Source of the DNA: an uncultured Clostridia bacterium
GTDB lineage: Bacteria; Bacillota; Clostridia; Lachnospirales; CAG-274
Direction: 5' to 3'
NCBI GenBank assembly: GCA_947624015.1
Contig: CANQIA010000008.1
Coordinates: forward strand, 1 to 64,000
Length of the DNA: 64,000 nt
Shown: one piece after another, positions 1 through 64,000 of the stretch
Layout of the letters: each line of letters begins with the position of its first letter
How positions within the stretch are numbered: position 1 is the stretch's first letter
Notes under the pieces: model-generated
What the model was told of the DNA's origin: nothing
Databases searched by the model: none
What the model saw: only the letters and a program-made list of their open reading frames with translations
Translations under genes and position numbers: made by a program

Positions 1-780
1 GAAAGCGCTGTGGGATTTGATCTGTACAGATATATTTCAGATACGCCTTGTGAAAAAATATGCGTCGATATTAACAATATCTCAAAAAAGGTATTTACAA
101 ATTCTGCCATATATGCTCTTACCTCCAATGAAAAGGACAGAAGCGCTGTCGGTTCATATATGGATAAAATTATCGAAGGCTTACAAAACGGCAAAAACGA
201 AAAGGCAGATATAGCCCTTAACAGCCAAATGAGTATTTCTGCGGATACCAATGTGAATTTTAACGCCATTGCCTTTCCCATTGAATATGATTCGGGAATA
301 TACAGGGTCGTGCAGCAGATCGTAACGAGAGAATATATATGGGACAAGGTACGTCTTGAGGGCGGCGCATACGGCGGAGCCTGCCGCTTTACTGATAATA
401 ACAAATGCTATATGTACAGCTACAGAGATCCTCAGCTTGCCAATACCTACGACATTTTTGAAAAAACGGGTCAATATCTCCAAAATAAAAAAACACAAAA
501 GGAAATAGACAGATTTATACTGGGCGCAATAAACGAGGCTGATATGCCCGTCAAAAAAAATATGCTCAACTCAATGGCAATAAGGCGACACATACTTGGC
601 ATAACATACGAAAAGCTTGCAACCAGACGAGAAGAGCTTCTTTCGGCAAAGCCCTCTGATATCATAAAGGCAGGTCAGGAAATAGAAAAGGCGGTCAAAA
701 ACAAGGCGATATGTACAGTCGGCAGAAAAGACGATATAAAAAACAATATAGATATGCTTAAAGAAATGAAAACAATATAA
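1..780 (+). CDS. M16C insulinase-type peptidase, C-terminal fragment
   Basis: The reading frame is open to the left edge, so only the last 259 residues of a larger zinc peptidase are present. The stretch YIWDKVRLEGGAYGG, followed by CRF, is the signature of the C-terminal half of presequence-protease-like (M16C, PreP/Cym1-type) peptidases, in which this region helps bind substrate. The HXXEH zinc site lies in the missing N-terminal part. The GTG at position 10 is internal, not the start. The gene ends just before a bidirectional terminator. The family call is from memory of conserved blocks and the exact substrate is unknown. Confidence 0.8.
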   Translation, partial: ESAVGFDLYRYISDTPCEKICVDINNISKKVFTNSAIYALTSNEKDRSAVGSYMDKIIEGLQNGKNEKADIALNSQMSISADTNVNFNAIAFPIEYDSGIYRVVQQIVTREYIWDKVRLEGGAYGGACRFTDNNKCYMYSYRDPQLANTYDIFEKTGQYLQNKKTQKEIDRFILGAINEADMPVKKNMLNSMAIRRHILGITYEKLATRREELLSAKPSDIIKAGQEIEKAVKNKAICTVGRKDDIKNNIDMLKEMKTI

Positions 781-815
781 AAATGAAGTGGGCAAAAAAT
801 CTGCTCACTTCATTT
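781..815. terminator. Bidirectional terminator between the M16 peptidase and tRNA-Thr
   Basis: A 10-bp stem, AAATGAAGTG pairing with CACTTCATTT, is flanked by A- and T-rich runs on both sides. It can end the plus-strand peptidase transcript and the minus-strand tRNA transcript. Confidence 0.7.
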
Positions 816-817
816 TA

Positions 818-890
818 AGCTGCTAACGGGAGTCGGACCCGTGACCTCAGCACTACCAATGCTGCGCTCTACCTCCTGAGCTATAGCAGC
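818..890 (-). tRNA. tRNA-Thr (anticodon GGT)
   Basis: The minus strand folds as a 73-nt cloverleaf. The acceptor stem is GCTGCTA with TAGCAGC, the D arm is GCTC with GAGC, the anticodon stem is CAGCA with TGCTG around loop TTGGTAG (anticodon GGT), and the T stem is ACGGG with CCCGT. The discriminator is T and no CCA is encoded. The T loop reads TCCGACT, so position 55 is C instead of the nearly universal T. All stems pair fully, which argues for a working gene. Confidence 0.93.
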
Positions 891-905
891 AAATGCAACA
901 ATAAT

Positions 906-934
906 AATATACTAGAAAGAATAACATTTGTCAA
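906..934 (-). promoter_or_regulatory. Promoter of tRNA-Thr
   Basis: On the minus strand, TTGACA (929-934) and TATATT (906-911) are separated by exactly 17 bases. The predicted start is roughly 10 bases before the tRNA 5' end. Confidence 0.75.
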
Positions 935-958
935 TACATTTTTTTAAATATATGCTAA

Positions 959-1012
959 AGTATTATAAGGTTATTATGGTAATATTGCGGAGTTATTATA
1001 GGGTCATTATGG
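959..1012. repeat. 11-bp phased imperfect repeats upstream of an XRE gene
   Basis: Units starting at 959, 970, 981, 992 and 1003 resemble GTTATTATGG. The copies at 970, 992 and 1003 differ from each other by one or two bases, and those at 959 and 981 match at about six of ten positions. The 11-base period is close to one helical turn. They lie between the tRNA promoter and the promoter of the XRE gene, where a regulator could bind one face of the DNA. Confidence 0.45.
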
Positions 1013-1065
1013 TATACTGTATGGCAGCAGGTCGTAAATTTCATCATTAAAATTAATTTTTTATC

Positions 1066-1094
1066 TTTACTTTAATTAGGATTTGTTATATAAT
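1066..1094 (+). promoter_or_regulatory. Promoter of the small XRE regulator
   Basis: TTTACT (1066-1071) and TATAAT (1089-1094) have a 17-base spacer. The predicted start lies about 35 bases before the ATG. Confidence 0.65.
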
Positions 1095-1138
1095 TACAAT
1101 ATTAATATAAAACAATATGATGCTTGAGGTGAATTATT

Positions 1139-1375
1139 ATGGATTTAGGCGACTATTTATTACAATATAAAAACGAACATAATATGGGCAATCAGAAGCT
1201 TGCGCAAACTCTTAACATAAGCAAAATAACTCTCCTGAGGATACTCAATAAAGAAGCTCTTCCCAACGTCAAAACGTGCATGAAGATCTCAAAGGCTATG
1301 GGCATAAGCTTCAGAGATATTATGGTACTCAGAGATAACTTCACGGCAAACTGTTCATACCTGCCGTCAAAATAA
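1139..1375 (+). CDS. Small XRE-family helix-turn-helix regulator
   Basis: This 78-residue protein is almost entirely one DNA-binding domain. Residues 17-40 (NQKLAQTLNISKITLLRILN) form a recognisable helix-turn-helix, and the C-terminal part resembles the closing helices of Cro/C1-type domains. The ATG is preceded by GAGGTG at good spacing and by its own promoter. No partner domain is visible, so it probably acts as a simple repressor or activator. The phased repeats just upstream are a candidate autoregulatory site, which is an inference. The target genes are unknown. Confidence 0.8.
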   Translation: MDLGDYLLQYKNEHNMGNQKLAQTLNISKITLLRILNKEALPNVKTCMKISKAMGISFRDIMVLRDNFTANCSYLPSK

Positions 1376-1443
1376 TAAAGGCAATATTTATACATATGCT
1401 TCGGCTTTTCATATGGAAACGAAAACACCCTATGACAGTAAAA

Positions 1444-1475
1444 AGATACTGCAAAAATGCAGCATCTTTTTTTTA
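1444..1475. terminator. Terminator shared by the XRE gene and the lonB operon
   Basis: AGATACTGC and GCAGCATCT pair with one mismatch on the plus strand, which becomes a G-U pair on the minus strand. An eight-T run follows on the plus side and a T run on the minus side. It ends convergent transcripts. Confidence 0.75.
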
Positions 1476-1485
1476 TTGCTGTTAT

Positions 1486-3876
1486 CTAATTCAAGCTCTT
1501 TTTGTAATAGCCCTTAAGTTTTTCGTATACCAGAGCATGAACGCTATCCTTTGTATAGCCGCCTCTTGAAAGAAGCTTTCCTGCCTTTCTGCCCATTAAA
1601 AGCTCAATGCCCTCGTCTATGGTCTCAATGGCATATATATGGAATTCGCCCTTTTTAACGGAATCGATAACCTCCTCCTTAAGCATAAGATCTTTAACAT
1701 TGGCTTTTGGAATGATACATCCCTGTTTTCCCGTAAATCCTCTGGCTTTGCATACGTCATAGAATCCCTCGATCTTATAAATAACTCCGCCTATTGCCTG
1801 TATCTCGCCCTTCTGGTTCATACTCCCGGTAACAGCCAGCTCCTGATCAATGGGAATACCGCTTAGACTTGAAATAATGGCATATGTTTCGGCTGAAGAG
1901 GCGCTGTCTCCGTCAACGCCATTGTAGCTTTGCTCAAAGCATATGCGACAGCTTAACGTAAGAGGGAAATCCTGAGCGTACTTGCTTCCGATATATCCCG
2001 TAAGCACCTGTACCCCTTTGTCATGTACAGAACCGCTCATTTCAGCTTCCTTTTCAATATTCACGATACCCGCCTTGCCCGTATAAGTAGATGCGGTTAT
2101 CCTCGAAGGCATACCAAAGGTATGGTCTCCCATTTCCATTACGCAAAGACCGTTTATCTGTCCTACTTTACTGCCCTCTGTGTCTATCATTATCTCATTG
2201 TCTTTTATCATTTTGCCGTATTTTGCGGCATAAATGCCCATTCTCTCGTTTCTTTTGTCAATAGCCTTTCGGATATGCTTATAGGATATGTTTTTTGCAT
2301 TATCCATGCCTGCCCAAGCATTTGCTTCTGCCAGTATATCCTCCAATATACCAAACCTTGTGGACAGCTTATCCTGTCTTTCAGCCAAACGCATAGAATA
2401 TTCTATAAGGGCGCATATGGCATTTTTATTGACAGGGAGCGTTTTTTCCTTTTTTTCATATTCTTTTATAAAGCCTATTGAGGAGCTTATATTTTCCGAT
2501 GAATAGTCCATCTCATAGTCAAAAAGAGCGCATATCTTAAAAAGTCGCTCAAAGTCGTCGTCATAATGTCTTATAAGCTCGTAATAGAACATGGAACCGA
2601 CTATTATCACTTTAACATTTATATCAGCCGGTTCGGGCTGAATACCTGCAACGGCAAGTCCCCCTATTTGATATTCCTTAAGAGGTTCTATCGTTACCTT
2701 TTCGGTCTTTATGGCTCTTTTAAGAGTTTCCCATGCAAACATATTGTTGAACAGATCCGAAGCGTGGAAAATAAGATATCCTCCGTTTGCCTTGTGTAGA
2801 AGTCCTGCCTTTATCTTTGTAAAATCCGTTAAAAGATTGCCGTTTTCGTTTTCATATTCGATCTCGCCTACAAGATTGGCATATGTGGGGTTGTAATCCA
2901 CAATAACGGGAGCGCCTTTAAGTCCGCTGTTGTCTACAATAAGATTGACATCATACTTTTTGAGAAATTCATCGGAATTCTTCTTTGCTACCCAAGGTAT
3001 CACAGAAGAAAGGGGATCGTCGCTCCTGTCCGGGTTATCGGGAGAAAAGCCGTCTATATTCTCAAGTATATCCTCCTTCACAGCGGATAGATATTGGCTT
3101 ACAGCCTTATTGCTTATATATTTTTCCTGTATAGCGCCAAGAAAATGACCTACCGTCATAAGACCCGTATTGTATTCCATTTCATCTATCTGGCTTTGGG
3201 CAGCGCTTTCTATATCCTTCATAAGCTTCATTGTTCTGCCTGCAAGCTCATGTACCTCATCGGAGCCTTCCGATATCTTTTCTCTTATATTTTCATCAAG
3301 ATCTTCATATTCTTCTTCGCTTATTGTCTTTCCGTCCACTATTGGGAGAAAGTATATGGAACCGTTGCCGCTTACCTTCACACCGAAATTAAATTCCTTT
3401 GCTGCCTCCGTAAGCTCCTTTAAGGCTTCATCCTTATCCTTTTGCACCGACTTCATTATCCTATCCTTGCTCTCTTCGTACTCGGGGGATGAAAATGCTT
3501 TGGGAAGCTCTATGCTCAACTGATTTATAAGCTCGTTCATATCCTCCTTGAGTTCTCTGCCCATTCCTGCCTTCAGCTTCAAAAGCTTGGGAGCATTGAT
3601 ATTGTCAAAATCCGGAACATAGCACATATCGTCGGGAGTTTTTTCATTAAGCGCCGCCTCTTTTGCAAACTTTTCCGCAAAGGTGGTGCGTCCGCTGGCA
3701 GACAAGCCTGCCACATATATATTGTATCCTTTATTTTTTATGGAAAGACCCAGTCTGAGAGCCTCGGCGCCTTTCGGCTGACCTATAATGTCATTTTCAT
3801 AGCCGTTTTTATCAAAATCAATATCCGAATAATTGCAGAATTTTTTTAGCTGTCTGTAACTTAATTCCTTTATCAT
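1486..3876 (-). CDS. Lon-type ATP-dependent protease (LonB/COG1067 family)
   Basis: This 796-residue protein couples an N-terminal nucleotide-binding region to a C-terminal S16 peptidase domain. The catalytic dyad is Ser658 (within DGDSASSAE) and Lys701 (within IGGVIYKIEG), 43 residues apart as in E. coli Lon. The N-terminal P-loop reads GLSASGRTT with Arg63 where Lys is usual; arginine there recurs in this family as far as I recall. It lacks the Lon LAN domain, placing it with YcbZ/LonB-like proteins thought to degrade unfolded or specific substrates in the cytoplasm. It is the last gene of the run tsaE-tsaB-rimI-lonB, 15 bases after rimI. Confidence 0.85.
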   Translation of the reverse strand: MIKELSYRQLKKFCNYSDIDFDKNGYENDIIGQPKGAEALRLGLSIKNKGYNIYVAGLSASGRTTFAEKFAKEAALNEKTPDDMCYVPDFDNINAPKLLKLKAGMGRELKEDMNELINQLSIELPKAFSSPEYEESKDRIMKSVQKDKDEALKELTEAAKEFNFGVKVSGNGSIYFLPIVDGKTISEEEYEDLDENIREKISEGSDEVHELAGRTMKLMKDIESAAQSQIDEMEYNTGLMTVGHFLGAIQEKYISNKAVSQYLSAVKEDILENIDGFSPDNPDRSDDPLSSVIPWVAKKNSDEFLKKYDVNLIVDNSGLKGAPVIVDYNPTYANLVGEIEYENENGNLLTDFTKIKAGLLHKANGGYLIFHASDLFNNMFAWETLKRAIKTEKVTIEPLKEYQIGGLAVAGIQPEPADINVKVIIVGSMFYYELIRHYDDDFERLFKICALFDYEMDYSSENISSSIGFIKEYEKKEKTLPVNKNAICALIEYSMRLAERQDKLSTRFGILEDILAEANAWAGMDNAKNISYKHIRKAIDKRNERMGIYAAKYGKMIKDNEIMIDTEGSKVGQINGLCVMEMGDHTFGMPSRITASTYTGKAGIVNIEKEAEMSGSVHDKGVQVLTGYIGSKYAQDFPLTLSCRICFEQSYNGVDGDSASSAETYAIISSLSGIPIDQELAVTGSMNQKGEIQAIGGVIYKIEGFYDVCKARGFTGKQGCIIPKANVKDLMLKEEVIDSVKKGEFHIYAIETIDEGIELLMGRKAGKLLSRGGYTKDSVHALVYEKLKGYYKKSLN

Positions 3877-3891
3877 TACAACACCTCCGTT

Positions 3892-4359
3892 TTACACGAC
3901 AATATCAGCCTTATCTATAAGATATCTCCACATAATAAGAGCATCCTCCTTGTTGTCCTCATAGTACTCCGGACGTATACCCTCAATTATAAAACCGTTA
4001 TTTCTGTAAAGCGCCTGAGCCGCTTCGTTGCTTTTCCTAACCTCCAGCGTGAGTCCTATCATTTCCTTCTGTTTTCCTATCTCCAAAAGGCTCTTTATGA
4101 TAGCGTCGCCTATACCCTTGCGCCTGTGAGATCTGTGGACCGCTATATTAGTAATATGCCCTTCTGTTACAATATGCCACATACCGCCATATCCCAGTAT
4201 TTGCCCTTCTTCCTCGGCAACTACATATATCGCAAGCTTATTGTCCAGTTCCTGCTCAAAAGCCCTTTTGCTCCAGGGTATGGCAAAGCAATCCTTTTCT
4301 ATTTCGTAAACGCCGTTTATATGGTTTTTATTCATGGGAGTTATGCGCATTTTTTTCAT
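3892..4359 (-). CDS. rimI: Ribosomal-protein-alanine N-acetyltransferase (RimI-type GNAT)
   Basis: This 155-residue GNAT acetyltransferase has the acetyl-CoA binding motif HRRKGIGDAII and the C-terminal LEVRKSNEAAQALYRNNGF block that characterises RimI proteins, which acetylate the N-terminal alanine of ribosomal protein S18. It follows tsaB and overlaps its end by 32 bases from the first ATG. An alternative ATG at 4350 gives MRITPM and also fits. Clustering of rimI with tsaB and tsaE is common in Bacillota and supports the name. Confidence 0.85.
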   Translation of the reverse strand: MKKMRITPMNKNHINGVYEIEKDCFAIPWSKRAFEQELDNKLAIYVVAEEEGQILGYGGMWHIVTEGHITNIAVHRSHRRKGIGDAIIKSLLEIGKQKEMIGLTLEVRKSNEAAQALYRNNGFIIEGIRPEYYEDNKEDALIMWRYLIDKADIVV

Positions 4360-5032
4360 CCAACTCTCTTTCTGCCTGAGATTTTCTCAGATACATTATT
4401 TCAAGATCATTAGGCTCCACGGCAATCTCCGTTCTTTCAAGAGCTAAGGCGCCTATGCAGGCTGCTCTTTGCATATTAGCGCATACAGGCGCAAAAGAAA
4501 AATCGCCGCCGTATTTTATTATCTGTTCTTTAAACACGGGAACGCCGTCACCCAGAAATACTGCGGCATTGTCCAATGAAGCAACGTATTCCAAAAGCTC
4601 CGTAATATCCAGCGCCATGTATTCGGACACCCTTTCAAAGCCGTCAACACAAGAATATACACTTGTGTATACCTGATCTCTCCTTGCGTCCATTATGGGT
4701 ACGATAAGCTTTTGGCTGCCGTACATATTATAAGCAAGACCGTCAAGAGTGGGTATAGGGATTATCTTTATGCCAAGCCCGTGGGCAAGACCCTTTGCAG
4801 TAGCCGCTCCTATCCTCAATCCCGTAAAGCTGCCCGGACCGCTTGCGCAGGCAATATAGTCCAGCGTTGACAGATCCAGCTCCGTAATAGCTTTAATATG
4901 CTCTATCATAGGCATAAGCGTCTGTGAGTGCGTCTTTTTATAATTTACGGTAAATTCCGCAACAGTCCTGTTTTCATCTATAAGGGCTGCGCTTGCTACC
5001 AATCCTGTTGAATCCAGAGCAAGTATTTTCAT
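4328..5032 (-). CDS. tsaB: tRNA threonylcarbamoyladenosine synthesis protein TsaB
   Basis: This 234-residue member of the ASKHA fold starts MKILALDST and carries the family hallmark SGPGSFTGLRIG near residue 65. TsaB is the scaffold partner of TsaD in the complex that transfers threonylcarbamoyl to A37 of ANN-decoding tRNAs. It begins directly after the tsaE stop codon with no gap, so the two are translationally coupled. TsaD itself is not in the window. Confidence 0.92.
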   Translation of the reverse strand: MKILALDSTGLVASAALIDENRTVAEFTVNYKKTHSQTLMPMIEHIKAITELDLSTLDYIACASGPGSFTGLRIGAATAKGLAHGLGIKIIPIPTLDGLAYNMYGSQKLIVPIMDARRDQVYTSVYSCVDGFERVSEYMALDITELLEYVASLDNAAVFLGDGVPVFKEQIIKYGGDFSFAPVCANMQRAACIGALALERTEIAVEPNDLEIMYLRKSQAERELDEKNAHNSHE

Positions 5033-5455
5033 CTATTTCACCTCAATTTTTCTGTAATTAATATCCCTGTTCATAATATCCTTTTCAATGCTTATCCATA
5101 TTGCGTTTTTGGGGATAATATCCTTTATAAGCTCAGCCCATTCTATAAGGCAGACTCCGTCTGAGTCTATATATTCATCAAAGCCTATGTCGTACATTTC
5201 GTCACAGTCTCCTATCCTGTAAACATCAAAATGATACAGAGGATATCTGCCCTCTTTATATTCATTTACAATTGTAAATGTAGGGCTTGTAATATGGCTC
5301 TCTATCCCCAAGCCCAGAGCAAAGCCCTTTGTAAATACCGTCTTACCTGTACCAAGGTCTCCTTTAAGGCAATAAACGTCTCCTGCCTTTGCTCTTGCGC
5401 CCAGCTCATAGCCTATTTTTTTTGTTTCATCTTCATTATGCGTTTCGTATATCAT
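5033..5455 (-). CDS. tsaE: tRNA threonylcarbamoyladenosine synthesis ATPase TsaE
   Basis: The 140-residue protein has the Walker A motif GDLGTGKT (residues 32-39), the conserved SPTFTIVNEY and the HFDVYRIG block of TsaE, the small ATPase that recycles the TsaB-TsaD complex. I chose the ATG at 5455 because GGGAG precedes it and the family starts there; an upstream in-frame start would add 25 residues with no family match. It is the first gene of the tsaE-tsaB-rimI-lonB run and has its own promoter. Confidence 0.92.
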   Translation of the reverse strand: MIYETHNEDETKKIGYELGARAKAGDVYCLKGDLGTGKTVFTKGFALGLGIESHITSPTFTIVNEYKEGRYPLYHFDVYRIGDCDEMYDIGFDEYIDSDGVCLIEWAELIKDIIPKNAIWISIEKDIMNRDINYRKIEVK

Positions 5456-5482
5456 AGCATTATTCTCCCAGTATAATGTATT

Positions 5483-5511
5483 ATAATAACACATCCGAAT
5501 AATTTTTGCAA
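5483..5511 (-). promoter_or_regulatory. Promoter of tsaE-tsaB-rimI-lonB
   Basis: TTGCAA (5506-5511) and TATTAT (5483-5488) on the minus strand are 17 bases apart. It is divergent from the truA promoter about 40 bases away. Confidence 0.6.
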
Positions 5512-5547
5512 TATGGTGTGCAAAATACATGGAGCTGCCGTTTTTTC

Positions 5548-5576
5548 TTGCAATTTATATTTCACAATAGTATACT
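5548..5576 (+). promoter_or_regulatory. Promoter of truA
   Basis: TTGCAA (5548-5553) and TATACT (5571-5576) with a 17-base spacer lie 20 bases before the truA start codon. Confidence 0.65.
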
Positions 5577-5596
5577 AAAATAAAAAGAGGTCTAAT

Positions 5597-6325
5597 ATGA
5601 ACTATAAAATCACGATACAATACGAAGGCACACGATATGCCGGCTGGCAGCGTCAAAAATCTACGCCGGATACGATACAGGGCATTATTGAAAATGCCAT
5701 ATATAATGTAACGGGAGAAAATACCGATGTTATAGGATCCGGCAGGACAGACGCAGGTACTCACGCTCTGGGACAGGTGGCAAATTTTAAGCTCTCACAT
5801 GAATATGAAAATATTATGGACAGTCTCAACGAGGCGCTTCCCTCGGATATTAAAATAATACAATGCTCCATAGTAAAAGACAGATTTCACGCCAGACTTA
5901 ACGCCTTGAGCAAAACATATGTATATAAAATAGATATAGGCAATAAGCCCGACGTATTTACAAGGCGTACCGTCAATCACTTTCCCTATAACGTAAATAT
6001 TGAAAATATGAGAAAGGCAGCCTCTTATATGACAGGGGAAAAGGATTTTAAGGCATTCTGCTCAAACAAGAGGACAAAAAAATCAACTGTCAGAACGGTA
6101 TATTACATAACAATAGAGCAAAAAGGCACAGAGATCACATTTACATATAAGGGAAACGGATTTTTGTACAATATGGTAAGGATAATGACAGGCACTCTTC
6201 TGGATGTGGGAACGGGCAAAACGGATCCCGAATACGTTAAGGAGATAATAATTTCCAAGGACAGGTCAAAGGCAGGAATAACAATGCCTCCCAGAGGGCT
6301 TACTCTTGTAAGTGTGGATTATTGA
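5597..6325 (+). CDS. truA: tRNA pseudouridine(38-40) synthase TruA
   Basis: This 242-residue enzyme converts U38-U40 of the tRNA anticodon arm to pseudouridine. The catalytic aspartate is Asp52 in GSGRTDAGTHA, and the second family block KDRFHARLNALSKTYVY is present. Length and both motifs match full-length TruA. GAGGTC precedes the ATG. It stands alone under its own promoter, divergent from tsaE. Confidence 0.95.
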   Translation: MNYKITIQYEGTRYAGWQRQKSTPDTIQGIIENAIYNVTGENTDVIGSGRTDAGTHALGQVANFKLSHEYENIMDSLNEALPSDIKIIQCSIVKDRFHARLNALSKTYVYKIDIGNKPDVFTRRTVNHFPYNVNIENMRKAASYMTGEKDFKAFCSNKRTKKSTVRTVYYITIEQKGTEITFTYKGNGFLYNMVRIMTGTLLDVGTGKTDPEYVKEIIISKDRSKAGITMPPRGLTLVSVDY

Positions 6326-6333
6326 AATAATTG

Positions 6334-6362
6334 TTGAAAAAAAACATATTTTGTGATTAAAT
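6334..6362 (+). promoter_or_regulatory. Candidate promoter of wecB
   Basis: TTGAAA (6334-6339) and TTAAAT (6357-6362) have a 17-base spacer. The -10 is a weak match. Confidence 0.4.
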
Positions 6363-6398
6363 ATAAATAAGAAATAAAGATTACGAGGTGTTTTTAAA

Positions 6399-7544
6399 AT
6401 GGACAAAATAAAGGTTATGAGTATATTCGGCACAAGACCCGAAGCAACTAAAATGGCGCCGCTTATAAACGCCATGGAAAAATGCGATGAAATAGAACAG
6501 ATAGTCTGCGTTACTGCACAACACAGAGAAATGCTGGATCAGGTGCTTGAAATTTTCGATCTTAAGCCTGACTACGATCTTGATATAATGACTCAAAGTC
6601 AGACCCTTACCGATATTACCGTAAAAGCCCTTACGGGTCTTGAAGGCGTTATGTCCGAGGTAAAGCCCGATCTTGTGCTTGTACACGGAGATACCACTAC
6701 CACGTTTGCAGGCTCTCTTGCCGCTTTTTACAGCGGTATTAAGCTTGGGCACGTAGAGGCGGGACTGAGGACCTATGACAAAACTCAGCCCTTTCCCGAA
6801 GAAATGAACAGAGTCCTTACAGGACACATTGCCGACCTGCACTTTGCGCCTACAAAGCTTGCAAAGGAGCATCTTTTAAAAGAGAACATAAGTCCCGAAG
6901 GCATATTCATTACGGGAAATACGGCTGTTGACTGTCTTAAGACCACCATTAAGGATAACTTTGTGTTTGATGTGGACATACTCAACAATATAGACTTTAA
7001 AAACAAAAGGGTCATAACAATGACCGCTCACAGGAGAGAAAATCTTGGCGAACCTCTTGAAAACATATGCAAAGCCGTTCTGAGGCTCGTAAACGACTAT
7101 GAAGACGTAGAGGTCGTATATGCCGTGCATTTCAATCCTGCCGTAAGAAAGGTTGCCAACAGTATATTGGGAGGACACGACAGAATACATCTTATAGACC
7201 CTATCGATATAAAGAATATGCACAATCTTATGAATCTGAGCTATATGGTAATGACCGACAGCGGCGGATTGCAGGAAGAGGTACCTTCTATGGGCAAACC
7301 CGTGCTTGTGCTTAGAAATGTTACGGAAAGACCCGAAGGCGTTGAAGCAGGTACCCTTAAGCTGGCAGGCGTTCATGAAGACGAGATATATGCTCAGGCA
7401 AAGGAACTTCTGGAAAATAAAGAAATATACAACAAAATGGCAGCCGCCAGAAATCCCTTCGGCGACGGATATGCGGCAGAGAGAATAGTGGAAGCCATAA
7501 GATATCACTTCGGTTTCAGACATGACAGACCCGATGATTATTAA
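6399..7544 (+). CDS. wecB: UDP-N-acetylglucosamine 2-epimerase (non-hydrolysing)
   Basis: This 381-residue enzyme interconverts UDP-GlcNAc and UDP-ManNAc, the precursor for teichoic-acid linkage units and other envelope glycans. Family blocks include FGTRPEATKMAPL at residues 10-22, VHGDTTTTFAGSLAAFY, VEAGLRTYDKTQPFPEEMNR, TAHRREN and DSGGLQEE. RBS AGGTG precedes the ATG. A CmpB-like membrane-protein gene follows 12 bases later in the same direction. Confidence 0.93.
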   Translation: MDKIKVMSIFGTRPEATKMAPLINAMEKCDEIEQIVCVTAQHREMLDQVLEIFDLKPDYDLDIMTQSQTLTDITVKALTGLEGVMSEVKPDLVLVHGDTTTTFAGSLAAFYSGIKLGHVEAGLRTYDKTQPFPEEMNRVLTGHIADLHFAPTKLAKEHLLKENISPEGIFITGNTAVDCLKTTIKDNFVFDVDILNNIDFKNKRVITMTAHRRENLGEPLENICKAVLRLVNDYEDVEVVYAVHFNPAVRKVANSILGGHDRIHLIDPIDIKNMHNLMNLSYMVMTDSGGLQEEVPSMGKPVLVLRNVTERPEGVEAGTLKLAGVHEDEIYAQAKELLENKEIYNKMAAARNPFGDGYAAERIVEAIRYHFGFRHDRPDDY

Positions 7545-7556
7545 GAGGTATTCATT

Positions 7557-8438
7557 ATGGAATATAATTTTCTGACCTTTTATATGATGTTTTTCATATA
7601 CAGTTTTCTTGGGTGGTGCTTTGAAAGCTGCTATGTATCCCTAAAAGAAAAGAAATGGGTAAACAGAGGATTTATGACGATACCTTTTCTGCCTATATAC
7701 GGATCTGGCGCAGTCAGCATACTTTTTGCGGTGCTGCCGTTTATGGCAAGTCCCCTTCTCGTATTTGTCGTGTCTGTTATCACTGCCACTCTACTCGAAC
7801 TGATAACGGGGCTTGTTATGGAAAGGCTCTTTAAGGTAAAGTATTGGGATTACAGCAAAAATTTTATAAACTACAAGGGTTATATATGTATTAAGTCCAG
7901 CATTACTTGGGGCTTTATGGGACTGCTCATAGCCTATATAATAAACACTCCCATAGCGGATTTTGTATTTTCTCTTACTCCGTCTTTATCTGTTGCTGCG
8001 GCGGCAATACTCACTGTAATATTTGCCGTTGATTTTGTACGATCCTTCCGTGCCGCTTACAGCTTAAGAGATATGATAATAAACAACTCATATCTTATGG
8101 CTGAGATCGGCGAAATAAAAGACGAGATCTCTTCGGCTATCGAAAGATCAAGAGAACACGCCGAAGAAAAAAGAGCTGCCGTTACTTCCGAAATAAAAGA
8201 AAAAATGGAAGCAGCCCTTTCTTATATTGAATTTGACGACTATATAAAAGAAAAGCTGAGAGAGCTTAAAAACACCGATTACGAAAGTCCCGCATCGAAG
8301 CTTCACGAAAAGCTTTCTGCACTTAAAGAAAATATATCCTCTGCGGATAAACGAAGGATAGCGCTTATTAAGAGAAATCCGTCTGCAAAATGCTCAAATG
8401 GATTTATAAGGGAGCTAAGAGCCCATATAAAAAAATAA
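7557..8438 (+). CDS. CmpB-like putative ABC-transporter membrane protein with coiled-coil tail
   Basis: The 293-residue protein has about five membrane segments in residues 5-165, opening with the family-like FIYSFLGWCFESCYVS, which matches the PF06541 (putative ABC transporter type IV, CmpB) family as I recall it. Residues 175-290 are charged and helical, probably a cytoplasmic coiled coil. It follows wecB by 12 bases and is likely co-transcribed. No ATP-binding partner is adjacent, so a transport role is unproven. Confidence 0.75.
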   Translation: MEYNFLTFYMMFFIYSFLGWCFESCYVSLKEKKWVNRGFMTIPFLPIYGSGAVSILFAVLPFMASPLLVFVVSVITATLLELITGLVMERLFKVKYWDYSKNFINYKGYICIKSSITWGFMGLLIAYIINTPIADFVFSLTPSLSVAAAAILTVIFAVDFVRSFRAAYSLRDMIINNSYLMAEIGEIKDEISSAIERSREHAEEKRAAVTSEIKEKMEAALSYIEFDDYIKEKLRELKNTDYESPASKLHEKLSALKENISSADKRRIALIKRNPSAKCSNGFIRELRAHIKK

Positions 8439-8450
8439 ATATAGTCAAGA

Positions 8451-9167
8451 CCACCGGCTTAGCCGGTGGCTTGCACTGCCCCTATAAGGGGCTTTTACCG
8501 GTCAGCGCTTGTAAGCGCACCGAATTATCCGACTTACACACCACTTTTTCAAGCTGCTGCTAAAGCAGCTTTTTATTTGCTTTTGTCTACCGGCTTACCC
8601 GTAAACGGGTCTATGTATTCCTTCAATGTTATTTGATCATTTACTTTATCTTCTTCCAACTGATTTTTTATGTACTCCTGAATTTTTTTTGCATTTTTCC
8701 CTACGGTATCTACATAGTATCCTCTGCACCAAAAGTTCCTGTTTCCATATTTGTATTTCAAATTCGCATGCCTGTCAAATATTATCAGAGAACTTTTCCC
8801 TTTCAAATATCCCATTATTTCCGATACACTATATTTCGGCGGTATTCTTACCAACATATGTATATGATCCGGACAGCATTCTGCCTCTATTATCTCTACT
8901 TCTTTCCTTTCGCACAATTCTCTTAGTATTTTCCCTACATCTGCCTTTATTTGCCTATATATTATCTGCCTTCTGTATTTTGGCGCAAACACTATATGGT
9001 ACTTGCATTCCCATTTCGTATGTGCTAAACTATTTTTTGATGATTTATTCATCTTTTTACCTCCTATTCTTTTTGGTGTGCTGTCGAATTATCACCATAT
9101 TAGCATAGGAGGTCCTTCTTTTTCAACTTACAGCTAAAGCATTTTACTCTCACCTGCAGAGCAGGTG
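8451..9167 (-). mobile_element. IS200-type element (single tnpA), apparently complete
   Basis: A Y1 transposase gene is flanked by hairpins of the IS200/IS605 type. One end has CCACCGGC with GCCGGTGG (8451-8469) and the other CACCTGC with GCAGGTG (9151-9167). Additional hairpins lie inside the transposase-downstream end (GCCCC/GGGGC and GCGCTT/AAGCGC). No tnpB is present. Exact ends are uncertain because this family makes no target duplication. It sits between a plus-strand and a minus-strand gene. Confidence 0.75.
8573..9052 (-). CDS. tnpA: IS200/IS605-family transposase TnpA
   Basis: This 159-residue HUH-type single-strand transposase has the metal-binding motif DHIHMLV and the nucleophilic tyrosine in the GYYVDTVGKN segment. 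Its opening, SLAHTKWECKYHIVFAPKYRR, is diagnostic of IS200 TnpA. The reading frame is intact and full length, so the element may still be active. AGGAGG precedes the ATG at good spacing. Confidence 0.93.
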   Translation of the reverse strand: MNKSSKNSLAHTKWECKYHIVFAPKYRRQIIYRQIKADVGKILRELCERKEVEIIEAECCPDHIHMLVRIPPKYSVSEIMGYLKGKSSLIIFDRHANLKYKYGNRNFWCRGYYVDTVGKNAKKIQEYIKNQLEEDKVNDQITLKEYIDPFTGKPVDKSK

Positions 9168-9191
9168 GTTTATTTTTATTGTTGCACAATA

Positions 9192-9229
9192 AAATGCACC
9201 TGAAATCAATTTTTAGGTGCATTTTTTAT
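9192..9229. terminator. Hairpin at the end of the tcdA-side operon
   Basis: AAATGCACCT pairs with AGGTGCATTT around a 13-base loop, with T runs on either side. The minus-strand gene 9206-9673 stops inside the loop. It would terminate minus-strand transcription before the IS element. Confidence 0.5.
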
Positions 9230-9673
9230 AAGAGCATCAAATTCAGCCTCATTCACATCATAAGGAGCAAAGCATGTAAAGTCCTCTGTTTCCAGCATAT
9301 ATATGTTCCTTGTTTCGGAAAACCTAAGTTTTGCAGGCTTTAATATATTGTTTTTACCGTCATAGTACGCAAAACTGACATAGGAAATATTTTCATCCCC
9401 TTCAATGGGTATCGAGGAATTATACATGGAATAGTCTATATCCACAAATGAAAACATGGTCTCATCCCCTTGATATATTTTTATCTCAGGTATAAGAGTA
9501 TCCCTTTTAAGCAGATAATTATGCCTCCTTGCATTTAATGAAAATGTGTATTCCCCCTCTTCTCCCACAAGTCTTGCGGGGAATTCGGCATTTATCCTAT
9601 GGGGATAAGGGATAAAGTATAGCAGCAAAAATATTATCACAAAAACAATAAGTATTATCCTTATCTTTCTCAT
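9206..9673 (-). CDS. Hypothetical membrane-anchored protein
   Basis: I do not recognise this 155-residue protein. Residues 5-23 form one strongly hydrophobic N-terminal segment that would act as a signal anchor. The remaining ~130 residues look like an extracytoplasmic beta-rich domain without cysteines or known motifs. It starts three bases after the tcdA stop codon, so it is probably the last gene of the minus-strand molybdenum/xanthine run. There is no evidence linking it to that pathway. Confidence 0.6.
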   Translation of the reverse strand: MRKIRIILIVFVIIFLLLYFIPYPHRINAEFPARLVGEEGEYTFSLNARRHNYLLKRDTLIPEIKIYQGDETMFSFVDIDYSMYNSSIPIEGDENISYVSFAYYDGKNNILKPAKLRFSETRNIYMLETEDFTCFAPYDVNEAEFDALIKNAPKN

Positions 9674-9676
9674 TAT

Positions 9677-10408
9677 CTACACTCCCTGTCCTGCGCCGAT
9701 AACATCCTTTATGACCTCGCCTGCCATAATAAGCCCCGCAACCGACGGTACAAAGGCAGCGCTGCCGGGTATACTCCTCCCCCTATCGGATACTTCGTCC
9801 ATATCTTCGCCGTTATGAGGCTTAAGAGGTCTCTCCTTTGAGTAAACGACCTTAAGCTTGTCTATTCCCCTTTTCTTAAGCTCGTGACGCATAGTCCTTG
9901 CAAGAGGACACATGGATGTATCATAAATATCAGCAACCTCAAAGGCAGTGGGATCTATCTTATTCCCTGCGCCCATAGAGCTTATAACAGGTACGTTTGC
10001 CTTTTTTGCCTGCTCTATTATTTCCAGCTTTCCCGTAACGGTATCTATGGCGTCCACTACATAATCATATTGAGTGAAATCGAATTGGCTGGCGGTTTCC
10101 GGCAGAAAAAAAACATTGTATACATTAACGACAGCCCTTGGATTGATATCCAATATTCGTTCTTTGGCAACCTCCGTCTTATATCTGCCCACAGTACTTG
10201 TGAGAGCGATTATCTGTCTGTTTATATTGGTTTCGCATATCCTGTCATTATCGATCAGGTCTATCGTTCCCACTCCGCTTCTGGCAAGCGCCTCTGTTAC
10301 ATAGCCTCCCACACCGCCTATGCCGAAAACGGCGACCCTTGATAGCGCAAGTCTGTCCATGGCATCCCTTCCCAGAAGCATCTCTGTTCTTGAAAATATA
10401 TGCGGCAT
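9677..10408 (-). CDS. tcdA: tRNA threonylcarbamoyladenosine dehydratase TcdA
   Basis: This 243-residue E1-like (ThiF/MoeB fold) enzyme cyclises the t6A37 side chain of tRNA. It has the nucleotide-binding GIGGVGGYVTEALARSGVG, the NINRQI block, VDAIDTVTGKL and the SSMGAGNKIDPT block, the last two marking TcdA rather than MoeB or ThiF. It follows xpt by 17 bases in the molybdenum/selenium run. Because the cluster needs a sulfur carrier system, a MoeB role was considered, but the C-terminal blocks favour TcdA. Confidence 0.85.
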   Translation of the reverse strand: MPHIFSRTEMLLGRDAMDRLALSRVAVFGIGGVGGYVTEALARSGVGTIDLIDNDRICETNINRQIIALTSTVGRYKTEVAKERILDINPRAVVNVYNVFFLPETASQFDFTQYDYVVDAIDTVTGKLEIIEQAKKANVPVISSMGAGNKIDPTAFEVADIYDTSMCPLARTMRHELKKRGIDKLKVVYSKERPLKPHNGEDMDEVSDRGRSIPGSAAFVPSVAGLIMAGEVIKDVIGAGQGV

Positions 10409-10425
10409 TTATATCACTCCATTTA

Positions 10426-11013
10426 TTATATCGGCTGAGGAAGAAATTCAATAGTTCCGTTTTCGGGATCCATAGACTCTACTATTGCAAGGGATTCCAG
10501 TCTATAACCCAGATTTCTTATGATCTTGCCACCGTTCTGGAAGCCCTTTTCTATGGCAATGCCTATGCCTGCCACTTCCGCTCCCGCATCCTTTACTATT
10601 GAGATAAGTCCCTGTAAGGCGCAGCCGTTTGCAAGGAAGTCATCTATAATAAGTATCTTATCTTCCGGAGTAATAAGCTTCTTAGAGACAATTACCTGAT
10701 TTTTGCACTTATGGGTAAAGGATTCTACCTCAGCTATGTACATTTCGCCTTCAATATTTATGCTCTTTGACTTCTTGGCAAATACCACAGGCACATTGAA
10801 ATGCTGAGCAACCACACAAGCAATGCCTATGCCCGAAGCCTCTATTGTTATTATCTTGTTTATTTCCACATCTTTAAAACGTTTCTTGAACTCTTTTCCC
10901 ATTTCGTTGAAAAGCTCGATATCCATTTGATGATTGAGAAAACGGTCAACCTTTAAAACATTGCCCTTTTCGACTACGCCCTGTTCCACTATTTTTTTCT
11001 CCAGGAAATTCAT
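10426..11013 (-). CDS. xpt: Xanthine phosphoribosyltransferase
   Basis: This 195-residue enzyme converts xanthine and PRPP to XMP. The PRPP-binding loop ILIIDDFLANG, followed by LISIVKDAGA, is the signature of Xpt, and the N-terminal VLKVDRFLNHQMD also matches B. subtilis Xpt. The ATG at 11013 has AAAGGA upstream. It lies in the xanthine dehydrogenase maturation cluster, between an XdhC-like gene and tcdA, so the cell can either salvage or oxidise xanthine. Only 60 bases separate it from the preceding gene, with no room for a purine riboswitch. Confidence 0.92.
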   Translation of the reverse strand: MNFLEKKIVEQGVVEKGNVLKVDRFLNHQMDIELFNEMGKEFKKRFKDVEINKIITIEASGIGIACVVAQHFNVPVVFAKKSKSINIEGEMYIAEVESFTHKCKNQVIVSKKLITPEDKILIIDDFLANGCALQGLISIVKDAGAEVAGIGIAIEKGFQNGGKIIRNLGYRLESLAIVESMDPENGTIEFLPQPI

Positions 11014-11073
11014 AAAATACAATCCTTTCTTTGGTTTTTTCTACATTTTACACCATATATGTACGGTTTTCAA

Positions 11074-11991
11074 TTATTTTTTTATTTTTTCCGCCCGTAC
11101 TTTAATAAGCTGAGCGCAAATGCTGATCGCTATTTCTTCCGGGGTTCTGCTTCCTATATCAATTCCTATGGGAGTCACTACCCTTTTAAGCTGAGCTTCT
11201 TCTATACCCTCGTCAATAAGAATACTGTTTATATATTCCGTCTTGGCTCTGCTGCCTACAACTCCGATATAACAAGCATCGGTGCCAAGGGCAAATCTTT
11301 CGCATTCCAGATCTCCCATATGTCCTCTTGTCATTATGACTATATAATCCTTTTCATTTATTTTCAAATCTATATTTTTGTAATCCATTGCCAACACCTT
11401 ATATGCATTCGGAAAATATCTGCTGTCGGCAAATTCCTCTCTGTCATCTATTACCGTTACATTAAATCCCGTATGGGTAAGAAGCGGTACCGTTTCTTTG
11501 GAAAGATGACCTCCGCCGAAAACATATACCATACCATCGTAATTAAATTTTCTGTAATAGTTTTTTTCATCTGTAAAAGTATATTCGTATCTGTCTATAT
11601 CATAGTCGATATTTGCCTCTCCGCCTTCAAGAGGTATTACCAGCCAATAGGGGCTTCCGCTCTTTTGGGCTTCTATCCCCTTTTGTCCTATATCCCCTTG
11701 GATACAGGCAAAGAACATCTTTACGCTTCCTCCGCACACGGTGCCTATGTCGTATGTGTCAAATCGGCATATGGTATTTTTCTTTTCTCTCAAAAGCTCC
11801 ATTGCCTTTAACTCTGCCATATATTCAAGTTTGCCGCCGCCTACGGTACCGAATATCCTGCCCTCGTTCCCTACCAGCATATAAGCTCCGACCTTGCCCG
11901 GAACGGAGCCTTCCGTGTCTGTTACGGCAACAAACATTGTATTTTTGTTTTTTTCCGCTCTTTCATTAAGTATTTCAAATATCTTTACCAT
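11074..11991 (-). CDS. XdhC/CoxI-family molybdenum hydroxylase maturation protein
   Basis: The 305-residue protein combines an N-terminal XdhC/CoxI domain (FVAVTDTEGSVPGKVGAYML, GTVGGGKLE) with a C-terminal Rossmann-type domain beginning VYVFGGGHLSKE near residue 155 and a third conserved block VVTPIGIDIGSRTPEEIAISI. Family members bind and sulfurate, or here perhaps selenate, the molybdenum cofactor before insertion into the hydroxylase. It overlaps yqeB by 17 bases. In this cluster the cargo is probably the cytosine-dinucleotide cofactor made by the MocA domain, which is an inference. Confidence 0.88.
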   Translation of the reverse strand: MVKIFEILNERAEKNKNTMFVAVTDTEGSVPGKVGAYMLVGNEGRIFGTVGGGKLEYMAELKAMELLREKKNTICRFDTYDIGTVCGGSVKMFFACIQGDIGQKGIEAQKSGSPYWLVIPLEGGEANIDYDIDRYEYTFTDEKNYYRKFNYDGMVYVFGGGHLSKETVPLLTHTGFNVTVIDDREEFADSRYFPNAYKVLAMDYKNIDLKINEKDYIVIMTRGHMGDLECERFALGTDACYIGVVGSRAKTEYINSILIDEGIEEAQLKRVVTPIGIDIGSRTPEEIAISICAQLIKVRAEKIKK

Positions 11992-12790
11992 TCATATTCA
12001 CCATATATCCGCACACAAGCGTCAATACGCTGCCGCCTATACACCTTGCCTTGTCTGATATCGTAAAGCAATTTTTAAGCTCCTCCCATCTCGGATCTAT
12101 ATCGGCAATTTTAAGTCCCGGGGCTACAATATAACCATCTCTTATCATGCCCCTTATGATACCGTCTATGGACGCATAGACCTCTGTGCCGTCTACCAAA
12201 GCTATCACATCGCCTTTTTTAACATAGCTGCCTATTTTTTTTACGGCAGTCAGTATACCGTCTTTGGGAGAATGTATCACTCTTTGACTTGTAAATCCGC
12301 CTATATTTCCGGGTATGCCCGTATTTGACGCCGCAGTACCCTCTGATATTATCCTGCCAAGGTCGTGACCTCTTTGAGTTTCTATTACATAGCCAACGTC
12401 TTTACTTGCCTCAAAGCCCGGTCCCAAAGCTATTGTCATATCAGCCATATCTATTTTAGTTCCCAAATTCCTTTTTGCAAGTATACCGTCTACAAGAATA
12501 TGGGGCTTTATATTTAAAAGAGAGGATGCGTCTTCATCTATAAGAACGGGAACATCTCCCTTTTTTAATATTTCAAAAGCCATTTCAATGCTTTCGGCTT
12601 TGACCCCTCTCATGCCTTCAATTATCTTTTCATTGTCGTATACCGCCTCGCAAACAGCCACTTGGCGCCTTATAGCGGAAGGTCTTTCACTTTCAAGCAC
12701 TATCACATCAAACCCTGATGACCACAGGCAATATATTGTACCTGTGGCTATATCTCCTCCTCCTCTTACAACGATAAGCGGTTTTTTCAT
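11975..12790 (-). CDS. yqeB: YqeB/EF2563-family selenium-dependent molybdenum hydroxylase maturation protein
   Basis: This 271-residue protein starts with a Rossmann-like RGGGDIATG motif and ends with a biotinyl-like beta region (GILTAVKKIGSYVKKGDVIALVDG). It matches the YqeB family that co-occurs with SelD, YqeC and selenium-dependent molybdenum hydroxylases, described by Haft and Self. Its biochemical step is not established; a role in cofactor selenation or insertion is inferred from gene neighbourhood. It overlaps the downstream XdhC-like gene and lies 11 bases after the DUF3343 gene. Confidence 0.88.
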   Translation of the reverse strand: MKKPLIVVRGGGDIATGTIYCLWSSGFDVIVLESERPSAIRRQVAVCEAVYDNEKIIEGMRGVKAESIEMAFEILKKGDVPVLIDEDASSLLNIKPHILVDGILAKRNLGTKIDMADMTIALGPGFEASKDVGYVIETQRGHDLGRIISEGTAASNTGIPGNIGGFTSQRVIHSPKDGILTAVKKIGSYVKKGDVIALVDGTEVYASIDGIIRGMIRDGYIVAPGLKIADIDPRWEELKNCFTISDKARCIGGSVLTLVCGYMVNMNGKDI

Positions 12791-12801
12791 AGTTATTCTC
12801 C

Positions 12802-13026
12802 TTACATTTCAAGAGTAAATATACCCTCGAAGCCTGTTATTTTATCGGAATATTTCTCATATTCCTCCTCGGTCATACGCCATGCCAGACCGCAGCCTGC
12901 AGATATCCTGACAGGAAGAGGTATTATCCTGCCGGGTATTTTTTCGACCATGGATCTTTTTTCAAAGGCAAAAGCGTCGGTGGTTTTGCCGAAAGTGATT
13001 ATGCGATACAGCTTTTTCTCTCTCAT
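12802..13026 (-). CDS. DUF3343 small protein (candidate Se/S carrier)
   Basis: This 74-residue protein belongs to the small DUF3343 family found in selenium-dependent molybdenum hydroxylase clusters. Its core reads VRISAGCGLAWRM, with the single cysteine Cys51 following a glycine turn, a layout proposed for a sulfur or selenium carrier. It overlaps the stop of the cysteine desulfurase gene by four bases, implying coupled translation and stoichiometric use. The carrier role is inferred from family descriptions and context. Confidence 0.8.
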   Translation of the reverse strand: MREKKLYRIITFGKTTDAFAFEKRSMVEKIPGRIIPLPVRISAGCGLAWRMTEEEYEKYSDKITGFEGIFTLEM

Positions 13027-14144
13027 AATTCAGATAGTTCCTTAAGGGCTTCTATGCCCCTGTCAATTTCTTCCTCGGTATTGTAATACGAAAAGCTGAA
13101 ACGAACAGCCCCGATCTTATGGGTGCCGAGAGCCTTATGCATAAGAGGCGCACAGTGAACGCCGGCTCTTGTGCATATTCCGTGATCTGTCCACAGCCTG
13201 TCGCACAATTCATCGGATGTCATATTTTTAATATTCAATGTTACAACAGGCGTTCTTTCATCGGCATTAATATCGCCGTATATATTGATATTATCAATAT
13301 TACTTACGCCCTTTATAAAACGATCCGAAAGTCTTTTTTTCTTTTCGTATATATTTTGTATGCCCGTCTCTTCAATAAACTTAACAGCAGCGTTAAGTCC
13401 CGCTATGCCGTGGCAGTTGAGGGTACCCGCTTCAAGAGCCTCGGGCATTTCCGAGGGATGCTTTTTATCGAAGCTGTGAATACCGCTTCCTCCTGTCCTC
13501 AAGGGTCTTGTTTCAATGCCTTCTCTTATGAATATGCCTCCCGTTCCCTGGGGACCCATAAGTGCTTTATGCCCTGTAAAGCAGAGTATATCTATATTTG
13601 TATCCTCAACATTTATATCTATACAGCCTGCTGTCTGAGCTGCGTCCACAACAAGAAGAACATTGCCGTCACGGGCAATTTCCGATAATCTTTTTAAATT
13701 TGCAACATTTCCCGTAACATTGGAGCCATGGCAAACAAATATTGCCTTTGTATTCTTTTTGATCACTATGGAATCATAATCTATACGCCCGTATCTGTCG
13801 GACCTCAGTATACTAAGGTCGGCACCGCTTGAATAAAGGGGTCTTAATACGGAATTATGTTCGTTATCCGTTGTAATGATATGATCTCCCTTATCCACAA
13901 CAGATTTTACAGCCATGTTTAAAGCGTCTGTCCCATTAAGAGTAAAGGCTATCCTTGAAGGATCGCTTATGCCAAAGAGTCGGGCAAGCCTTACCCTTGT
14001 ATCATATACCAGCCTTGAAGCCTCAAGACTCGGCTCATAAGCTCCTCTTGAAGGATTGCCCATTGTGTCGAAGGCATTATATACGGCATCTTTTACACAT
14101 AAAGGTTTTTGCAGCGTGGTTGCGGCATTGTCAAAATATATCAT
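13023..14144 (-). CDS. Cysteine desulfurase-family protein of the SelD cluster
   Basis: This 373-residue PLP enzyme of class V has the internal-aldimine lysine Lys193 (CFTGHKALMGPQG) and the catalytic Cys331 in RAGVHCAP. It belongs to the EF2568-type subgroup that sits beside selD, yedF and yqeB. It probably supplies sulfur or selenium (selenocysteine lyase-like) for SelD and hydroxylase maturation. It overlaps yedF by four bases upstream and the DUF3343 gene downstream. General Fe-S cluster assembly is less likely because no iscU or sufU is adjacent. Confidence 0.88.
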   Translation of the reverse strand: MIYFDNAATTLQKPLCVKDAVYNAFDTMGNPSRGAYEPSLEASRLVYDTRVRLARLFGISDPSRIAFTLNGTDALNMAVKSVVDKGDHIITTDNEHNSVLRPLYSSGADLSILRSDRYGRIDYDSIVIKKNTKAIFVCHGSNVTGNVANLKRLSEIARDGNVLLVVDAAQTAGCIDINVEDTNIDILCFTGHKALMGPQGTGGIFIREGIETRPLRTGGSGIHSFDKKHPSEMPEALEAGTLNCHGIAGLNAAVKFIEETGIQNIYEKKKRLSDRFIKGVSNIDNINIYGDINADERTPVVTLNIKNMTSDELCDRLWTDHGICTRAGVHCAPLMHKALGTHKIGAVRFSFSYYNTEEEIDRGIEALKELSEL

Positions 14145-14743
14145 GGCTTTATAATAAGATCCGCTTCCAACATTTTTTCGGCTATGGCGTACATATTTGA
14201 AACGCTGCCTACCTTGAGCTTATCGCTGAGATTGTAGTGATTAAGACAGGTGCCGCATGTCATTATCTCAACGCCGCAGGCTTCAAGAGATCTTATATCT
14301 TCCAGCGCAGGCGAGCTTTCGCAGGTCAGTCTTGCGCCTCCGTTGTAAAATATCATTGCGGAGGGAAGCTCATCCTGTTGTGTGAGAGCAAATATAAACG
14401 CCTTCATAAGAGCAGCTCCCAGTTCGTCATCGCCCTTTCCCATACAGTAGGAAGAAATAACGACAAGCTTATTTCCTCTGCTGTCGGGAGCGCATACTGT
14501 TTTTGTATTTTCCTCGGCGGATATATCGCCTACCGTCATAACTACTCTGTACTTTCCCTCTTCAATTTTCTCCGAAAAAACGCCATAGCCCTTTTGATTT
14601 GCCATTTTGGTCAGATTCTGTACGGCTATTTCATTATCCACAAGGGTCTCTACCTGTCCGTTACCCTTTAATTCTTTTATCGCATTCTTTGTCTTAACGA
14701 CCGGTATGGGACAAGGATCCCCCATAGCATTTACTTTTATCAC
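14141..14743 (-). CDS. yedF: Selenium metabolism protein YedF (TusA-like plus DsrE-like)
   Basis: The 200-residue protein has an N-terminal TusA/SirA domain with the CPxP motif at Cys11 (GDPCPIPVVKTK) and a C-terminal DsrE/F-like domain with the conserved cysteines in SLEACGVEIMTCGTC. This two-domain form is the selenium-associated YedF found beside selD. TusA-type cysteines relay persulfide or perselenide. It lies two bases after selD and overlaps the desulfurase start, consistent with a relay desulfurase-YedF-SelD. Confidence 0.9.
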   Translation of the reverse strand: MIKVNAMGDPCPIPVVKTKNAIKELKGNGQVETLVDNEIAVQNLTKMANQKGYGVFSEKIEEGKYRVVMTVGDISAEENTKTVCAPDSRGNKLVVISSYCMGKGDDELGAALMKAFIFALTQQDELPSAMIFYNGGARLTCESSPALEDIRSLEACGVEIMTCGTCLNHYNLSDKLKVGSVSNMYAIAEKMLEADLIIKP

Positions 14744-14745
14744 GT

Positions 14746-15777
14746 CTATTCTCCTTTAACAATTATTTCTGTATTACTTTTTTCCGTAAACCTGCCGACT
14801 ATTTGGGCAGGCATATTTTTAGATCTCATTTCGCTTACCATATTTTCGGCTTCCGTTTCGGGCAGCGCGATCAGAAGTCCCCCTGAGGTCTGAGGATCAA
14901 ACAATATCTCCTCCATTGCAAAGCTTACGTTTTCAAAGCGCACATTTTCTCCCACGAAATTTCTGTTTCTCTGTCCCGCAGCCGTAAGCAAAAATTCCTC
15001 GGCGTAATTTTTTGCCTCTGAAATATAGGGTATACTGTCTGCAAACACCAGACATGAAAGCCTGTTATCAAGCATTTCGTGAAGGTGACCCAAAAAGCTG
15101 AAGCCTGTTACATCGGTACATGCGTGAACATTGTATTTACGGCAAATTTCGGCAGCGTATTTATTGAGCGTTACCATAGAGTCAATAGCTTCGGACATAG
15201 CTTTTTTTGAAGCCTCGCCTACTCTGTTTGCGGTACATACTATGCCTACGCCTAATTTTTTTGTAAGCACAAGCACGTCTCCCGACTTGCCGCCGTTGTT
15301 TTTATATATTTTACGAGGATCTACCGTTCCCATAACGGAAAGACCGTATTTCACATCATTGTCGGCTATGGAATGACCGCCTGCAAGTATTCCTCCCGCT
15401 TCGATCACCTTTTCAGAGCCGCCTCTCATTATTTCGCCCAATATATTCAGATCCATATTTTCGGGAAAACACACTATATTAAGAGCAGTCTTTACAACAC
15501 CGCCCATAGCGTATATATCGCTTAACGCATTTGCCGCAGCTATTTTACCGAATGTATAAGGATCCTCCACCATAGGCGGGAAAAAATCCAGAGTCTGGAC
15601 AAAAGCCATATCCTCGGAAATCTTATATACCGCCGCATCGTCTCTGCTGTCGTAGCCTACAAGCAGAGCTTCGTCAAAAGGAGCCTTGGGCAGCTTTTCC
15701 AGTACCCTTAAAAGTACTCCCGCTCCCAACTTTGCGGTACATCCTCCGCCCTTGCAAAATTCTATTTTATCAGCCAT
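14746..15777 (-). CDS. selD: Selenophosphate synthase SelD
   Basis: This 343-residue enzyme makes selenophosphate from selenide and ATP. Near the N-terminus it has Cys8 and Cys13 with Lys16 ([12 protein letters not shown]), a cysteine rather than selenocysteine form. Later blocks [31 protein letters not shown] and [13 protein letters not shown] match SelD. I chose the ATG at 15777, which overlaps the mocA-yqeC stop by eight bases; the upstream alternative adds eight poorly matching residues. No selA, selB or tRNA-Sec is visible here, so this SelD may serve the labile selenium cofactor of the hydroxylase. Confidence 0.93.
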
Positions 15778-17032
15778 AAACCACACCGCCTGTATTTTCA
15801 ATAAGATATACGCTGTCCTTTAAGGAGCAGATAAATGATTTTATACCCCTTTTGCCCAGTATCTCCTTTATTTCTCTGCCCTTTGCTCTCAACCCGGGAG
15901 TATCGCACTTGTTGATAACAGCATAATATTTTTTATCTCCTATATTTTTCATGGTGCCCTTCGGCGATGAGAGTATCTCTGCAATATCCGAAGTTGTAAG
16001 TATGTGATCTTCGTCAACGCCCAAAAGAGCAGCGGCTCTTTCACTTCCGTAACATACGTCCTTTAATTTCTTTCCGAGAGAATCTATACCTATAACGCCT
16101 ATTACCATATTGCTTTCATCAAGTATAACAGGCTCATGGTCATAGGGTACCTTACAGGGCATTCCCCTTGAACCGTCAGCCTCCACAACGGCAACATCCG
16201 CCATAGCTATATATTTCTCAATATTATCGGGTCTTGAAAGCTTGTTGTCTCGGCAAGGCTTACCCATTACCGCTATGCCGCCTCTGCCCCATATTTTGTG
16301 AAGCTGCTCCTCATCTGCCGCATACTTATATCTTTCGGGCTTATAAATATGAGTGGTAGTAGTCATAAGCACGTTCATATTGTTCTCGCTGTACATTTTG
16401 GCAAGGCAATACATAAGCGATGTTTTACCGCCTGCGCCAACAATGGAAATAACAAAATTCTTTTGATCAATATCCATAAGCTCGGCGCCGTTTTCGCATC
16501 CGTAAAAATATACATCCTCAATATTCTTATTAATAATAGACTTACCGCCCTTATCTCCCTGTATAAGCTCTAATTCCTTACGCCACAGGGGAGCAAATAT
16601 ACATGGATTGCATATTTCATTCTCAGACGATCTTACTGCGCCAAGGGTCTTGCCCGATGCCAAAAAGCCTGCCGTAAATCCTATAAGAGTATCTATGGTA
16701 AGCCACGGCTGATCGCATACCATAAACATAAGCGCATTTTCTCTGCCGCTTGCCTTTATGCCCTCATGTATTGATGCAGAAATACCCTCCCGAGAGTGTG
16801 AATTGTAAATATATTTCACATTATCATACCCTGCGCATATTTTCTCTATCTCGTCAAACCTGGAAACAACAAAAATATTATCGATAACATCCTTGAGCTT
16901 ATTCCTCATATCCACCGCATTTTCAAGGGCATAGGTAAAAACAGGCTTATCGTTTAGCATATGAAGAAGCTTATTTTCTTTGCCGTATCTTTTGCTTGCT
17001 CCCGAAGCCATAAGTATGATATCAATCTTCAT
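15770..17032 (-). CDS. MocA cytidylyltransferase-YqeC fusion protein
   Basis: Residues 1-190 are a MobA/MocA-like nucleotidyltransferase: the N-terminal loop [17 protein letters not shown] replaces the usual LAAGxSxRMGxxK, and CDQPW carries the metal-binding aspartate. MocA makes molybdopterin cytosine dinucleotide. Residues 190-420 match YqeC, a P-loop protein ([12 protein letters not shown]203) with [13 protein letters not shown] and INKCD, always tied to selenium-dependent hydroxylases. The two are normally separate genes; here they are one 420-residue chain with no stop. It lies between xdhA and selD with overlaps at both ends. Confidence 0.88.
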
Positions 17033-19310
17033 TATTTATCCCTCTGAATATCTTCTCTGAAGTTATAGGCAATTCTCTGATCCTTACACCTACTGCATTT
17101 TCCACTGCATTGGCAATAGCCGGAGGCGGCGTATTTATAACTATCTCGCCTATGGACTTGGCGCCAAAAGGACCCGTAGGCTCATAGCTTGGCTCAAATT
17201 CCACCTCAACGGGACATATATCCTGCCTTGTAGGTATCTTGTACTGCATAAATGAATTGGATCTTGTAACTCCCTTGTCATTGTAATTAATATCCTCATA
17301 AAGAGCCATACCTATTCCCTGACCGATACCGCCCTCTGTCTGCACTCTTGCAAGATTGGGATTAATTACGGTACCGCAGTCCACGACTGCCTTATAATCT
17401 ATAAGCTCTATCTTTCCCGTTTCCTTGTCCACCTCCAGCTCTACGGCGCCTGCCATAAAGGGCGGAGGAGACACGGGAGAAGCATGACCTTCCGAAGCGT
17501 AAAGAGCATTTGTGCTGTTGCACATGGAGCTGTTTGCAATATCTTTTAATGATATCTTTTCATCAGAGGATATTTTGTACACCTCTTTGCCGTTAAAATC
17601 AACGTCATTTGCATCCCAGCCCATGAGCAGAGCGCCATATTTCTTTATTTTTTCCGTAAGGCTTGCGCAGGTCTTTACTACAGCCATACCCGTAATATAT
17701 GTGGTGCTTGAAGCATATGAGCCTGAATCGTAGGGCGATGAATCGGTGTCGACGCCCTGTACAACTATATTATCTACATCGCAGCACATACAATCGGCTG
17801 CCATCTGCGCAAGTATCGTGTCGCAGCCCGTACCCATGTCGGAGGCTCCTATCATAAGCGAATAAAAGCCGTCGTCATTGACCTTAAGGGCTACGGAGCC
17901 TACGTCAAGATTTGAAATACATGAGCCTTGTATTGCCAGCGCCAGACCTACCGAACGTATTTTTCCGTTGCCCATATCCTTTGCGGGATATTTATTATCC
18001 CAGTCTATCATCTTTTTTACCTTATCAAGACAGCGATCCAGTGCGCAGCTATTGGCTGTTTCGCCATAATAGGCAGGCATTACATCGCCTTCCTTTGTAA
18101 TATTGATCTCTCTGAGTTTTGTCGGATCCATATCAAGCTTATGCGCCAGCTCGTCTACGGCGGATTCCACGGCAAACATACCCTGTGTAGCGCCGTAGCC
18201 TCTGTATGCACCTGCCGACATTACATTGGAATATACCACATCGTATACAAAGCGATATGCCTCTGCTCTGCTGTAAAGAGCAAGAGCCTTATGACCTGTC
18301 AGACCTACGGTAGTAGGTCCGTGTTCGCCGTATGCCCCTGTATTGGAAAGGGTATACATATCAAGCGCCCTTATAATGCCGTCATTTGTGGCGCCTATTT
18401 TAAGCTTTATCTCCATTTCATGTCTTGGGGACGAAGCCGTCTGTGATTCCTCTCTTGTAAACACAAGCTTTGAATTCTTGCCTGTTTTATATGTCACAAA
18501 AGCAGGATAAACTTCCATTATAGCCGTCTGTTTTGCTCCGAAGCCTCCGCCTATCCTTGGTTTTATTACCCTTATGTCGGTTTTGGGTATACCGAGAGCA
18601 GTGGCAACTATACGCCTTACATGAAATGTTATCTGAGTAGAGGACACTATTGTAAGTCTGCTGTAAACATCCATTGTGGCATAAGCTCTGAAGGTCTCCA
18701 TCATAGCCTGCTGATTTGCCTGAGTATGATAGGTCTGTTCAACTATAACGTCGCATTTTGAAAAAGCCTTTTCAAGGTCTCCGTTTTCACTTTCCTCATG
18801 GGCGCAAAGATTTCTCTTATTGTCTGCGCCTACGGGACAAAGAGACGCCCAATTATCCTCGGGGTGTATTAATATGGCATTGTCCTTTGCCTTTGTGAAA
18901 TCCAATATAGGCTCGAGTATCTCGTATTTTACCTTAATGAGCTTCAATGCTTTATCTACCGCTTTTTCATTTTCTCCCGCAACAATGGCAACGGGATCCC
19001 CTACATATCTGAGCCTTCTCTCAAGTATAAGTCTGTCATAAGGGCTTGCCTCGGGATAGGTCTGACCTGCCATTGTAAACCTGTTGTTCGGCACATCTTT
19101 ATATGTAAATATAGCCTCTATACCCGGTACCTTTTCGGCAATAGACGTATCTATTGCTTCAATAAGAGCATGGGGATGAGGGCTTCTCAAAAGCTTTATA
19201 ATAAGACAGTCCTTAGGCGCAATATCGTCACAGTACACAGGCTTGCCTGTCACAAGAGCCATAGCGTCTTTTTTTCTAACGGGTCTGTTGACCGCCTTAT
19301 ATTCATTCAT
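17022..19310 (-). CDS. Xanthine dehydrogenase-type molybdenum-binding subunit
   Basis: This 762-residue large subunit of the xanthine oxidase family binds the molybdenum cofactor. It contains GGGFGAKQ (MCD binding), the AGAYRGYGATQ block and the catalytic glutamate Glu722 in FGAKSIGE. Gene context (selD, yqeB, yqeC, xpt, xanthine permease) suggests xanthine or a related purine as substrate with a labile selenium ligand. There is no in-frame TGA, so selenium is not inserted as selenocysteine. It overlaps the Fe-S subunit gene upstream by eight bases and the mocA-yqeC gene downstream by eleven. Confidence 0.9.
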   Translation of the reverse strand: MNEYKAVNRPVRKKDAMALVTGKPVYCDDIAPKDCLIIKLLRSPHPHALIEAIDTSIAEKVPGIEAIFTYKDVPNNRFTMAGQTYPEASPYDRLILERRLRYVGDPVAIVAGENEKAVDKALKLIKVKYEILEPILDFTKAKDNAILIHPEDNWASLCPVGADNKRNLCAHEESENGDLEKAFSKCDVIVEQTYHTQANQQAMMETFRAYATMDVYSRLTIVSSTQITFHVRRIVATALGIPKTDIRVIKPRIGGGFGAKQTAIMEVYPAFVTYKTGKNSKLVFTREESQTASSPRHEMEIKLKIGATNDGIIRALDMYTLSNTGAYGEHGPTTVGLTGHKALALYSRAEAYRFVYDVVYSNVMSAGAYRGYGATQGMFAVESAVDELAHKLDMDPTKLREINITKEGDVMPAYYGETANSCALDRCLDKVKKMIDWDNKYPAKDMGNGKIRSVGLALAIQGSCISNLDVGSVALKVNDDGFYSLMIGASDMGTGCDTILAQMAADCMCCDVDNIVVQGVDTDSSPYDSGSYASSTTYITGMAVVKTCASLTEKIKKYGALLMGWDANDVDFNGKEVYKISSDEKISLKDIANSSMCNSTNALYASEGHASPVSPPPFMAGAVELEVDKETGKIELIDYKAVVDCGTVINPNLARVQTEGGIGQGIGMALYEDINYNDKGVTRSNSFMQYKIPTRQDICPVEVEFEPSYEPTGPFGAKSIGEIVINTPPPAIANAVENAVGVRIRELPITSEKIFRGINNED

Positions 19311-19773
19311 CTGCCTTCACGCTCCTCTTGTGTGCTAAATATTTCTTAACAGCTCTGAATTGTCCCGTATATCCCGTACAGCGACAAAGATTGCCGGAAA
19401 GATATTCTTTTATATCCTCGTCGGTAGGATCTTCAATATCTCTTTCCAATGCAAGCACATTCATAATAAAGCCCGGATTGCAATATCCGCACTGATCTGC
19501 TCCTTCATCCGCAAGAAATGCGCCAAATTCGGCAGCCTCTTTTCTAAGACCTTCAAGAGTGGTAATGTGCTTTTTGTTGGCTCTCATAAGAGGCATTGTG
19601 CAAGAAAGCACAGGCTTGCCTTCCAGCCACACAGTACAAAGTCCGCAGTTTGATGTTTCGCAGCCTCTCTTCACACTGAGGCAGCCCTTGTCTCTTAAAA
19701 ATTCAAGCATAGGCATATCGGGTTCAACATTATCGGTTATCAATTTATCGTTTATCCATAATTTAATTTCCAT
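19303..19773 (-). CDS. Xanthine dehydrogenase-type 2Fe-2S subunit
   Basis: This 156-residue electron-transfer subunit carries both [2Fe-2S] sites of the family: a plant-ferredoxin-like site with Cys38, Cys43, Cys46 and Cys58, and a C-terminal site with Cys95, Cys98, Cys130 and Cys132 (CGYC and CRC). I chose the ATG at 19773, which has GAGGTG upstream and gives the family-like start MEIKLWIND. It lies between the FAD and molybdenum subunit genes, the order used by CoxMSL/Xdh heterotrimers. Confidence 0.92.
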   Translation of the reverse strand: MEIKLWINDKLITDNVEPDMPMLEFLRDKGCLSVKRGCETSNCGLCTVWLEGKPVLSCTMPLMRANKKHITTLEGLRKEAAEFGAFLADEGADQCGYCNPGFIMNVLALERDIEDPTDEDIKEYLSGNLCRCTGYTGQFRAVKKYLAHKRSVKADE

Positions 19774-19781
19774 AATGCACC

Positions 19782-20552
19782 TCAATTATTTATAATACGT
19801 TCCACAGTCCTTTTAATAAGCACCTTGGCAATATGCTCTCTGTATTCGGCGCTTGCTCTCATATTGCTCTGATAGTCAAAGCTTTTTGCCGTTTTTATTG
19901 CATAATCATTTATATCCTCAAGCGCCTCTGCGCTGTCCGTTCTTATATCGGCTTTAGACGGTCGAGCGCCCACAACTGTTGCTATACGACCTTCTCCAAT
20001 GGCGACAGCGCAGGTAACAACGGGAAAGTCAGTAGATTGATTTCTGAAAGACGAATACCCTATCTTAAGAGGCTTTTTCTTTATGATAATATTTACAAGA
20101 ATATCTCTGTCATAAGGCATTTTGGCAAACTCGCTCATGACCACGATACCGCCCTTATATAATTCCACATATGAATCCATAGCCATAAATATACTCAGCA
20201 CATCGGAAAATCCGAAGCGACCGTATATGCTGCCTCCCACGGTGACCGTATTTCTGAACTGAGTGCCAACAATATGCTTTAGGCTGTCCTTAACAGCTCC
20301 GCAGGTATATTTATCAAGCCCCTTATGATTTTCAAGATCGCTGAGGCAGACCATGGCGCCTATTCTGAATTCCTCGTCATTTTCATCTATTTTATCAAGA
20401 CCCAGTCCCGATAGGTCTATAACGGTACCCCACTGTCTTTTTCTCAGCTTGAGCCAACCGTTTCCGCCAACTATAACATTATTTTTTTTCTGATTAAGTT
20501 TATAAGCCTCTTCAAGGCTTTCGGCAAAAATGTAGTCATTGCACCTTAGCAT
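19782..20552 (-). CDS. Xanthine dehydrogenase-type FAD-binding subunit
   Basis: The 256-residue protein has the FAD_binding_5 fold: VIVGGNGWLK in place of the usual AGGTxL motif, then VGTQFRNTVTVGGSI, which contacts the flavin, and a C-terminal CO dehydrogenase flavoprotein-like domain. It passes electrons from the Fe-S subunit to an acceptor. It is the first gene after an intergenic terminator and candidate promoter, so it probably leads the hydroxylase and maturation operon that runs down to 9.2 kb. Confidence 0.88.
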   Translation of the reverse strand: MLRCNDYIFAESLEEAYKLNQKKNNVIVGGNGWLKLRKRQWGTVIDLSGLGLDKIDENDEEFRIGAMVCLSDLENHKGLDKYTCGAVKDSLKHIVGTQFRNTVTVGGSIYGRFGFSDVLSIFMAMDSYVELYKGGIVVMSEFAKMPYDRDILVNIIIKKKPLKIGYSSFRNQSTDFPVVTCAVAIGEGRIATVVGARPSKADIRTDSAEALEDINDYAIKTAKSFDYQSNMRASAEYREHIAKVLIKRTVERIINN

Positions 20553-20588
20553 ATAAACCCTGCCTCTCTAAAATATTGTCCTATTATA

Positions 20589-20617
20589 ATTTTACAATAA
20601 ATTATGAAATTTTACAA
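20589..20617 (-). promoter_or_regulatory. Candidate promoter of the hydroxylase/maturation operon
   Basis: On the minus strand TTGTAA (20612-20617) and TAAAAT (20589-20594) are 17 bases apart, between the permease terminator and the FAD-subunit start. Confidence 0.5.
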
Positions 20618-20656
20618 TAAAAAATACGGCATAAACCAAAATAGTTTACGCCGTAT
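20617..20656 (-). terminator. Rho-independent terminator of the xanthine permease gene
   Basis: On the minus strand ATACGGCGTAAAC pairs with GTTTATGCCGTAT (one G-U pair), followed by a T-rich tract. It lies 12 bases after the permease stop codon and separates it from the hydroxylase operon. Confidence 0.85.
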
Positions 20657-20667
20657 ATATTTATCTG

Positions 20668-22104
20668 TTACTGAGCTTCCGCTTCTGCCTTTTTATCTTC
20701 TTCGCTCTTAGGCAATATGATATTGAGTACAATGGCAACAACAGCCGCAGGAACGATACCGGAACCGCCGAAAATAAGAGATATGAATTCCGGAAGCTTT
20801 GCAAGTGCGTCTGCGTTTGCGCCAAGACCATAGCCAAGACCCAAAGCGACAGATATGATCGTTACATTTCTTGCCGTTACGGGCCACTTTGTAACAAGCT
20901 GGATACCGCTTACAACAATAGATGAAAACATCATAACAGCGGCGCCGCCAAGTACAGGCTGAGGCATTATTGAAACGAGAGCCGCAAGCTTGGGGAACAG
21001 GCCGCAGAGAATAAGGAATATAGCGCCCATTGAAAGAGCAAAAAGATTTACGACCTTAGTCATTGCCACAAGACCTACGTTCTGTGAAAAAGAGGTATTG
21101 GGCAGTACGCCGAAGAGTGCGGCAAAGGATGAACCCAAACCGTCACACATAACGCCGCCTGAAAGCTCCTTGTCTGTTGCCTCTCTGCCAAGACCGCCTT
21201 CGGTAATACCTGAAATATCGCCTACCGTTTCAACTGCCGTAACTATGAACATTATGAGCATTGGGGCGATCGCCTTTGGAGAAAATACAAATTTTACCGT
21301 TTCCCCTGTTGCATCCTTAAGGAAATATAAAGGTCTCGGAATTGAGAACCATGCTGCATCCTTTACTTTAGCCCAGTTAAGCACCCACGCCTTTGTAACG
21401 ACATCTCCCGTTTCGGGATCCACCATAGTGGTGGGAAGTATCTGAGCCATTATAGCAACTACTATGTAACCGACAATAATGCCAAAAAGTATTGATGACA
21501 CACTGAGCATACCCTTGGTGCCATGCTTTAACGCAATTATAACGATAAGTACCACAAAGCCTACAAAAAGGTTCTCGAGTGAGCCATAATCGGCAACTCC
21601 GCTGCCTCCCGCAAAAGAAGCTACGCCTACCGCTATAAGGGAAAGACCTATTGAAAGCACTACCGTACCTGTAACAACAGACGGGAAGAACCTTCTTAAG
21701 GGCTTTAAAAAGCCGCCAAGTATAGTTTCAAACAAGCCGCCTATAAATGAGGCTGCCATAATGGCGCTATAAGCAACAACTCCGCCGCCCATAACAGTTG
21801 AAATGCTTCTGCTGACACCTATAAAGCCGGAACTTGTACCCATTATAATGGGAAGTCTTGCTCCTACGGGACCGATCGTAAAAAGCTGTACGAGTGTGAC
21901 CACGCCTGCTATAAGCATAGCATTTTGCAAAAGCGCGATCTGAAGCTCTGAACCTGAAGCTATACCGCAAGCGCCCGTTATTATAAGCAGTGGCGTAAGA
22001 TTACCTACGAACATTGCCATAACGTGCTGTAAACCAAGAGGTATAGCGGTTTTTAAAGGCAGCTTGCCTTCAATGCTGTAAATGTTACCCATTTCCTTTG
22101 ACAT
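20668..22104 (-). CDS. pbuX: Xanthine/uracil permease (NCS2 family)
   Basis: This 478-residue membrane protein has about 12-14 hydrophobic segments and the NCS2 signatures LGLQHVMAMFVGNLTPL near the start, GTSSGFIGV, and the central SPKAIAPMLIMFIVTAVETVGDISG block carrying the conserved glutamate. The context with xanthine dehydrogenase and xpt indicates xanthine uptake. I chose the ATG at 22104 with AAAGGAGA upstream; an upstream in-frame start would read through the promoter. It has its own promoter and terminator, so it is monocistronic. Confidence 0.9.
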   Translation of the reverse strand: MSKEMGNIYSIEGKLPLKTAIPLGLQHVMAMFVGNLTPLLIITGACGIASGSELQIALLQNAMLIAGVVTLVQLFTIGPVGARLPIIMGTSSGFIGVSRSISTVMGGGVVAYSAIMAASFIGGLFETILGGFLKPLRRFFPSVVTGTVVLSIGLSLIAVGVASFAGGSGVADYGSLENLFVGFVVLIVIIALKHGTKGMLSVSSILFGIIVGYIVVAIMAQILPTTMVDPETGDVVTKAWVLNWAKVKDAAWFSIPRPLYFLKDATGETVKFVFSPKAIAPMLIMFIVTAVETVGDISGITEGGLGREATDKELSGGVMCDGLGSSFAALFGVLPNTSFSQNVGLVAMTKVVNLFALSMGAIFLILCGLFPKLAALVSIMPQPVLGGAAVMMFSSIVVSGIQLVTKWPVTARNVTIISVALGLGYGLGANADALAKLPEFISLIFGGSGIVPAAVVAIVLNIILPKSEEDKKAEAEAQ

Positions 22105-22141
22105 TGTTTTGTCTCCTTTTCTTGAAATTAATAATGAAATC

Positions 22142-22170
22142 ATTATAACTGCTATTCGACAAAAAGTAAA
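22142..22170 (-). promoter_or_regulatory. Promoter of the xanthine permease gene
   Basis: On the minus strand TTTACT (22165-22170) and a perfect TATAAT (22142-22147) are separated by 17 bases. The untranslated leader is only about 30 bases, too short for a purine riboswitch. Confidence 0.7.
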
Positions 22171-22188
22171 TATTTTTTTCAAAAAAAT

Positions 22189-23211
22189 TTAATAAAAAAT
22201 TAATATATCTTTTTCTGCCACATATAACTTTGATAAACCAATATTATCAACAGTGTCATATGTGTTATATTGCATCCTTTTGACCGCATTTGGAGAAGGC
22301 TTGAAGCATATCTCTCTGTAAAAGGGTTTTCTCCGAGGCGTCGGGTCGATAACGTCAAATGATATCGTACCCCCTTCATTTTTGTCGGAAAAGCCGGAGG
22401 CTCTTATACCTACCGCCTTTATATTGGGATAAATTTTTTTATCAAATCTTATTTCACTTTGCCAATCGGATATGAATATACAGTGTTCATCCATATACTC
22501 TGCATAAGCGATATTTTCGCACCCTGTAAGTCTTGCTGAGATAATATTGGGCGGATATTCAAAAATGCTCCTGGTATCTCCCTCGGCGCATACTTTGCCG
22601 TCGTCTATAACGATAAGCTCATCGCTCATGGAATAAATTTCATTTTTGTCATGGGATACGGTTATGAGGGTACCCTTAAAATCCTTAAGCATATATTCAA
22701 GGACATTTTGCATTTCATCTTTAATACAGGCGTCAAGGGAAGAGAAAGGCTCGTCCAGAAGTATTACATCAGGCTCCGAGGCTATTATCCTTGCAAGAGC
22801 GACTCTCTGCTTCTGCCCTTGGGACATCTGAGACGGGAGCCTGTCCGCCATAGAAATAAGAGCGAATTTTTCCATTATATCATTTATTTGTATATCCGAA
22901 TTTTTCCTTATTGCGGACATGATATTTTCCTTTGCGCTCATATTGGGAAAAAGAGCAAGGCTCTGGAACATATAGCCTACCCTTCTTTTCTGAGGGATAA
23001 TATCTATGTTGTTTTTACTGTCAAAAAGCACTTTTCCGTCAATTTTAATAAAGCCGCTGTCGGGCTTTTCTATACCTGCTATGGCTTTGAGAGTAAGGCT
23101 TTTTCCGCTGCCTGACTGTCCCAGTATGCCTATACGCCTCATTTCTCCTTTATATTCAATATCCAGTTTAAAGCTTTTGAGATCCTTTTTTATACTTAAC
23201 TCAACAGACAT
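22189..23211 (-). CDS. modC: Molybdate ABC transporter ATP-binding protein ModC
   Basis: The 340-residue ATPase has Walker A GQSGSGKS (Lys37), the signature MSQGQKQRVALAR and Walker B VILLDEPFSSLD. The C-terminal ~110 residues after the ATPase domain are less conserved and may be a molybdate-sensing TOBE-like domain. The ATG at 23211 with AGGAGAT upstream was chosen over an earlier in-frame start inside modB. It directly follows modB, completing modABC. Confidence 0.9.
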   Translation of the reverse strand: MSVELSIKKDLKSFKLDIEYKGEMRRIGILGQSGSGKSLTLKAIAGIEKPDSGFIKIDGKVLFDSKNNIDIIPQKRRVGYMFQSLALFPNMSAKENIMSAIRKNSDIQINDIMEKFALISMADRLPSQMSQGQKQRVALARIIASEPDVILLDEPFSSLDACIKDEMQNVLEYMLKDFKGTLITVSHDKNEIYSMSDELIVIDDGKVCAEGDTRSIFEYPPNIISARLTGCENIAYAEYMDEHCIFISDWQSEIRFDKKIYPNIKAVGIRASGFSDKNEGGTISFDVIDPTPRRKPFYREICFKPSPNAVKRMQYNTYDTVDNIGLSKLYVAEKDILIFY

Positions 23212-23213
23212 AG

Positions 23214-23876
23214 CTATCTCCTCATAAATCTTGAAAGCACTATGTTCATAGCCATGATCACAACAAAGGCAATGAGCATTACCGTTATTACCCAAAAACC
23301 TGCGGCAGAATAATCGCCGTCCTGTACGACCATGGCTATTTTTTGGGATATGGTAGCGGTCTTCCCCGAAATATTTCCTGCCAGCATAGACGTTGCCCCG
23401 TATTCTCCCATTGCTCTTGCAAATGTAAGAACGCTTCCCGAAATAAGACCCGGTGCAGAAGACGGTATTACGACCCTGCGCAATATCCTGCCCTCGCTCA
23501 TGCCCAGAGTACGAGCGGCATATATCATATCCTTATCCACCTGTTCAAATGCCGCTCTTGCATTTCTGTACATAAGGGGAAACGCTATTACAAAGGCGGC
23601 TATAAGGCAGCCAAGCCATGACTGCACGACTTTTATGCCAAAATTATTAAGCAAAAAGCTGCCCACAGGGCGTCTTGTACTGAATACAAGCAACAAAATA
23701 AAGCCTGCTGCCGTCGGCGGTATTACCATAGGCAATGTAAGCAGGCTGTCTGTAAAGCACTTTATTTTACTGTCTGCGCCATATATTTTCCACGCTGTCC
23801 ATATACCTGCGAAAAAAGAAATAAAAGTTACCCCTGTTCCTGTTTTAAGGGCAATGATAAGGGGACTCCAGTCCAT
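23214..23876 (-). CDS. modB: Molybdate ABC transporter permease ModB
   Basis: This 220-residue integral membrane protein has about five membrane spans and the BPD-transport EAA motif region AARTLGMSEGRILRRVVIPSSAPG, followed by ARAMGEYGATSMLAGN, a block typical of ModB and CysT. LTLPMVIPPTAAGF also matches ModB. It lies between modA and modC in the usual order. Confidence 0.92.
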   Translation of the reverse strand: MDWSPLIIALKTGTGVTFISFFAGIWTAWKIYGADSKIKCFTDSLLTLPMVIPPTAAGFILLLVFSTRRPVGSFLLNNFGIKVVQSWLGCLIAAFVIAFPLMYRNARAAFEQVDKDMIYAARTLGMSEGRILRRVVIPSSAPGLISGSVLTFARAMGEYGATSMLAGNISGKTATISQKIAMVVQDGDYSAAGFWVITVMLIAFVVIMAMNIVLSRFMRR

Positions 23877-23894
23877 AATGTTACTCCTTTTTTA

Positions 23895-24686
23895 TTACTT
23901 GAAACAGTATTTTGCATAGACCTCTTTTGCCCTGTCGGAGCAGAGAAATTCATAGAAATCCTTTGCCGTTTCGTCGGGATCATTGAGCAAGGCTATGGGA
24001 TAAAGTATTTTTCCCGTAAGTGAATCGTCAACTCTTTCAAGTATTTTGATACTGTCCTCATAGCCGTATGTGTCGGAATAATACACCGTACCTACCTCAC
24101 ATGCGCCTTCGGCTACGGCGGTAAGCACCTTGCTTACGTTGTCGCACTCGTTTATCTCCACGCCGCCAAGAGCTTCCGATACCTGAGCCGACGTAACGCT
24201 GCCTGCATCGGCATTTTTATCCAATATACCAAGGGTAATAAGAGCATTTCTCGTATATTCCCCTGCCGGCACGGTACTTCCCGCAAGGGCTATGCTTTTA
24301 GCCTTGTCCAAGCTTTCAAGACCGTCAACAGAGGTATCGCTGTCCTTTAATGCTATGACAACAAGCTCATTGCCCAGCATATCTTTTCTGCTGCTTTCAT
24401 CGATAAGCCCTTCCTCTTGCAGGCTGTCCATTTTATCCTCTGCCGCAGAAAAGAATATATCACAGTCATAACCCTCTTTGATCTGTGAAGCCAGTTTGCC
24501 TGAGCTGTCGGCGTTTATGTTTATCTTTACATCAGGGTGTTCAGCCATATATTCATTGGCAAGCTCTGTGACCGAATTGTTAAGGCTCGCCGCAATAAAT
24601 ACATTAACATCTTTGTACTTATTTTCGGAGCAGCCCAGACAAAGTACCGTCAACAAAATAGCCATCAAAATATTATTTATTTTCAT
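23895..24686 (-). CDS. modA: Molybdate-binding lipoprotein ModA
   Basis: The 263-residue solute-binding protein has a hydrophobic leader ending CLGCSENK, a lipoprotein-type cleavage site, then the ModA features VFIAASLNNSVTELANEY, CDIFFSAAEDKMD and a C-terminal TAKDFYEFLCSDRAKEVYAKY. It captures molybdate (or tungstate) outside the membrane for ModBC. It overlaps the upstream MOSC-MogA gene by 14 bases, tying molybdate uptake to cofactor synthesis in one transcript. Confidence 0.9.
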   Translation of the reverse strand: MKINNILMAILLTVLCLGCSENKYKDVNVFIAASLNNSVTELANEYMAEHPDVKININADSSGKLASQIKEGYDCDIFFSAAEDKMDSLQEEGLIDESSRKDMLGNELVVIALKDSDTSVDGLESLDKAKSIALAGSTVPAGEYTRNALITLGILDKNADAGSVTSAQVSEALGGVEINECDNVSKVLTAVAEGACEVGTVYYSDTYGYEDSIKILERVDDSLTGKILYPIALLNDPDETAKDFYEFLCSDRAKEVYAKYCFK

Positions 24687-25605
24687 TTCCGCAATCCCCT
24701 TCTGTTCCTCTCAGTATCCCAATGCCGTGCTTTAATTCCGGAAGTATATATTCAAGGCATTCTCTAACCGCTCCCGGGCTTCCGGGTAGATTCACAATAA
24801 GGGTCTTACCTCTTATGCCCGATTCTCCTCTGCTGAGCATAGCTCTTTTTGTAACGGTCATGGAATAAGCTCTTATAGCTTCGGAAATGCCTCTTGCCAT
24901 TCTGTGGCAAACATCTGCCGTAGCTTCGGGCGTAACGTCCCTTTCCGAAAATCCCGTGCCGCCTGTGGTAATTATAAGACATATCTGCCTTTGATCGCAA
25001 AGGCGAATAAGTTCTTTTTTAAGCATGGGACCGTCGTCGGGCAAAAGCAATTTTTCCTCGACTATATATCCGTCTTTTTCAAGCATATGGGCGGCAAGAG
25101 GTCCGCTTTTGTCCTCTCGTTCGCCTCTGTATCCCCTATCGCTAAGCGTAATAACGGCAGCGCTTAGAACACTGTTTTTCTCCACAGTGATACTGTCGCC
25201 TGTTTTGATACTGCCACCCTTTATAACTCTTGCAAATATTCCCTCTCTGGGCATTATGCAATCGCCCATTCTCTTATATATTTGGCAATGGCTGTGACAA
25301 TCCTTGCCTATCTGTGTGATCTCAAGGATCGCATCGTTTATAATAAGTCTTGTGCCTACAATAAGCTTACCAAGATCTATGCCTTCGGTTACTATATTTT
25401 CTCCAAAGGCGCCGTATTCTTCATCAACATATACTCGTATCTTTTCATAAGCAATAAGACTTATCTGTCTGTGCCATTTTCCTCCATGGGCATCTCCCTC
25501 TATCCCCCAGTCCTCAACAATATGAGCCTTGTTTACGGGTAATTTGGCAGTACCTCTTTTCTTGCTTATACAAATTGCTTTTATTTTACTATCCGCCGAT
25601 CTCAT
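24673..25605 (-). CDS. MOSC domain-MogA/MoaB fusion protein
   Basis: Residues 1-142 form a MOSC domain (VEDWGIEGDAHGGKWHRQISLI, FGENIVTEGIDL, GKDCHSHCQIY with a conserved cysteine), a fold that binds sulfurated or cofactor ligands. Residues 147-310 form a MogA/MoaB adenylyltransferase domain (VITLSDRGYRGEREDKSGP, TTGGTGFSERDVTPEAT, VNLPGSPGAVRECLEYILPEL) that activates molybdopterin for metal insertion. The gene overlaps both moaA and modA. Fusion joins cofactor adenylation to a presumed carrier or sulfur-handling domain. Confidence 0.9.
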   Translation of the reverse strand: MRSADSKIKAICISKKRGTAKLPVNKAHIVEDWGIEGDAHGGKWHRQISLIAYEKIRVYVDEEYGAFGENIVTEGIDLGKLIVGTRLIINDAILEITQIGKDCHSHCQIYKRMGDCIMPREGIFARVIKGGSIKTGDSITVEKNSVLSAAVITLSDRGYRGEREDKSGPLAAHMLEKDGYIVEEKLLLPDDGPMLKKELIRLCDQRQICLIITTGGTGFSERDVTPEATADVCHRMARGISEAIRAYSMTVTKRAMLSRGESGIRGKTLIVNLPGSPGAVRECLEYILPELKHGIGILRGTEGDCGNENK

Positions 25606-26497
25606 TCATATCCTTCTTTTCAGTGATCATTTCTGTATTTTCAAAGCAATGCTCTTTGGGCTTGCTTTTTATTACCTTTTCAATTGCGGCGCCTATGTCC
25701 TTTGTGCTTTTCAAGTCAATGCCTTCATCATAGCACAGACATCCCTTTAAAAATCCTTCCGGGGTAAGGCGTATCCTGTTGCATTTTGCGCAAAACTTAG
25801 AGCTGAGAGGACTTATAAAACCGATACTGCCCTTATATCCCTCAAGTGAATAATATACGGCAGGTCCGTTTCCCCTTTTATATTGTCTTTTTATCATAAG
25901 ACTTTTGTTGTTTAGCATAGGCTCAAATTTTTTTCCTTCGCCTATCGGCATCAATTCTATAAAACGCACGTCGATATTTCTGTTTTTAGCAAGAAGCATG
26001 GTGTCCATACTGTCATTTATGCCCTTTAAAAGCACCGTATTGATCTTTATCGGGATATTGAGATCGTAAGCGGCGTCTATGCCGCCAAGTACCTTTTCAA
26101 GACAGTCGCAGCCTGTTATTTTTTTATAGATATCTCTGTCAAGACAATCAAGGCTTATATTAACGCTGTCTGTACCGGCATTATAAATATCCTCTGCATA
26201 TTTTTCCAGAAGAACGCCGTTTGTGGTAAGAGTGACGCTTTCTATGCCTTCAACGGATCTCAGCTCTTTTATAAGGCAGGACACATCCTCTCTTAAAAGA
26301 GGCTCGCCACCCGTTATCTTTATTTTGCTAATGCCCAGCTTTGCCGCTTCACGGCATATATTTATAATTTCGTCAAAGCTGAGAATATCTTCCTTGAATT
26401 TGCGATCCTCCGATATACAATAGCTGCATTTAAGATCGCATCTGTCGGTAACGGATACTCTCATATAATTTATGTTTCTGCCGTAACTATCCTTCAC
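25589..26497 (-). CDS. moaA: GTP 3',8-cyclase MoaA
   Basis: This 302-residue radical-SAM enzyme performs the first step of molybdenum cofactor synthesis. The N-terminal cluster is Cys20, Cys24 and Cys27 (CDLKCSYC), followed by ITGGEPLLREDV. The C-terminal second cluster is in CAKCNRIRLTPEGFLKGCLC, though the usual terminal GG is replaced by a short extension ending IGG. The start is GTG at 26497, supported by GGGAGG five bases upstream. It overlaps moaC. Confidence 0.93.
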   Translation of the reverse strand: MKDSYGRNINYMRVSVTDRCDLKCSYCISEDRKFKEDILSFDEIINICREAAKLGISKIKITGGEPLLREDVSCLIKELRSVEGIESVTLTTNGVLLEKYAEDIYNAGTDSVNISLDCLDRDIYKKITGCDCLEKVLGGIDAAYDLNIPIKINTVLLKGINDSMDTMLLAKNRNIDVRFIELMPIGEGKKFEPMLNNKSLMIKRQYKRGNGPAVYYSLEGYKGSIGFISPLSSKFCAKCNRIRLTPEGFLKGCLCYDEGIDLKSTKDIGAAIEKVIKSKPKEHCFENTEMITEKKDMNEIGG

Positions 26498-26972
26498 TTA
26501 CTGCCTCCCAATGACCGCTTTTGCCTCCGCTTTTGCTAAGAAGGCGTATATCGCCTAATTTCATAGTCTTATCCACAGCCTTACACATATCATATATAGT
26601 TAACAGCGCTACGGATACTCCTGTCAGAGCTTCCATTTCAACACCTGTCTTACCTGTTGTTTTTGCTGTGCAGAGGGCTGTAATGCTGCTTTCCTTTTCA
26701 TCTATCTCAAAGTCTGTTTCTATCTTTGTCAAATTCAATATATGACAAAGAGGTATTATCTCGGATGTCTTTTTGGCTCCCATTATACTCGCTATTCTTG
26801 CGGTACCAAGCACATCCCCCTTGCCCATTGTACCTTTCAGCACAATATGCAGACACTCTTTTTTCATATATATCTTGCCCGAGGCCTTTGCTTCTCTGAC
26901 AGTGTCCTCTTTATTGCTCACATCTACCATTACAGCTTCGCCCCTGCCGTTAAAATGACTAAGTCCGCTCAC
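26487..26972 (-). CDS. moaC: Cyclic pyranopterin monophosphate synthase MoaC
   Basis: The ~161-residue enzyme converts the MoaA product to cPMP. It starts LSHFNGRGEAVMVDVSNK and has IPLCHILNLTKIETDFE and the MEALTGVSVALLTIYDMCKA block, with KSGGKSG near the C-terminus. The likely start is GTG at 26972, with GGAAAGG nine bases upstream and the family's natural N-terminus; it begins two bases after the stop of the upstream MoeA-like gene. An earlier GTG at 27020 would overlap that gene by 47 bases. Confidence 0.93.
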   Translation of the reverse strand: MSGLSHFNGRGEAVMVDVSNKEDTVREAKASGKIYMKKECLHIVLKGTMGKGDVLGTARIASIMGAKKTSEIIPLCHILNLTKIETDFEIDEKESSITALCTAKTTGKTGVEMEALTGVSVALLTIYDMCKAVDKTMKLGDIRLLSKSGGKSGHWEAVSEG

Positions 26973-26973
26973 A

Positions 26974-28002
26974 CTACTCACCCTTTCCGAAACCACAATT
27001 GGGAAAAGTGCAATGATCACAGGAAAGACAAAGTCCCCCTTCTCCCATTATGTCAATATCCTTTTTGCAAAGCTTTTCTCCCGTAAGTATACGAGGAAGC
27101 ACTATGTCAAATACGGTTCTTTTGGCATACATAACGCAGCCGGGAAGCCCAATTACAGGCACACCGTTCTTATAAGCCAGCATAAACATGGCGCCGGGTA
27201 AAACAGGCGCACCATAAGTTATAACATCTGCGCCTGTATTTTTTATTGCAAGAGGGGTCCTGTCATCGGGATCCACGCTCATTCCTCCCGTGCATATTAC
27301 CATATCCGCCCCTCGCTCTATCATTGAGTTTATAGTATCGGTTATATGTTTACTGTCATCGCCGCCCAATGTATGCTCTGTTATTTTAACGCCGTATTCG
27401 GAAAGCTTTTTCTCTATTACAGGGGTAAAAGTATCTTTTACGATGCCTTTAAGTATCTCGCTGCCCGTAGCTATGACGCCTGCCGTTTTAAGCACATAGG
27501 GCATTATTTCAAATATAGGAGATCCCACTGATCTTGCCCTTTCCATTTTTTCCTTATGGATGATAAGGGGTATTATCCTTGTGCCTGCCAGCTTATCGCC
27601 CTTTTTTACGGGAAAATCTCCGTGTCTTGACGCTATCATCATTTCGCCCATAGAATTTATGGATCTCAATTTTTTTCTGTCGATTTTAAGCACACCGTCA
27701 ATATCTGCAATAAGCTCTATTTTGCCTTCGCTTACATCGGAGCCGTGCATATTTTTACCCTTGCAAATATTGAAAAGTATTTCTGCCGCTTGGTTTTCAT
27801 GGAGCATATTTTCATTGTTTTCCCATATGTATATATGCTCCTTGCCTACGCTTAAGAGAACAGGTATGTCCTCTTCTCTTATAATGTGACCCTTTTTGAA
27901 TACGGATCCCTTTTCAACATCTTTTATTATCCTTGTAATATCGTGGCAAAGCACCTGTCCTACTGCATCTTCTGTTTTGATCAGCTTCATTATATCACTC
28001 AT
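26974..28002 (-). CDS. MoeA-like molybdopterin-binding protein with a cysteine-rich tail
   Basis: The protein of about 340 residues has a central MPT-binding domain (VIATGSEILKGIVKDTF, CTGGMSVDPDDRTP, LPGAMFMLAYKNGVPVIGLPGC) like the MogA/MoeA superfamily. The N-terminal part resembles a degenerate MoeA scaffold, shorter than true MoeA (~400). The last 18 residues hold four cysteines in CLSCDHCTFPNC, a possible metal site. It leads the moaC-moaA-MOSC/MogA-modABC run. Starts at 28002 and 27990 are both possible. It may finish molybdate insertion. Confidence 0.85.
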   Translation of the reverse strand: MSDIMKLIKTEDAVGQVLCHDITRIIKDVEKGSVFKKGHIIREEDIPVLLSVGKEHIYIWENNENMLHENQAAEILFNICKGKNMHGSDVSEGKIELIADIDGVLKIDRKKLRSINSMGEMMIASRHGDFPVKKGDKLAGTRIIPLIIHKEKMERARSVGSPIFEIMPYVLKTAGVIATGSEILKGIVKDTFTPVIEKKLSEYGVKITEHTLGGDDSKHITDTINSMIERGADMVICTGGMSVDPDDRTPLAIKNTGADVITYGAPVLPGAMFMLAYKNGVPVIGLPGCVMYAKRTVFDIVLPRILTGEKLCKKDIDIMGEGGLCLSCDHCTFPNCGFGKGE

Positions 28003-28060
28003 TTCGTCAACATACTCAATATATCATCGAAAGCAAGCTATATTTTCTGCTTCGGATAAC

Positions 28061-29608
28061 TTATTTGAAGCTGTTAAACACTATCTTGCCCGAAGCACTA
28101 AGCTCGCTGTCGCTCAAGCCGTCTGCGGCGTTGCTTCCGCTCAGGAGAGCTGCCGAGGTCTCGTCCTTATCGCAAAGTGACCAGTTGCACCAGCTTAAAT
28201 TTTTTTCTTCCATAAATTTAAGCCAATTCCTTGTTTCGTCCACATACACATCGCCGGAGCCGCCGGCGTCGCTTGTACCCCACTCCGAAATAAATACGGG
28301 AATGCCGGCATTGATAGCGCCTGCTACTTTGTCTCTGTACTGCTGTGTATGAGTGCCTGCGTAAAAATGAAAAGTGTACATTATATTATCGTAAGATAAC
28401 CTGTCTTTCGAAACGTTATCCAGATCCTTACTCCAGTCAGGACTGCCTACGAGTATTATAGCATCCTTATCTATTTTTCTTATGGCAGATATTATTCTCT
28501 CGGCATAGGGCTTTACTTCGTAAGACCAAATTACAGAACCGTTAGGCTCGTTGCATATTTCATATATTACGCCCTTGCTATTTTTATATCTTTCTGCCAT
28601 TTCTTTAAAAAACAGCTCTGCCTCGTCTACATGCTTCAAGGGGTTTCCATCGACCAATATGTGCCAATCTATAATAGCATACATATCATTTGCAAGAGCA
28701 TTGTCCACACCGGATATAAGAGTTGTTTTTACGGAGCTGTCCTGAATATATCCGTTTTGCTCGGTGTACATGGCAAACCGCATTACATTTGCGCCTCTGT
28801 CTCCGACAGCCTTTATATAATCATTTGAGACAAACTGAGGAAACCACTGGAGACCATGGCTGCTCATACCTCTAAGTACGACAGGCTCGCCATCTTCATT
28901 GCATAGCTGTGAACCCTTAACACATAGCGCGCCGTTTTCACTTACTCCGCCGGAGCGAACTGTTATGGGCTGCTCAGGTTCAAGGGCATGTTTCTCACTC
29001 TCAGTGTTTACAGTTGTTACTTTATATTTATCCATAGCTTTTTTAATGAGCGTACAGGCTTCTGCTCTTGTAAGGGGGCTGAGAGGATTGAAATTACCAT
29101 TATTGTCTCCTCCCGCTATACCTGCGCTGTATGCAGCCAGAACAGTATCATAGTATCTGCCGTTAAGCTGTGAAAAATCCTTTATTTTGGCAGATTCCAC
29201 ATTGTAATCATATGTAAGATCGTCGGCAAGAGCCTTCATAAGTATCTTAACTGCCAGTTGTCTTTCTATGGGCTTATCAAATTTTTCGCCTGTTGGCGGA
29301 TCCTCGTCATAGTCGTACCACCCGTTGTTAAGAGCGGCAGCCATATATCCGCCTGCCCAATGAGAAAATGAGCCTGTAGGCTCCACGCCCTTTATCCTGC
29401 ATACAATAGCGGTAAATTCGGCTGAGGTTATGGAATCGTTAGGCTTGAAACTACCGTCCTTATAGCCCGAAAGTATGCCCTTATCCGTCATTTCAACAAC
29501 CGTGTTGTAATACCATGCGCCTTTGGAAACATCCGTAAAGCCCGCTCCCATACAGCCTAATGTCAATATAAAAACAACCAATATCGTTATGCAAATAAAC
29601 TTTTTCAT
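28061..29608 (-). CDS. SLH-domain GH5 endoglucanase-like glycosidase
   Basis: This 515-residue secreted protein has a leader (1-21), three S-layer homology repeats (about 23-70, 80-130 and 143-190; the first reads FTDVSKGAWYYNTV), a linker, and a GH5 catalytic domain (about 225-500) with acid/base Glu354 in CNEP and nucleophile Glu442 in ISEWG. It should be held on the cell wall by the SLH repeats and cut beta-1,4-glucan or a related polysaccharide. It starts 14 bases after the MATE gene and ends 58 bases before the MoeA-like gene, with no terminator seen. Confidence 0.9.
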   Translation of the reverse strand: MKKFICITILVVFILTLGCMGAGFTDVSKGAWYYNTVVEMTDKGILSGYKDGSFKPNDSITSAEFTAIVCRIKGVEPTGSFSHWAGGYMAAALNNGWYDYDEDPPTGEKFDKPIERQLAVKILMKALADDLTYDYNVESAKIKDFSQLNGRYYDTVLAAYSAGIAGGDNNGNFNPLSPLTRAEACTLIKKAMDKYKVTTVNTESEKHALEPEQPITVRSGGVSENGALCVKGSQLCNEDGEPVVLRGMSSHGLQWFPQFVSNDYIKAVGDRGANVMRFAMYTEQNGYIQDSSVKTTLISGVDNALANDMYAIIDWHILVDGNPLKHVDEAELFFKEMAERYKNSKGVIYEICNEPNGSVIWSYEVKPYAERIISAIRKIDKDAIILVGSPDWSKDLDNVSKDRLSYDNIMYTFHFYAGTHTQQYRDKVAGAINAGIPVFISEWGTSDAGGSGDVYVDETRNWLKFMEEKNLSWCNWSLCDKDETSAALLSGSNAADGLSDSELSASGKIVFNSFK

Positions 29609-29622
29609 AATATCCTCCTTAT

Positions 29623-30978
29623 CTATGCCACAGAAGGCTTATTGAATTCCCGTTTTCTCACTATCATATAGCATATGAAATGAGCTGCCGCCGTAAGCGC
29701 CCATGAAATAGGATATGAAATATACAAGCTTGTAAGCGTGTGCCAAAATCTGAATATGGTAAATATCCATATGACTCTGAATGCGCAGGCGCCTATCAGC
29801 GATACCGTCATAGGAAGTACCGAATAACCCATGCCCCTTATTGCGCCGGCAAATACATCCATAGTGCCGCAGAGGAAATATGTGGTAGCTATAAATGAAA
29901 GTCTTATAAGTCCATAGCGTATGACCTCTGCATCGGAAGAATATATATTGAGCAGATGACTTCCCATAAGATATGCACCGTTGCCCATTACAAGACCTAT
30001 AAGGGAAACTATCCCTATACATTCCAAAAGCAGAGTGTCGATCCTTTTGTATTTTCCTGCGCCCATATTCTGTCCCGTAAAGCTCAGCGCCGTCTGATGA
30101 AGAGCATTCATTGAAACATATACAAAACCTTCTATATTGCTGGCAGCCGTGTTGCCTGCCATAACAACTGAGCCGAAGGAATTGATAGAAGACTGTATAA
30201 GCACATTGGAAATATTGAATATAACTCCCTGAAGACCTGCGGGAATGCCTATCCTAAGCATAAATATAAGCTTATCCTTGTAAATTTTAAGCTTTGATAT
30301 ATACAGCTTGCACATTCCATCGTTTGTAATAAGGCATTTTATTATAAGTACGGCTGAAATAAATTGTGAAATGATAGTTGCCAGAGCAACGCCTGCCACG
30401 CCCATATGCAACACTATTACAAAAAACAGATTAAGCGCCACATTTACGATACCCGCAAGTATAAGAAAATACAAAGGTCTTTTTGTATCGCCTACGGCTC
30501 TTAATATGGCTGCGCCAAAGTTATACAGCATAAAAGCAGGCATACCGCAAAAGTATATTCTCATATATATTACCGACTGGCTAAGTACATCATCGGGAGT
30601 ACCCATAAGCGTAAGCAAGGGAGATGCAAGCAATACTCCAAGGAATATAAGTACTATTCCACCCAAAACAGATGTAAGCACTGCCGTATGTACAGTCTGC
30701 TGAACATTCTCCTCGTCCTTTGCGCCGTAAAATCTTGCCACAAGCACATTTGCGCCAACGGATACGCCTATAAAAAGGTTCACAAGCAGATTTATCAGTG
30801 AGGATGTGGAGCCTACGGCAGCAAGAGCTGTGCTTCCCGTAAACCGTCCCACTACAACTACATCGGCTGCGTTAAATAAAAGCTGTAATATGCTGGAGAG
30901 CATAAGCGGTATGGCAAACATAAGTATCTTTCCGAAAAGAGGTCCGTTGCACATATCGATTTCATAGGATTTTTTCAT
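29623..30978 (-). CDS. MATE-family efflux transporter
   Basis: The ~451-residue protein has twelve hydrophobic segments and the MATE pattern of two homologous halves. Typical blocks are MLSSILQLLFNAADVVVVGRF near residue 30, GVSVGANVLVARFYGA and FTGQNMGAGKYKRID in the second half. It exports cationic drugs or metabolites using an ion gradient; the substrate is not predictable. I chose the ATG at 30978 with GGAG upstream. The SLH-GH5 gene follows after 14 bases. Confidence 0.9.
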   Translation of the reverse strand: MKKSYEIDMCNGPLFGKILMFAIPLMLSSILQLLFNAADVVVVGRFTGSTALAAVGSTSSLINLLVNLFIGVSVGANVLVARFYGAKDEENVQQTVHTAVLTSVLGGIVLIFLGVLLASPLLTLMGTPDDVLSQSVIYMRIYFCGMPAFMLYNFGAAILRAVGDTKRPLYFLILAGIVNVALNLFFVIVLHMGVAGVALATIISQFISAVLIIKCLITNDGMCKLYISKLKIYKDKLIFMLRIGIPAGLQGVIFNISNVLIQSSINSFGSVVMAGNTAASNIEGFVYVSMNALHQTALSFTGQNMGAGKYKRIDTLLLECIGIVSLIGLVMGNGAYLMGSHLLNIYSSDAEVIRYGLIRLSFIATTYFLCGTMDVFAGAIRGMGYSVLPMTVSLIGACAFRVIWIFTIFRFWHTLTSLYISYPISWALTAAAHFICYMIVRKREFNKPSVA

Positions 30979-31035
30979 TACAATAACTCCAATCAAAACA
31001 ATATTATAACTCCCTTTTAACGGGGAGTTATTAAA

Positions 31036-31512
31036 CTACATTTCTATAAGACAGACCGCCTTTGAAGAAATACCTTCGCCGCTGCCTGTAAAGCCAAGCT
31101 CTTCCTCTGTGGTAGCCTTGACATTTACACAGTCGACGGTAATATCCAGAGCTTCGGCTATATTTTTTTCCATTTCATCTATATAAGGGCGCATTTTAGG
31201 TCTTTGCGCCACGATTATAGAATCTATATTTATAATATGTACGCCCTTTTCATCCATTTTTTCCTTAACGTATTTTAAAAGCTTTATGCTGGAAATATCC
31301 TTATACCGAGGATCCGTATCCGGGAAAAGCTTACCTATATCTCCCATTTTGCAGGCTCCCAAAAGAGCGTCCATAATGGCATGTATAAGCACATCCGCAT
31401 CGGAATGACCCAAAAGGCCCTTCTCATAGGGGATATTTACGCCGCCCAGTATAAGCTCCCTATTTTCGGTAAGTCTGTGAACATCATATCCAAGTCCCAC
31501 TCTGAAACTCAT
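31036..31512 (-). CDS. ispF: 2-C-methyl-D-erythritol 2,4-cyclodiphosphate synthase
   Basis: This 158-residue enzyme of the non-mevalonate isoprenoid pathway has the metal ligands in GYDVHRL and the [21 protein letters not shown] block, and the C-terminal [18 protein letters not shown]. Full length. It lies 14 bases after the AbrB-type regulator in the same direction and is followed by a weak hairpin (31011-31030) before the MATE gene. Confidence 0.95.
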
Positions 31513-31526
31513 TTCAAAGCCTCCTT

Positions 31527-31838
31527 CTACAATATATCCTCAAGCTCAAAGCTGTTATTTTCCGAAGACCGAGTCGGTTCTTTCAATTGAAAACCCGCAA
31601 GCCGTGCAAGCTCTCTTATAGAATTTTTGGATACTCTTTTTCCTTTATATTCTACAAGATCCTCCATTTCACCCGTAAAAATATCTGAAGGCATATACTT
31701 CTTAAGAACTATCATATCATTTGAAGTAAATATTTCAAGTGAATCTCCGTCCTTTATATTAAAACTGGCTCTCAACTCGCTTGGTAAAACCATCCTTCCC
31801 AGTTGGTCTACCTTTCTTACAATACCGGTTGATTTCAT
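31527..31838 (-). CDS. AbrB/SpoVT-type transition-state regulator
   Basis: The first 50 residues of this 103-residue protein are a swapped-hairpin AbrB domain ([29 protein letters not shown]). The C-terminal half is short and charged, unlike the GAF domain of full SpoVT, so it is closer to AbrB or Abh. Such proteins control growth-phase and sporulation genes. It has a near-consensus promoter of its own and is probably co-transcribed with ispF. Confidence 0.88.
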
Positions 31839-31881
31839 AAAAATAATTCCTCCATACTATTTTATTTTTTATTTTAGAATT

Positions 31882-31910
31882 ATTTTAACAAATATGGTAA
31901 TTTTTGTCAA
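31882..31910 (-). promoter_or_regulatory. Promoter of the AbrB-type regulator and ispF
   Basis: On the minus strand a perfect TTGACA (31905-31910), 17-base spacer and TAAAAT (31882-31887). Confidence 0.8.
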
Positions 31911-31920
31911 TAGTTTTCTG

Positions 31921-32490
31921 CTAGATTTTTCTTTTTTTGTCGAAAACAGCCTTTACTTTCTTAACCGAGCCTCTTGCCTTTCTTATAGAGGTCTCTCCGA
32001 AAAATCTGCCCCACTGGGTCGTTACCTCCAGAGCTGCCGCATACTTATCTGCCAAAGTTACCGCAAAGGATTCCTTATATTTGGGAAATCCCAGGTAGAG
32101 AGGCCACATATGTTTTAATATGGCGTCGGCTTCTCTTTTGCTCAGATCCTCTACCATTCTTGAAGCATTTCGCACCGCAAGACGTGGATGAAGAAAGGCG
32201 TGCAGTTGAGGTGTAGAAGTATTATGCCAGTCGTACCAGTACAGATCGTGCAAAAGCCCCGCTCTGGCAGCGGCTCTTGGATCGGCACCTATTTTTCTGG
32301 CAATAAGGAAGCTGTAATAGGAAACATTTATGCTGTGTTGGAGCCTTGATGTTCTGAAATGCTGGTCAAAATTATCAAGCCTTTTTACCTTTATTTCATT
32401 AAAAAATTCATCTATATATTTTCTGAACTCTACCACATTGGGGTCGTTCATATTATTTAGGTCAACTCTTGAACCTATTGCTTTTTTCAT
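31921..32490 (-). CDS. HD-domain phosphohydrolase-like protein
   Basis: The ~189-residue protein has HD-superfamily features: RLQHSINVSYYSFLIARKIG, then ARAGLLHDLYWYDW carrying the HD pair, and a later HLHPRLAVRNAS-like region read as FLHPRLAVRNAS with a conserved histidine. Family members hydrolyse phosphomonoesters or nucleotides; the substrate is unknown. The ATG at 32490 has GGAGGG upstream. It follows the YesL-like gene by 18 bases. Confidence 0.8.
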   Translation of the reverse strand: MKKAIGSRVDLNNMNDPNVVEFRKYIDEFFNEIKVKRLDNFDQHFRTSRLQHSINVSYYSFLIARKIGADPRAAARAGLLHDLYWYDWHNTSTPQLHAFLHPRLAVRNASRMVEDLSKREADAILKHMWPLYLGFPKYKESFAVTLADKYAAALEVTTQWGRFFGETSIRKARGSVKKVKAVFDKKRKI

Positions 32491-32508
32491 AACTACCCTC
32501 CGCAATGA

Positions 32509-33138
32509 TCATCTCATATCTTCAAAATTATCCTTGTCCATATCGGGTATATATTTTCTGAACAAAAACATAAACATAAGGGATGTAAGTATGGCATAAA
32601 AGCCTGCGCATACAAATATAAGTATATAATATTTAATAACAATGGCTATTGCAGCCAAAAACAGCACAAGACAAGTGACGGTAGTGAGCAAATGTCTGTT
32701 TGCCATAAAAAATGCCGTCTTAAAAAGCTGTATCGTCTTAAACTCAAAGCGTGAAAGTATGGGATATATATATATGGTTATTATAGTTACCTCGTAGAGA
32801 ATTATGAACTGTACGGGATACATAAATGTGCCGAAAGCCGTTGAGCGGTCGATCGTGATAATGTTGAATATCAGCGCCACAGTTATTATACCCAAAATTA
32901 TTTCAACAAATGTCGCCTGAAAAAAATTTTTTCTGAAGCTTCTAAAAAAATCTCTTGAAACATAGCCCTCTCTGTTTGAAAGCTGACGTGTTGTAACATA
33001 ATAGAGGGCGGTGGTAGATGCGCCCATAGTGATAACGGGCAAACTGCATATGAGCCAAAGCACCGTAAGTATGATAAGGTCTGCCAAAAGAGTGCCCCAT
33101 TTATAAAATTTACTGTCAAGTCCAAGCCATCTTTCCAT
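32509..33138 (-). CDS. YesL-family (DUF624) membrane protein
   Basis: This ~209-residue protein has five or six membrane segments and the DUF624 features: the start MERWLGLDSKFYKWGTLLADLI, LICSLPVITMGASTTALYYV and FFRSFRKNFFQAT. YesL-type proteins are often found with sugar ABC transporters, but none is adjacent here and the function is unknown. The ATG at 33138 has GGAGG upstream. It is divergent from the SpoIID-like gene. Confidence 0.85.
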   Translation of the reverse strand: MERWLGLDSKFYKWGTLLADLIILTVLWLICSLPVITMGASTTALYYVTTRQLSNREGYVSRDFFRSFRKNFFQATFVEIILGIITVALIFNIITIDRSTAFGTFMYPVQFIILYEVTIITIYIYPILSRFEFKTIQLFKTAFFMANRHLLTTVTCLVLFLAAIAIVIKYYILIFVCAGFYAILTSLMFMFLFRKYIPDMDKDNFEDMR

Positions 33139-33245
33139 AATATATATCCTCCGTTTGATAATATCCTTATAATTCATTGTACTTCATTTCTCATTAAAAA
33201 TCAACATTTTGCATAGAATTATATATATTTGTTTTGGAGGTTTAT

Positions 33246-34451
33246 ATGGCAAGCGGTATATTGCAGGTCGAACTATATGATGAAACTATTGCCGAGCCTG
33301 TAGTCGGAGCAAGAGTAACGGTACAAAAGGACGAGGATGTGCTGTACGATGTATATACTAATGAATCGGGACAGACGATCGAAATGGAGTTGGAAGCGCC
33401 TCCTGCCGAATATGCCTTGGAGCAGAATGAGCCTCAGCCATACTCCACATATGATATTACCATAACAGCCGACGGATATGAAACGGTGCGCATAATAGGC
33501 AGCCAGATATTTGCCGAAGCAATAGCGCTCCAAAGAGTATATATGATACCCGGCGAAGGCGAAAATATTATAAATGTGCCGCCTCCTGTACTATGGGGAG
33601 ATTACGAGCCAAAGGAGCCTGAGGAGGAAGTAAAGCCCGTACCCGAGGAAACAGGCTTTGTAGTCTTGGACAGAGTGGTAATACCCGAATATATAGTAGT
33701 ACACGACGGCGTTCCCGGAACAAGCGGTCCCAATTATTATATACCTTATAAGGATTATATCAAAAATGTGGCATCAAGCGAGATATACTCCACATGGCCC
33801 GATGCTGCCATAAGGGCAAACGTACTTGCAATACAATCCTTTGTTCTTAACAGAGTATTTACGGAATGGTACCGAAACAGAGGTTATAATTTTACCATCA
33901 CAAACTCAACACGCTATGACCAAAGCTTTAGTTACGGCAGAACAATATATGAGGAGATAAGTCAGATAGTTGATGAAATGTTTACAAACTATATTAAAAG
34001 AGAAGGTCAGGTGCAGCCCCTTTTCGCCCAATACTGTGACGGAAGGAAAGTAAGCTGCCCCGGATGGATGACCCAATGGGGAAGCGCCGAACTTGCCGAG
34101 CAAGGCTACCGAGCAATAGATATACTGAGATATTACTACGGAAATGATATATATATCGAAACTGCCGACAAGGTACAGGGTGTGCCTTCAAGCTTTCCCG
34201 GAACAAATCTTACCGTAGGCTCATCGGGAAATGACGTAAGGACAATACAAAGGCAGCTTAACTCTATTTCCAATACCTACTCAGCCATTCCCAAGCTCAG
34301 AGTTGACAGTGTTTACGGCGAAAGCACCGCCGAGGCCGTCAGAGCTTTTCAGAAGATATTCAATCTTCCTCAGACAGGGGTCGTGGATCTGGCTACCTGG
34401 TATCAGATATCACAGCTATATGTGTCCATAGAAAAATTGGCAGCGCTGTAA
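33246..34451 (+). CDS. SpoIID-like protein with a C-terminal peptidoglycan-binding domain
   Basis: The 401-residue protein has an N-terminal beta-sandwich of the carboxypeptidase-regulatory type (residues 1-100), a proline/glutamate linker, a SpoIID-like region (about 165-260, SSEIYSTWPDAAIRANVLAIQSFVLNR) and a PG_binding_1 domain at the end (VGSSGNDVRTIQRQL, AVRAFQKIFNLPQTGVVD). SpoIID is a peptidoglycan hydrolase of endospore engulfment. No signal peptide is visible from the RBS-supported start at 33246, so the protein may act on spore peptidoglycan or leave the cell by another route. Confidence 0.75.
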   Translation: MASGILQVELYDETIAEPVVGARVTVQKDEDVLYDVYTNESGQTIEMELEAPPAEYALEQNEPQPYSTYDITITADGYETVRIIGSQIFAEAIALQRVYMIPGEGENIINVPPPVLWGDYEPKEPEEEVKPVPEETGFVVLDRVVIPEYIVVHDGVPGTSGPNYYIPYKDYIKNVASSEIYSTWPDAAIRANVLAIQSFVLNRVFTEWYRNRGYNFTITNSTRYDQSFSYGRTIYEEISQIVDEMFTNYIKREGQVQPLFAQYCDGRKVSCPGWMTQWGSAELAEQGYRAIDILRYYYGNDIYIETADKVQGVPSSFPGTNLTVGSSGNDVRTIQRQLNSISNTYSAIPKLRVDSVYGESTAEAVRAFQKIFNLPQTGVVDLATWYQISQLYVSIEKLAAL

Positions 34452-34473
34452 ATATACGATTTAAAGCAAAAAA

Positions 34474-34503
34474 GACTCGACACAAAAAGTATCGAGTCTT
34501 TTT
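34474..34503. terminator. Bidirectional terminator
   Basis: GACTCGA (34474-34480) pairs with TCGAGTC (34492-34498), extended by flanking A and T runs on both strands. It separates two convergent genes. Confidence 0.85.
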
Positions 34504-34525
34504 AAACTAAATTCAACAGACCATT

Positions 34526-36262
34526 TTATTTAGTCGTCATTTCGCCCGGGAGTTCTCCCCTTTTTCCAAAATTGCCTCTTCCGAATCCTCTGCCTGCATT
34601 TCCATATACTGTAACGCCCTTATTTGCCGTTATTTCAAGGGCAGCTTTATCGCCTAAATATACTGTGTATTTTTCGCCTTCTTTTATTTTATCTGATGAA
34701 AATATTATATTTTGGAATTCTTTGGCAGATACCTTTTCTCCTATGGAATTGCCCTTGCTGTCCATTATGACAACGGAAGTTTCCGCCTTTTGTGCCTCGT
34801 CAAGAGTTATATTTAATGTATTCTGCTCTCCGCCGTCAGGACACTGAGCCATTCCTGCATTGCCTAAGGCAATAAGGCTTCCGCCGTTTATGCTGCCCTT
34901 TGCCGCATAGTCGATAGCGCCGTTTCCGCTATCCGACGGACCGTCTATAATAACGGAACCCCCGTTTATATAAAGATCTCCGTTGGAATCTATGCCGTCG
35001 CCTTTTGCATCAATGTATAAATTTCCTCCGTTTATAATTATCTGATGTTCATTTTCTTCATCTGTATTTTCCGCAGCTCCAAATTCTGAGCCTCCTCCTG
35101 CATTTATACCGTCATCCTCTGAGCTTATGTTGATATTGCCGCCGTTTACTGTGGCTACAGCCTTGGACTCGACAGCCTCGTCTTTTGTATCTATACTTAT
35201 ATCGCCGCCGTTTATGATAAGGTCGCCCTCTGCCTTTATGCCCTTGCTTTTGGGGGAAGAAAGTACAATACTGCCGTTTTCTATGGTTATTATATTGGCA
35301 GATTTAATACAGTGGTCATTAGAGCTTATATTTATGCTTCCGCCCTTTATCGTTATATCGGCATCGGCTTTGATACCCTTGCTGCTTGGATATTCCGTAG
35401 TCGTTTCCGTTACGCTTTCGCTTATGCTGTTGACTTCTGATGCCACGGTGGTGTTTTCGGTCATATCTCTCATTTTACCCTTAAAGTCTTCGGGCATTTT
35501 GCCTGTCGGCATTTCAGGCGGCATTTCATTCGTCATTTTAGGGAATTGACCGTCCGCAAAATGTCTTTCGCCCATTGGCGGTCTTTCTCCGTCAATAAAC
35601 ATACCGCCTCTGCCCCTAGGCTCATTATCCGTGCTTTCGGCAACCTCTCCCAAGGCTGTTATGTTAAGCGTTCCGCCCTCTGTATTTACGTTCTTTTCAG
35701 CCTGAATACCGTCTTGCTTTGCGGAGATCGTTATATTTCCTCCTTTGACGGTAACATCTTCATTGGCATGTATGCCGTCTCCTACGGCGCTGATATTCAC
35801 GGTGCCGCTTTCAATATCCACATTGTCATCGGATACAATGCCATGATCGTATTCAGCCTTGATATTAAGCGTGCCGCTGCCTGATATTTCTATATCATCA
35901 TTTGAAAATACGCAGCCCTTTCCGTCGCTTTTATATTCTGTGCCGTCTGCAAGGGTATTGTTGCTTCCTTCTGCGGTCTCTATTATAAGCCTGCTGCAAT
36001 TCTTGCCGTATATTGCCGGACCCTCGCCGTTTTCAATATCCGCATTATTGAGTATAAGTCTTACATTTTCCTTTGTATCTATGCTTATCATACCCTTGTA
36101 TTTGCCCGAAAGCATATATGAACCGCTCTTTGTGATGTTATATGTGTTTTCGGTAACACTGCCAAGATCAACATTTACGGTATTGCCTGTGCCGGCCGAT
36201 GTTATATTGCAGCCTGTAACAAGCATCGCACCTGTAATGATCAAAGCGATCTTTCTTTTCAT
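34526..36262 (-). CDS. Cthe_2159-family carbohydrate-binding beta-helix lipoprotein
   Basis: The 578-residue protein has a lipoprotein leader (LVTGCNITS) and many repeats of the type NGGNINISSEDDGINA, GGSINISSNDHCIKS and SGTVNISAVGDGIHA, the right-handed beta-helix pattern of the Cthe_2159 family. The Clostridium thermocellum protein binds polygalacturonic acid. A methionine- and proline-rich insertion (about 215-300) interrupts the helix and may be an exposed loop. It could hold pectin-type polymers at the cell surface. It is transcribed toward the SpoIID-like gene. Confidence 0.82.
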   Translation of the reverse strand: MKRKIALIITGAMLVTGCNITSAGTGNTVNVDLGSVTENTYNITKSGSYMLSGKYKGMISIDTKENVRLILNNADIENGEGPAIYGKNCSRLIIETAEGSNNTLADGTEYKSDGKGCVFSNDDIEISGSGTLNIKAEYDHGIVSDDNVDIESGTVNISAVGDGIHANEDVTVKGGNITISAKQDGIQAEKNVNTEGGTLNITALGEVAESTDNEPRGRGGMFIDGERPPMGERHFADGQFPKMTNEMPPEMPTGKMPEDFKGKMRDMTENTTVASEVNSISESVTETTTEYPSSKGIKADADITIKGGSINISSNDHCIKSANIITIENGSIVLSSPKSKGIKAEGDLIINGGDISIDTKDEAVESKAVATVNGGNINISSEDDGINAGGGSEFGAAENTDEENEHQIIINGGNLYIDAKGDGIDSNGDLYINGGSVIIDGPSDSGNGAIDYAAKGSINGGSLIALGNAGMAQCPDGGEQNTLNITLDEAQKAETSVVIMDSKGNSIGEKVSAKEFQNIIFSSDKIKEGEKYTVYLGDKAALEITANKGVTVYGNAGRGFGRGNFGKRGELPGEMTTK

Positions 36263-36352
36263 TCATATCTCTCCTTTCATTGTTTTATACTCATAATAAT
36301 ACCATATACTTAAATTAAAATAAAAAGAAAATTAAAAATTAATTAAAATTGG

Positions 36353-36380
36353 TTGATATTTCCGTATTTTATGATAAAAT
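36353..36380 (+). promoter_or_regulatory. Promoter of yhaM-rlmD
   Basis: TTGATA (36353-36358), a 16-base spacer and TAAAAT (36375-36380), 32 bases before the yhaM start. Confidence 0.6.
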
Positions 36381-36411
36381 TTAATCATAGAAGTCAATGG
36401 AGGAGTTACAT

Positions 36412-37356
36412 ATGCGATATATAAACGAACTTAAGGAAGGCGAAAGGGTCATAGAGTTTTACCTTTGCAAGCAAAGGCAAAGCAACAAATCCGCAAAGAC
36501 AGGAAAAAACTACCTTTCTCTTACGCTTATTGATAAAACCGGAATGATAAACGGCAAAGTATGGGATATCTCAAGAGATATACAATCCTTTGAAGAAGGC
36601 GATTATATCAAAGTAGACGCCATGGTTCAGACCTTCAACAACGATCTTCAGCTTAATATAAAGAAGTTAAGGAAAGCCCGGGAAGGAGAATATGACGAAG
36701 CTAACTATATCCCTACTACCGATAAGGATGTAGACGGACTGTTCAAAAAGCTTACAGCCTATATCGACTCTGTTAAGGAGCCTCATATCAATAAACTGCT
36801 TAACAATATATTTATTAAGAATACCGATATTGCCGAGGCATTTAAAAAACACACTGCCGCCAAGGCAATGCACCATAATTACATGGGCGGACTTATTGAA
36901 CATACCATATCCGTAACGGAAATATGTGATTTTTTTGCATCACACTATGATTGCGTAAACAGAGATGTGCTTATTGCCTCTGCTCTTCTCCACGACATAG
37001 CAAAGCTTAAAGAGCTTTCTGATTTCCCCAATGTTGATTACACAGACGACGGAGAGCTTATAGGTCATATAGTTATGGGCGCAGAGCTTATAGGAAAGGA
37101 AGCCGACAATATAGAAGGCTTTCCTCATGAGCTTCGTTCAATCATACAGCACAATATTCTTGCGCATCACGGAGAATATGACTACGGTTCCCCAAAGCTC
37201 CCCAAAACACTGGAGGCATTTTTGCTCCACTGCGCCGATGATACAGACGCAAAGGTAAAAATGTTTGAAAATTCCCTTGAAAGCAGCGCTCTGAACGGAC
37301 ACTGGGCAGGCTATAACAAAATGCTTGCCAGAAATATAAGAAAGACTGAATTCTGA
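36412..37356 (+). CDS. yhaM: 3'-5' exoribonuclease YhaM family
   Basis: This 314-residue protein has an N-terminal OB-fold RNA-binding domain (YLSLTLIDKTGMINGKVWD) and an HD domain (MGGLIEHTISVTEIC, ALLHDIAKLKEL, IIQHNILAHHGEYDYGSPK), the YhaM/CBF1 architecture of a manganese-dependent exonuclease for RNA and single-stranded DNA. The ATG at 36412 has GGAGGAG upstream. rlmD follows with only one base between stop and start, so the pair is one operon. Confidence 0.92.
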   Translation: MRYINELKEGERVIEFYLCKQRQSNKSAKTGKNYLSLTLIDKTGMINGKVWDISRDIQSFEEGDYIKVDAMVQTFNNDLQLNIKKLRKAREGEYDEANYIPTTDKDVDGLFKKLTAYIDSVKEPHINKLLNNIFIKNTDIAEAFKKHTAAKAMHHNYMGGLIEHTISVTEICDFFASHYDCVNRDVLIASALLHDIAKLKELSDFPNVDYTDDGELIGHIVMGAELIGKEADNIEGFPHELRSIIQHNILAHHGEYDYGSPKLPKTLEAFLLHCADDTDAKVKMFENSLESSALNGHWAGYNKMLARNIRKTEF

Positions 37357-37357
37357 T

Positions 37358-38716
37358 ATGAAAAAAAATGAGATTTATACTATTGAAATTACAGATATAG
37401 GAACTCACGGCGAGGGTATAGGCAAAATTGACGGCTATACCATTTTTGTCAAGAATACCATTCCGGGCGAGGAAGTAAAAGTGCTTGTTGTAAAGGCAAA
37501 CAAAAGCTACGGCTACGGCAAAGTCCTTGAGATAATAAAGCCGTCTCCCCATAGGATAAAACCGCCCTGCGACGTAGCGGGAAAATGCGGCGGCTGTACA
37601 ATACAGCACATTGATTATGCAAAGCAGCTTAAGCTTAAGCAAAACAAGGTAAAACAAAATCTTGCAAGAATAGGCGGATTTAAAAATATTGAAGTGGAGC
37701 CTGTAATAGGTATGGATGAGCCATGGCATTACAGAAACAAGGCTCAATACCCTGTCGCCTTCGGCAAAAACGGTATCGAAATAGGCTTTTATTCTCCGGG
37801 AAGCCACAAGGTAGTCCAATGCGCCCGCTGTCTTATAGGCAGCAAATATGATGCAGAAATACTTAAGGCGATAAAAGAATTTATGCAGCGCAACGATATT
37901 TCTGCTTATAACGAGGAAACAAGCAAAGGACTTGTAAGGCATATACTTATAAGAGAGGGACATTATACAGGCGAAATAATGGTATGCCTTGTAGTGAACA
38001 GCTCCGTTTTCAAATTCAAAGATGAGCTTATTTCCGCACTTAAGGTTATTGACAATATAAGCTCTGTTGTTATTAATTATAACAGGGAAAGATCAAATGT
38101 TATCATGTCCCATAAGTGCGAAACAATATGGGGCAACGATCACATTACGGACAAAATAGGGGATCTGGTGTTTAAAATATCTGCCCTTTCCTTCTTTCAA
38201 ATAAACCCCGTGCAAACTCCCAAGCTCTACTCAAAGGCTCTTGAATTTGCTGACCTTAAAGGAAATGAGACCGTTATAGACGCATACTGCGGTATTGGCT
38301 CTATCTCTCTTTTCCTGGCTCAGAAAGCAAAAAAGGTATACGGCATAGAAATAGTGGATAAGGCAATTGAAAATGCAAAAGAAAATGCTTCTCTCAATAA
38401 TATAAACAACGCCGAATTTTTTACGGGAAAAGCAGAGGATATTGTGCCTGAGCTTTATGAGAATGGGATAATGCCCGATGTAATGATAGTGGATCCTCCG
38501 CGTAAAGGCTGCGACAAAAGCCTTCTTGAACTTATGCGTAGCATGAGACCCCAAAAGATAGTATATGTCAGTTGCGACAGCGCCACTCTTTCCCGTGACC
38601 TTAATATACTCTGCTCAGGAGATGAGTATAAAGTGGAAAGAGTCCAGCCTGTGGATATGTTCCCTATGACATATCATGTGGAAACGGTGTGCCTGCTCAC
38701 AAAACAAAATCTTTAA
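37358..38716 (+). CDS. rlmD: 23S rRNA (uracil-C5)-methyltransferase RlmD
   Basis: The 452-residue enzyme has an N-terminal TRAM domain, a 4Fe-4S cluster site (Cys71, Cys77, Cys80, plus the cysteine in QCARC), the SAM-binding VIDAYCGIGSISLFLA, DPPRKGC and the catalytic cysteine in YVSCDSATLSRDL. It methylates uracil in 23S rRNA. It ends HVETVCLLTKQNL, shorter than many clostridial homologues that carry a further C-terminal extension. A decayed copy of such an extended C-terminus lies 3.2 kb downstream, at 41955. Confidence 0.93.
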   Translation: MKKNEIYTIEITDIGTHGEGIGKIDGYTIFVKNTIPGEEVKVLVVKANKSYGYGKVLEIIKPSPHRIKPPCDVAGKCGGCTIQHIDYAKQLKLKQNKVKQNLARIGGFKNIEVEPVIGMDEPWHYRNKAQYPVAFGKNGIEIGFYSPGSHKVVQCARCLIGSKYDAEILKAIKEFMQRNDISAYNEETSKGLVRHILIREGHYTGEIMVCLVVNSSVFKFKDELISALKVIDNISSVVINYNRERSNVIMSHKCETIWGNDHITDKIGDLVFKISALSFFQINPVQTPKLYSKALEFADLKGNETVIDAYCGIGSISLFLAQKAKKVYGIEIVDKAIENAKENASLNNINNAEFFTGKAEDIVPELYENGIMPDVMIVDPPRKGCDKSLLELMRSMRPQKIVYVSCDSATLSRDLNILCSGDEYKVERVQPVDMFPMTYHVETVCLLTKQNL

Positions 38717-38724
38717 ACCCCAGT

Positions 38725-38765
38725 AAATAAGGGCTTTCCGTAAAAGATAGCCCTTATTTTTATTT
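38725..38765 (+). terminator. Terminator of yhaM-rlmD
   Basis: AAATAAGGGCT pairs with AGCCCTTATTT across a 13-base loop, followed by a T-rich tract. Confidence 0.85.
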
Positions 38766-38781
38766 TGCCGTTTAGTGTGTT
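38761..38781 (+). repeat. Direct repeat copy A flanking the accessory block
   Basis: The core ATTTTRCCGTTTARTRTGTT occurs here and again at 41919-41939, differing at three purine positions. Both copies directly follow a terminator hairpin. They bracket about 3.1 kb of accessory DNA. Confidence 0.55.
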
Positions 38782-38849
38782 TTTATAGGTTTATGTTGTT
38801 CGTGGAGTCATTTATTATCCCCCTTAATCATTTATGCCATAAGGTATAA

Positions 38850-38990
38850 AATTTTCAAGGGGACACCCTAAATGAGCAATGCATTCACTGAGTGCGAGGT
38901 CCCCTACTTTGTTATTTAACATAAAGTTTCTATTATTCGGGACATTTCACATAGTGAAATGAAGCCCTTCAAAGTGTCCCCACTCTTTTA
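38850..38990. other. Structured intergenic region with nested inverted repeats
   Basis: This stretch of a 252-base gap contains AGGGGAC...GTCCCCT (about 38859-38909), ATTTCAC...GTGAAAT with a three-base loop, and GGGACA...TGTCCC surrounding it (38939-38981). GGGGACAC near 38860 also pairs with GTGTCCCC near 38975. The minus-strand gene 38969-39400 stops inside this region. It could be an IS end, a REP-like element or a structured RNA; I cannot name it. Confidence 0.5.
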
Positions 38991-39400
38991 CGTGGAGGTA
39001 TCGATTGGTATTTGCCGTAAAGCTTACAAGCCAACTCAAAATCGTCATTTTGTTTATATAATGATTCCATTTCATCTTCATTCAAATATTTTAACAACGA
39101 GGCAAGGTTATTGATTGCTTTTGCAACTGCTTCATCATTAAAAACAAAATCTCCTCTATTTACTATTCTTTCGTAGTATTCATTAAATTTTACAAAATCT
39201 TCTTTTTTCTTATATTCTATTCCTTTTACAATATTTAATTCTTTTGTAAAGTCCTCATATAAGCTTATTTCTTCATCATTGCACTTTTTGAATACACCTG
39301 CGCCCAAATAATAATACTCGTCATTAATTTTGTATATATATGGCTTTTTATATTTTATAAGTTCATAAAAATATGAATTGTCTTTTTTCAACTGTTCCAT
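38969..39400 (-). CDS. Hypothetical protein of the accessory block
   Basis: I do not recognise this 143-residue protein. It is soluble, charged and rich in Tyr, Lys and Glu, with no leader or membrane segment. The ATG at 39400 has AAGGAGA upstream. It lies 43 bases after the RCC1-like gene and reads in the same direction, so the two may be co-transcribed. Its last residues (RVGTL) are encoded by the hairpin region, hinting that the original 3' end was replaced by an inserted sequence. Confidence 0.6.
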   Translation of the reverse strand: MEQLKKDNSYFYELIKYKKPYIYKINDEYYYLGAGVFKKCNDEEISLYEDFTKELNIVKGIEYKKKEDFVKFNEYYERIVNRGDFVFNDEAVAKAINNLASLLKYLNEDEMESLYKQNDDFELACKLYGKYQSIPPRKRVGTL

Positions 39401-39443
39401 AATAAATTCTCCTTGTTTTTTTGTTTGTATTTTTACAACATTC

Positions 39444-41188
39444 CTACTTTCCAATGTCCTTCCAATCGGATACATTGCATTGTCCGTATTCATTATTACC
39501 GACAGCAACTACTGTACCGTCTGATTTTAATCCTACTGTATGAGAATCACCTGCAGAAACAGCAACTATATCTTTCCAATCAGATACATCACATTGTCCG
39601 TATTCGTTATAACCAATAGCAACAACTGTGCCATCTGCTTTTAAGCCTACAGTGTGATAGCTTCCTGCAGAAACAGCAACTATATTCTTCCAATTGGAAA
39701 CATCACACTGTCCATCTTCATTAAGTCCAACGGCAACAACTGTACCGTCTGACTTTAATCCCACTGTATGACAAAGTTCTGCAGAAACTGCAACTATATT
39801 ATTCCAACCTGATACGTCACACTGTCCATATTCATTCCAACCAACAGCAACAACAGTACCATCCGACTTCAACCCTACTGTATGTGAATATCCGGCAGAA
39901 ACTGCAATAATATCTTTCCAAGCCGATATATCGCACTGTCCGTTTTCATTATTACCAATCGCAACAACTGTACCATCTGATTTTAAGCCTACTGTATGAT
40001 AACTACCGGCTGAAATAGCAACTATATCTTTCCAATTAGAAATATTGCATTGTCCATATTCGTTATAACCAACAACAACAACTGTACCATCTGATTTTAA
40101 GCCTACGCTATGTAAGTCTCCAACAGAAACATCAGTAATATAATTCCAATCAGATACATCACAGTCCCCGTATTCATTAGCACCAACAGCAATAGCCGTA
40201 CCGTCTGACTTCAATCCCACTGTATGGGCAATACTGGTAGATAATTTTTTTTCGAATTTTGAAGCATTCTCTTGTAATAAATGGATTATTCCCTGTATTT
40301 TCTTGTCGGAATCCTTAAAACTATTCGTTTCTACAAATTTTTTTCCTGTGTTTATATAGTCGCCATTTTCCAGTAATTCATTTGCTTTAGAATATGTATA
40401 TATTTTCATACCGTAATTAATGCAAAATCCAATGGTAACCATTATTAAAACTACTGCAGTAGTAATCAGAGAAAACTTTCTGATTTTTTCTTCATTCTTT
40501 GCTATTTTGGCAGCTTCTTTTTCAGCTTTTGCAGCTATTTCTTCTCTTTTTATTCTTTCGGCTTCTTCATACTTTTCTTTTGCCTCTTTGAGATATTCTT
40601 CATTGCTTATAGAAGTTAAAATATTGATATCTTCATCACAATAACAGCAATTTGTATTTGCTATATTGTTGGGCTGACCACAGGAGCATATCCAATAATC
40701 GCCTTTATTTTCAAAAGCATATGTACTTTTGTAATTATTTTCATTACATTCTCTTTCATACTGTTCATACAGATCCCCGTAATAATCTCTTGCATTTTGT
40801 TGTTTAAATTCTGTCAAAGGTTCATTGTTTTCATTTCTCCATACAGTTTCATCATCAAAAACAGCTTTAGTAACAATAATACTTATATTTCCTATATTGG
40901 TCTTGTCCGTATTTATGGGCTGTCTGTCGCCAAAGGTTGAATTGATCTCCGCATTTTCCATGTATGAAACATCTTTTATAAAGCCAAGACTGTCCTTAGC
41001 TGCATCAAAACATTCTATATCAATGCTTATAGATTTTACAGTCTTTTGAGATATATTTCTGAATTTTATCTGTATTATACTTTTTCCCGTAACATTATCC
41101 AGAAGTATGTTATATTTATCCGCCTGTATGGGCAATCATTGTGCCAGCAGATGTTTTCACATTTTTTTATAATAGTATACCGTTCCAT
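39444..41188 (-). CDS. RCC1-repeat membrane protein, N-terminus frameshifted
   Basis: The long frame has a beta-rich N-terminal region, a zinc-ribbon-like CSCGQPNNIANTNCCYC, a charged coiled coil, one membrane segment (LITTAVVLIMVTIGFCI) and seven near-identical 38-residue repeats of HTVGLKSDGTVVAVG type, enough for a seven-bladed RCC1 propeller, probably outside the cell. The natural start is the ATG at 41188 after AAGAGGAGG, giving MERYTIIKKCENICWHNDCP, but the frame must shift near 41133 to continue IQADKYNILL. Without the shift, only a TTG at 41135 without RBS is available. Confidence 0.75.
39447..40226 (-). repeat. Seven tandem 114-bp coding repeats (38 residues each)
   Basis: Seven consecutive units beginning H(T/S)VGLK(S/A)DGT and carrying NE(Y/D/N)GQC(D/N) lie inside the RCC1-like gene; the last is cut at 32 residues by the stop codon. 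Their DNA is close enough to suggest recent amplification or gene conversion. Confidence 0.85.
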
Positions 41189-41209
41189 AGTGTCCTCCTC
41201 TTGTTTATA

Positions 41210-41581
41210 TTATAACTGCGGCAAACTATCCTCATCGATTTTGTTTATTTCACCCTTCATAGCATTTCCAGCCAATATTTCTATTTGAAGCTTACTGCTT
41301 TCTGCACTTATATATGTATTTTTTATTATTTCAGAAAAGCCTTCAAACATCAATGATGCGAGCCAATACGTAAGAAAAATAATTGCTCCGATTACAATAG
41401 TTATAATAGCAATAAATACATTTCCAATAAATGAAGAAATTCCTAAAATTCCAAATATTATACCAATAAAAGCTCCAATTCCAAAAACAATTTCGGCAAC
41501 ATGGGATAGTTTTTTTGCCGTATCCGGAGTATTCATTGAAATCGCTGTCAACCTTGCTTGAATTTCCTTTTTCGTCAACAT
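41210..41581 (-). CDS. Small two-helix membrane protein of the accessory block
   Basis: This ~123-residue protein has an N-terminal amphipathic stretch, two hydrophobic segments in about residues 30-80 rich in Ile, Gly and Phe, and a soluble C-terminal tail. I do not recognise the family. AAAGGAG precedes the ATG at 41581. It lies 21 bases before the start of the RCC1-like gene, so both are expressed from the promoter at 41653-41681 and may form a membrane complex (inference). Confidence 0.65.
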   Translation of the reverse strand: MLTKKEIQARLTAISMNTPDTAKKLSHVAEIVFGIGAFIGIIFGILGISSFIGNVFIAIITIVIGAIIFLTYWLASLMFEGFSEIIKNTYISAESSKLQIEILAGNAMKGEINKIDEDSLPQL

Positions 41582-41605
41582 AATAATTCTCCTTTCATTC
41601 GTCAA

Positions 41606-41752
41606 AAAGTATACTTTAGGACGTCTTTTTTGCTTTGTATTTTATTGTCAAAATTATACTATATTCTGATTTTAAAGTCAATATTTTTAGACAAATTTTA
41701 TACAATTCTTGACAAAATTTTATTATTTTTTATCCGTCCTAAAGTATACTTT
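41606..41752. repeat. 18-bp inverted repeat with palindromic core, 111 bases apart
   Basis: AAAGTATACTTTAGGACG (41606-41623) and its exact reverse complement (41735-41752) flank the promoter of the accessory operon. The first 12 bases, AAAGTATACTTT, are themselves a perfect palindrome, so there are two identical operator-like sites, one after and one before the promoter. Confidence 0.8.
41653..41681 (-). promoter_or_regulatory. Promoter of the accessory operon
   Basis: TTGACT (41676-41681) and a perfect TATAAT (41653-41658) on the minus strand with a 17-base spacer. Both AAAGTATACTTT palindromes lie within 100 bases. Confidence 0.8.
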
Positions 41753-41821
41753 GCGACGGTCGTAATTATTATGCTAAAATACGATGATTAATGTAATTAG
41801 TTCTTTATATATCCGGCTTAA

Positions 41822-41916
41822 TTGACAATATTTAAACACAATCATACAAATTACGCCAAAAGATTTATAAACAACTCAAAGGGGGATAGTTACATAACTT
41901 TACTATCCCCCCTACT
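41822..41916 (+). ncRNA. Candidate short transcript (promoter plus terminator)
   Basis: TTGACA-17-TACAAA would start transcription near 41857. The hairpin GGGGGATAGT/ACTATCCCCC at 41881-41911 ends it after about 60 bases. There is no open reading frame. This may be a small RNA or only a remnant promoter next to a terminator. Confidence 0.3.
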
Positions 41917-41918
41917 TG

Positions 41919-41939
41919 TATTTTACCGTTTAATATGTT
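41919..41939 (+). repeat. Direct repeat copy B flanking the accessory block
   Basis: This is the partner of the copy at 38761-38781 with three G-to-A differences, again immediately after a terminator hairpin. Confidence 0.55.
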
Positions 41940-41954
41940 ATCTTTGTTATATGG

Positions 41955-42086
41955 CACGTTGAGACGGTAGTTCTTTTGTCTCAACAAAATACAAAACAAC
42001 ATATCGAGGTTGAATTGAACATGTATGAACTGGACTTGACCTCTGCGGAAGGTAAAGCTACTTATGAGGAAATAAGAGCATATGTA
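41955..42086 (+). pseudogene. Relic of an RlmD C-terminal extension
   Basis: The frame reads HVETVVLLSQQNTKQHIEVE, then LNMYELDLTSAEGKATYEE and IRAYV. The first part matches the end of the resident RlmD (HVETVCLLTKQNL) and the second matches, as I recall, the extra C-terminal tail common in clostridial RlmD proteins. Everything upstream of HVET is missing and the frame is broken at 42087 by a hairpin element. It has no start codon with an RBS. Confidence 0.75.
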
Positions 42087-42117
42087 AATTTTCCCATGAC
42101 CTGGTTACGGGAAAATT
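42087..42117. repeat. Hairpin element AATTTTCCCATGACC, copy 1
   Basis: AATTTTCCC pairs with GGGAAAATT. It interrupts the rlmD relic. The same 15 bases occur again at 42972 as part of a terminator. Confidence 0.6.
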
Positions 42118-42120
42118 AAA

Positions 42121-42192
42121 TATGACTTTGAGCAGGCAGCCGACAGCAAAGAAGATATACTTGAAAAATTTAATGATATAACAACAAATTGA
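42121..42192 (+). pseudogene. Short coding relic of unknown origin
   Basis: A frame reading YDFEQAADSKEDILEKFNDI and then TTN and a stop looks like the end of a real helical protein but has no start codon or RBS. It may be the 3' end of a gene lost by insertion. Confidence 0.3.
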
Positions 42193-42248
42193 TCAATTTA
42201 ATATGTATGTGCAAACGAGTACTTATTTAATATTTTGGAGGGAATATA

Positions 42249-42926
42249 ATGGCGTTTCAATTAAACAATGTAGTGCCATGGGGAAGAAACCTTGCGGAGT
42301 ACAGGCTCATGTTTGAGCTTAGTGATGAGGATATGAAAAAGAATATCGCAGGATTTGGAGACGGTCCTGCAAGCTTCAATTATGAGGCGACAAAACAAGG
42401 ATATAAAGTAACCTCTTTTGACCCAATATATTGTTTTTCAACAGAGGACTTGCGCAAACGCATTGATGAAGTGCGAACGGTTGTTATGCGGCAGATGAAT
42501 GAAAATAAGGAAAACTATGTATGGACACATATAAAAAATCCGGATGAATTGGAAAATATACGAATGTCTGCAATGCAACTTTTTCTGGAGGATTACGAAA
42601 AAGGCAAGTCGGAGCAGAGATACATATACCACACACTTCCCGAAAGACTGCTTTATGAAAACAGTCATTTTGACATCGGCTTAAGCTCTCATTTTTTGCT
42701 TATGTATACAATGCTCGGATATGATTTTCACATAAATGCGATCACGGAAATGCTTAGAGTATGCAAGGAAATCAGAATATTTCCAATCGTTGATCTTGAT
42801 GCAAACAAGACCGAATTGGTATCAAAAGTTATTGAGTATTTTAAGAGATCCTTTGACATAGAAATACGGCAGACAAAATACGAATTCCAAAAGGGAGACA
42901 ATAAGCTGCTTATCATACGCAGCTAG
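42249..42926 (+). CDS. SAM-dependent methyltransferase-like protein
   Basis: The 225-residue protein has a class I methyltransferase-like opening, NIAGFGDGPASFNYEATKQG, followed by YKVTSFDPIY, where GxGxG and the acidic end of strand 2 would bind SAM, and a later FDIGLSSHFLLMY in the position of motif IV. Substrate unknown. GGAGGG precedes the ATG. It is followed by a terminator and is the first intact gene after the accessory block. Confidence 0.65.
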   Translation: MAFQLNNVVPWGRNLAEYRLMFELSDEDMKKNIAGFGDGPASFNYEATKQGYKVTSFDPIYCFSTEDLRKRIDEVRTVVMRQMNENKENYVWTHIKNPDELENIRMSAMQLFLEDYEKGKSEQRYIYHTLPERLLYENSHFDIGLSSHFLLMYTMLGYDFHINAITEMLRVCKEIRIFPIVDLDANKTELVSKVIEYFKRSFDIEIRQTKYEFQKGDNKLLIIRS

Positions 42927-42971
42927 CACTATCGATTCCCGTTTATAACCGAATTTTGCCAAACAAAATAT

Positions 42972-43003
42972 AATTTTCCCATGACCTATGGGAAAATTTT
43001 TTA
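42972..43003 (+). terminator. Terminator built from hairpin element copy 2
   Basis: AATTTTCCCAT pairs with ATGGGAAAATT across a five-base loop, followed by T6. The left arm and loop share AATTTTCCCATGACC with the element at 42087. Confidence 0.85.
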
Positions 43004-43104
43004 GATCCCGCACAAATCACACATTGATAACATATTTTTCACATAAAACCAAATTAAAATAAAATTGCAGTTAAAAATAATAATTATAAGAAAGGATGAT
43101 CATT

Positions 43105-43536
43105 ATGAAAAATAACATCAAAAAAATATTTGGTTGTGTGATAGTGCTTACAATGGTCGTATGTGCGGCAACGGCATTTGCAGCCGATGAAACATCAAAT
43201 TACAGCTTTAGAAAAGGCAAAGAAAACCATTACGGAACAGGTGGCGAGCAGACCTTTGTTTACTCCCATAGTCATCATGCCGATACAGAAGCGCTTATTG
43301 AAGCGGGTATAATCGATCAAGAAACAGCTAATAATATCTCAGAATATATGTCAAAAAAGCATGAAGATATAAAAGCAATGTATAGCGACATGGCAAATAT
43401 GAGTCCTGAGGAACGTCATACGGCTTTTGAGGAAAGGAAGACCTCTCGAGGAAACGGACTTGACGAGCTTGTTGATAAGGGCATTATAACAAAGGAACAA
43501 TATGATTCCATAAAAGAATATACCGAAAATAAATAG
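43105..43536 (+). CDS. Small secreted protein, DUF2680-like, histidine-containing
   Basis: This 143-residue protein has a clear signal peptide (cleavage after TAFAA) and a mature part with a YSHSHHADTE cluster, two similar segments (ALIEAGIIDQETANNI and ELVDKGIITKEQYDSI) that recall DUF2680 secreted proteins, and MSPEERHTAFEERK, vaguely like the LTxxQ segment of Spy/CpxP. It lies upstream of an OmpR-type two-component system in the same direction, suggesting an envelope sensor accessory or a target gene of that system. The link to metals via the histidines is speculative. Confidence 0.7.
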   Translation: MKNNIKKIFGCVIVLTMVVCAATAFAADETSNYSFRKGKENHYGTGGEQTFVYSHSHHADTEALIEAGIIDQETANNISEYMSKKHEDIKAMYSDMANMSPEERHTAFEERKTSRGNGLDELVDKGIITKEQYDSIKEYTENK

Positions 43537-43541
43537 ATATA

Positions 43542-43577
43542 AAGAGAGATGCCATTATACAGCATCTCTCTTTTTCG
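43542..43577 (+). terminator. Terminator after the small secreted protein
   Basis: AAGAGAGATGC pairs with GCATCTCTCTT, followed by T4. Confidence 0.85.
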
Positions 43578-43606
43578 TTGATAAATCAATTTATCTGTGA
43601 TACAAT
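43578..43606 (+). promoter_or_regulatory. Promoter of the two-component/macrodomain/sirtuin run
   Basis: TTGATA (43578-43583), 17-base spacer, TACAAT (43601-43606), about 30 bases before the response regulator start. Confidence 0.65.
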
Positions 43607-43634
43607 ATTAAATAATTGAAAGGAGCGGAAAACT

Positions 43635-44297
43635 ATGGCAAAAATACTTATTGTTGATGACGAACCCGATATTCGCGCTCTTATTTGCAGATATGCAAAA
43701 CACGAAGGTTATGATACGGCAGAAGCCTCTGACGGTATTGAAGCTGTTTCAATGTGCCGCAATGAAGATTTTGATGTTATAATAATGGACGCTATGATGC
43801 CTGAACTCGATGGATTTTCTGCTTGCAAAAAAATAAGGGATATAAAGGATATTCCCGTTATAATGCTTTCGGCAAGAGGAGAAGAATACGACAAGCTGTT
43901 CGGCTTTGAAACAGGCGCAGACGATTATGTCGTCAAGCCCTTTTCTCCAAGAGAGCTTATGGCTCGAATAAATGTTGTGATAAGCCGACACAGTAAAGGG
44001 GTAACAAATAAAATAAAAGTAGGAAATATTGAAATAGATACTCCCGGAAGAGTTGTTTATATAGATGGCGAAAGGGCAGAACTTACTGCAAAAGAATACG
44101 ATCTGCTGTTATATCTCGTCAAAAATATGGGGATAGTGCTTACAAGAGAACAGATAATAGAAGCCGTATGGGGCTATGAATATTACTCTGCCGACCGTAC
44201 AGTTGATTGGCAGATAAAACAGCTTCGTTCGCATATAGGAAAGTGTCGTAACAATATTGTAACGGTTCGGGGAGTGGGATATAAATTTGAGATCTAA
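43635..44297 (+). CDS. OmpR-family response regulator
   Basis: The 220-residue protein has a receiver domain with Asp9/Asp10 and phosphorylation site Asp52 (IIMDAMMPELDG) and the lysine of VVKPFS, then a winged-helix DNA-binding domain ending NNIVTVRGVGYKFEI. AAAGGAG precedes the ATG. It overlaps the sensor kinase gene by 11 bases. It is expected to act as a transcription regulator; its targets may include the small secreted protein upstream. Confidence 0.93.
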   Translation: MAKILIVDDEPDIRALICRYAKHEGYDTAEASDGIEAVSMCRNEDFDVIIMDAMMPELDGFSACKKIRDIKDIPVIMLSARGEEYDKLFGFETGADDYVVKPFSPRELMARINVVISRHSKGVTNKIKVGNIEIDTPGRVVYIDGERAELTAKEYDLLLYLVKNMGIVLTREQIIEAVWGYEYYSADRTVDWQIKQLRSHIGKCRNNIVTVRGVGYKFEI

Positions 44298-45735
44298 AAG
44301 TAAGTCTATATGTTTTAAGTTGTGGACATATTTTACAATGTTTGCAATAGTTATACTTGCCCTTCTATGGCTTATGCAGACAGTGTTCTTGGGAAGCTTT
44401 TATGATGTGATGCAGAAAAATCATATCAAAAAAATTGCCGATGAAATTTGCAATGCTCATGAAAACACGGAGCTTGCAATAGACACTGCCGCAGCAAAAA
44501 ATTCCATACTGATACTTGTAACTGATGTAGATGGGAATATAATTTACAGCGCAGACGAATACAGCCTTTCTTACAAGGAAAAAAACTATGCTTATGCCGA
44601 ACACGGAGAAAATAAAAATCCTTACAGATCGGAACATTCAAAACAAGAATACCGCCGTCTGCCGGAACACTATGATGATTTTCTTGAAAAACTTGGGGAT
44701 AACAAAAGTATATGCTATACTATTGAACACGATAGCAAAAGCAGTACTCTCATATATGGGCAAAGGCTGTCTGATAACAGTATTTTGTATATAAATACTT
44801 CTATAAATGCAATAGATTCTGCCGTATCCATAATCAGACTCCAGCTTTGCGCCGTAACCGTATTGGCATTGCTTGCCGGATTTTTAATAGCCATATTTAT
44901 ATCAAAAAGGTTTTCAAGACCTATTTCTCAACTATCGGAGCAATCATTGAAAATGGCAGACGGTAACTTTGATATAACATTTGAACAAGGGTTTTGTGCG
45001 GAAACGGACAAACTTGCTGAATCTTTGACTTATGCCGCAAATGAGATCGCCGAGAACGACAAACTACGCAGAGAGCTTCTTGCCAATGTTTCTCACGATC
45101 TGCGTACCCCACTGACAATGATAAAAGGCTATGCGGAGCTTATACGGGATATGGACGAAGAGGAAAATACCGGTGACGATGCCGAAATAATAATAAGAGA
45201 AGCCGACAGATTGTCTTTGCTTGTAAACGATATTCTGTACTACTCAAAGCTCCAATCCGGCGCCGTCAAATTTGAAATTGAAAAGACCGATATAGGCTTC
45301 CTTGCCGAAGCTGTGGCAGAGCAGTTTTCAGCAATATGTAAAAAAAACAACATCAGTATTACAAAAACAATTGAGACCGATAGGTATGTTGCATCTGATA
45401 AAAAGCGCATACAACAGGTATTGTATAATCTAATATCAAACGCCGTTGCTCATACTAAAAAGGGCGGAAACATATGTATCTCGGTCTTTGAAAGGAACGG
45501 AAATATAAGAACAGAAATTAAAGATACAGGCAATGGCATTAGTCCCGAAGATCTGCCTCATATATGGGACAGATATTTTACTTCTAAAAACGGCGGAACA
45601 AACGGATTGGGCTTGGCAATAGTCAAGGAAATACTTATTGCCCATGATTCGCACTTTGGCGTTGAAAGTAAAGAAGGAACAGGAAGTACATTCTGGTTCG
45701 AACTTAAACAAATACAGAAAAAACCTATGCAATAG
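44287..45735 (+). CDS. Sensor histidine kinase
   Basis: The 482-residue protein has a membrane segment (about 15-37), an extracytoplasmic sensor loop (about 40-175), a second membrane segment (about 182-205), HAMP, HisKA with His270 (NVSHDLRTP), and HATPase motifs N, G1 and G2 (NLISNAVAHTKKGG, DTGNGIS, GTNGLGLAIVK). The start is TTG at 44287, inside the response-regulator gene, with GGGGAGTGGG upstream; the first in-frame ATG would delete part of the first membrane segment. Confidence 0.9.
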   Translation: MRSKSKSICFKLWTYFTMFAIVILALLWLMQTVFLGSFYDVMQKNHIKKIADEICNAHENTELAIDTAAAKNSILILVTDVDGNIIYSADEYSLSYKEKNYAYAEHGENKNPYRSEHSKQEYRRLPEHYDDFLEKLGDNKSICYTIEHDSKSSTLIYGQRLSDNSILYINTSINAIDSAVSIIRLQLCAVTVLALLAGFLIAIFISKRFSRPISQLSEQSLKMADGNFDITFEQGFCAETDKLAESLTYAANEIAENDKLRRELLANVSHDLRTPLTMIKGYAELIRDMDEEENTGDDAEIIIREADRLSLLVNDILYYSKLQSGAVKFEIEKTDIGFLAEAVAEQFSAICKKNNISITKTIETDRYVASDKKRIQQVLYNLISNAVAHTKKGGNICISVFERNGNIRTEIKDTGNGISPEDLPHIWDRYFTSKNGGTNGLGLAIVKEILIAHDSHFGVESKEGTGSTFWFELKQIQKKPMQ

Positions 45736-45768
45736 TTTGTCTTATAAGTGCTTAAAAGGAGATCCATT

Positions 45769-46530
45769 ATGACGCAAAATGAAAAACGCATTTTTTTGAT
45801 CAAAAGGCTCATTGATGAACAGCCTCGGTATAAGGATCTGACTATACCTCAAGAAGAGGCGGAGCAGAAAAAATTACTCCGTTCGCTTTTTAATGTTCGT
45901 ATGCCAAAAAGCATTGATGAGTATTTTATTAAGATACAGGACGAATACTTGCAAGAGGAGATCGCTCAAAAGGGTATTACGCGTATTGAGGATATGACCC
46001 CCATTGTCGACGGGATATATCTGTGGCAAGGGGATATTACCACCCTTTCCTGCGGCGCCATTGTAAACGCAGCAAACAGCGGCATGACAGGCTGTTATTT
46101 TCCTTGTCACGGCTGTATAGACAATGCCATTCACACCTATGCCGGTATACAGCTACGTCTCGAATGCGCAGAGATAATTAAAAAGCAGGGACATGAAGAA
46201 GAAACAGGCGGCGCAAAGATCACTTCCTCATACGATCTGCCCTGCAACTATGTTCTCCATACGGTCGGTCCCATCATATACGGCGGCGTGACCGAGAAGG
46301 ATCGCAGACAGCTTGCCTACTGCTACCGTTCCTGTTTGGAACTGGCTAAGCAAAACGGGATAAAGAGCGTGGCTTTTCCATGCATATCCACGGGAGAATT
46401 CCATTTTCCGAACCTATCGGCAGCGGAGATCGCTGTGGATACGGTGCGGCAATACAAAGGCGATACGGAGGTAATATTCAATGTCTATAAAGATGTCGAT
46501 CTTGAGATCTACCGAAAATTACTCGGATAA
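45769..46530 (+). CDS. Zinc-containing macrodomain, protein-ADP-ribose hydrolase
   Basis: The 253-residue protein has a helical N-terminal part (1-75) and a macrodomain (about 75-250) with YLWQGDITTLSCGAIVNAANSGMTG and the metal-binding GCYFPCHGCIDNAIH, the mark of the zinc-macrodomain class, then VLHTVGPII and SVAFPCISTGEFHFP. Known members remove ADP-ribose placed by SirTM sirtuins. AAAAGGAGA precedes the ATG. The gene starts 33 bases after the kinase stop with no terminator between, and its end overlaps the sirtuin gene. Confidence 0.9.
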   Translation: MTQNEKRIFLIKRLIDEQPRYKDLTIPQEEAEQKKLLRSLFNVRMPKSIDEYFIKIQDEYLQEEIAQKGITRIEDMTPIVDGIYLWQGDITTLSCGAIVNAANSGMTGCYFPCHGCIDNAIHTYAGIQLRLECAEIIKKQGHEEETGGAKITSSYDLPCNYVLHTVGPIIYGGVTEKDRRQLAYCYRSCLELAKQNGIKSVAFPCISTGEFHFPNLSAAEIAVDTVRQYKGDTEVIFNVYKDVDLEIYRKLLG

Positions 46531-47356
46531 TATTATGCGGCTCAAACTAGCCCTGGACAATGCCGAAGTCGTCGTCATAGGAGCAGGCGCAGGACTTTCC
46601 ACGTCGGCAGGCTTTATTTATGACGGGGCTAAATTTGATGAATATTTTAAAGATTTTAAAGAAAAATACGGTTTCGAAGATATGTATACGGGAGGATTTT
46701 ATCCCTATGATACCCTTGAAGAATATTGGGCGTACTGGAGCAGATATATTTACATTAACAGATATACACCTATTCCTAAGCCCGTATATACAGATCTTTA
46801 TAAGATCGTTAAAAACAAGGAGTATTTTGTTATAACGACAAATGTTGACCACTGTTTTCAAAGGTCGGGATTTGATAAAGAGCGATTGTTTTACACACAA
46901 GGAGATTACGGCTTATTTCAGTGCAGCGAACCGTGCCGTAACGAGACATTTGACAATGAAGACATTATTGATAAAATGATCCGCAGCCAAAAAAATATGC
47001 GTATACCCTCGGAGCTTATACCCATATGCCCCCACTGCGGCAAGCCAATGACTATGAATCTGCGTTCAGACAACAAATTTGTTGAAGATGAGGGATGGCA
47101 TAAGGCAGCGGAAAAATATAAATTGTTTCTGGAGCGTAACAGTATGAAAAAAATACTGTTTCTGGAACTGGGCGTCGGATATAATACGCCGATCATTATA
47201 AAATATCCTTTTTGGCAAATGACAATGGACAATAAAGACGCTTTTTATGTGTGCATAAATAAAGAAAAAGCTCCTGTCCCCAAATATATAGAAAACAGAT
47301 CTCTTTGTATAGATGAAGATATAGGTAACGTGCTTAAAAGGCTTCTTGCTTCGTAA
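46481..47356 (+). CDS. Class M sirtuin (SirTM-type ADP-ribosyltransferase)
   Basis: The 291-residue protein has the sirtuin NAD fold with VVVIGAGAGLSTSAGF, TTNVDHCFQRSGF and two CxxC pairs (CSEPC and CPHC). The deacylase motif HG reads QGDYGLFQC here, and IPDFR is absent, as in SirTM proteins that ADP-ribosylate rather than deacylate. The start at 46481 has GGAGG nine bases upstream and overlaps the macrodomain gene by 50 bases. Usual operon partners GcvH-L and LplA2 are missing, so the target protein is unknown. Confidence 0.88.
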   Translation: MSIKMSILRSTENYSDNIMRLKLALDNAEVVVIGAGAGLSTSAGFIYDGAKFDEYFKDFKEKYGFEDMYTGGFYPYDTLEEYWAYWSRYIYINRYTPIPKPVYTDLYKIVKNKEYFVITTNVDHCFQRSGFDKERLFYTQGDYGLFQCSEPCRNETFDNEDIIDKMIRSQKNMRIPSELIPICPHCGKPMTMNLRSDNKFVEDEGWHKAAEKYKLFLERNSMKKILFLELGVGYNTPIIIKYPFWQMTMDNKDAFYVCINKEKAPVPKYIENRSLCIDEDIGNVLKRLLAS

Positions 47357-47526
47357 AGTCGTTTATGCCCATTAATTTAAAACAATCCATAGCTATTCCG
47401 TATAATATACTTGTTTTCTTGTACCTGCTTGCTTGTGTAAGCAGGTCTTTTTTTATTAAAAAATATGACATTTTGCCAATGTTTATTTCTTTTTTGATTT
47501 TTTTGTTGTTTTTCATTATAAATTTC
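47357..47526. other. Intergenic stretch after the sirtuin gene
   Basis: The 315 bases between the sirtuin and amidohydrolase genes hold a terminator (47423-47453), a promoter (47527-47555), a 16-base palindrome (47599-47614) and the amidohydrolase RBS. Nothing else is visible. Confidence 0.6.
47423..47454 (+). terminator. Terminator of the two-component/macrodomain/sirtuin run
   Basis: ACCTGCTT pairs with AAGCAGGT across an eight-base loop, followed by a T-rich tract. Confidence 0.8.
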
Positions 47527-47555
47527 TTGTAATTGTCAAAAAATCATTATATAAT
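47527..47555 (+). promoter_or_regulatory. Promoter of the amidohydrolase gene
   Basis: TTGTAA (47527-47532), 17-base spacer, perfect TATAAT (47550-47555). Confidence 0.7.
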
Positions 47556-47598
47556 AAATATATACAAATAGAATTTATATTTACACATCCTTATAGGT

Positions 47599-47614
47599 CA
47601 TGACCATGGTCATG
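47599..47614. promoter_or_regulatory. Perfect 16-bp palindrome, candidate operator
   Basis: CATGACCATGGTCATG reads the same on both strands and lies about 40 bases after the predicted transcription start, where a bound repressor would block elongation. No regulator gene is adjacent. Confidence 0.6.
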
Positions 47615-47671
47615 TTTTCGTGTTCTTTTGCATTGTAATAACTATTTTTTATTAAGAAAGGAGATGTTTAC

Positions 47672-49375
47672 ATGCTGTTAACCAATACCGCTCCATATGC
47701 TATACGGGGTAATATCGTTTGCTTCGAGGCAAACAAAGCAATTTGTAAAAAAGCGACCGTTGTTATCAATGATGATACTATATCCGATTTTTTACCATAT
47801 AATGCGGAGCTTGGAATTAAAGTAATAAAGCTAAGCGACAATGAAGTCATATTCCCCGGCTTGGCTGACCTTCATTCGCATCATACCTACAATATGATAT
47901 CAATATGGGAAAGACCTAAAAATTTGCCCGAACCCTGGGATAACAGACACGAATGGCGAAATTGCAGCGCTTATGACAAAGCAATAAAGGCACCTATGAA
48001 GGATCTGGAAAATAAATGGAACAAAAAGATAAACGATAATGGCGTTACCGCAGGAGATCTGCTGCTATATTTTGCGGAGATACAGGCTGTTGCCGGAGGC
48101 ACAACTGTTTTGCAGGAACCTACACAGATAAATGTGCCTGATGTTGTATCGGTACCCGGTTCCAACGATTTTGCGGAGGAATTTGAATCTATATTCACAT
48201 ATAATTATTTTGCGGAAAAAACCGGGCTATATGCAGATGCAAACCTAGACGGGAAATACATAAATACGCCCCATATGCTTTTAAGAGGCACTCAGTCCCC
48301 GAGAGAACTTGGAATAATTACTCCGGGAAATGCAGTTATCAATTCTGTTATAGATCTGTTTAAGCCTAAAAATATAGACAGAGATATACAGCCCTATGTA
48401 GATACTTCACAATGGGAAATTTCAGATCGTGATTGGGATAATCTTGAAAAATACTTGACCGATATAAGCAGGGGCAACAAAACAAATCGTGGATATATAG
48501 TACACCTTGCAGAGGGAAGAGCGGGAGTACTCAAGCCAAACGGCAGGGGACGTGACAGCTACTCTTCAAAAGAGGTACAGACTCTTATAAGCAGACTTAA
48601 AGATCTTGTAAAAAACGGCAAAATATCCAAAAACTCAATAAAGGAACTGCATATTAATCTCATCCACGCCTGCGGCGTAGATCTGAACAGCAAAGACACA
48701 TTACAATTCCTGAGCGATAACGGAATAGGTATCATATGGTCTCCCGTGTCAAACCTTTTGCTCTATGAGGACACTCCCGACTTTTACGAAAAGCTAAAAG
48801 ACACTCAGACCACATTGGGACTTGGCTCAGATTGGTCTCCAAGCGGCTCCAAGCATGTTTGGGATGAGTGCAAATTTGCTTTAAAATATTTAAAGCATCG
48901 CTGTCCCCATGACAATATGTTAGGCGAAAATATTCTGAAAATGGTAACGATAAACGCCGCAAAGCTTATTGGCTCAGAAAAAATAGGCAATATCAAGAAG
49001 GGAAATTTTGCCGACCTCTTTGTAATAAAAAGCCCAAAAAATATTAACGGGAATATAAATATGGCGTTAGATGCATTTTATTCATCCGATGATGACAGTG
49101 TGCAGATGGTCGTTATAGGCGGAAATCTGGTCTACGGCGAGGAGGAATATTTTGGTCTGCTTGATAGAGAGGGCGCGATCATTCCATCGGAATCAAACAA
49201 ATTAAAGAGCAAAATGGTTTACCTTCCAAAAGCATGGCATGTTGATCTGGCTGCGGATCTGGTCAGTCTTGATTCCATATTGGGAAAAGCATCAAGAAGT
49301 GAATTCAGGAGCAGTGAAGATAAGCAATATAAGGAGATCATAGCTAAGCTTGAAAGAAGATTTACCGCAGGATGA
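47672..49375 (+). CDS. Amidohydrolase-superfamily metal-dependent hydrolase
   Basis: The 567-residue protein has the TIM-barrel metal ligands His68 and His70 (FPGLADLHSHH), a histidine in GYIVHLAEG, one in LIHACG, and the catalytic aspartate in LGLGSDWSPSGS. N- and C-terminal parts form the small beta-sandwich seen in deaminases of the ATZ/TRZ and cytosine-deaminase type. The central insertions are longer than usual. AAAGGAGA precedes the ATG. It stands alone; the substrate, probably an amine, amide or heterocycle, is unknown. Confidence 0.8.
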   Translation: MLLTNTAPYAIRGNIVCFEANKAICKKATVVINDDTISDFLPYNAELGIKVIKLSDNEVIFPGLADLHSHHTYNMISIWERPKNLPEPWDNRHEWRNCSAYDKAIKAPMKDLENKWNKKINDNGVTAGDLLLYFAEIQAVAGGTTVLQEPTQINVPDVVSVPGSNDFAEEFESIFTYNYFAEKTGLYADANLDGKYINTPHMLLRGTQSPRELGIITPGNAVINSVIDLFKPKNIDRDIQPYVDTSQWEISDRDWDNLEKYLTDISRGNKTNRGYIVHLAEGRAGVLKPNGRGRDSYSSKEVQTLISRLKDLVKNGKISKNSIKELHINLIHACGVDLNSKDTLQFLSDNGIGIIWSPVSNLLLYEDTPDFYEKLKDTQTTLGLGSDWSPSGSKHVWDECKFALKYLKHRCPHDNMLGENILKMVTINAAKLIGSEKIGNIKKGNFADLFVIKSPKNINGNINMALDAFYSSDDDSVQMVVIGGNLVYGEEEYFGLLDREGAIIPSESNKLKSKMVYLPKAWHVDLAADLVSLDSILGKASRSEFRSSEDKQYKEIIAKLERRFTAG

Positions 49376-49415
49376 TTTTTTCAAAAGTATAAAAGACTGT
49401 TGGAAATACTTTTCA

Positions 49416-49455
49416 GCGACCGGCTGCGACAAAGCGCCGGTCGCATTGCTTTATT
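49416..49455 (+). terminator. Terminator after the amidohydrolase gene
   Basis: GCGACCGGC (49416-49424) pairs with GCCGGTCGC (49436-49444), followed by a T-rich stretch. Confidence 0.7.
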
Positions 49456-49474
49456 TTACGGTATGCTCAAATTA

Positions 49475-49508
49475 ATAAGGCGGCATATACAAACCGCCTT
49501 ATATTTTA
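49475..49508. terminator. Second hairpin between convergent genes
   Basis: ATAAGGCGG (49475-49483) pairs with CCGCCTTAT (49494-49502), with T-rich flanks. It probably terminates the minus-strand reductase gene. Confidence 0.6.
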
Positions 49509-49535
49509 TAAACTCATATCTCAATATATATTTTT

Positions 49536-50114
49536 TTATTTGGCTATCGCCTTTATTTTGCCAATTATCTCTTTAATGCCTCTGTCCAATATATTATCTC
49601 TTTCCTCTTTGTCAATATCAAGCCCTTCTATCCCATAGGAATAAAATTCGTTTATGCCAAACATTTTTCCCAGAGCCTGAACATATTCTGCTCCCAAATG
49701 TTTTTCCCCAATAAAGCCGCCGCAGGTAGAAAAATAGTAAAGCCTGTCCGCTTTGCAATAACCTACACAATCGCTGCCCTCATATCCAAAGGTAATACCG
49801 TTTACAGAAACATGTTCCAGATATATCTTAAGAAGCGACGGAAAAGACAGATCCCAATAAGGCGCAGCAATCACTATCTCATCTGATTTTTTGAATTCCA
49901 CCGCATATTTAAGCATTTCGTGATCAAATTGCCCTTTCATTACAATACAGTCACGCAATTCTATATCCTCTGCGTTAAGGGGAGAAATATTTTCTTTGCA
50001 AAGCTCAAGTATTTTTATGTCTTTATCTTTTGCGATAATGTCTATACAGCTTTCATAGAGCTTTCTTGTAGCGGAGAGCTTTCCTCTTATGCAACAGTCG
50101 ATTACCAAAACCAT
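49536..50114 (-). CDS. Flavodoxin-fold NAD(P)H-dependent oxidoreductase
   Basis: This ~192-residue protein has the azoreductase/NQO-type fold (PF02525-like): LVIDCCIRGKLSATRKLYE near the start, SDEIVIAAPYWDLSFPSLLKIYLEHV in the position of the flavin-contacting loop, and YYFSTCGGFIG later. It likely binds FMN and reduces quinones or nitro/azo compounds. The ATG at 50114 has AGGAG upstream and gives the family start; the ATG at 50138 would add eight residues. Confidence 0.8.
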   Translation of the reverse strand: MVLVIDCCIRGKLSATRKLYESCIDIIAKDKDIKILELCKENISPLNAEDIELRDCIVMKGQFDHEMLKYAVEFKKSDEIVIAAPYWDLSFPSLLKIYLEHVSVNGITFGYEGSDCVGYCKADRLYYFSTCGGFIGEKHLGAEYVQALGKMFGINEFYSYGIEGLDIDKEERDNILDRGIKEIIGKIKAIAK

Positions 50115-50239
50115 TTTATTTACTCCTATTTTCTTCATTTATTTATTGATTTATTATAACAGAAGCTCACTTATTTTTCAATATGAGCAAAGCCAAAGCT
50201 ATAATCATATAATATGTCGAATCAGCCTTTGTCTCTTAA

Positions 50240-50268
50240 TTGACAAAAATATTCTTTTCGGTTATAAT
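50240..50268 (+). promoter_or_regulatory. Full-consensus promoter of the hybrid kinase-ogt pair
   Basis: TTGACA (50240-50245), 17-base spacer, TATAAT (50263-50268): a perfect match to the housekeeping consensus. Confidence 0.88.
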
Positions 50269-50331
50269 TATTAATTAATGCATAATACCGGGGTTATATT
50301 CTAAATTCTGTTTTCATAAGGGGGAATTGCT

Positions 50332-52428
50332 ATGATAAACAGAAATTTTTACCGTACATTCAGTTTTTTGATCATATTTTCAATCCTGCTCTATACAGTA
50401 TGTCCCTATGCTCAGCCAAACAGCGGGACTCTTGATCTGACTATCGAAGAGAAAAACTATATTGCCTCACATAAGGAGCCTATAAAGGTAGGATATGTAC
50501 AGGATAGGATACCCGTATCCTTCACAGGGGAAAACGGGGAACTCTCAGGAATATCAAGGTATATATTTGACCACTTAAGCGATATAACCGGGCTTCGGTT
50601 CAACTATGTGGGACTTCCTTCAGGAGAAGTTACTTATGATTATCTTCTCAATGAAAAATTTGACCTTGTTACAAGCGTTGAATACAATAAAGAAAATCAG
50701 AAGGCAAGAGGCATTCTTATAAGTGATCCATATCTTTCCAGCCGTAAGGTAGTTGTGGCAAAAGACGATATCGAATTCAGGTACGACGCCGATCTGTCCG
50801 TTGCGATACCAACAGGCTCTCAGACAATAAGGAAGGTGCTGGGCGCAGCATATCCCAATTTTGAACTTATCGACTATGTTTCCATAGCCGACTGTTTTGA
50901 TGCGGTAAACACAGGCAAAGCCGATCTTATGATACAAAATCAGTATGTGGCAGAATACCTGTTTTCAAAGCCAAAATATGAGGATCTTCAAGTAATACCC
51001 GTAATAGGACTTGACGATCAGCTTTGTTTTTCTGCGGTCGTTGCATTTAAGGACACCAAGGGTCCTTCCCCCGAAGAAGGTCGTATACTTATAGATATAC
51101 TTAATAAAGCCATAGCAAGTATGTCCGAAGACGAAATAGGAACATATACCATACAGGGAATAATGGAAAATCAGTACAAGCTTACTATCGCAGATTTTCT
51201 TTATCGTTACAGATATGCTGTTATGACCTTGGCTGTTGCCTTTGCGGTTATACTTATACTTGCCGCTTTACTCGTGCGTCAGCGTATACGCTTTGCCGAG
51301 AGCAAGGCAGATGCAAAGGCTAAGGGCGAATTTCTATCAACCATGAGCCATGAGATACGGACGCCTCTTAACGGACTTATAGGGCTTAATTACCTTATGT
51401 CCCAAAGGCTCAATGACAAAGAACAGCTTACAAAATATATACAGCAGTCCACGACTACGGCAAATTATCTTTTATCCCTTGTAAACGATATACTTGATAC
51501 GTCAAAATTACAGGCAAAAAAGCTTGAACTTATACTGAAACCCGTAAAGCTCAAGCATTTGCTTGACACTACAAGCTCTCTTGTCAGCAACGCAATGACG
51601 GAAAAGGGTCTGACCTTTATTGTCAATTCCGACACTGTATATCCCTATATTATGGCTGATGAGACACGCATACAGCAAGTGCTTTTGAACCTGCTTGACA
51701 ATGCACGCAAGTTTACGCCCGAAGGCGGAAGTATATCTCTTGACCTTAAACAAAATGAAGCAGAGGACAAAACAATACTCAACACTATCACTGTATCAGA
51801 TACGGGCAGAGGAATGAGCGAAGAATTCCAAAAGCATATATTTGACGTATTTTCTCAAGAGCTGGGTACCGTATCAAAGGGAAACCAAGGAACAGGTCTG
51901 GGATTATATATATGCCGTTCACTTGCCCTGCTTATGAACGGCGATCTGACTGTGGAAAGCTCCAAGGATAAGGGCAGCGTGTTTACTTTTACATTCAAAG
52001 CCGCTCCTGCCGAACCGCCATATAGCGATAACAAAGAAAAGACCGTTAATAATCAGAAGCATCCTCGTATACTTGTAGCGGAAGACAATGAGCTTAACGG
52101 AGAAATACTTATGGAACTGCTCAATGACGAGGGCTTTGAGGCAAAGCTTGCGGAAAACGGAAAAAAAGCCGTTTATATATTTGCTTCTTCGGACATAGGT
52201 ACATATGAGATAATACTTATGGATCTGCTTATGCCCGAAATGGATGGTTTTGAGGCAGCCAAAGCTATCCGTGCCATGGACAGAGCCGATGCAAAGACTG
52301 TACGCATATTTGCTTGTACAGCAAACTCTTCCTCAGAAGACAGGAACAAGGCTCTTGAAAGCGGTATGGATGACTTTATAGCAAAGCCTGTAAATATAAA
52401 GGATCTTATTGATAAGCTCAGCAACTAA
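50332..52428 (+). CDS. BvgS-like hybrid histidine kinase with solute-binding sensor domain
   Basis: The 698-residue protein has a signal anchor, a periplasmic-binding-protein (SBP_bac_3) domain at about 48-275 (KVGYVQDRIPVSFTGENGEL, DLVTSVEYN), one membrane segment (about 293-313), HisKA with His340 (STMSHEIRTPLNG), HATPase (NLLDNARKFTPEGG, DTGRGMS, GTGLGLYICRS) and a C-terminal receiver with Asp631 (ILMDLLMPEMDG). It senses a small ligand outside the cell. No HPt domain or response regulator is adjacent, so the output partner is elsewhere. ogt follows after 17 bases. Confidence 0.92.
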   Translation: MINRNFYRTFSFLIIFSILLYTVCPYAQPNSGTLDLTIEEKNYIASHKEPIKVGYVQDRIPVSFTGENGELSGISRYIFDHLSDITGLRFNYVGLPSGEVTYDYLLNEKFDLVTSVEYNKENQKARGILISDPYLSSRKVVVAKDDIEFRYDADLSVAIPTGSQTIRKVLGAAYPNFELIDYVSIADCFDAVNTGKADLMIQNQYVAEYLFSKPKYEDLQVIPVIGLDDQLCFSAVVAFKDTKGPSPEEGRILIDILNKAIASMSEDEIGTYTIQGIMENQYKLTIADFLYRYRYAVMTLAVAFAVILILAALLVRQRIRFAESKADAKAKGEFLSTMSHEIRTPLNGLIGLNYLMSQRLNDKEQLTKYIQQSTTTANYLLSLVNDILDTSKLQAKKLELILKPVKLKHLLDTTSSLVSNAMTEKGLTFIVNSDTVYPYIMADETRIQQVLLNLLDNARKFTPEGGSISLDLKQNEAEDKTILNTITVSDTGRGMSEEFQKHIFDVFSQELGTVSKGNQGTGLGLYICRSLALLMNGDLTVESSKDKGSVFTFTFKAAPAEPPYSDNKEKTVNNQKHPRILVAEDNELNGEILMELLNDEGFEAKLAENGKKAVYIFASSDIGTYEIILMDLLMPEMDGFEAAKAIRAMDRADAKTVRIFACTANSSSEDRNKALESGMDDFIAKPVNIKDLIDKLSN

Positions 52429-52445
52429 AAAAAGAGGAAAACACT

Positions 52446-52976
52446 ATGCTCCATTCGTGTAAATATAAGTCGCCCTTAGGCACACTTACCCTTATTGCAA
52501 GTAATACCGATATCAAAGAAGTGCGTCTTGAAAACCAAAGATTCAATAACGGAGCCTTTGAAAGCATAAATAAAGCAAATCCCGTTCTTAATCAATGCGA
52601 GCATTGGCTTACGGATTATTTTGAAGGCAAAAAACCTTCTCCCTATGAGCTTCCTCTGGCGCCAGAAGGCAGTCCCTTCAGAAAAAGAGTGTGGGAAATA
52701 CTGTGCGAGATACCCTATGGCAGTGTGATCACATACGGGGATATAGCAAAAAGGATAGCTCATGAAAGAGGTATACCAAAAATGGCTGCCCAAGCAATAG
52801 GCGGCGCCGTAGGACACAATCCTATCTCTATAATCATACCTTGTCATCGTGTTGTAGGAGCAGGCTTTGATCTGACAGGCTATGGCGGAGGCATAAATAC
52901 TAAAATATGGCTTCTTGAGCATGAGGGGCATGATATGAAAAATTTCTATATACCTAAAAAAGGTACTGCCTTATAG
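52446..52976 (+). CDS. ogt: Methylated-DNA-[protein]-cysteine S-methyltransferase
   Basis: The 176-residue DNA repair protein removes alkyl groups from O6-alkylguanine by irreversible transfer to Cys133 in IIPCHRVVGAG. FRKRVWEILCEIPYGSVITYGDIA is the conserved helix-turn-helix region. The position of the usual DNA-flipping arginine reads AAQAIGG, with Gln, as I recall for many clostridial members. AGAGG precedes the ATG. It is downstream of the hybrid kinase with no terminator between and ends at a strong hairpin. Confidence 0.93.
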   Translation: MLHSCKYKSPLGTLTLIASNTDIKEVRLENQRFNNGAFESINKANPVLNQCEHWLTDYFEGKKPSPYELPLAPEGSPFRKRVWEILCEIPYGSVITYGDIAKRIAHERGIPKMAAQAIGGAVGHNPISIIIPCHRVVGAGFDLTGYGGGINTKIWLLEHEGHDMKNFYIPKKGTAL

Positions 52977-52992
52977 ATATATTCTATACAAA

Positions 52993-53030
52993 AATATTCG
53001 CCTGTTATATGAATCAGGCGAATATTTTTT
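52993..53030. terminator. Bidirectional terminator after ogt
   Basis: AATATTCGCCTG pairs perfectly with CAGGCGAATATT across a ten-base loop, followed by T6; it also serves the convergent minus-strand gene. Confidence 0.9.
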
Positions 53031-53049
53031 ATTGATATGATATTTATTA

Positions 53050-54354
53050 TTAAAGACCAAGAAGCTTCTTTGCGTCTACATAGCTTGAAATACCCTCTAC
53101 CACCTTCTTGGCAGCCTTCATAGCAAGTACTACCGTTGCAGGCTGATGCACTACATCGCCGCCGGCAAAAACGCCGTTTAACGTAGTCATACCATAGGGC
53201 TTTTCCTTTATAACAAGATAACCGTTGTCGTTTACCTCGATACCCTTTGTGGTAGATATTATTCTCTTTGCAGGCTTGGAGCCTATGGCTATAAGCACCT
53301 TATCGCAGGGTACTACAAGTTCGTTGCCCTCCTGCTCGACCGCAAGTCCCACAAGCTTATTTTTATCATTTCCAACATACTTTATGGGAGTGGAGTTCCA
53401 CATAAACTTAACACCGTCGGCAACAGCGCTGTCATACTCTACTTTTTCTGCCGAAATGGTATCCGGAGTGCTTCTGTACACTACCGTTACCTTCTTTGCG
53501 CCCATTCTGAGGGCTGTTCTGGAAGCGTCCATGGCAACATTGCCTGCGCCTATTACAAGTACGGTATCTCCCTCGTGTACGGGTACCTCTTTTCTTTCAA
53601 TGCTGTTGCTGTTGTAAAGAGCCACCATTCTCAGGAAATAGTGAGATTTGATAACGCCTCTCAGCTCCTTGCCGGGAATATCGAGCTCCCTTGCCACGGC
53701 TGTGCCTGTACCGATGAATATGGCGTCAAAGCCCTTTGCAAAAAGCTGATCGATAGTGATATCCTGACCGATAATGGTATTATTTATAAACTGAACGCCC
53801 AATTCGGCAATTCTCTTAGTCTCACGTCTGACAACTTCCTTGGGCAATCTGAACTCAGGAATACCGTATAGCAATACGCCGCCCGGTTCGTTTTCGCCTT
53901 CGTATACCGTTACGTTAAAGCCCATCATTGCAAGATCGCCTGCTACGGTAAGTCCTGCGGGACCTGAGCCGATTACAGCTACATTTCCTCTTGTTTTGGG
54001 CGGTATCTTTTCTCTTATAAGATTCATATCCGCATCAAAATCCGCCACAAACTGTTCCAGCTTTCCTATTTTAATAGGTTTGTTTGCCTTATTGAGTACA
54101 CAGTGACCTTGACACTGCTTTTCGTGAGGACAAACTCTGCCGCACACAGCAGGAAGGTTTGTCCTTTCGGCAAGTATGCTTCTTGCTTCGCCAAAATTAC
54201 CTCTTGAGAGCTGATGGATAAATTCGGGAATCTTATTTTCAATAGGACATCCTGTTATACAAAGCGGCTTTTTGCAATTAAGGCATCTTTTTGCCTCAGC
54301 AAGAGCTTCCTGCATGGTAAAGGGCTGAATATCGTAGGTTTCGTTTGCGTTCAT
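53050..54354 (-). CDS. Glutamate synthase small-subunit-like NAD(P) oxidoreductase
   Basis: The 434-residue protein has an N-terminal Fe-S domain (CLNCKKPLCITGCP, then CGRVCPHEKQCQGHC), an FAD-binding GSGPAGLTVAGDLAMMGF near residue 130 and an NADPH-binding GAGNVAMDASRTALRMGA. This architecture is shared by GltD, NfnB-like and sulfide dehydrogenase alpha subunits. No gltB or NfnA gene is adjacent, so the partner, and hence the exact reaction, is unclear. GGGGG precedes the ATG at 54354. It lies 32 bases after the aminotransferase gene. Confidence 0.85.
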   Translation of the reverse strand: MNANETYDIQPFTMQEALAEAKRCLNCKKPLCITGCPIENKIPEFIHQLSRGNFGEARSILAERTNLPAVCGRVCPHEKQCQGHCVLNKANKPIKIGKLEQFVADFDADMNLIREKIPPKTRGNVAVIGSGPAGLTVAGDLAMMGFNVTVYEGENEPGGVLLYGIPEFRLPKEVVRRETKRIAELGVQFINNTIIGQDITIDQLFAKGFDAIFIGTGTAVARELDIPGKELRGVIKSHYFLRMVALYNSNSIERKEVPVHEGDTVLVIGAGNVAMDASRTALRMGAKKVTVVYRSTPDTISAEKVEYDSAVADGVKFMWNSTPIKYVGNDKNKLVGLAVEQEGNELVVPCDKVLIAIGSKPAKRIISTTKGIEVNDNGYLVIKEKPYGMTTLNGVFAGGDVVHQPATVVLAMKAAKKVVEGISSYVDAKKLLGL

Positions 54355-54386
54355 AAAAATAACCCCCTCATAGTTTTATTTTATAT

Positions 54387-55487
54387 TTATTCTATACATT
54401 TTTTTAAAGAATTAAGCAGAAGAGTATTGCTATTTTCATCTAGAATACAAAATCTCAGATATCGGCTTCCCAGATACGGAAAATCCGACGCATCTCTTAT
54501 AAGTATATTATCTTTTATAAGCTCTTCAAATATCTGAGTGGAAGTTATATCCTCTTTTTCTATTCTGCAAAGGAAAAAGTTGGACTGGCTTTCATATACA
54601 TGTATATTCTTAAATTCCTTAAGAGCGGCATATATCCTTTTTCGCTCTCTTCCCGTAAGCTCCAAGGTCCTTTTTGCATATTCCCTGTCGGCAAACATAG
54701 TCCTGCCTGCAATTTCAGCAAATATATTGACCGACCAAGGATCCTTGCACTTATTGATACGCTCCAACAAGCCTTCATCCGAGCATATGCCGTATCCCAA
54801 CCTAAGACCCGGACAGGCAAAGAATTTAGACGTGCCTCTTATTACAAAAAGATTTTTAAACTCCTTTGCAAGAGGTATTGCCGATACATTTTTTTCTCTG
54901 TCCGAAAACTCCACATAAGTCTCATCTATCATTACATATGTGCCTGTCTCTTTACAATGAGCAAGCAGCTTTTTAATAACAGCGCAATCGATATATGTGC
55001 CTGTGGGATTGTTGGGATTGCATATTACAAGAAGATCCGTATCGTCTGTAACGGCAGTTATGAGTCTTTCCTCGTTGAGCCTGAATTCTTCCTCATCCCT
55101 TAAAGGAAAAAGCTCTGCGCTGCCGCCGGAAAGCTTTACTTCATTGAGATATTCCGAATAAGCGGGAGATACGATAAGGGCTTTTTTAGGCGCCGTGATC
55201 TTTATAAAAAGAGAAATAAGCTCTGTGGAGCCGTTTCCCACAACAATATGCTCGTGATCGGTGCCTGTGTATTCTCCTATCGCCCTTCTCAGCTCTACAT
55301 ATGAAACATCAGGATAATTGACTGCCGCATCGGGATTGTTTATAATGGCATTTTTAACAGACAAGGGCAATCCGAGAGGATTGACATTGCCGCTAAAGTT
55401 AAGTATATCTTTTTTGTCGATGCCATATATTCTTGAGATCTCATCCAGATCTCCGCCATGCAGCGTATGAAGGTTTCCCTTTTTCAT
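54387..55487 (-). CDS. CobD/HisC-type PLP-dependent aminotransferase
   Basis: This 366-residue class I/II PLP enzyme opens with HGGDLDEISRIYGIDKKDIL and then NFSGNVNPLGLP, a start typical of threonine-phosphate decarboxylase CobD, and has CNPNNPTGTY, DETYVEFS and the PLP lysine in RGTSKFFACPGLRLGYG. CobD makes aminopropanol phosphate for cobalamin; HisC acts in histidine synthesis. No cobalamin or histidine genes are adjacent, so I leave the symbol open, favouring a CobD-like role. It has its own promoter. Confidence 0.82.
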   Translation of the reverse strand: MKKGNLHTLHGGDLDEISRIYGIDKKDILNFSGNVNPLGLPLSVKNAIINNPDAAVNYPDVSYVELRRAIGEYTGTDHEHIVVGNGSTELISLFIKITAPKKALIVSPAYSEYLNEVKLSGGSAELFPLRDEEEFRLNEERLITAVTDDTDLLVICNPNNPTGTYIDCAVIKKLLAHCKETGTYVMIDETYVEFSDREKNVSAIPLAKEFKNLFVIRGTSKFFACPGLRLGYGICSDEGLLERINKCKDPWSVNIFAEIAGRTMFADREYAKRTLELTGRERKRIYAALKEFKNIHVYESQSNFFLCRIEKEDITSTQIFEELIKDNILIRDASDFPYLGSRYLRFCILDENSNTLLLNSLKKCIE

Positions 55488-55519
55488 AAGAATAACTTCC
55501 TTTTCCCTTCTCTTTTCTA

Positions 55520-55548
55520 ATTATATCATTAATAAATGAATATTTAAA
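55520..55548 (-). promoter_or_regulatory. Promoter of the aminotransferase gene
   Basis: On the minus strand TTTAAA (55543-55548), 17-base spacer, perfect TATAAT (55520-55525). Confidence 0.6.
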
Positions 55549-55578
55549 GAGTAATTTTTATAAAATAGTAAATTTTTA

Positions 55579-55607
55579 TTGGAAAATCCATGAAATTGTG
55601 TTATACT
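55579..55607 (+). promoter_or_regulatory. Promoter of the CorC-like gene and mreB
   Basis: TTGGAA (55579-55584), 17-base spacer, TATACT (55602-55607), divergent from the aminotransferase promoter. Confidence 0.65.
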
Positions 55608-55658
55608 GTATTTGTTAAATAATGTATTCTTGTATTTTATTTTAGGAGTGTGGTTTTA

Positions 55659-56945
55659 ATGGGCGACTCGGAAAGTTCCCAGTATCTGTCGAGAATTATT
55701 ATTTTATTTGTGTGTCTGGCTCTCTCAGGCTTTTTTTCAAGCTCTGAAACTGCTCTGACCTCCCTTAGCAAAATCAGAATAAGAGCCATGGTAGAGGAAG
55801 GAGCCAAAAACGCCAAGCTTATACAAAAAGTAACGGACAACTCTGCCAAGCTTTTAAGTACAATACTTATAGGCAATAATATTGTGAATATAGAGGCGGC
55901 AGCCATAGGCACCTTGATAGCCACGGATCTTTTCGGGAGCAAAGGCGCCGGCATTGCCACAGGCGTGCTTACCGTTCTTGTACTTATATTCGGCGAGGTC
56001 ACTCCCAAGACATACGCCAAAGACAACTGTGAAAAAATGAGTCAGTTTGCAGTAAAGCCTATTGCTGCTCTTATGGTCATATTTACTCCCCTTGTTATAA
56101 TACTCAATGCCATTACAAAGCTTATATTCAAGCTTATCGGCGGCGAGGTCAAGGAAGCCCCCATGGTGACCGAAAATGAATTCAGGACCATGGTGGATGT
56201 AAGTCACGAGGAGGGAGTACTTGAAGGCGATGAAAAAGAAATGATCACAAATGTTGTGGATTTCGGTAATGCCACCGCCGAGGAGATAATGGTTCCCCGT
56301 ATAGATATAGTTTCCATTCCCGATGACATAAGCTATGAGGATGCCGTAAAGACCTTTAGGGAAAAAAAGTTTACCCGTATACCTGTTTACAGTGAAACAA
56401 ACGACAATATTGTGGGCATACTATCCTTTAAGGATATTATGCTTCTGGAAAATACAGAGAATTTCAAGGTGTCCGATTATTACAAGGAGCCGTATTTTAC
56501 CTACGAATCCAAGCTTTGCTCAAAGCTCTTTGCCGGTATGAAGAAAAACTCCATATCAATGGCAATAGTTCTTGACGAATACGGCGGAACAGCCGGTATA
56601 GTCACTTTACAGGATCTTATCGAAGAGATAGTTGGAGATATTATCGACGAAATAAGAGATGATGAAGAGGAGATCACCCCTATCAGGGAAGACGAATATC
56701 TTGTAGACGGAAGTACAAAGCTGGACGATGTTAACGAAGCATTGGGTACCGACTTTGAAAATGACGATATAGAATCCATAGGCGGTTATGTACTTGCCAT
56801 ATTGGGCAGATTTCCCGACAAGGGCGAAATAGTGGAAGACAAAAACGCCAAGTTCTATATTGAGGAAATAGATAAAAACCGAATAGAAAAGCTTAAGATA
56901 ATTTTAACGGCAAAAAATGAAGACGCCGATGAAAAGGAGAAGTAG
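55659..56945 (+). CDS. CNNM/CorC-family (HlyC-type) transporter with CBS domains
   Basis: The 428-residue protein has a DUF21 membrane domain (about 1-180, SGFFSSSETALTSLSKIRIRAM), a CBS pair (about 200-320, VPRIDIVSIPDDISYEDAV, FTRIPVYSETNDNIVGIL) and a C-terminal CorC/HlyC domain (DGSTKLDDVNEALGTDF). Family members are linked to magnesium or cobalt efflux. The ATG at 55659 was chosen because the GTG at 55650 is too close to the AGGAG. It is followed three bases later by mreB. Confidence 0.9.
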   Translation: MGDSESSQYLSRIIILFVCLALSGFFSSSETALTSLSKIRIRAMVEEGAKNAKLIQKVTDNSAKLLSTILIGNNIVNIEAAAIGTLIATDLFGSKGAGIATGVLTVLVLIFGEVTPKTYAKDNCEKMSQFAVKPIAALMVIFTPLVIILNAITKLIFKLIGGEVKEAPMVTENEFRTMVDVSHEEGVLEGDEKEMITNVVDFGNATAEEIMVPRIDIVSIPDDISYEDAVKTFREKKFTRIPVYSETNDNIVGILSFKDIMLLENTENFKVSDYYKEPYFTYESKLCSKLFAGMKKNSISMAIVLDEYGGTAGIVTLQDLIEEIVGDIIDEIRDDEEEITPIREDEYLVDGSTKLDDVNEALGTDFENDDIESIGGYVLAILGRFPDKGEIVEDKNAKFYIEEIDKNRIEKLKIILTAKNEDADEKEK

Positions 56946-56948
56946 TAT

Positions 56949-57983
56949 ATGTTGTTAGGCAATGATATTGGCATAGATCTGGGAACAGCCAGTGTAATTG
57001 TATATAGTAAGGGCGAAGGTATAGTACTCCAGGAGCCGTCTGTTGTTGCGGTAGACGAAAATAAGCGTACTATTGTGGCAGTGGGAGAAGAAGCCCGCAA
57101 AATGCTTGGCAAGACACCTGCCAACATTGCGGCAATAAGACCCTTGAGAGACGGCGTAATATCGGACTTTGAAGTGACCGAAAGAATGATAAGATACTTT
57201 ATAGATAAGTCCGTTGGCAGCAATTGGTTTAAAAAGCCCAGAATAGCAGTATGCGTACCCAGCCGTATAACGGAAGTTGAAAAAAGAGCCGTTCAGGACT
57301 CAACCAAAAACGCAGGTGCAGGTCAGGTGTTTATTATAGAAGAGCCTATTGCGGCTGCCATAGGCGCAGGACTTGATATAACACGTCCCTGCGGAAGTAT
57401 GGTAGTCGATATAGGCGGCGGTACCACCGATGTTGCCGTAATTTCATTAGGCGGCATAGTTGCCTCTACCTCTCTTAAAATAGCGGGAGATAAATTTGAC
57501 GACGCCATTGTGCGATATATGAGAAGAAAGCACAATATGCTCATAGGAGAAAGGACTGCCGAAAATCTTAAGATAATAATAGGAACGGCAGATAAGAATG
57601 CCCCTGTTACCACCCTTGAGGTAAGGGGCAGGAACATAACATCAGGACTTCCCATGACTCTTGAAATAAGCTCAACGGAAATAAACGAAGCCCTTATGGA
57701 ATCTGTTACGGCAATCATAGACGCCGTAAGATATGTGCTTGAACAAACTCCTCCGGAGCTGGCAGGCGATGTTTCCGACAGAGGTATAGTGCTTACAGGC
57801 GGCGGTTCTCTTCTGTCAGGGCTCAATAAAGTCATTGAAGAAGAAACAGGGATAAAATGTATTATTGCCGATGACCCTGTAAGCTGTGTGGCAGTAGGCA
57901 CAGGCAAATATATAGAATATCAAGCATTAGACGATACAGGCTTTTTTGCCAATATCAAAAAAATATTTTCCTCAAAAAATTAA
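56949..57983 (+). CDS. mreB: Rod shape-determining protein MreB/Mbl family
   Basis: This 344-residue actin homologue has the ATP-binding blocks NDIGIDLGTASVIVYSKGEGI, VVDIGGGTTDVAVISLGG and GIVLTGGGSLLSG. It forms membrane-bound filaments that guide wall synthesis. The protein extends past the usual end with DDTGFFANIKKIFSSKN, which could be a membrane-associating helix. It directly follows the CorC-like gene, so a shared transcript is likely; mreC and mreD are not beside it. Confidence 0.93.
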   Translation: MLLGNDIGIDLGTASVIVYSKGEGIVLQEPSVVAVDENKRTIVAVGEEARKMLGKTPANIAAIRPLRDGVISDFEVTERMIRYFIDKSVGSNWFKKPRIAVCVPSRITEVEKRAVQDSTKNAGAGQVFIIEEPIAAAIGAGLDITRPCGSMVVDIGGGTTDVAVISLGGIVASTSLKIAGDKFDDAIVRYMRRKHNMLIGERTAENLKIIIGTADKNAPVTTLEVRGRNITSGLPMTLEISSTEINEALMESVTAIIDAVRYVLEQTPPELAGDVSDRGIVLTGGGSLLSGLNKVIEEETGIKCIIADDPVSCVAVGTGKYIEYQALDDTGFFANIKKIFSSKN

Positions 57984-58020
57984 AGACGCTGTATTTGAAA
58001 TTTTAATACAGGTATATGAA

Positions 58021-58062
58021 GCTGTGGCAAATGCGAACGGTGTTTGCCACAGCCCTTTTTTT
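58021..58062 (+). terminator. Terminator of mreB
   Basis: GCTGTGGCAAA (58021-58031) pairs with TTTGCCACAGC (58043-58053), followed by T7. Confidence 0.9.
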
Positions 58063-58186
58063 CTTGACCTTCTTTTGATATTTATTTGCGGTTGGCAGAG
58101 GCAAATAATTGTTTTTTTGCGCAGTATAAACGCCGGATAACTGAAAGAAATGCAAAAAAGCGTATCGATTTTATCGACACGATAAA

Positions 58187-58216
58187 GGCTCGATCCGAAA
58201 AGATCGAGCCTTTTTA
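58187..58216. terminator. Terminator between mreB and the peptide gene
   Basis: GGCTCGATC pairs with GATCGAGCC across a six-base loop, T5 on the plus strand. On the minus strand it would end the M60-peptide transcript. Confidence 0.75.
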
Positions 58217-58243
58217 TTAATAGCTTTGATATAAAGCCCTTTT

Positions 58244-58399
58244 TTATTTGCCGCCAAAAACACTGCCATAGCTTTCCGTCATAGGCTCGCCGTTGCTGCC
58301 CCCGTCAATAAGCTTATTTGTAGCAGTACCGCTTGCGGTAATAATATTTTCAGCTATAAACAGTGAAACTGTCATTTCAGGCTTAACATAATTCTTCAT
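58244..58399 (-). CDS. Small 51-residue peptide downstream of the M60 giant
   Basis: A 51-residue frame, MKNYVKPEMTVSLFIAENII and on through TASGTATNKL to a glycine/serine-rich end (SYGSVFGGK), starts 12 bases after the M60 gene. AGGAGG lies immediately behind the M60 stop codon, seven bases before this ATG, so translation is coupled. Similar short peptides with a KPE start and an ENII(T)ASG segment recur in Clostridia in my memory, but without known function. The C-terminal half is flexible and hydrophilic. It could be a secreted or processed peptide, a regulator, or a membrane-linked small protein. Confidence 0.75.
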   Translation of the reverse strand: MKNYVKPEMTVSLFIAENIITASGTATNKLIDGGSNGEPMTESYGSVFGGK

Positions 58400-58411
58400 T
58401 ATACCGCCTCC

Positions 58412-61400
58412 TTACTGTAATGTACCGAGACTGAAGGTCTTGGTATCAGAAAGAACCTTTGTTTTACCATCTAATTTAACAACATAAGGCGTTACTTCTA
58501 TCTCGGCATCGTCAGGAACATCCGTAATTGTAAATGCATATTCGTATTCCTTGCCAAAGTCTCCCGGCATAACTGCGGAACCGGCAATAGAACCAAATAC
58601 CTTATTATTATCTGTGCCTGCCACAGCTATCGGCTTAGTAACTTCCTTAGCGCCTGACTTAAATATAAAGCCTGCTTCGGCATAATCAAGACTGCTTATG
58701 CCTGCTATAAAGTTAATGCTGTTGCCGTTTCTTTCAGCCTTTACATCTGATTTATCAACGTCGGTCTCGGTTGAGCCGTCGATCTCTGCGCCTGCTCTAA
58801 GGCTTGTGATACCATTTATCTCTTGCCAATTTACCAGTGTAAAGTCATCGTGAAGACTTATCGTCTGTCCCTGTTCAACGATAACAAGTATATCTCTTGC
58901 GTCGCCCTCTGCCTCAAGCTTAAGAGTTCCTACTACAATATTGCCTTGATCCAGAAGATCGCTGTCGGCTACAACATAAATATTGAGCTTGCCGTTTGCA
59001 TAGCGATATTCCTTAAGGAGCGCTCTTTCTTCAACAACATTTGACCACTCAAGAGTAGCTTTGGCGCCAAGATCTTCAATGTTGAACTCAGTCTGGAATG
59101 CAATTGTGTTAATGGCTTCGTCCTCCAGCTTAAGCTCCATTTCAGCCTCTCTGCCGTTTTCGCTTCTGTGGAATGCAAAACCATAGTCATATTCATCCTC
59201 TGCGGGAAGACCGCCTTCTGTGCCTCCGTTATCTTCCGTACCTGCCATATAGTCTGAGCTTTCGCTGCCTGAAGACACAGATGCGGAATAGTTTACGGGA
59301 GCATATTCCTCTGAAGCACCGCCCTCTGAAAATGCTGCAAGATTTTCGGATGAACCCTCTAACGGGTCAGCCTTTATCTCAATAGACGGAAGCTGGTCAA
59401 ATGCGGGAACATTTACATTAAGAGTATTACTTACCATTCTCTCGCCTTCAAGAGTAAGGGCATTGTCAACTCTGTAAAGCTCGGCGCTTATAACGGAAGG
59501 AATATTTTTGTAATTATCATCATCCGGTTCTATCCAATAGATCCATGTACCGTCGGATACATCGCCCAGCTCGCCGTTCTTCGGAGGAGTGGCAAGAATG
59601 ATCTGATAACCGTCAACTATGGTCTTTTCGTTTCTCTTTTCTCCTTCAAGGAGCTTAACTACATTGTATGCAGGGCTGCCCTTGTACTGACCCGTAAATA
59701 TTACTGAGCCGGCAGGAATGGTGTAAGCCTTAGGATCTGACAGATCATAAGTATAAGGCTTTTCAAGCTTGCCTATACCTAAAGGTACAAGCTCTACATT
59801 ATCGCTTGTGGGACCCAATATATTAACGCTGCTTACGCTTGCCTCGGTAGCTTCATAAACTACCTTAACGAAGCTTGCATTGTATATATACATATATCCC
59901 GGTTCCTCAGGATTGTTGAAATAGAATGTCTGCTCGCCATTGCCCTTGTAGTCTATATCCTTAGCCTTAGTCCAGTTAGAGTTATCTTCACTTACATATA
60001 CTGCAAATTTGGAAGCGGCGCCATTATACTTGATAGCTGTCACCTGCTCCTCCTTGCCAAGGTTTATTACGAACTCGGCAGGAGCTTTTTCGGCAGTTTC
60101 ATCAAGAGTACCGTCTTCCTTCTTGGGAGCAGGCACTGCGCCTGTATATCCTTCCCCATTACCCTGACCGATAATAGAAGGAATAGATGAAATATAAGTA
60201 TCTTCGCAATATTCACTGTTGCCGTCTGCCTTTACCTCCGTATCGGCATCAGACTTCATATTGGTCTCGATAGACCAGTTTTCTCTGCCGATGGTACCGT
60301 CATGCTTTACCTTAACGGGAGCAATATCAACGGCAGCGGTAGTATTGAGAAGTTTGTCATAGCCTATTATCTTATATTCATAGACCATATTGTTGCCTGT
60401 TGTGATCACATCAGTGTAGGATGTCTCGCTAGCGGGAACAAACGCTACGGGAACGTCGTTTCTGATTATCTCATAGCCAAGCATAGCGTCTCCGCCATTA
60501 TTTGTAAGCTCAAACTTGATCTCATTTGAAGAAACTACATTTTCGGGATGCTCGGTCACCATTTCTGCAGTTATGCTTGTGCCTGAAGGCATACCGTTTC
60601 CGCCTTTAAGCTTATAATCTCTTGCGTCATCGTTAAAGTACTGTATCTTCTTATCTTCTGTCGGGAACTGTGAAGCATATGCCTGAGTATCCTTGTCATA
60701 TGCAAAGCCCCATGCCTCAAAGAACGGTATAAGATTCTTCTTGGCAGCCGCTGAAGCAAGTCTTATAAGATTGTCGCTTGTACTCTTGGTCATTACAAGA
60801 GGTATTGCGGATTCAGCATCGACTCCCTGTGGTATCGGAGCGCTTGCGGGATCTCTGCTGTATGCATCCATACGAGCATAGAAGTTATTTGCAAGCTGCT
60901 GGTCAAGGCTGTCGAACATCTTATAATCATAATAATTGTCAAAGTAGGAATGAAGCTGCCAGTACATACCCAAGGTCATACCCTTAGGCACAGCGCCTAT
61001 GCTGCCTCTTGTTACCACTTTATAAACCTCGTTGAAGTTTATTCTGTCGATTGACTGAGTGGCAAGAAGTGAGAAGAAGTTATTTGTAACCTCTGCCACC
61101 ACATAATTTCTGTTATTTATAACGTGACCCATCTCATGAGCAATTCCCCAGCCAGAAAGCTGACCTGATTCCTTTTTGCCCATATCATCTGCAACAATAG
61201 GAGCAAATGAAACAAGTTCGGGAACACTGTCGTACTCGATACCTATATGCTTGCCGCTTGCATACATAAATGCTCCCGCAAACATAGCGTGATAACGAAT
61301 ATTAAGTCTTTGCATAGGATATCTGTTAGGGCTTTCCGTAGACAGATTTCCATCCTTGTCGTAATTTTCATTCTTGTTAAGACCCTTGTACTGATAGAAC

Positions 61401-64000
61401 AAGTCTATCTGCTGTTCCATACCCTCAATGGCAGTTTCCAGCTTAGAAGCGCCGCCGTTACCGATACCTTCCAATATCTTAGAGGCGGGAACAGAGTACA
61501 TCATATTGTTCATAACTATTTCGGTCAGATTCGCAACACAGTTTCTTTCATCATAGGACTTTGAAGCCGTATGCTTTTCGCTGTGTATGCTCTGAAGTTT
61601 ATCCACATGAGCTTTAAGCTCTGAAACATATTCTTCAACAGCGGAGCTTCTCTCCTGACCTGTCTTGTTGGCAACGTTGAGTACAGGTATCTTTGTACCT
61701 CCGCTTACTCTGAGGGAATACCTGCGGTTGTTTACACCTGTCCACTGAACGTAAAGAGAACCGCCGTTCTCACGATCTGCGTATGAAGCCATCTGAGGAA
61801 CCTTGATCACATTACGTCCTACCTTAAGAGTTGTTATCTCCTTTGCCCAGTTAAATGAAGAATCATTGTGCATCTGGGTGGCAACAAGCTTAAGACCTGT
61901 ATTAACGCCTCTTGCATCTGTGGCGGAGCCTAAGTAAATAACAAGCTCTGTACCTGATTCTGCCGCAACGCCTATGGGCTGATAGTCCGTAAGAGGCATC
62001 GCAAAGTCATCATGACCGTCGTACTTGGCTGATACGGTAGTATCAACGTCTATTATATCGTTAAGACCCGAAGTATTAAGAAGCTGCTCTGCATACTCCA
62101 CCTCAAGAAGGAGATTGTCATGTTCCGGATAAAGCTCGCCGCTTTCCTCATCTATTACTTCAAGCTCTTTCTTAAAATCATTTATAGTGTTTATCGTTAC
62201 GTTATCCTTAAGAGAGATATGCATATCGTCTGCATACATATCGTTGATCCTTGTGGCAAGATCTTCATATTCATAAAATCTCATTTCGGCTATTGTTACC
62301 ATTCTGCCTCCCCAAGTCTCAAGACAGAGCTGGAAAGTATCGGAATAAATGGGAGCGTCTGCAATAAGAGTATAGAATGTGTTGTTGTCCTTATCGGTCT
62401 TCTTTGAAAGACTGCCTCTTATCTTCTGCCATTCGCCCTTATCATCCTTGTATCTTATAGCTCCTGCGGCATAGCTTGAGGGCTGGCTGCCGCTTGAAGT
62501 AAATCTGATAGTGTCGATAGTATATTTCTGATCAAGGGTAATTATGGGATTTGCAAAAAAGCCGTAAGTACTTCCCGTATCCCAATCGGCAACTGCCGTA
62601 TATGTATCCTGATTATTATCTACGGGAGCGTTTGTATCGCCTACAAGAGTACATCTGCTGTCAGCAGTGCTGTATTCTACGCTCTTTATATGAGTCATAA
62701 GCTGACCTCTGCCGTTAGACTTGTTTATGACCTTGCGCTGAGGCAGCGTAACATCGTTTGACGCCACAGGCGTTGCCTTGAGAAGATCATAGGATGAGCC
62801 TGCGCCATAGCTGTTATGACCTATTACGTAGATCTCGTATTCCACATCTGGCTTAAGATTCAGTATTGTATAACTTGTAGCGGCAATATTGTCAACTACC
62901 GTATATTCGCCTGCGCCGACCTCTCTGTAATGAACGCTGTACCACTGACTGTGCATAGTAGCCTTCCAGCTTACCAAAACAGATTCGATCTTAGCCTCTG
63001 CCTTGGCATTTTCTGTCTTGGGAGGCTTAGCGCCCATTGAATCCATTTCAATAGTCTCGGCTGCTGACCACTGGCTCTTCCAGTCTCCGTTTACGGAACG
63101 AACACGGAAGGTATAAAGAACATACTGCTTAAGATCGGAACCGTTAAGGGATCCAACCTTAATCTTTGTATCATTTGTAGGTATTATCTGCTGGCTTCCG
63201 CCTTGGCTTACGCTGACTTCGTATCCTGTAATGCCCGTCTGCTTTGTCCAGCCGAATTCAAACTTGGGATAAAGACCTGCTTCAACCTGCTTTATAGAGT
63301 CCTTTGTTATTTCAGGGATATTGAGCTCGGGTTCAGGGATCCTATCCTCCATATTGTTTACAAACTCTACCTCTGCTATATCCACAAGCTTTGTGCTTGA
63401 GCCTGTAACCTTAATGGTAACTTTCTTTATTGCGATCTGAGAACCGATATTTACAACTACGGTACCGTCGCTTTCTACTGTCGCAATGCTGTCGGGAGAA
63501 GCAAAGAGTTCTGCAAATATAGGCTTTATTATAGGGCTTGCAGATTCATCCTTTATAGGTATTTCAAAATCCTTTATCTTGACTTCCCCTGTTGCAGGGT
63601 CTTTTATCTCCTGACCGTTTTCGTCAAGCTCAGCTCCCTGCACAAGTATCGTACCTGCGGTTATACGGTTTTCTGAGCCTGCAGGAGGCTTTATAACTAT
63701 ACCTGCCGCCTGCTTGGACTCTGCAGGTGCGTCATCATTTATATTAAGCGCTAACTCTACGGGATTCTTTTCGGAAATATCTGCCTCCGCATCTGCAGGG
63801 GCAAGCTGAACGGAACTTCCTTGGCTCTGTATCAGATCATCGATACTTCCTTCGCCTATTATCTTTGTACCCTCCATTGCTTCCGCCTTAATATTTTCTG
63901 CGGAGATTATGCTGAGTGTAGGAGCGGTAACAACTTCGCCCTTGTTAAGGGTAACATAGGCAAGATCCGCAATATTTACAGACTGATCGCCGTTAAGGTC
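58412..64000 (-). CDS. Giant dockerin/FN3/discoidin M60-like metallopeptidase, N-terminus off the window
   Basis: The frame is open to the right edge and holds 1862 residues. Before the ATG at 63877, DLNGDQSVNIADLAYV is a dockerin calcium repeat. Counting from that ATG: two FN3 domains (about 195-375), a discoidin-like domain (about 400-550), a spacer, the M60 gluzincin domain with HEMGH at 914-918 and Glu929, FN3 and a second discoidin-like region (about 1110-1340), and a cohesin-like beta domain (about 1600-1720). M60 enzymes cut mucin-type glycoproteins. The dockerin implies docking onto a scaffold. Confidence 0.88.
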   Translation of the reverse strand, partial: DLNGDQSVNIADLAYVTLNKGEVVTAPTLSIISAENIKAEAMEGTKIIGEGSIDDLIQSQGSSVQLAPADAEADISEKNPVELALNINDDAPAESKQAAGIVIKPPAGSENRITAGTILVQGAELDENGQEIKDPATGEVKIKDFEIPIKDESASPIIKPIFAELFASPDSIATVESDGTVVVNIGSQIAIKKVTIKVTGSSTKLVDIAEVEFVNNMEDRIPEPELNIPEITKDSIKQVEAGLYPKFEFGWTKQTGITGYEVSVSQGGSQQIIPTNDTKIKVGSLNGSDLKQYVLYTFRVRSVNGDWKSQWSAAETIEMDSMGAKPPKTENAKAEAKIESVLVSWKATMHSQWYSVHYREVGAGEYTVVDNIAATSYTILNLKPDVEYEIYVIGHNSYGAGSSYDLLKATPVASNDVTLPQRKVINKSNGRGQLMTHIKSVEYSTADSRCTLVGDTNAPVDNNQDTYTAVADWDTGSTYGFFANPIITLDQKYTIDTIRFTSSGSQPSSYAAGAIRYKDDKGEWQKIRGSLSKKTDKDNNTFYTLIADAPIYSDTFQLCLETWGGRMVTIAEMRFYEYEDLATRINDMYADDMHISLKDNVTINTINDFKKELEVIDEESGELYPEHDNLLLEVEYAEQLLNTSGLNDIIDVDTTVSAKYDGHDDFAMPLTDYQPIGVAAESGTELVIYLGSATDARGVNTGLKLVATQMHNDSSFNWAKEITTLKVGRNVIKVPQMASYADRENGGSLYVQWTGVNNRRYSLRVSGGTKIPVLNVANKTGQERSSAVEEYVSELKAHVDKLQSIHSEKHTASKSYDERNCVANLTEIVMNNMMYSVPASKILEGIGNGGASKLETAIEGMEQQIDLFYQYKGLNKNENYDKDGNLSTESPNRYPMQRLNIRYHAMFAGAFMYASGKHIGIEYDSVPELVSFAPIVADDMGKKESGQLSGWGIAHEMGHVINNRNYVVAEVTNNFFSLLATQSIDRINFNEVYKVVTRGSIGAVPKGMTLGMYWQLHSYFDNYYDYKMFDSLDQQLANNFYARMDAYSRDPASAPIPQGVDAESAIPLVMTKSTSDNLIRLASAAAKKNLIPFFEAWGFAYDKDTQAYASQFPTEDKKIQYFNDDARDYKLKGGNGMPSGTSITAEMVTEHPENVVSSNEIKFELTNNGGDAMLGYEIIRNDVPVAFVPASETSYTDVITTGNNMVYEYKIIGYDKLLNTTAAVDIAPVKVKHDGTIGRENWSIETNMKSDADTEVKADGNSEYCEDTYISSIPSIIGQGNGEGYTGAVPAPKKEDGTLDETAEKAPAEFVINLGKEEQVTAIKYNGAASKFAVYVSEDNSNWTKAKDIDYKGNGEQTFYFNNPEEPGYMYIYNASFVKVVYEATEASVSSVNILGPTSDNVELVPLGIGKLEKPYTYDLSDPKAYTIPAGSVIFTGQYKGSPAYNVVKLLEGEKRNEKTIVDGYQIILATPPKNGELGDVSDGTWIYWIEPDDDNYKNIPSVISAELYRVDNALTLEGERMVSNTLNVNVPAFDQLPSIEIKADPLEGSSENLAAFSEGGASEEYAPVNYSASVSSGSESSDYMAGTEDNGGTEGGLPAEDEYDYGFAFHRSENGREAEMELKLEDEAINTIAFQTEFNIEDLGAKATLEWSNVVEERALLKEYRYANGKLNIYVVADSDLLDQGNIVVGTLKLEAEGDARDILVIVEQGQTISLHDDFTLVNWQEINGITSLRAGAEIDGSTETDVDKSDVKAERNGNSINFIAGISSLDYAEAGFIFKSGAKEVTKPIAVAGTDNNKVFGSIAGSAVMPGDFGKEYEYAFTITDVPDDAEIEVTPYVVKLDGKTKVLSDTKTFSLGTLQ

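Follow-up and report, generated by a model that had tools for sequence, protein, structure and literature searches.

The 51-codon open reading frame directly behind the gene of a secreted Peptidase_M60 protein, in the 64,000-nucleotide stretch of Clostridia DNA analysed here (the window), is a real protein-coding gene under purifying selection. Very probably, it encodes a RiPP-type precursor, which would be co-translated with the secreted M60 enzyme and modified in trans by a central trio composed of an HprK-like kinase, a stand-alone RRE and a SpI-like peptidase. The features of the locus are collected in Table 1.

Table 1. Features of the peptide gene and its surroundings in the window.
Feature	Position	Strand	Remark
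Peptide gene, 51 aa: MKNYVKPEMTVSLFIAENIITASGTATNKLIDGGSNGEPMTESYGSVFGGK	58244..58399	minus	ATG at 58399
Shine-Dalgarno sequence AGGAGG	58407..58412	minus	overlaps the TAA of the partner gene; 7 nt before the ATG
Stop codon TAA of the M60 protein gene	58412-58414	minus	
Secreted Peptidase_M60 protein with fn3 and F5/8-type C domains	58412..64000	minus	start beyond the window, at contig position 64579
YVKP (YxxP), residues 4-7, predicted RRE-binding motif	58379..58390	minus	role predicted from PMC13381572
Predicted leader, residues 1-21	58337..58399	minus	cleavage near T21/A22 predicted by analogy with LppA
Ser23 codon, predicted phosphorylation site	58331..58333	minus	from the family alignment and LPP analogy
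Predicted core, residues 22-51	58247..58336	minus	predicted
Terminator-like hairpin closing the M60-peptide unit	58161..58181	minus	

Positions 58400-58414 comprise the stop codon of the M60 gene, the AGGAGG and the spacer, and the distance from the Shine-Dalgarno sequence to the ATG is ideal. The first-pass annotation had described a 51-residue peptide with a strong AGGAGG behind the peptidase stop codon and had proposed that its translation is coupled to that of the surface M60 peptidase. Both the frame (58244-58399) and the AGGAGG overlapping the TAA are as described, and the layout upholds the coupling. Its dockerin label for the upstream protein has to be dropped. The full-length partner has 2055 aa, as the gene extends past the window end, and its Pfam matches are Peptidase_M60, fn3, F5/8-type C and PEGA, with no dockerin up to E=1 for the part inside the window and up to E=0.001 for the full length. 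The M60 protein ends in a beta-rich domain, encoded at 58415-58750. The 12-nt gap puts the peptide in frame with its partner (TAA GGA GGC GGT ATA ATG, 58399-58414), and read-through of the stop would produce a fusion. We rejected such a fusion with the M60 protein because the gaps at other loci range from -4 to 21 nt and are mostly out of frame. The intergenic hairpin region at 58136-58234, between an MreB/Mbl-like gene and the M60-peptide operon, is matched by about 35 other short stretches of 25-110 nt scattered over the genome and seems to be a dispersed terminator-like or repeat element.

We judged the frame to be more than a chance ORF because the same genome holds copies behind other genes: a 65% identical peptide behind an 871-aa pectate lyase, and further copies behind a 1445-aa pectinesterase/GDSL protein and an 858-aa secreted protein. 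Altogether we identified 43 peptides of 41-52 aa in five genomes of the genus. Genomes of the genus have 6-11 each and those of the family up to 18, overall about six to twenty. For 15 pairs of relatives, mean pN of the peptide is 0.16 and mean pS 0.49, and the differences at codon positions 1, 2 and 3 stand at 129:89:275, which contradicts the lack of codon-position bias that the first-pass annotation had named as a refutation. The near-invariant parts of the peptides are a tyrosine and a proline spaced as YxxP and a serine 19 residues past the tyrosine. Among 90 aligned family members, Tyr or Phe occupies the tyrosine place in all 90 and the proline is present in 97%; Ser is found at Y+19 in 88% and somewhere from Y+18 to Y+20 in 86/90. 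No credible model for the peptides was matched in Pfam and NCBIfam. A wide search of the phylum with the full-length peptide model returned matches in the peptide's own genome only, and distant homologues needed a model of the leader alone.

Regarding the neighbouring genes, a Sec signal peptide, called by our own simple hydrophobicity rule, was present in 34 of the 35 assessable upstream neighbours in the genus versus 10/56 genes of the window (p=9e-15). In other genera 16/19 upstream neighbours carry a signal peptide, and in other families the neighbours are likewise secreted where the gene is complete. The short homologues that the first-pass annotation had proposed to look for thus exist, nearly all of them next to secreted-protein genes, M60 genes included. 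The partners overall also include pectate lyases, pectinesterases, LRR proteins, flavodoxin/DUF362 proteins and others; those of other genera and families comprise M60, pectinesterase, BspA-type LRR and flavodoxin/DUF362 proteins. The gaps between partner and peptide are mostly 12-21 nt. One subtype, ending in YTKGRLNF, precedes the gene of a secreted protein by about 15 nt instead of following it.

Since YxxP is the motif bound by the stand-alone RRE domains of lasso and linear polyphosphorylated peptide (LPP) pathways (PMC13381572), we searched for the PqqD RRE family. The window's own genome has a trio operon on contig C26 (6514-7945), in which the RRE gene sits between the genes of the HprK-like kinase and the SpI-like peptidase; the kinase adjoins the RRE in 19/19 RRE loci examined. 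The RRE matches PqqD (PF05402) with E=9e-20, and its matches in PDB are TbiB1, PbaB1 and LppB; those to calmodulins were judged spurious. Its residues L34, N35, Y62 and D72 are invariant in 15 relatives and correspond to L32, N33, Y60 and D70 of LppB. By pairwise scores, the RRE fits TbiB1 and PbaB1 better than LppB, and by sequence it is no closer to LppB than to lasso RREs. The kinase has an invariant P-loop GxGKSTH and no significant PDB match by sequence. The peptidase resembles signal peptidase I models below the cut-off (1.3e-5), and its Ser33, His72 and Asp88 are invariant in 13 relatives. Likeness to the SynChlorMet (ScmC/ScmD) and HPr-rel-A models of NCBIfam stayed below the cut-offs for both the kinase and the RRE: the kinase matches ScmC (2.5e-9) and HprK_rel_A below their curated cut-offs, and the RRE matches ScmD (2e-7) and PqqD_rel_X far below theirs. 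A second PqqD-like frame (G000:C3:61983-62147, locus L162) lies outside the trio, with no matching kinase or peptidase nearby.

The strong RRE match tracks the presence and absence of the peptide in 48 genomes of the family, with exceptions found mainly among incomplete genomes. In the family genomes at least 85% complete, the peptide (leader-only model) and the kinase are both present in 27 and both absent in 13, with one genome discordant in each direction (p=7e-9, a value that treats the genomes as independent although they are related and so overstates their independence). The peptidase is distributed across the family in about the same way as the kinase. The absences of trio and peptide are spread over several genera (g3, g4, part of g6, g7 and g10). 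Among Clostridia of other families, the peptide occurs in 15/16 kinase-positive versus 0/16 kinase-negative genomes, the latter count leaving aside one match that falls within a frame of 1058 codons.

Physical linkage was found outside the window's family. In all eight of a set of distant Clostridia with one peptide each, the peptide lies 189-1539 nt from the kinase, and several of these single-copy linked peptides sit directly behind a repeat-rich protein. Two more kinase-positive genomes with one match each have the peptide and the best kinase match on different contigs (G679: peptide on C8, kinase on C16; G551: peptide on C388, kinase on C282). These two are of the dispersed kind and stand outside the set of eight; when they are added, 8/10 single-copy genomes are linked, which is still beyond chance. 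A chance calculation for the eight was made once they had been picked and serves as an illustration. A public Clostridiales contig (L052), found by the peptide search alone, holds two peptides, the kinase, RREs and the peptidase within 5.4 kb. Within the window's family, neither the window's own genome nor any other genome that was read has a peptide beside the trio, and therefore the link to the trio there rests on co-occurrence. We also observed a YxxP peptide behind a secreted protein in a Prevotella MAG (L055, 5995-6180) and another in a Herbinix MAG (L054, 63-350), where kinase, RRE and peptidase are all matched within 4 kb. These two hint that the arrangement reaches further.

The best comparison is offered by the LPP RiPP pathway published by Popov et al. 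in May 2026 (PMC13381572). Its core enzymes are an HprK-like kinase, a stand-alone RRE and a SpI-like peptidase, clustered with an MsbA-like exporter. The RRE LppB grips the leader at its Tyr and Pro, the kinase LppK adds phosphate to a Ser that lies three residues into the core, and the leader is cut off by LppS, aided by LppB (PMC13381572). The systems described here share with it the kinase, the RRE with its leader-contact residues, the Ser/His/Asp peptidase, an exporter in some genomes, the YxxP leader and a conserved Ser just past the leader. However, the LPP leader reads YxxPxVLxHQxIxFETxxS, whereas the peptides here have YxxPx[IML] and the conserved T..S but lack HQ and FET, and their conserved Ser stands at Y+19 instead of Y+18. 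LPP clusters also hold an NTP-transferase, and none was recognised when the genes around the trio were read at five loci (L152, L153, L155, L159 and L163). The enzyme set would, judged from sequence, work like that of the LPP pathway, and given the partial leader match and no NTP-transferase seen, we make no claim of strict LPP membership. The precursors also differ in placement. LPP precursors number one to three and lie inside the cluster near capsule genes, whereas in the window's family several are scattered over a genome and coupled to genes for secreted proteins; the distant Clostridia, with the precursor inside the trio locus, resemble LPP in this respect. Dispersed multi-copy precursors, each coupled to a secreted-protein gene, are new with respect to the published LPPs. 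The main text of PMC13381572 does not mention Clostridia, secreted proteins or surface proteins, and we found no earlier account of such precursors in the open-licence, non-preprint papers searched.

In the mechanism we propose, translation of the peptide would be coupled to that of the upstream secreted M60 surface enzyme. The RRE would recognise the leader by its YxxP motif (residues 4-7) and hand the peptide over to the kinase, which would phosphorylate Ser23, the predicted site, and to the peptidase, which would cut off the leader near T21/A22. A single set of enzymes would handle every precursor in the genome, and the mature phosphopeptide would probably function at the cell surface, either together with the partner protein or in step with it. 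The invariance of the RRE contact residues, the kinase P-loop and the Ser/His/Asp of the peptidase leads us to assign residues 1-21 to the leader, about 22-51 to the core and the phosphate to Ser23; binding, phosphorylation, cleavage, export and the final role are predicted. The earlier suggestion of a processed peptide agrees with the RiPP-precursor reading, with the cleavage itself being predicted.

The modified peptide could alternatively never be exported and report the expression of the secreted protein inside the cell, as a cytoplasmic regulator. This would fit a peptide that has no signal sequence and trio loci that mostly have no adjacent exporter, including those of the window's genus, where none adjoins the trio. 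It is unlikely in view of the MsbA-like ABC exporter within the trio locus of two family genomes (L159 and L163), as in published LPP clusters. As some genomes have this exporter and the partners are secreted, we favour action outside the cell, together with the partner, over an inside reporter.

The first-pass annotation had also suggested an assembly factor. In such a role, the peptide would stay unmodified, act as a chaperone and bind the C-terminal domain of the partner before export. Between the M60 and pectate lyase copies, the DNA coding for the C-terminal domain and the peptide is indeed conserved as a single block, and a C-terminal domain of the M60 type is shared by 37/85 peptide-associated partners versus 1/255 other genes, while the catalytic domains differ. 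However, the same type of peptide stands beside varied partners, and those with unrelated C-termini have the same leader; such a role would leave the conserved YxxP leader and Ser, and the co-occurrence with kinase, RRE and peptidase, without explanation. AlphaFold2 predicted no docking of the peptide on the M60 C-terminal domain (peptide pLDDT about 25-30), which is weak evidence given the shallow alignment; the peptide alone gave no fold (pLDDT 60, pTM 0.18). We therefore regard the assembly factor as quite improbable.

Still less credible is a lasso peptide precursor. YxxP leaders and PqqD-type RREs are common to lasso systems, and the paeninodin type in particular has a [Y/W]xxP leader, a stand-alone RRE and an HprK-like kinase (PMC13381572). 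But the family of the lasso leader peptidase (B2, PF13471) was matched in 0/5 genomes of the genus, a macrolactam cyclase was not seen among the genes that were read at trio loci, and across the family the peptides lack the combination of a Gly opening the core and an acidic residue at one fixed position of the ring. Hardly any credence can be given to a translated tail ORF of irrelevant sequence, protecting long secreted-protein mRNAs or aiding ribosome termination, which would suit the strong Shine-Dalgarno sequence and the place between stop codon and terminator but is contradicted by pN/pS, by the co-occurrence of the peptides with the trio and by the subtype that precedes its partner.

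RiPP precursors are usually thought to be clustered with their enzymes, and those described here are scattered. As they are joined to secreted-protein genes away from the trio, mining based on clusters would miss them. The biological role of LPPs was called unknown by the authors of the pathway (PMC13381572), and a first lead on the role of LPP-like peptides comes from their association with surface enzymes (mucin-type M60, pectin enzymes, LRR proteins). As a tentative extension, which we consider possible but somewhat doubtful, many surface proteins across the genomes of these Clostridia may each be co-translated with their own peptide, and one trio may turn these into exported phosphopeptides that join, anchor or report on their partners.
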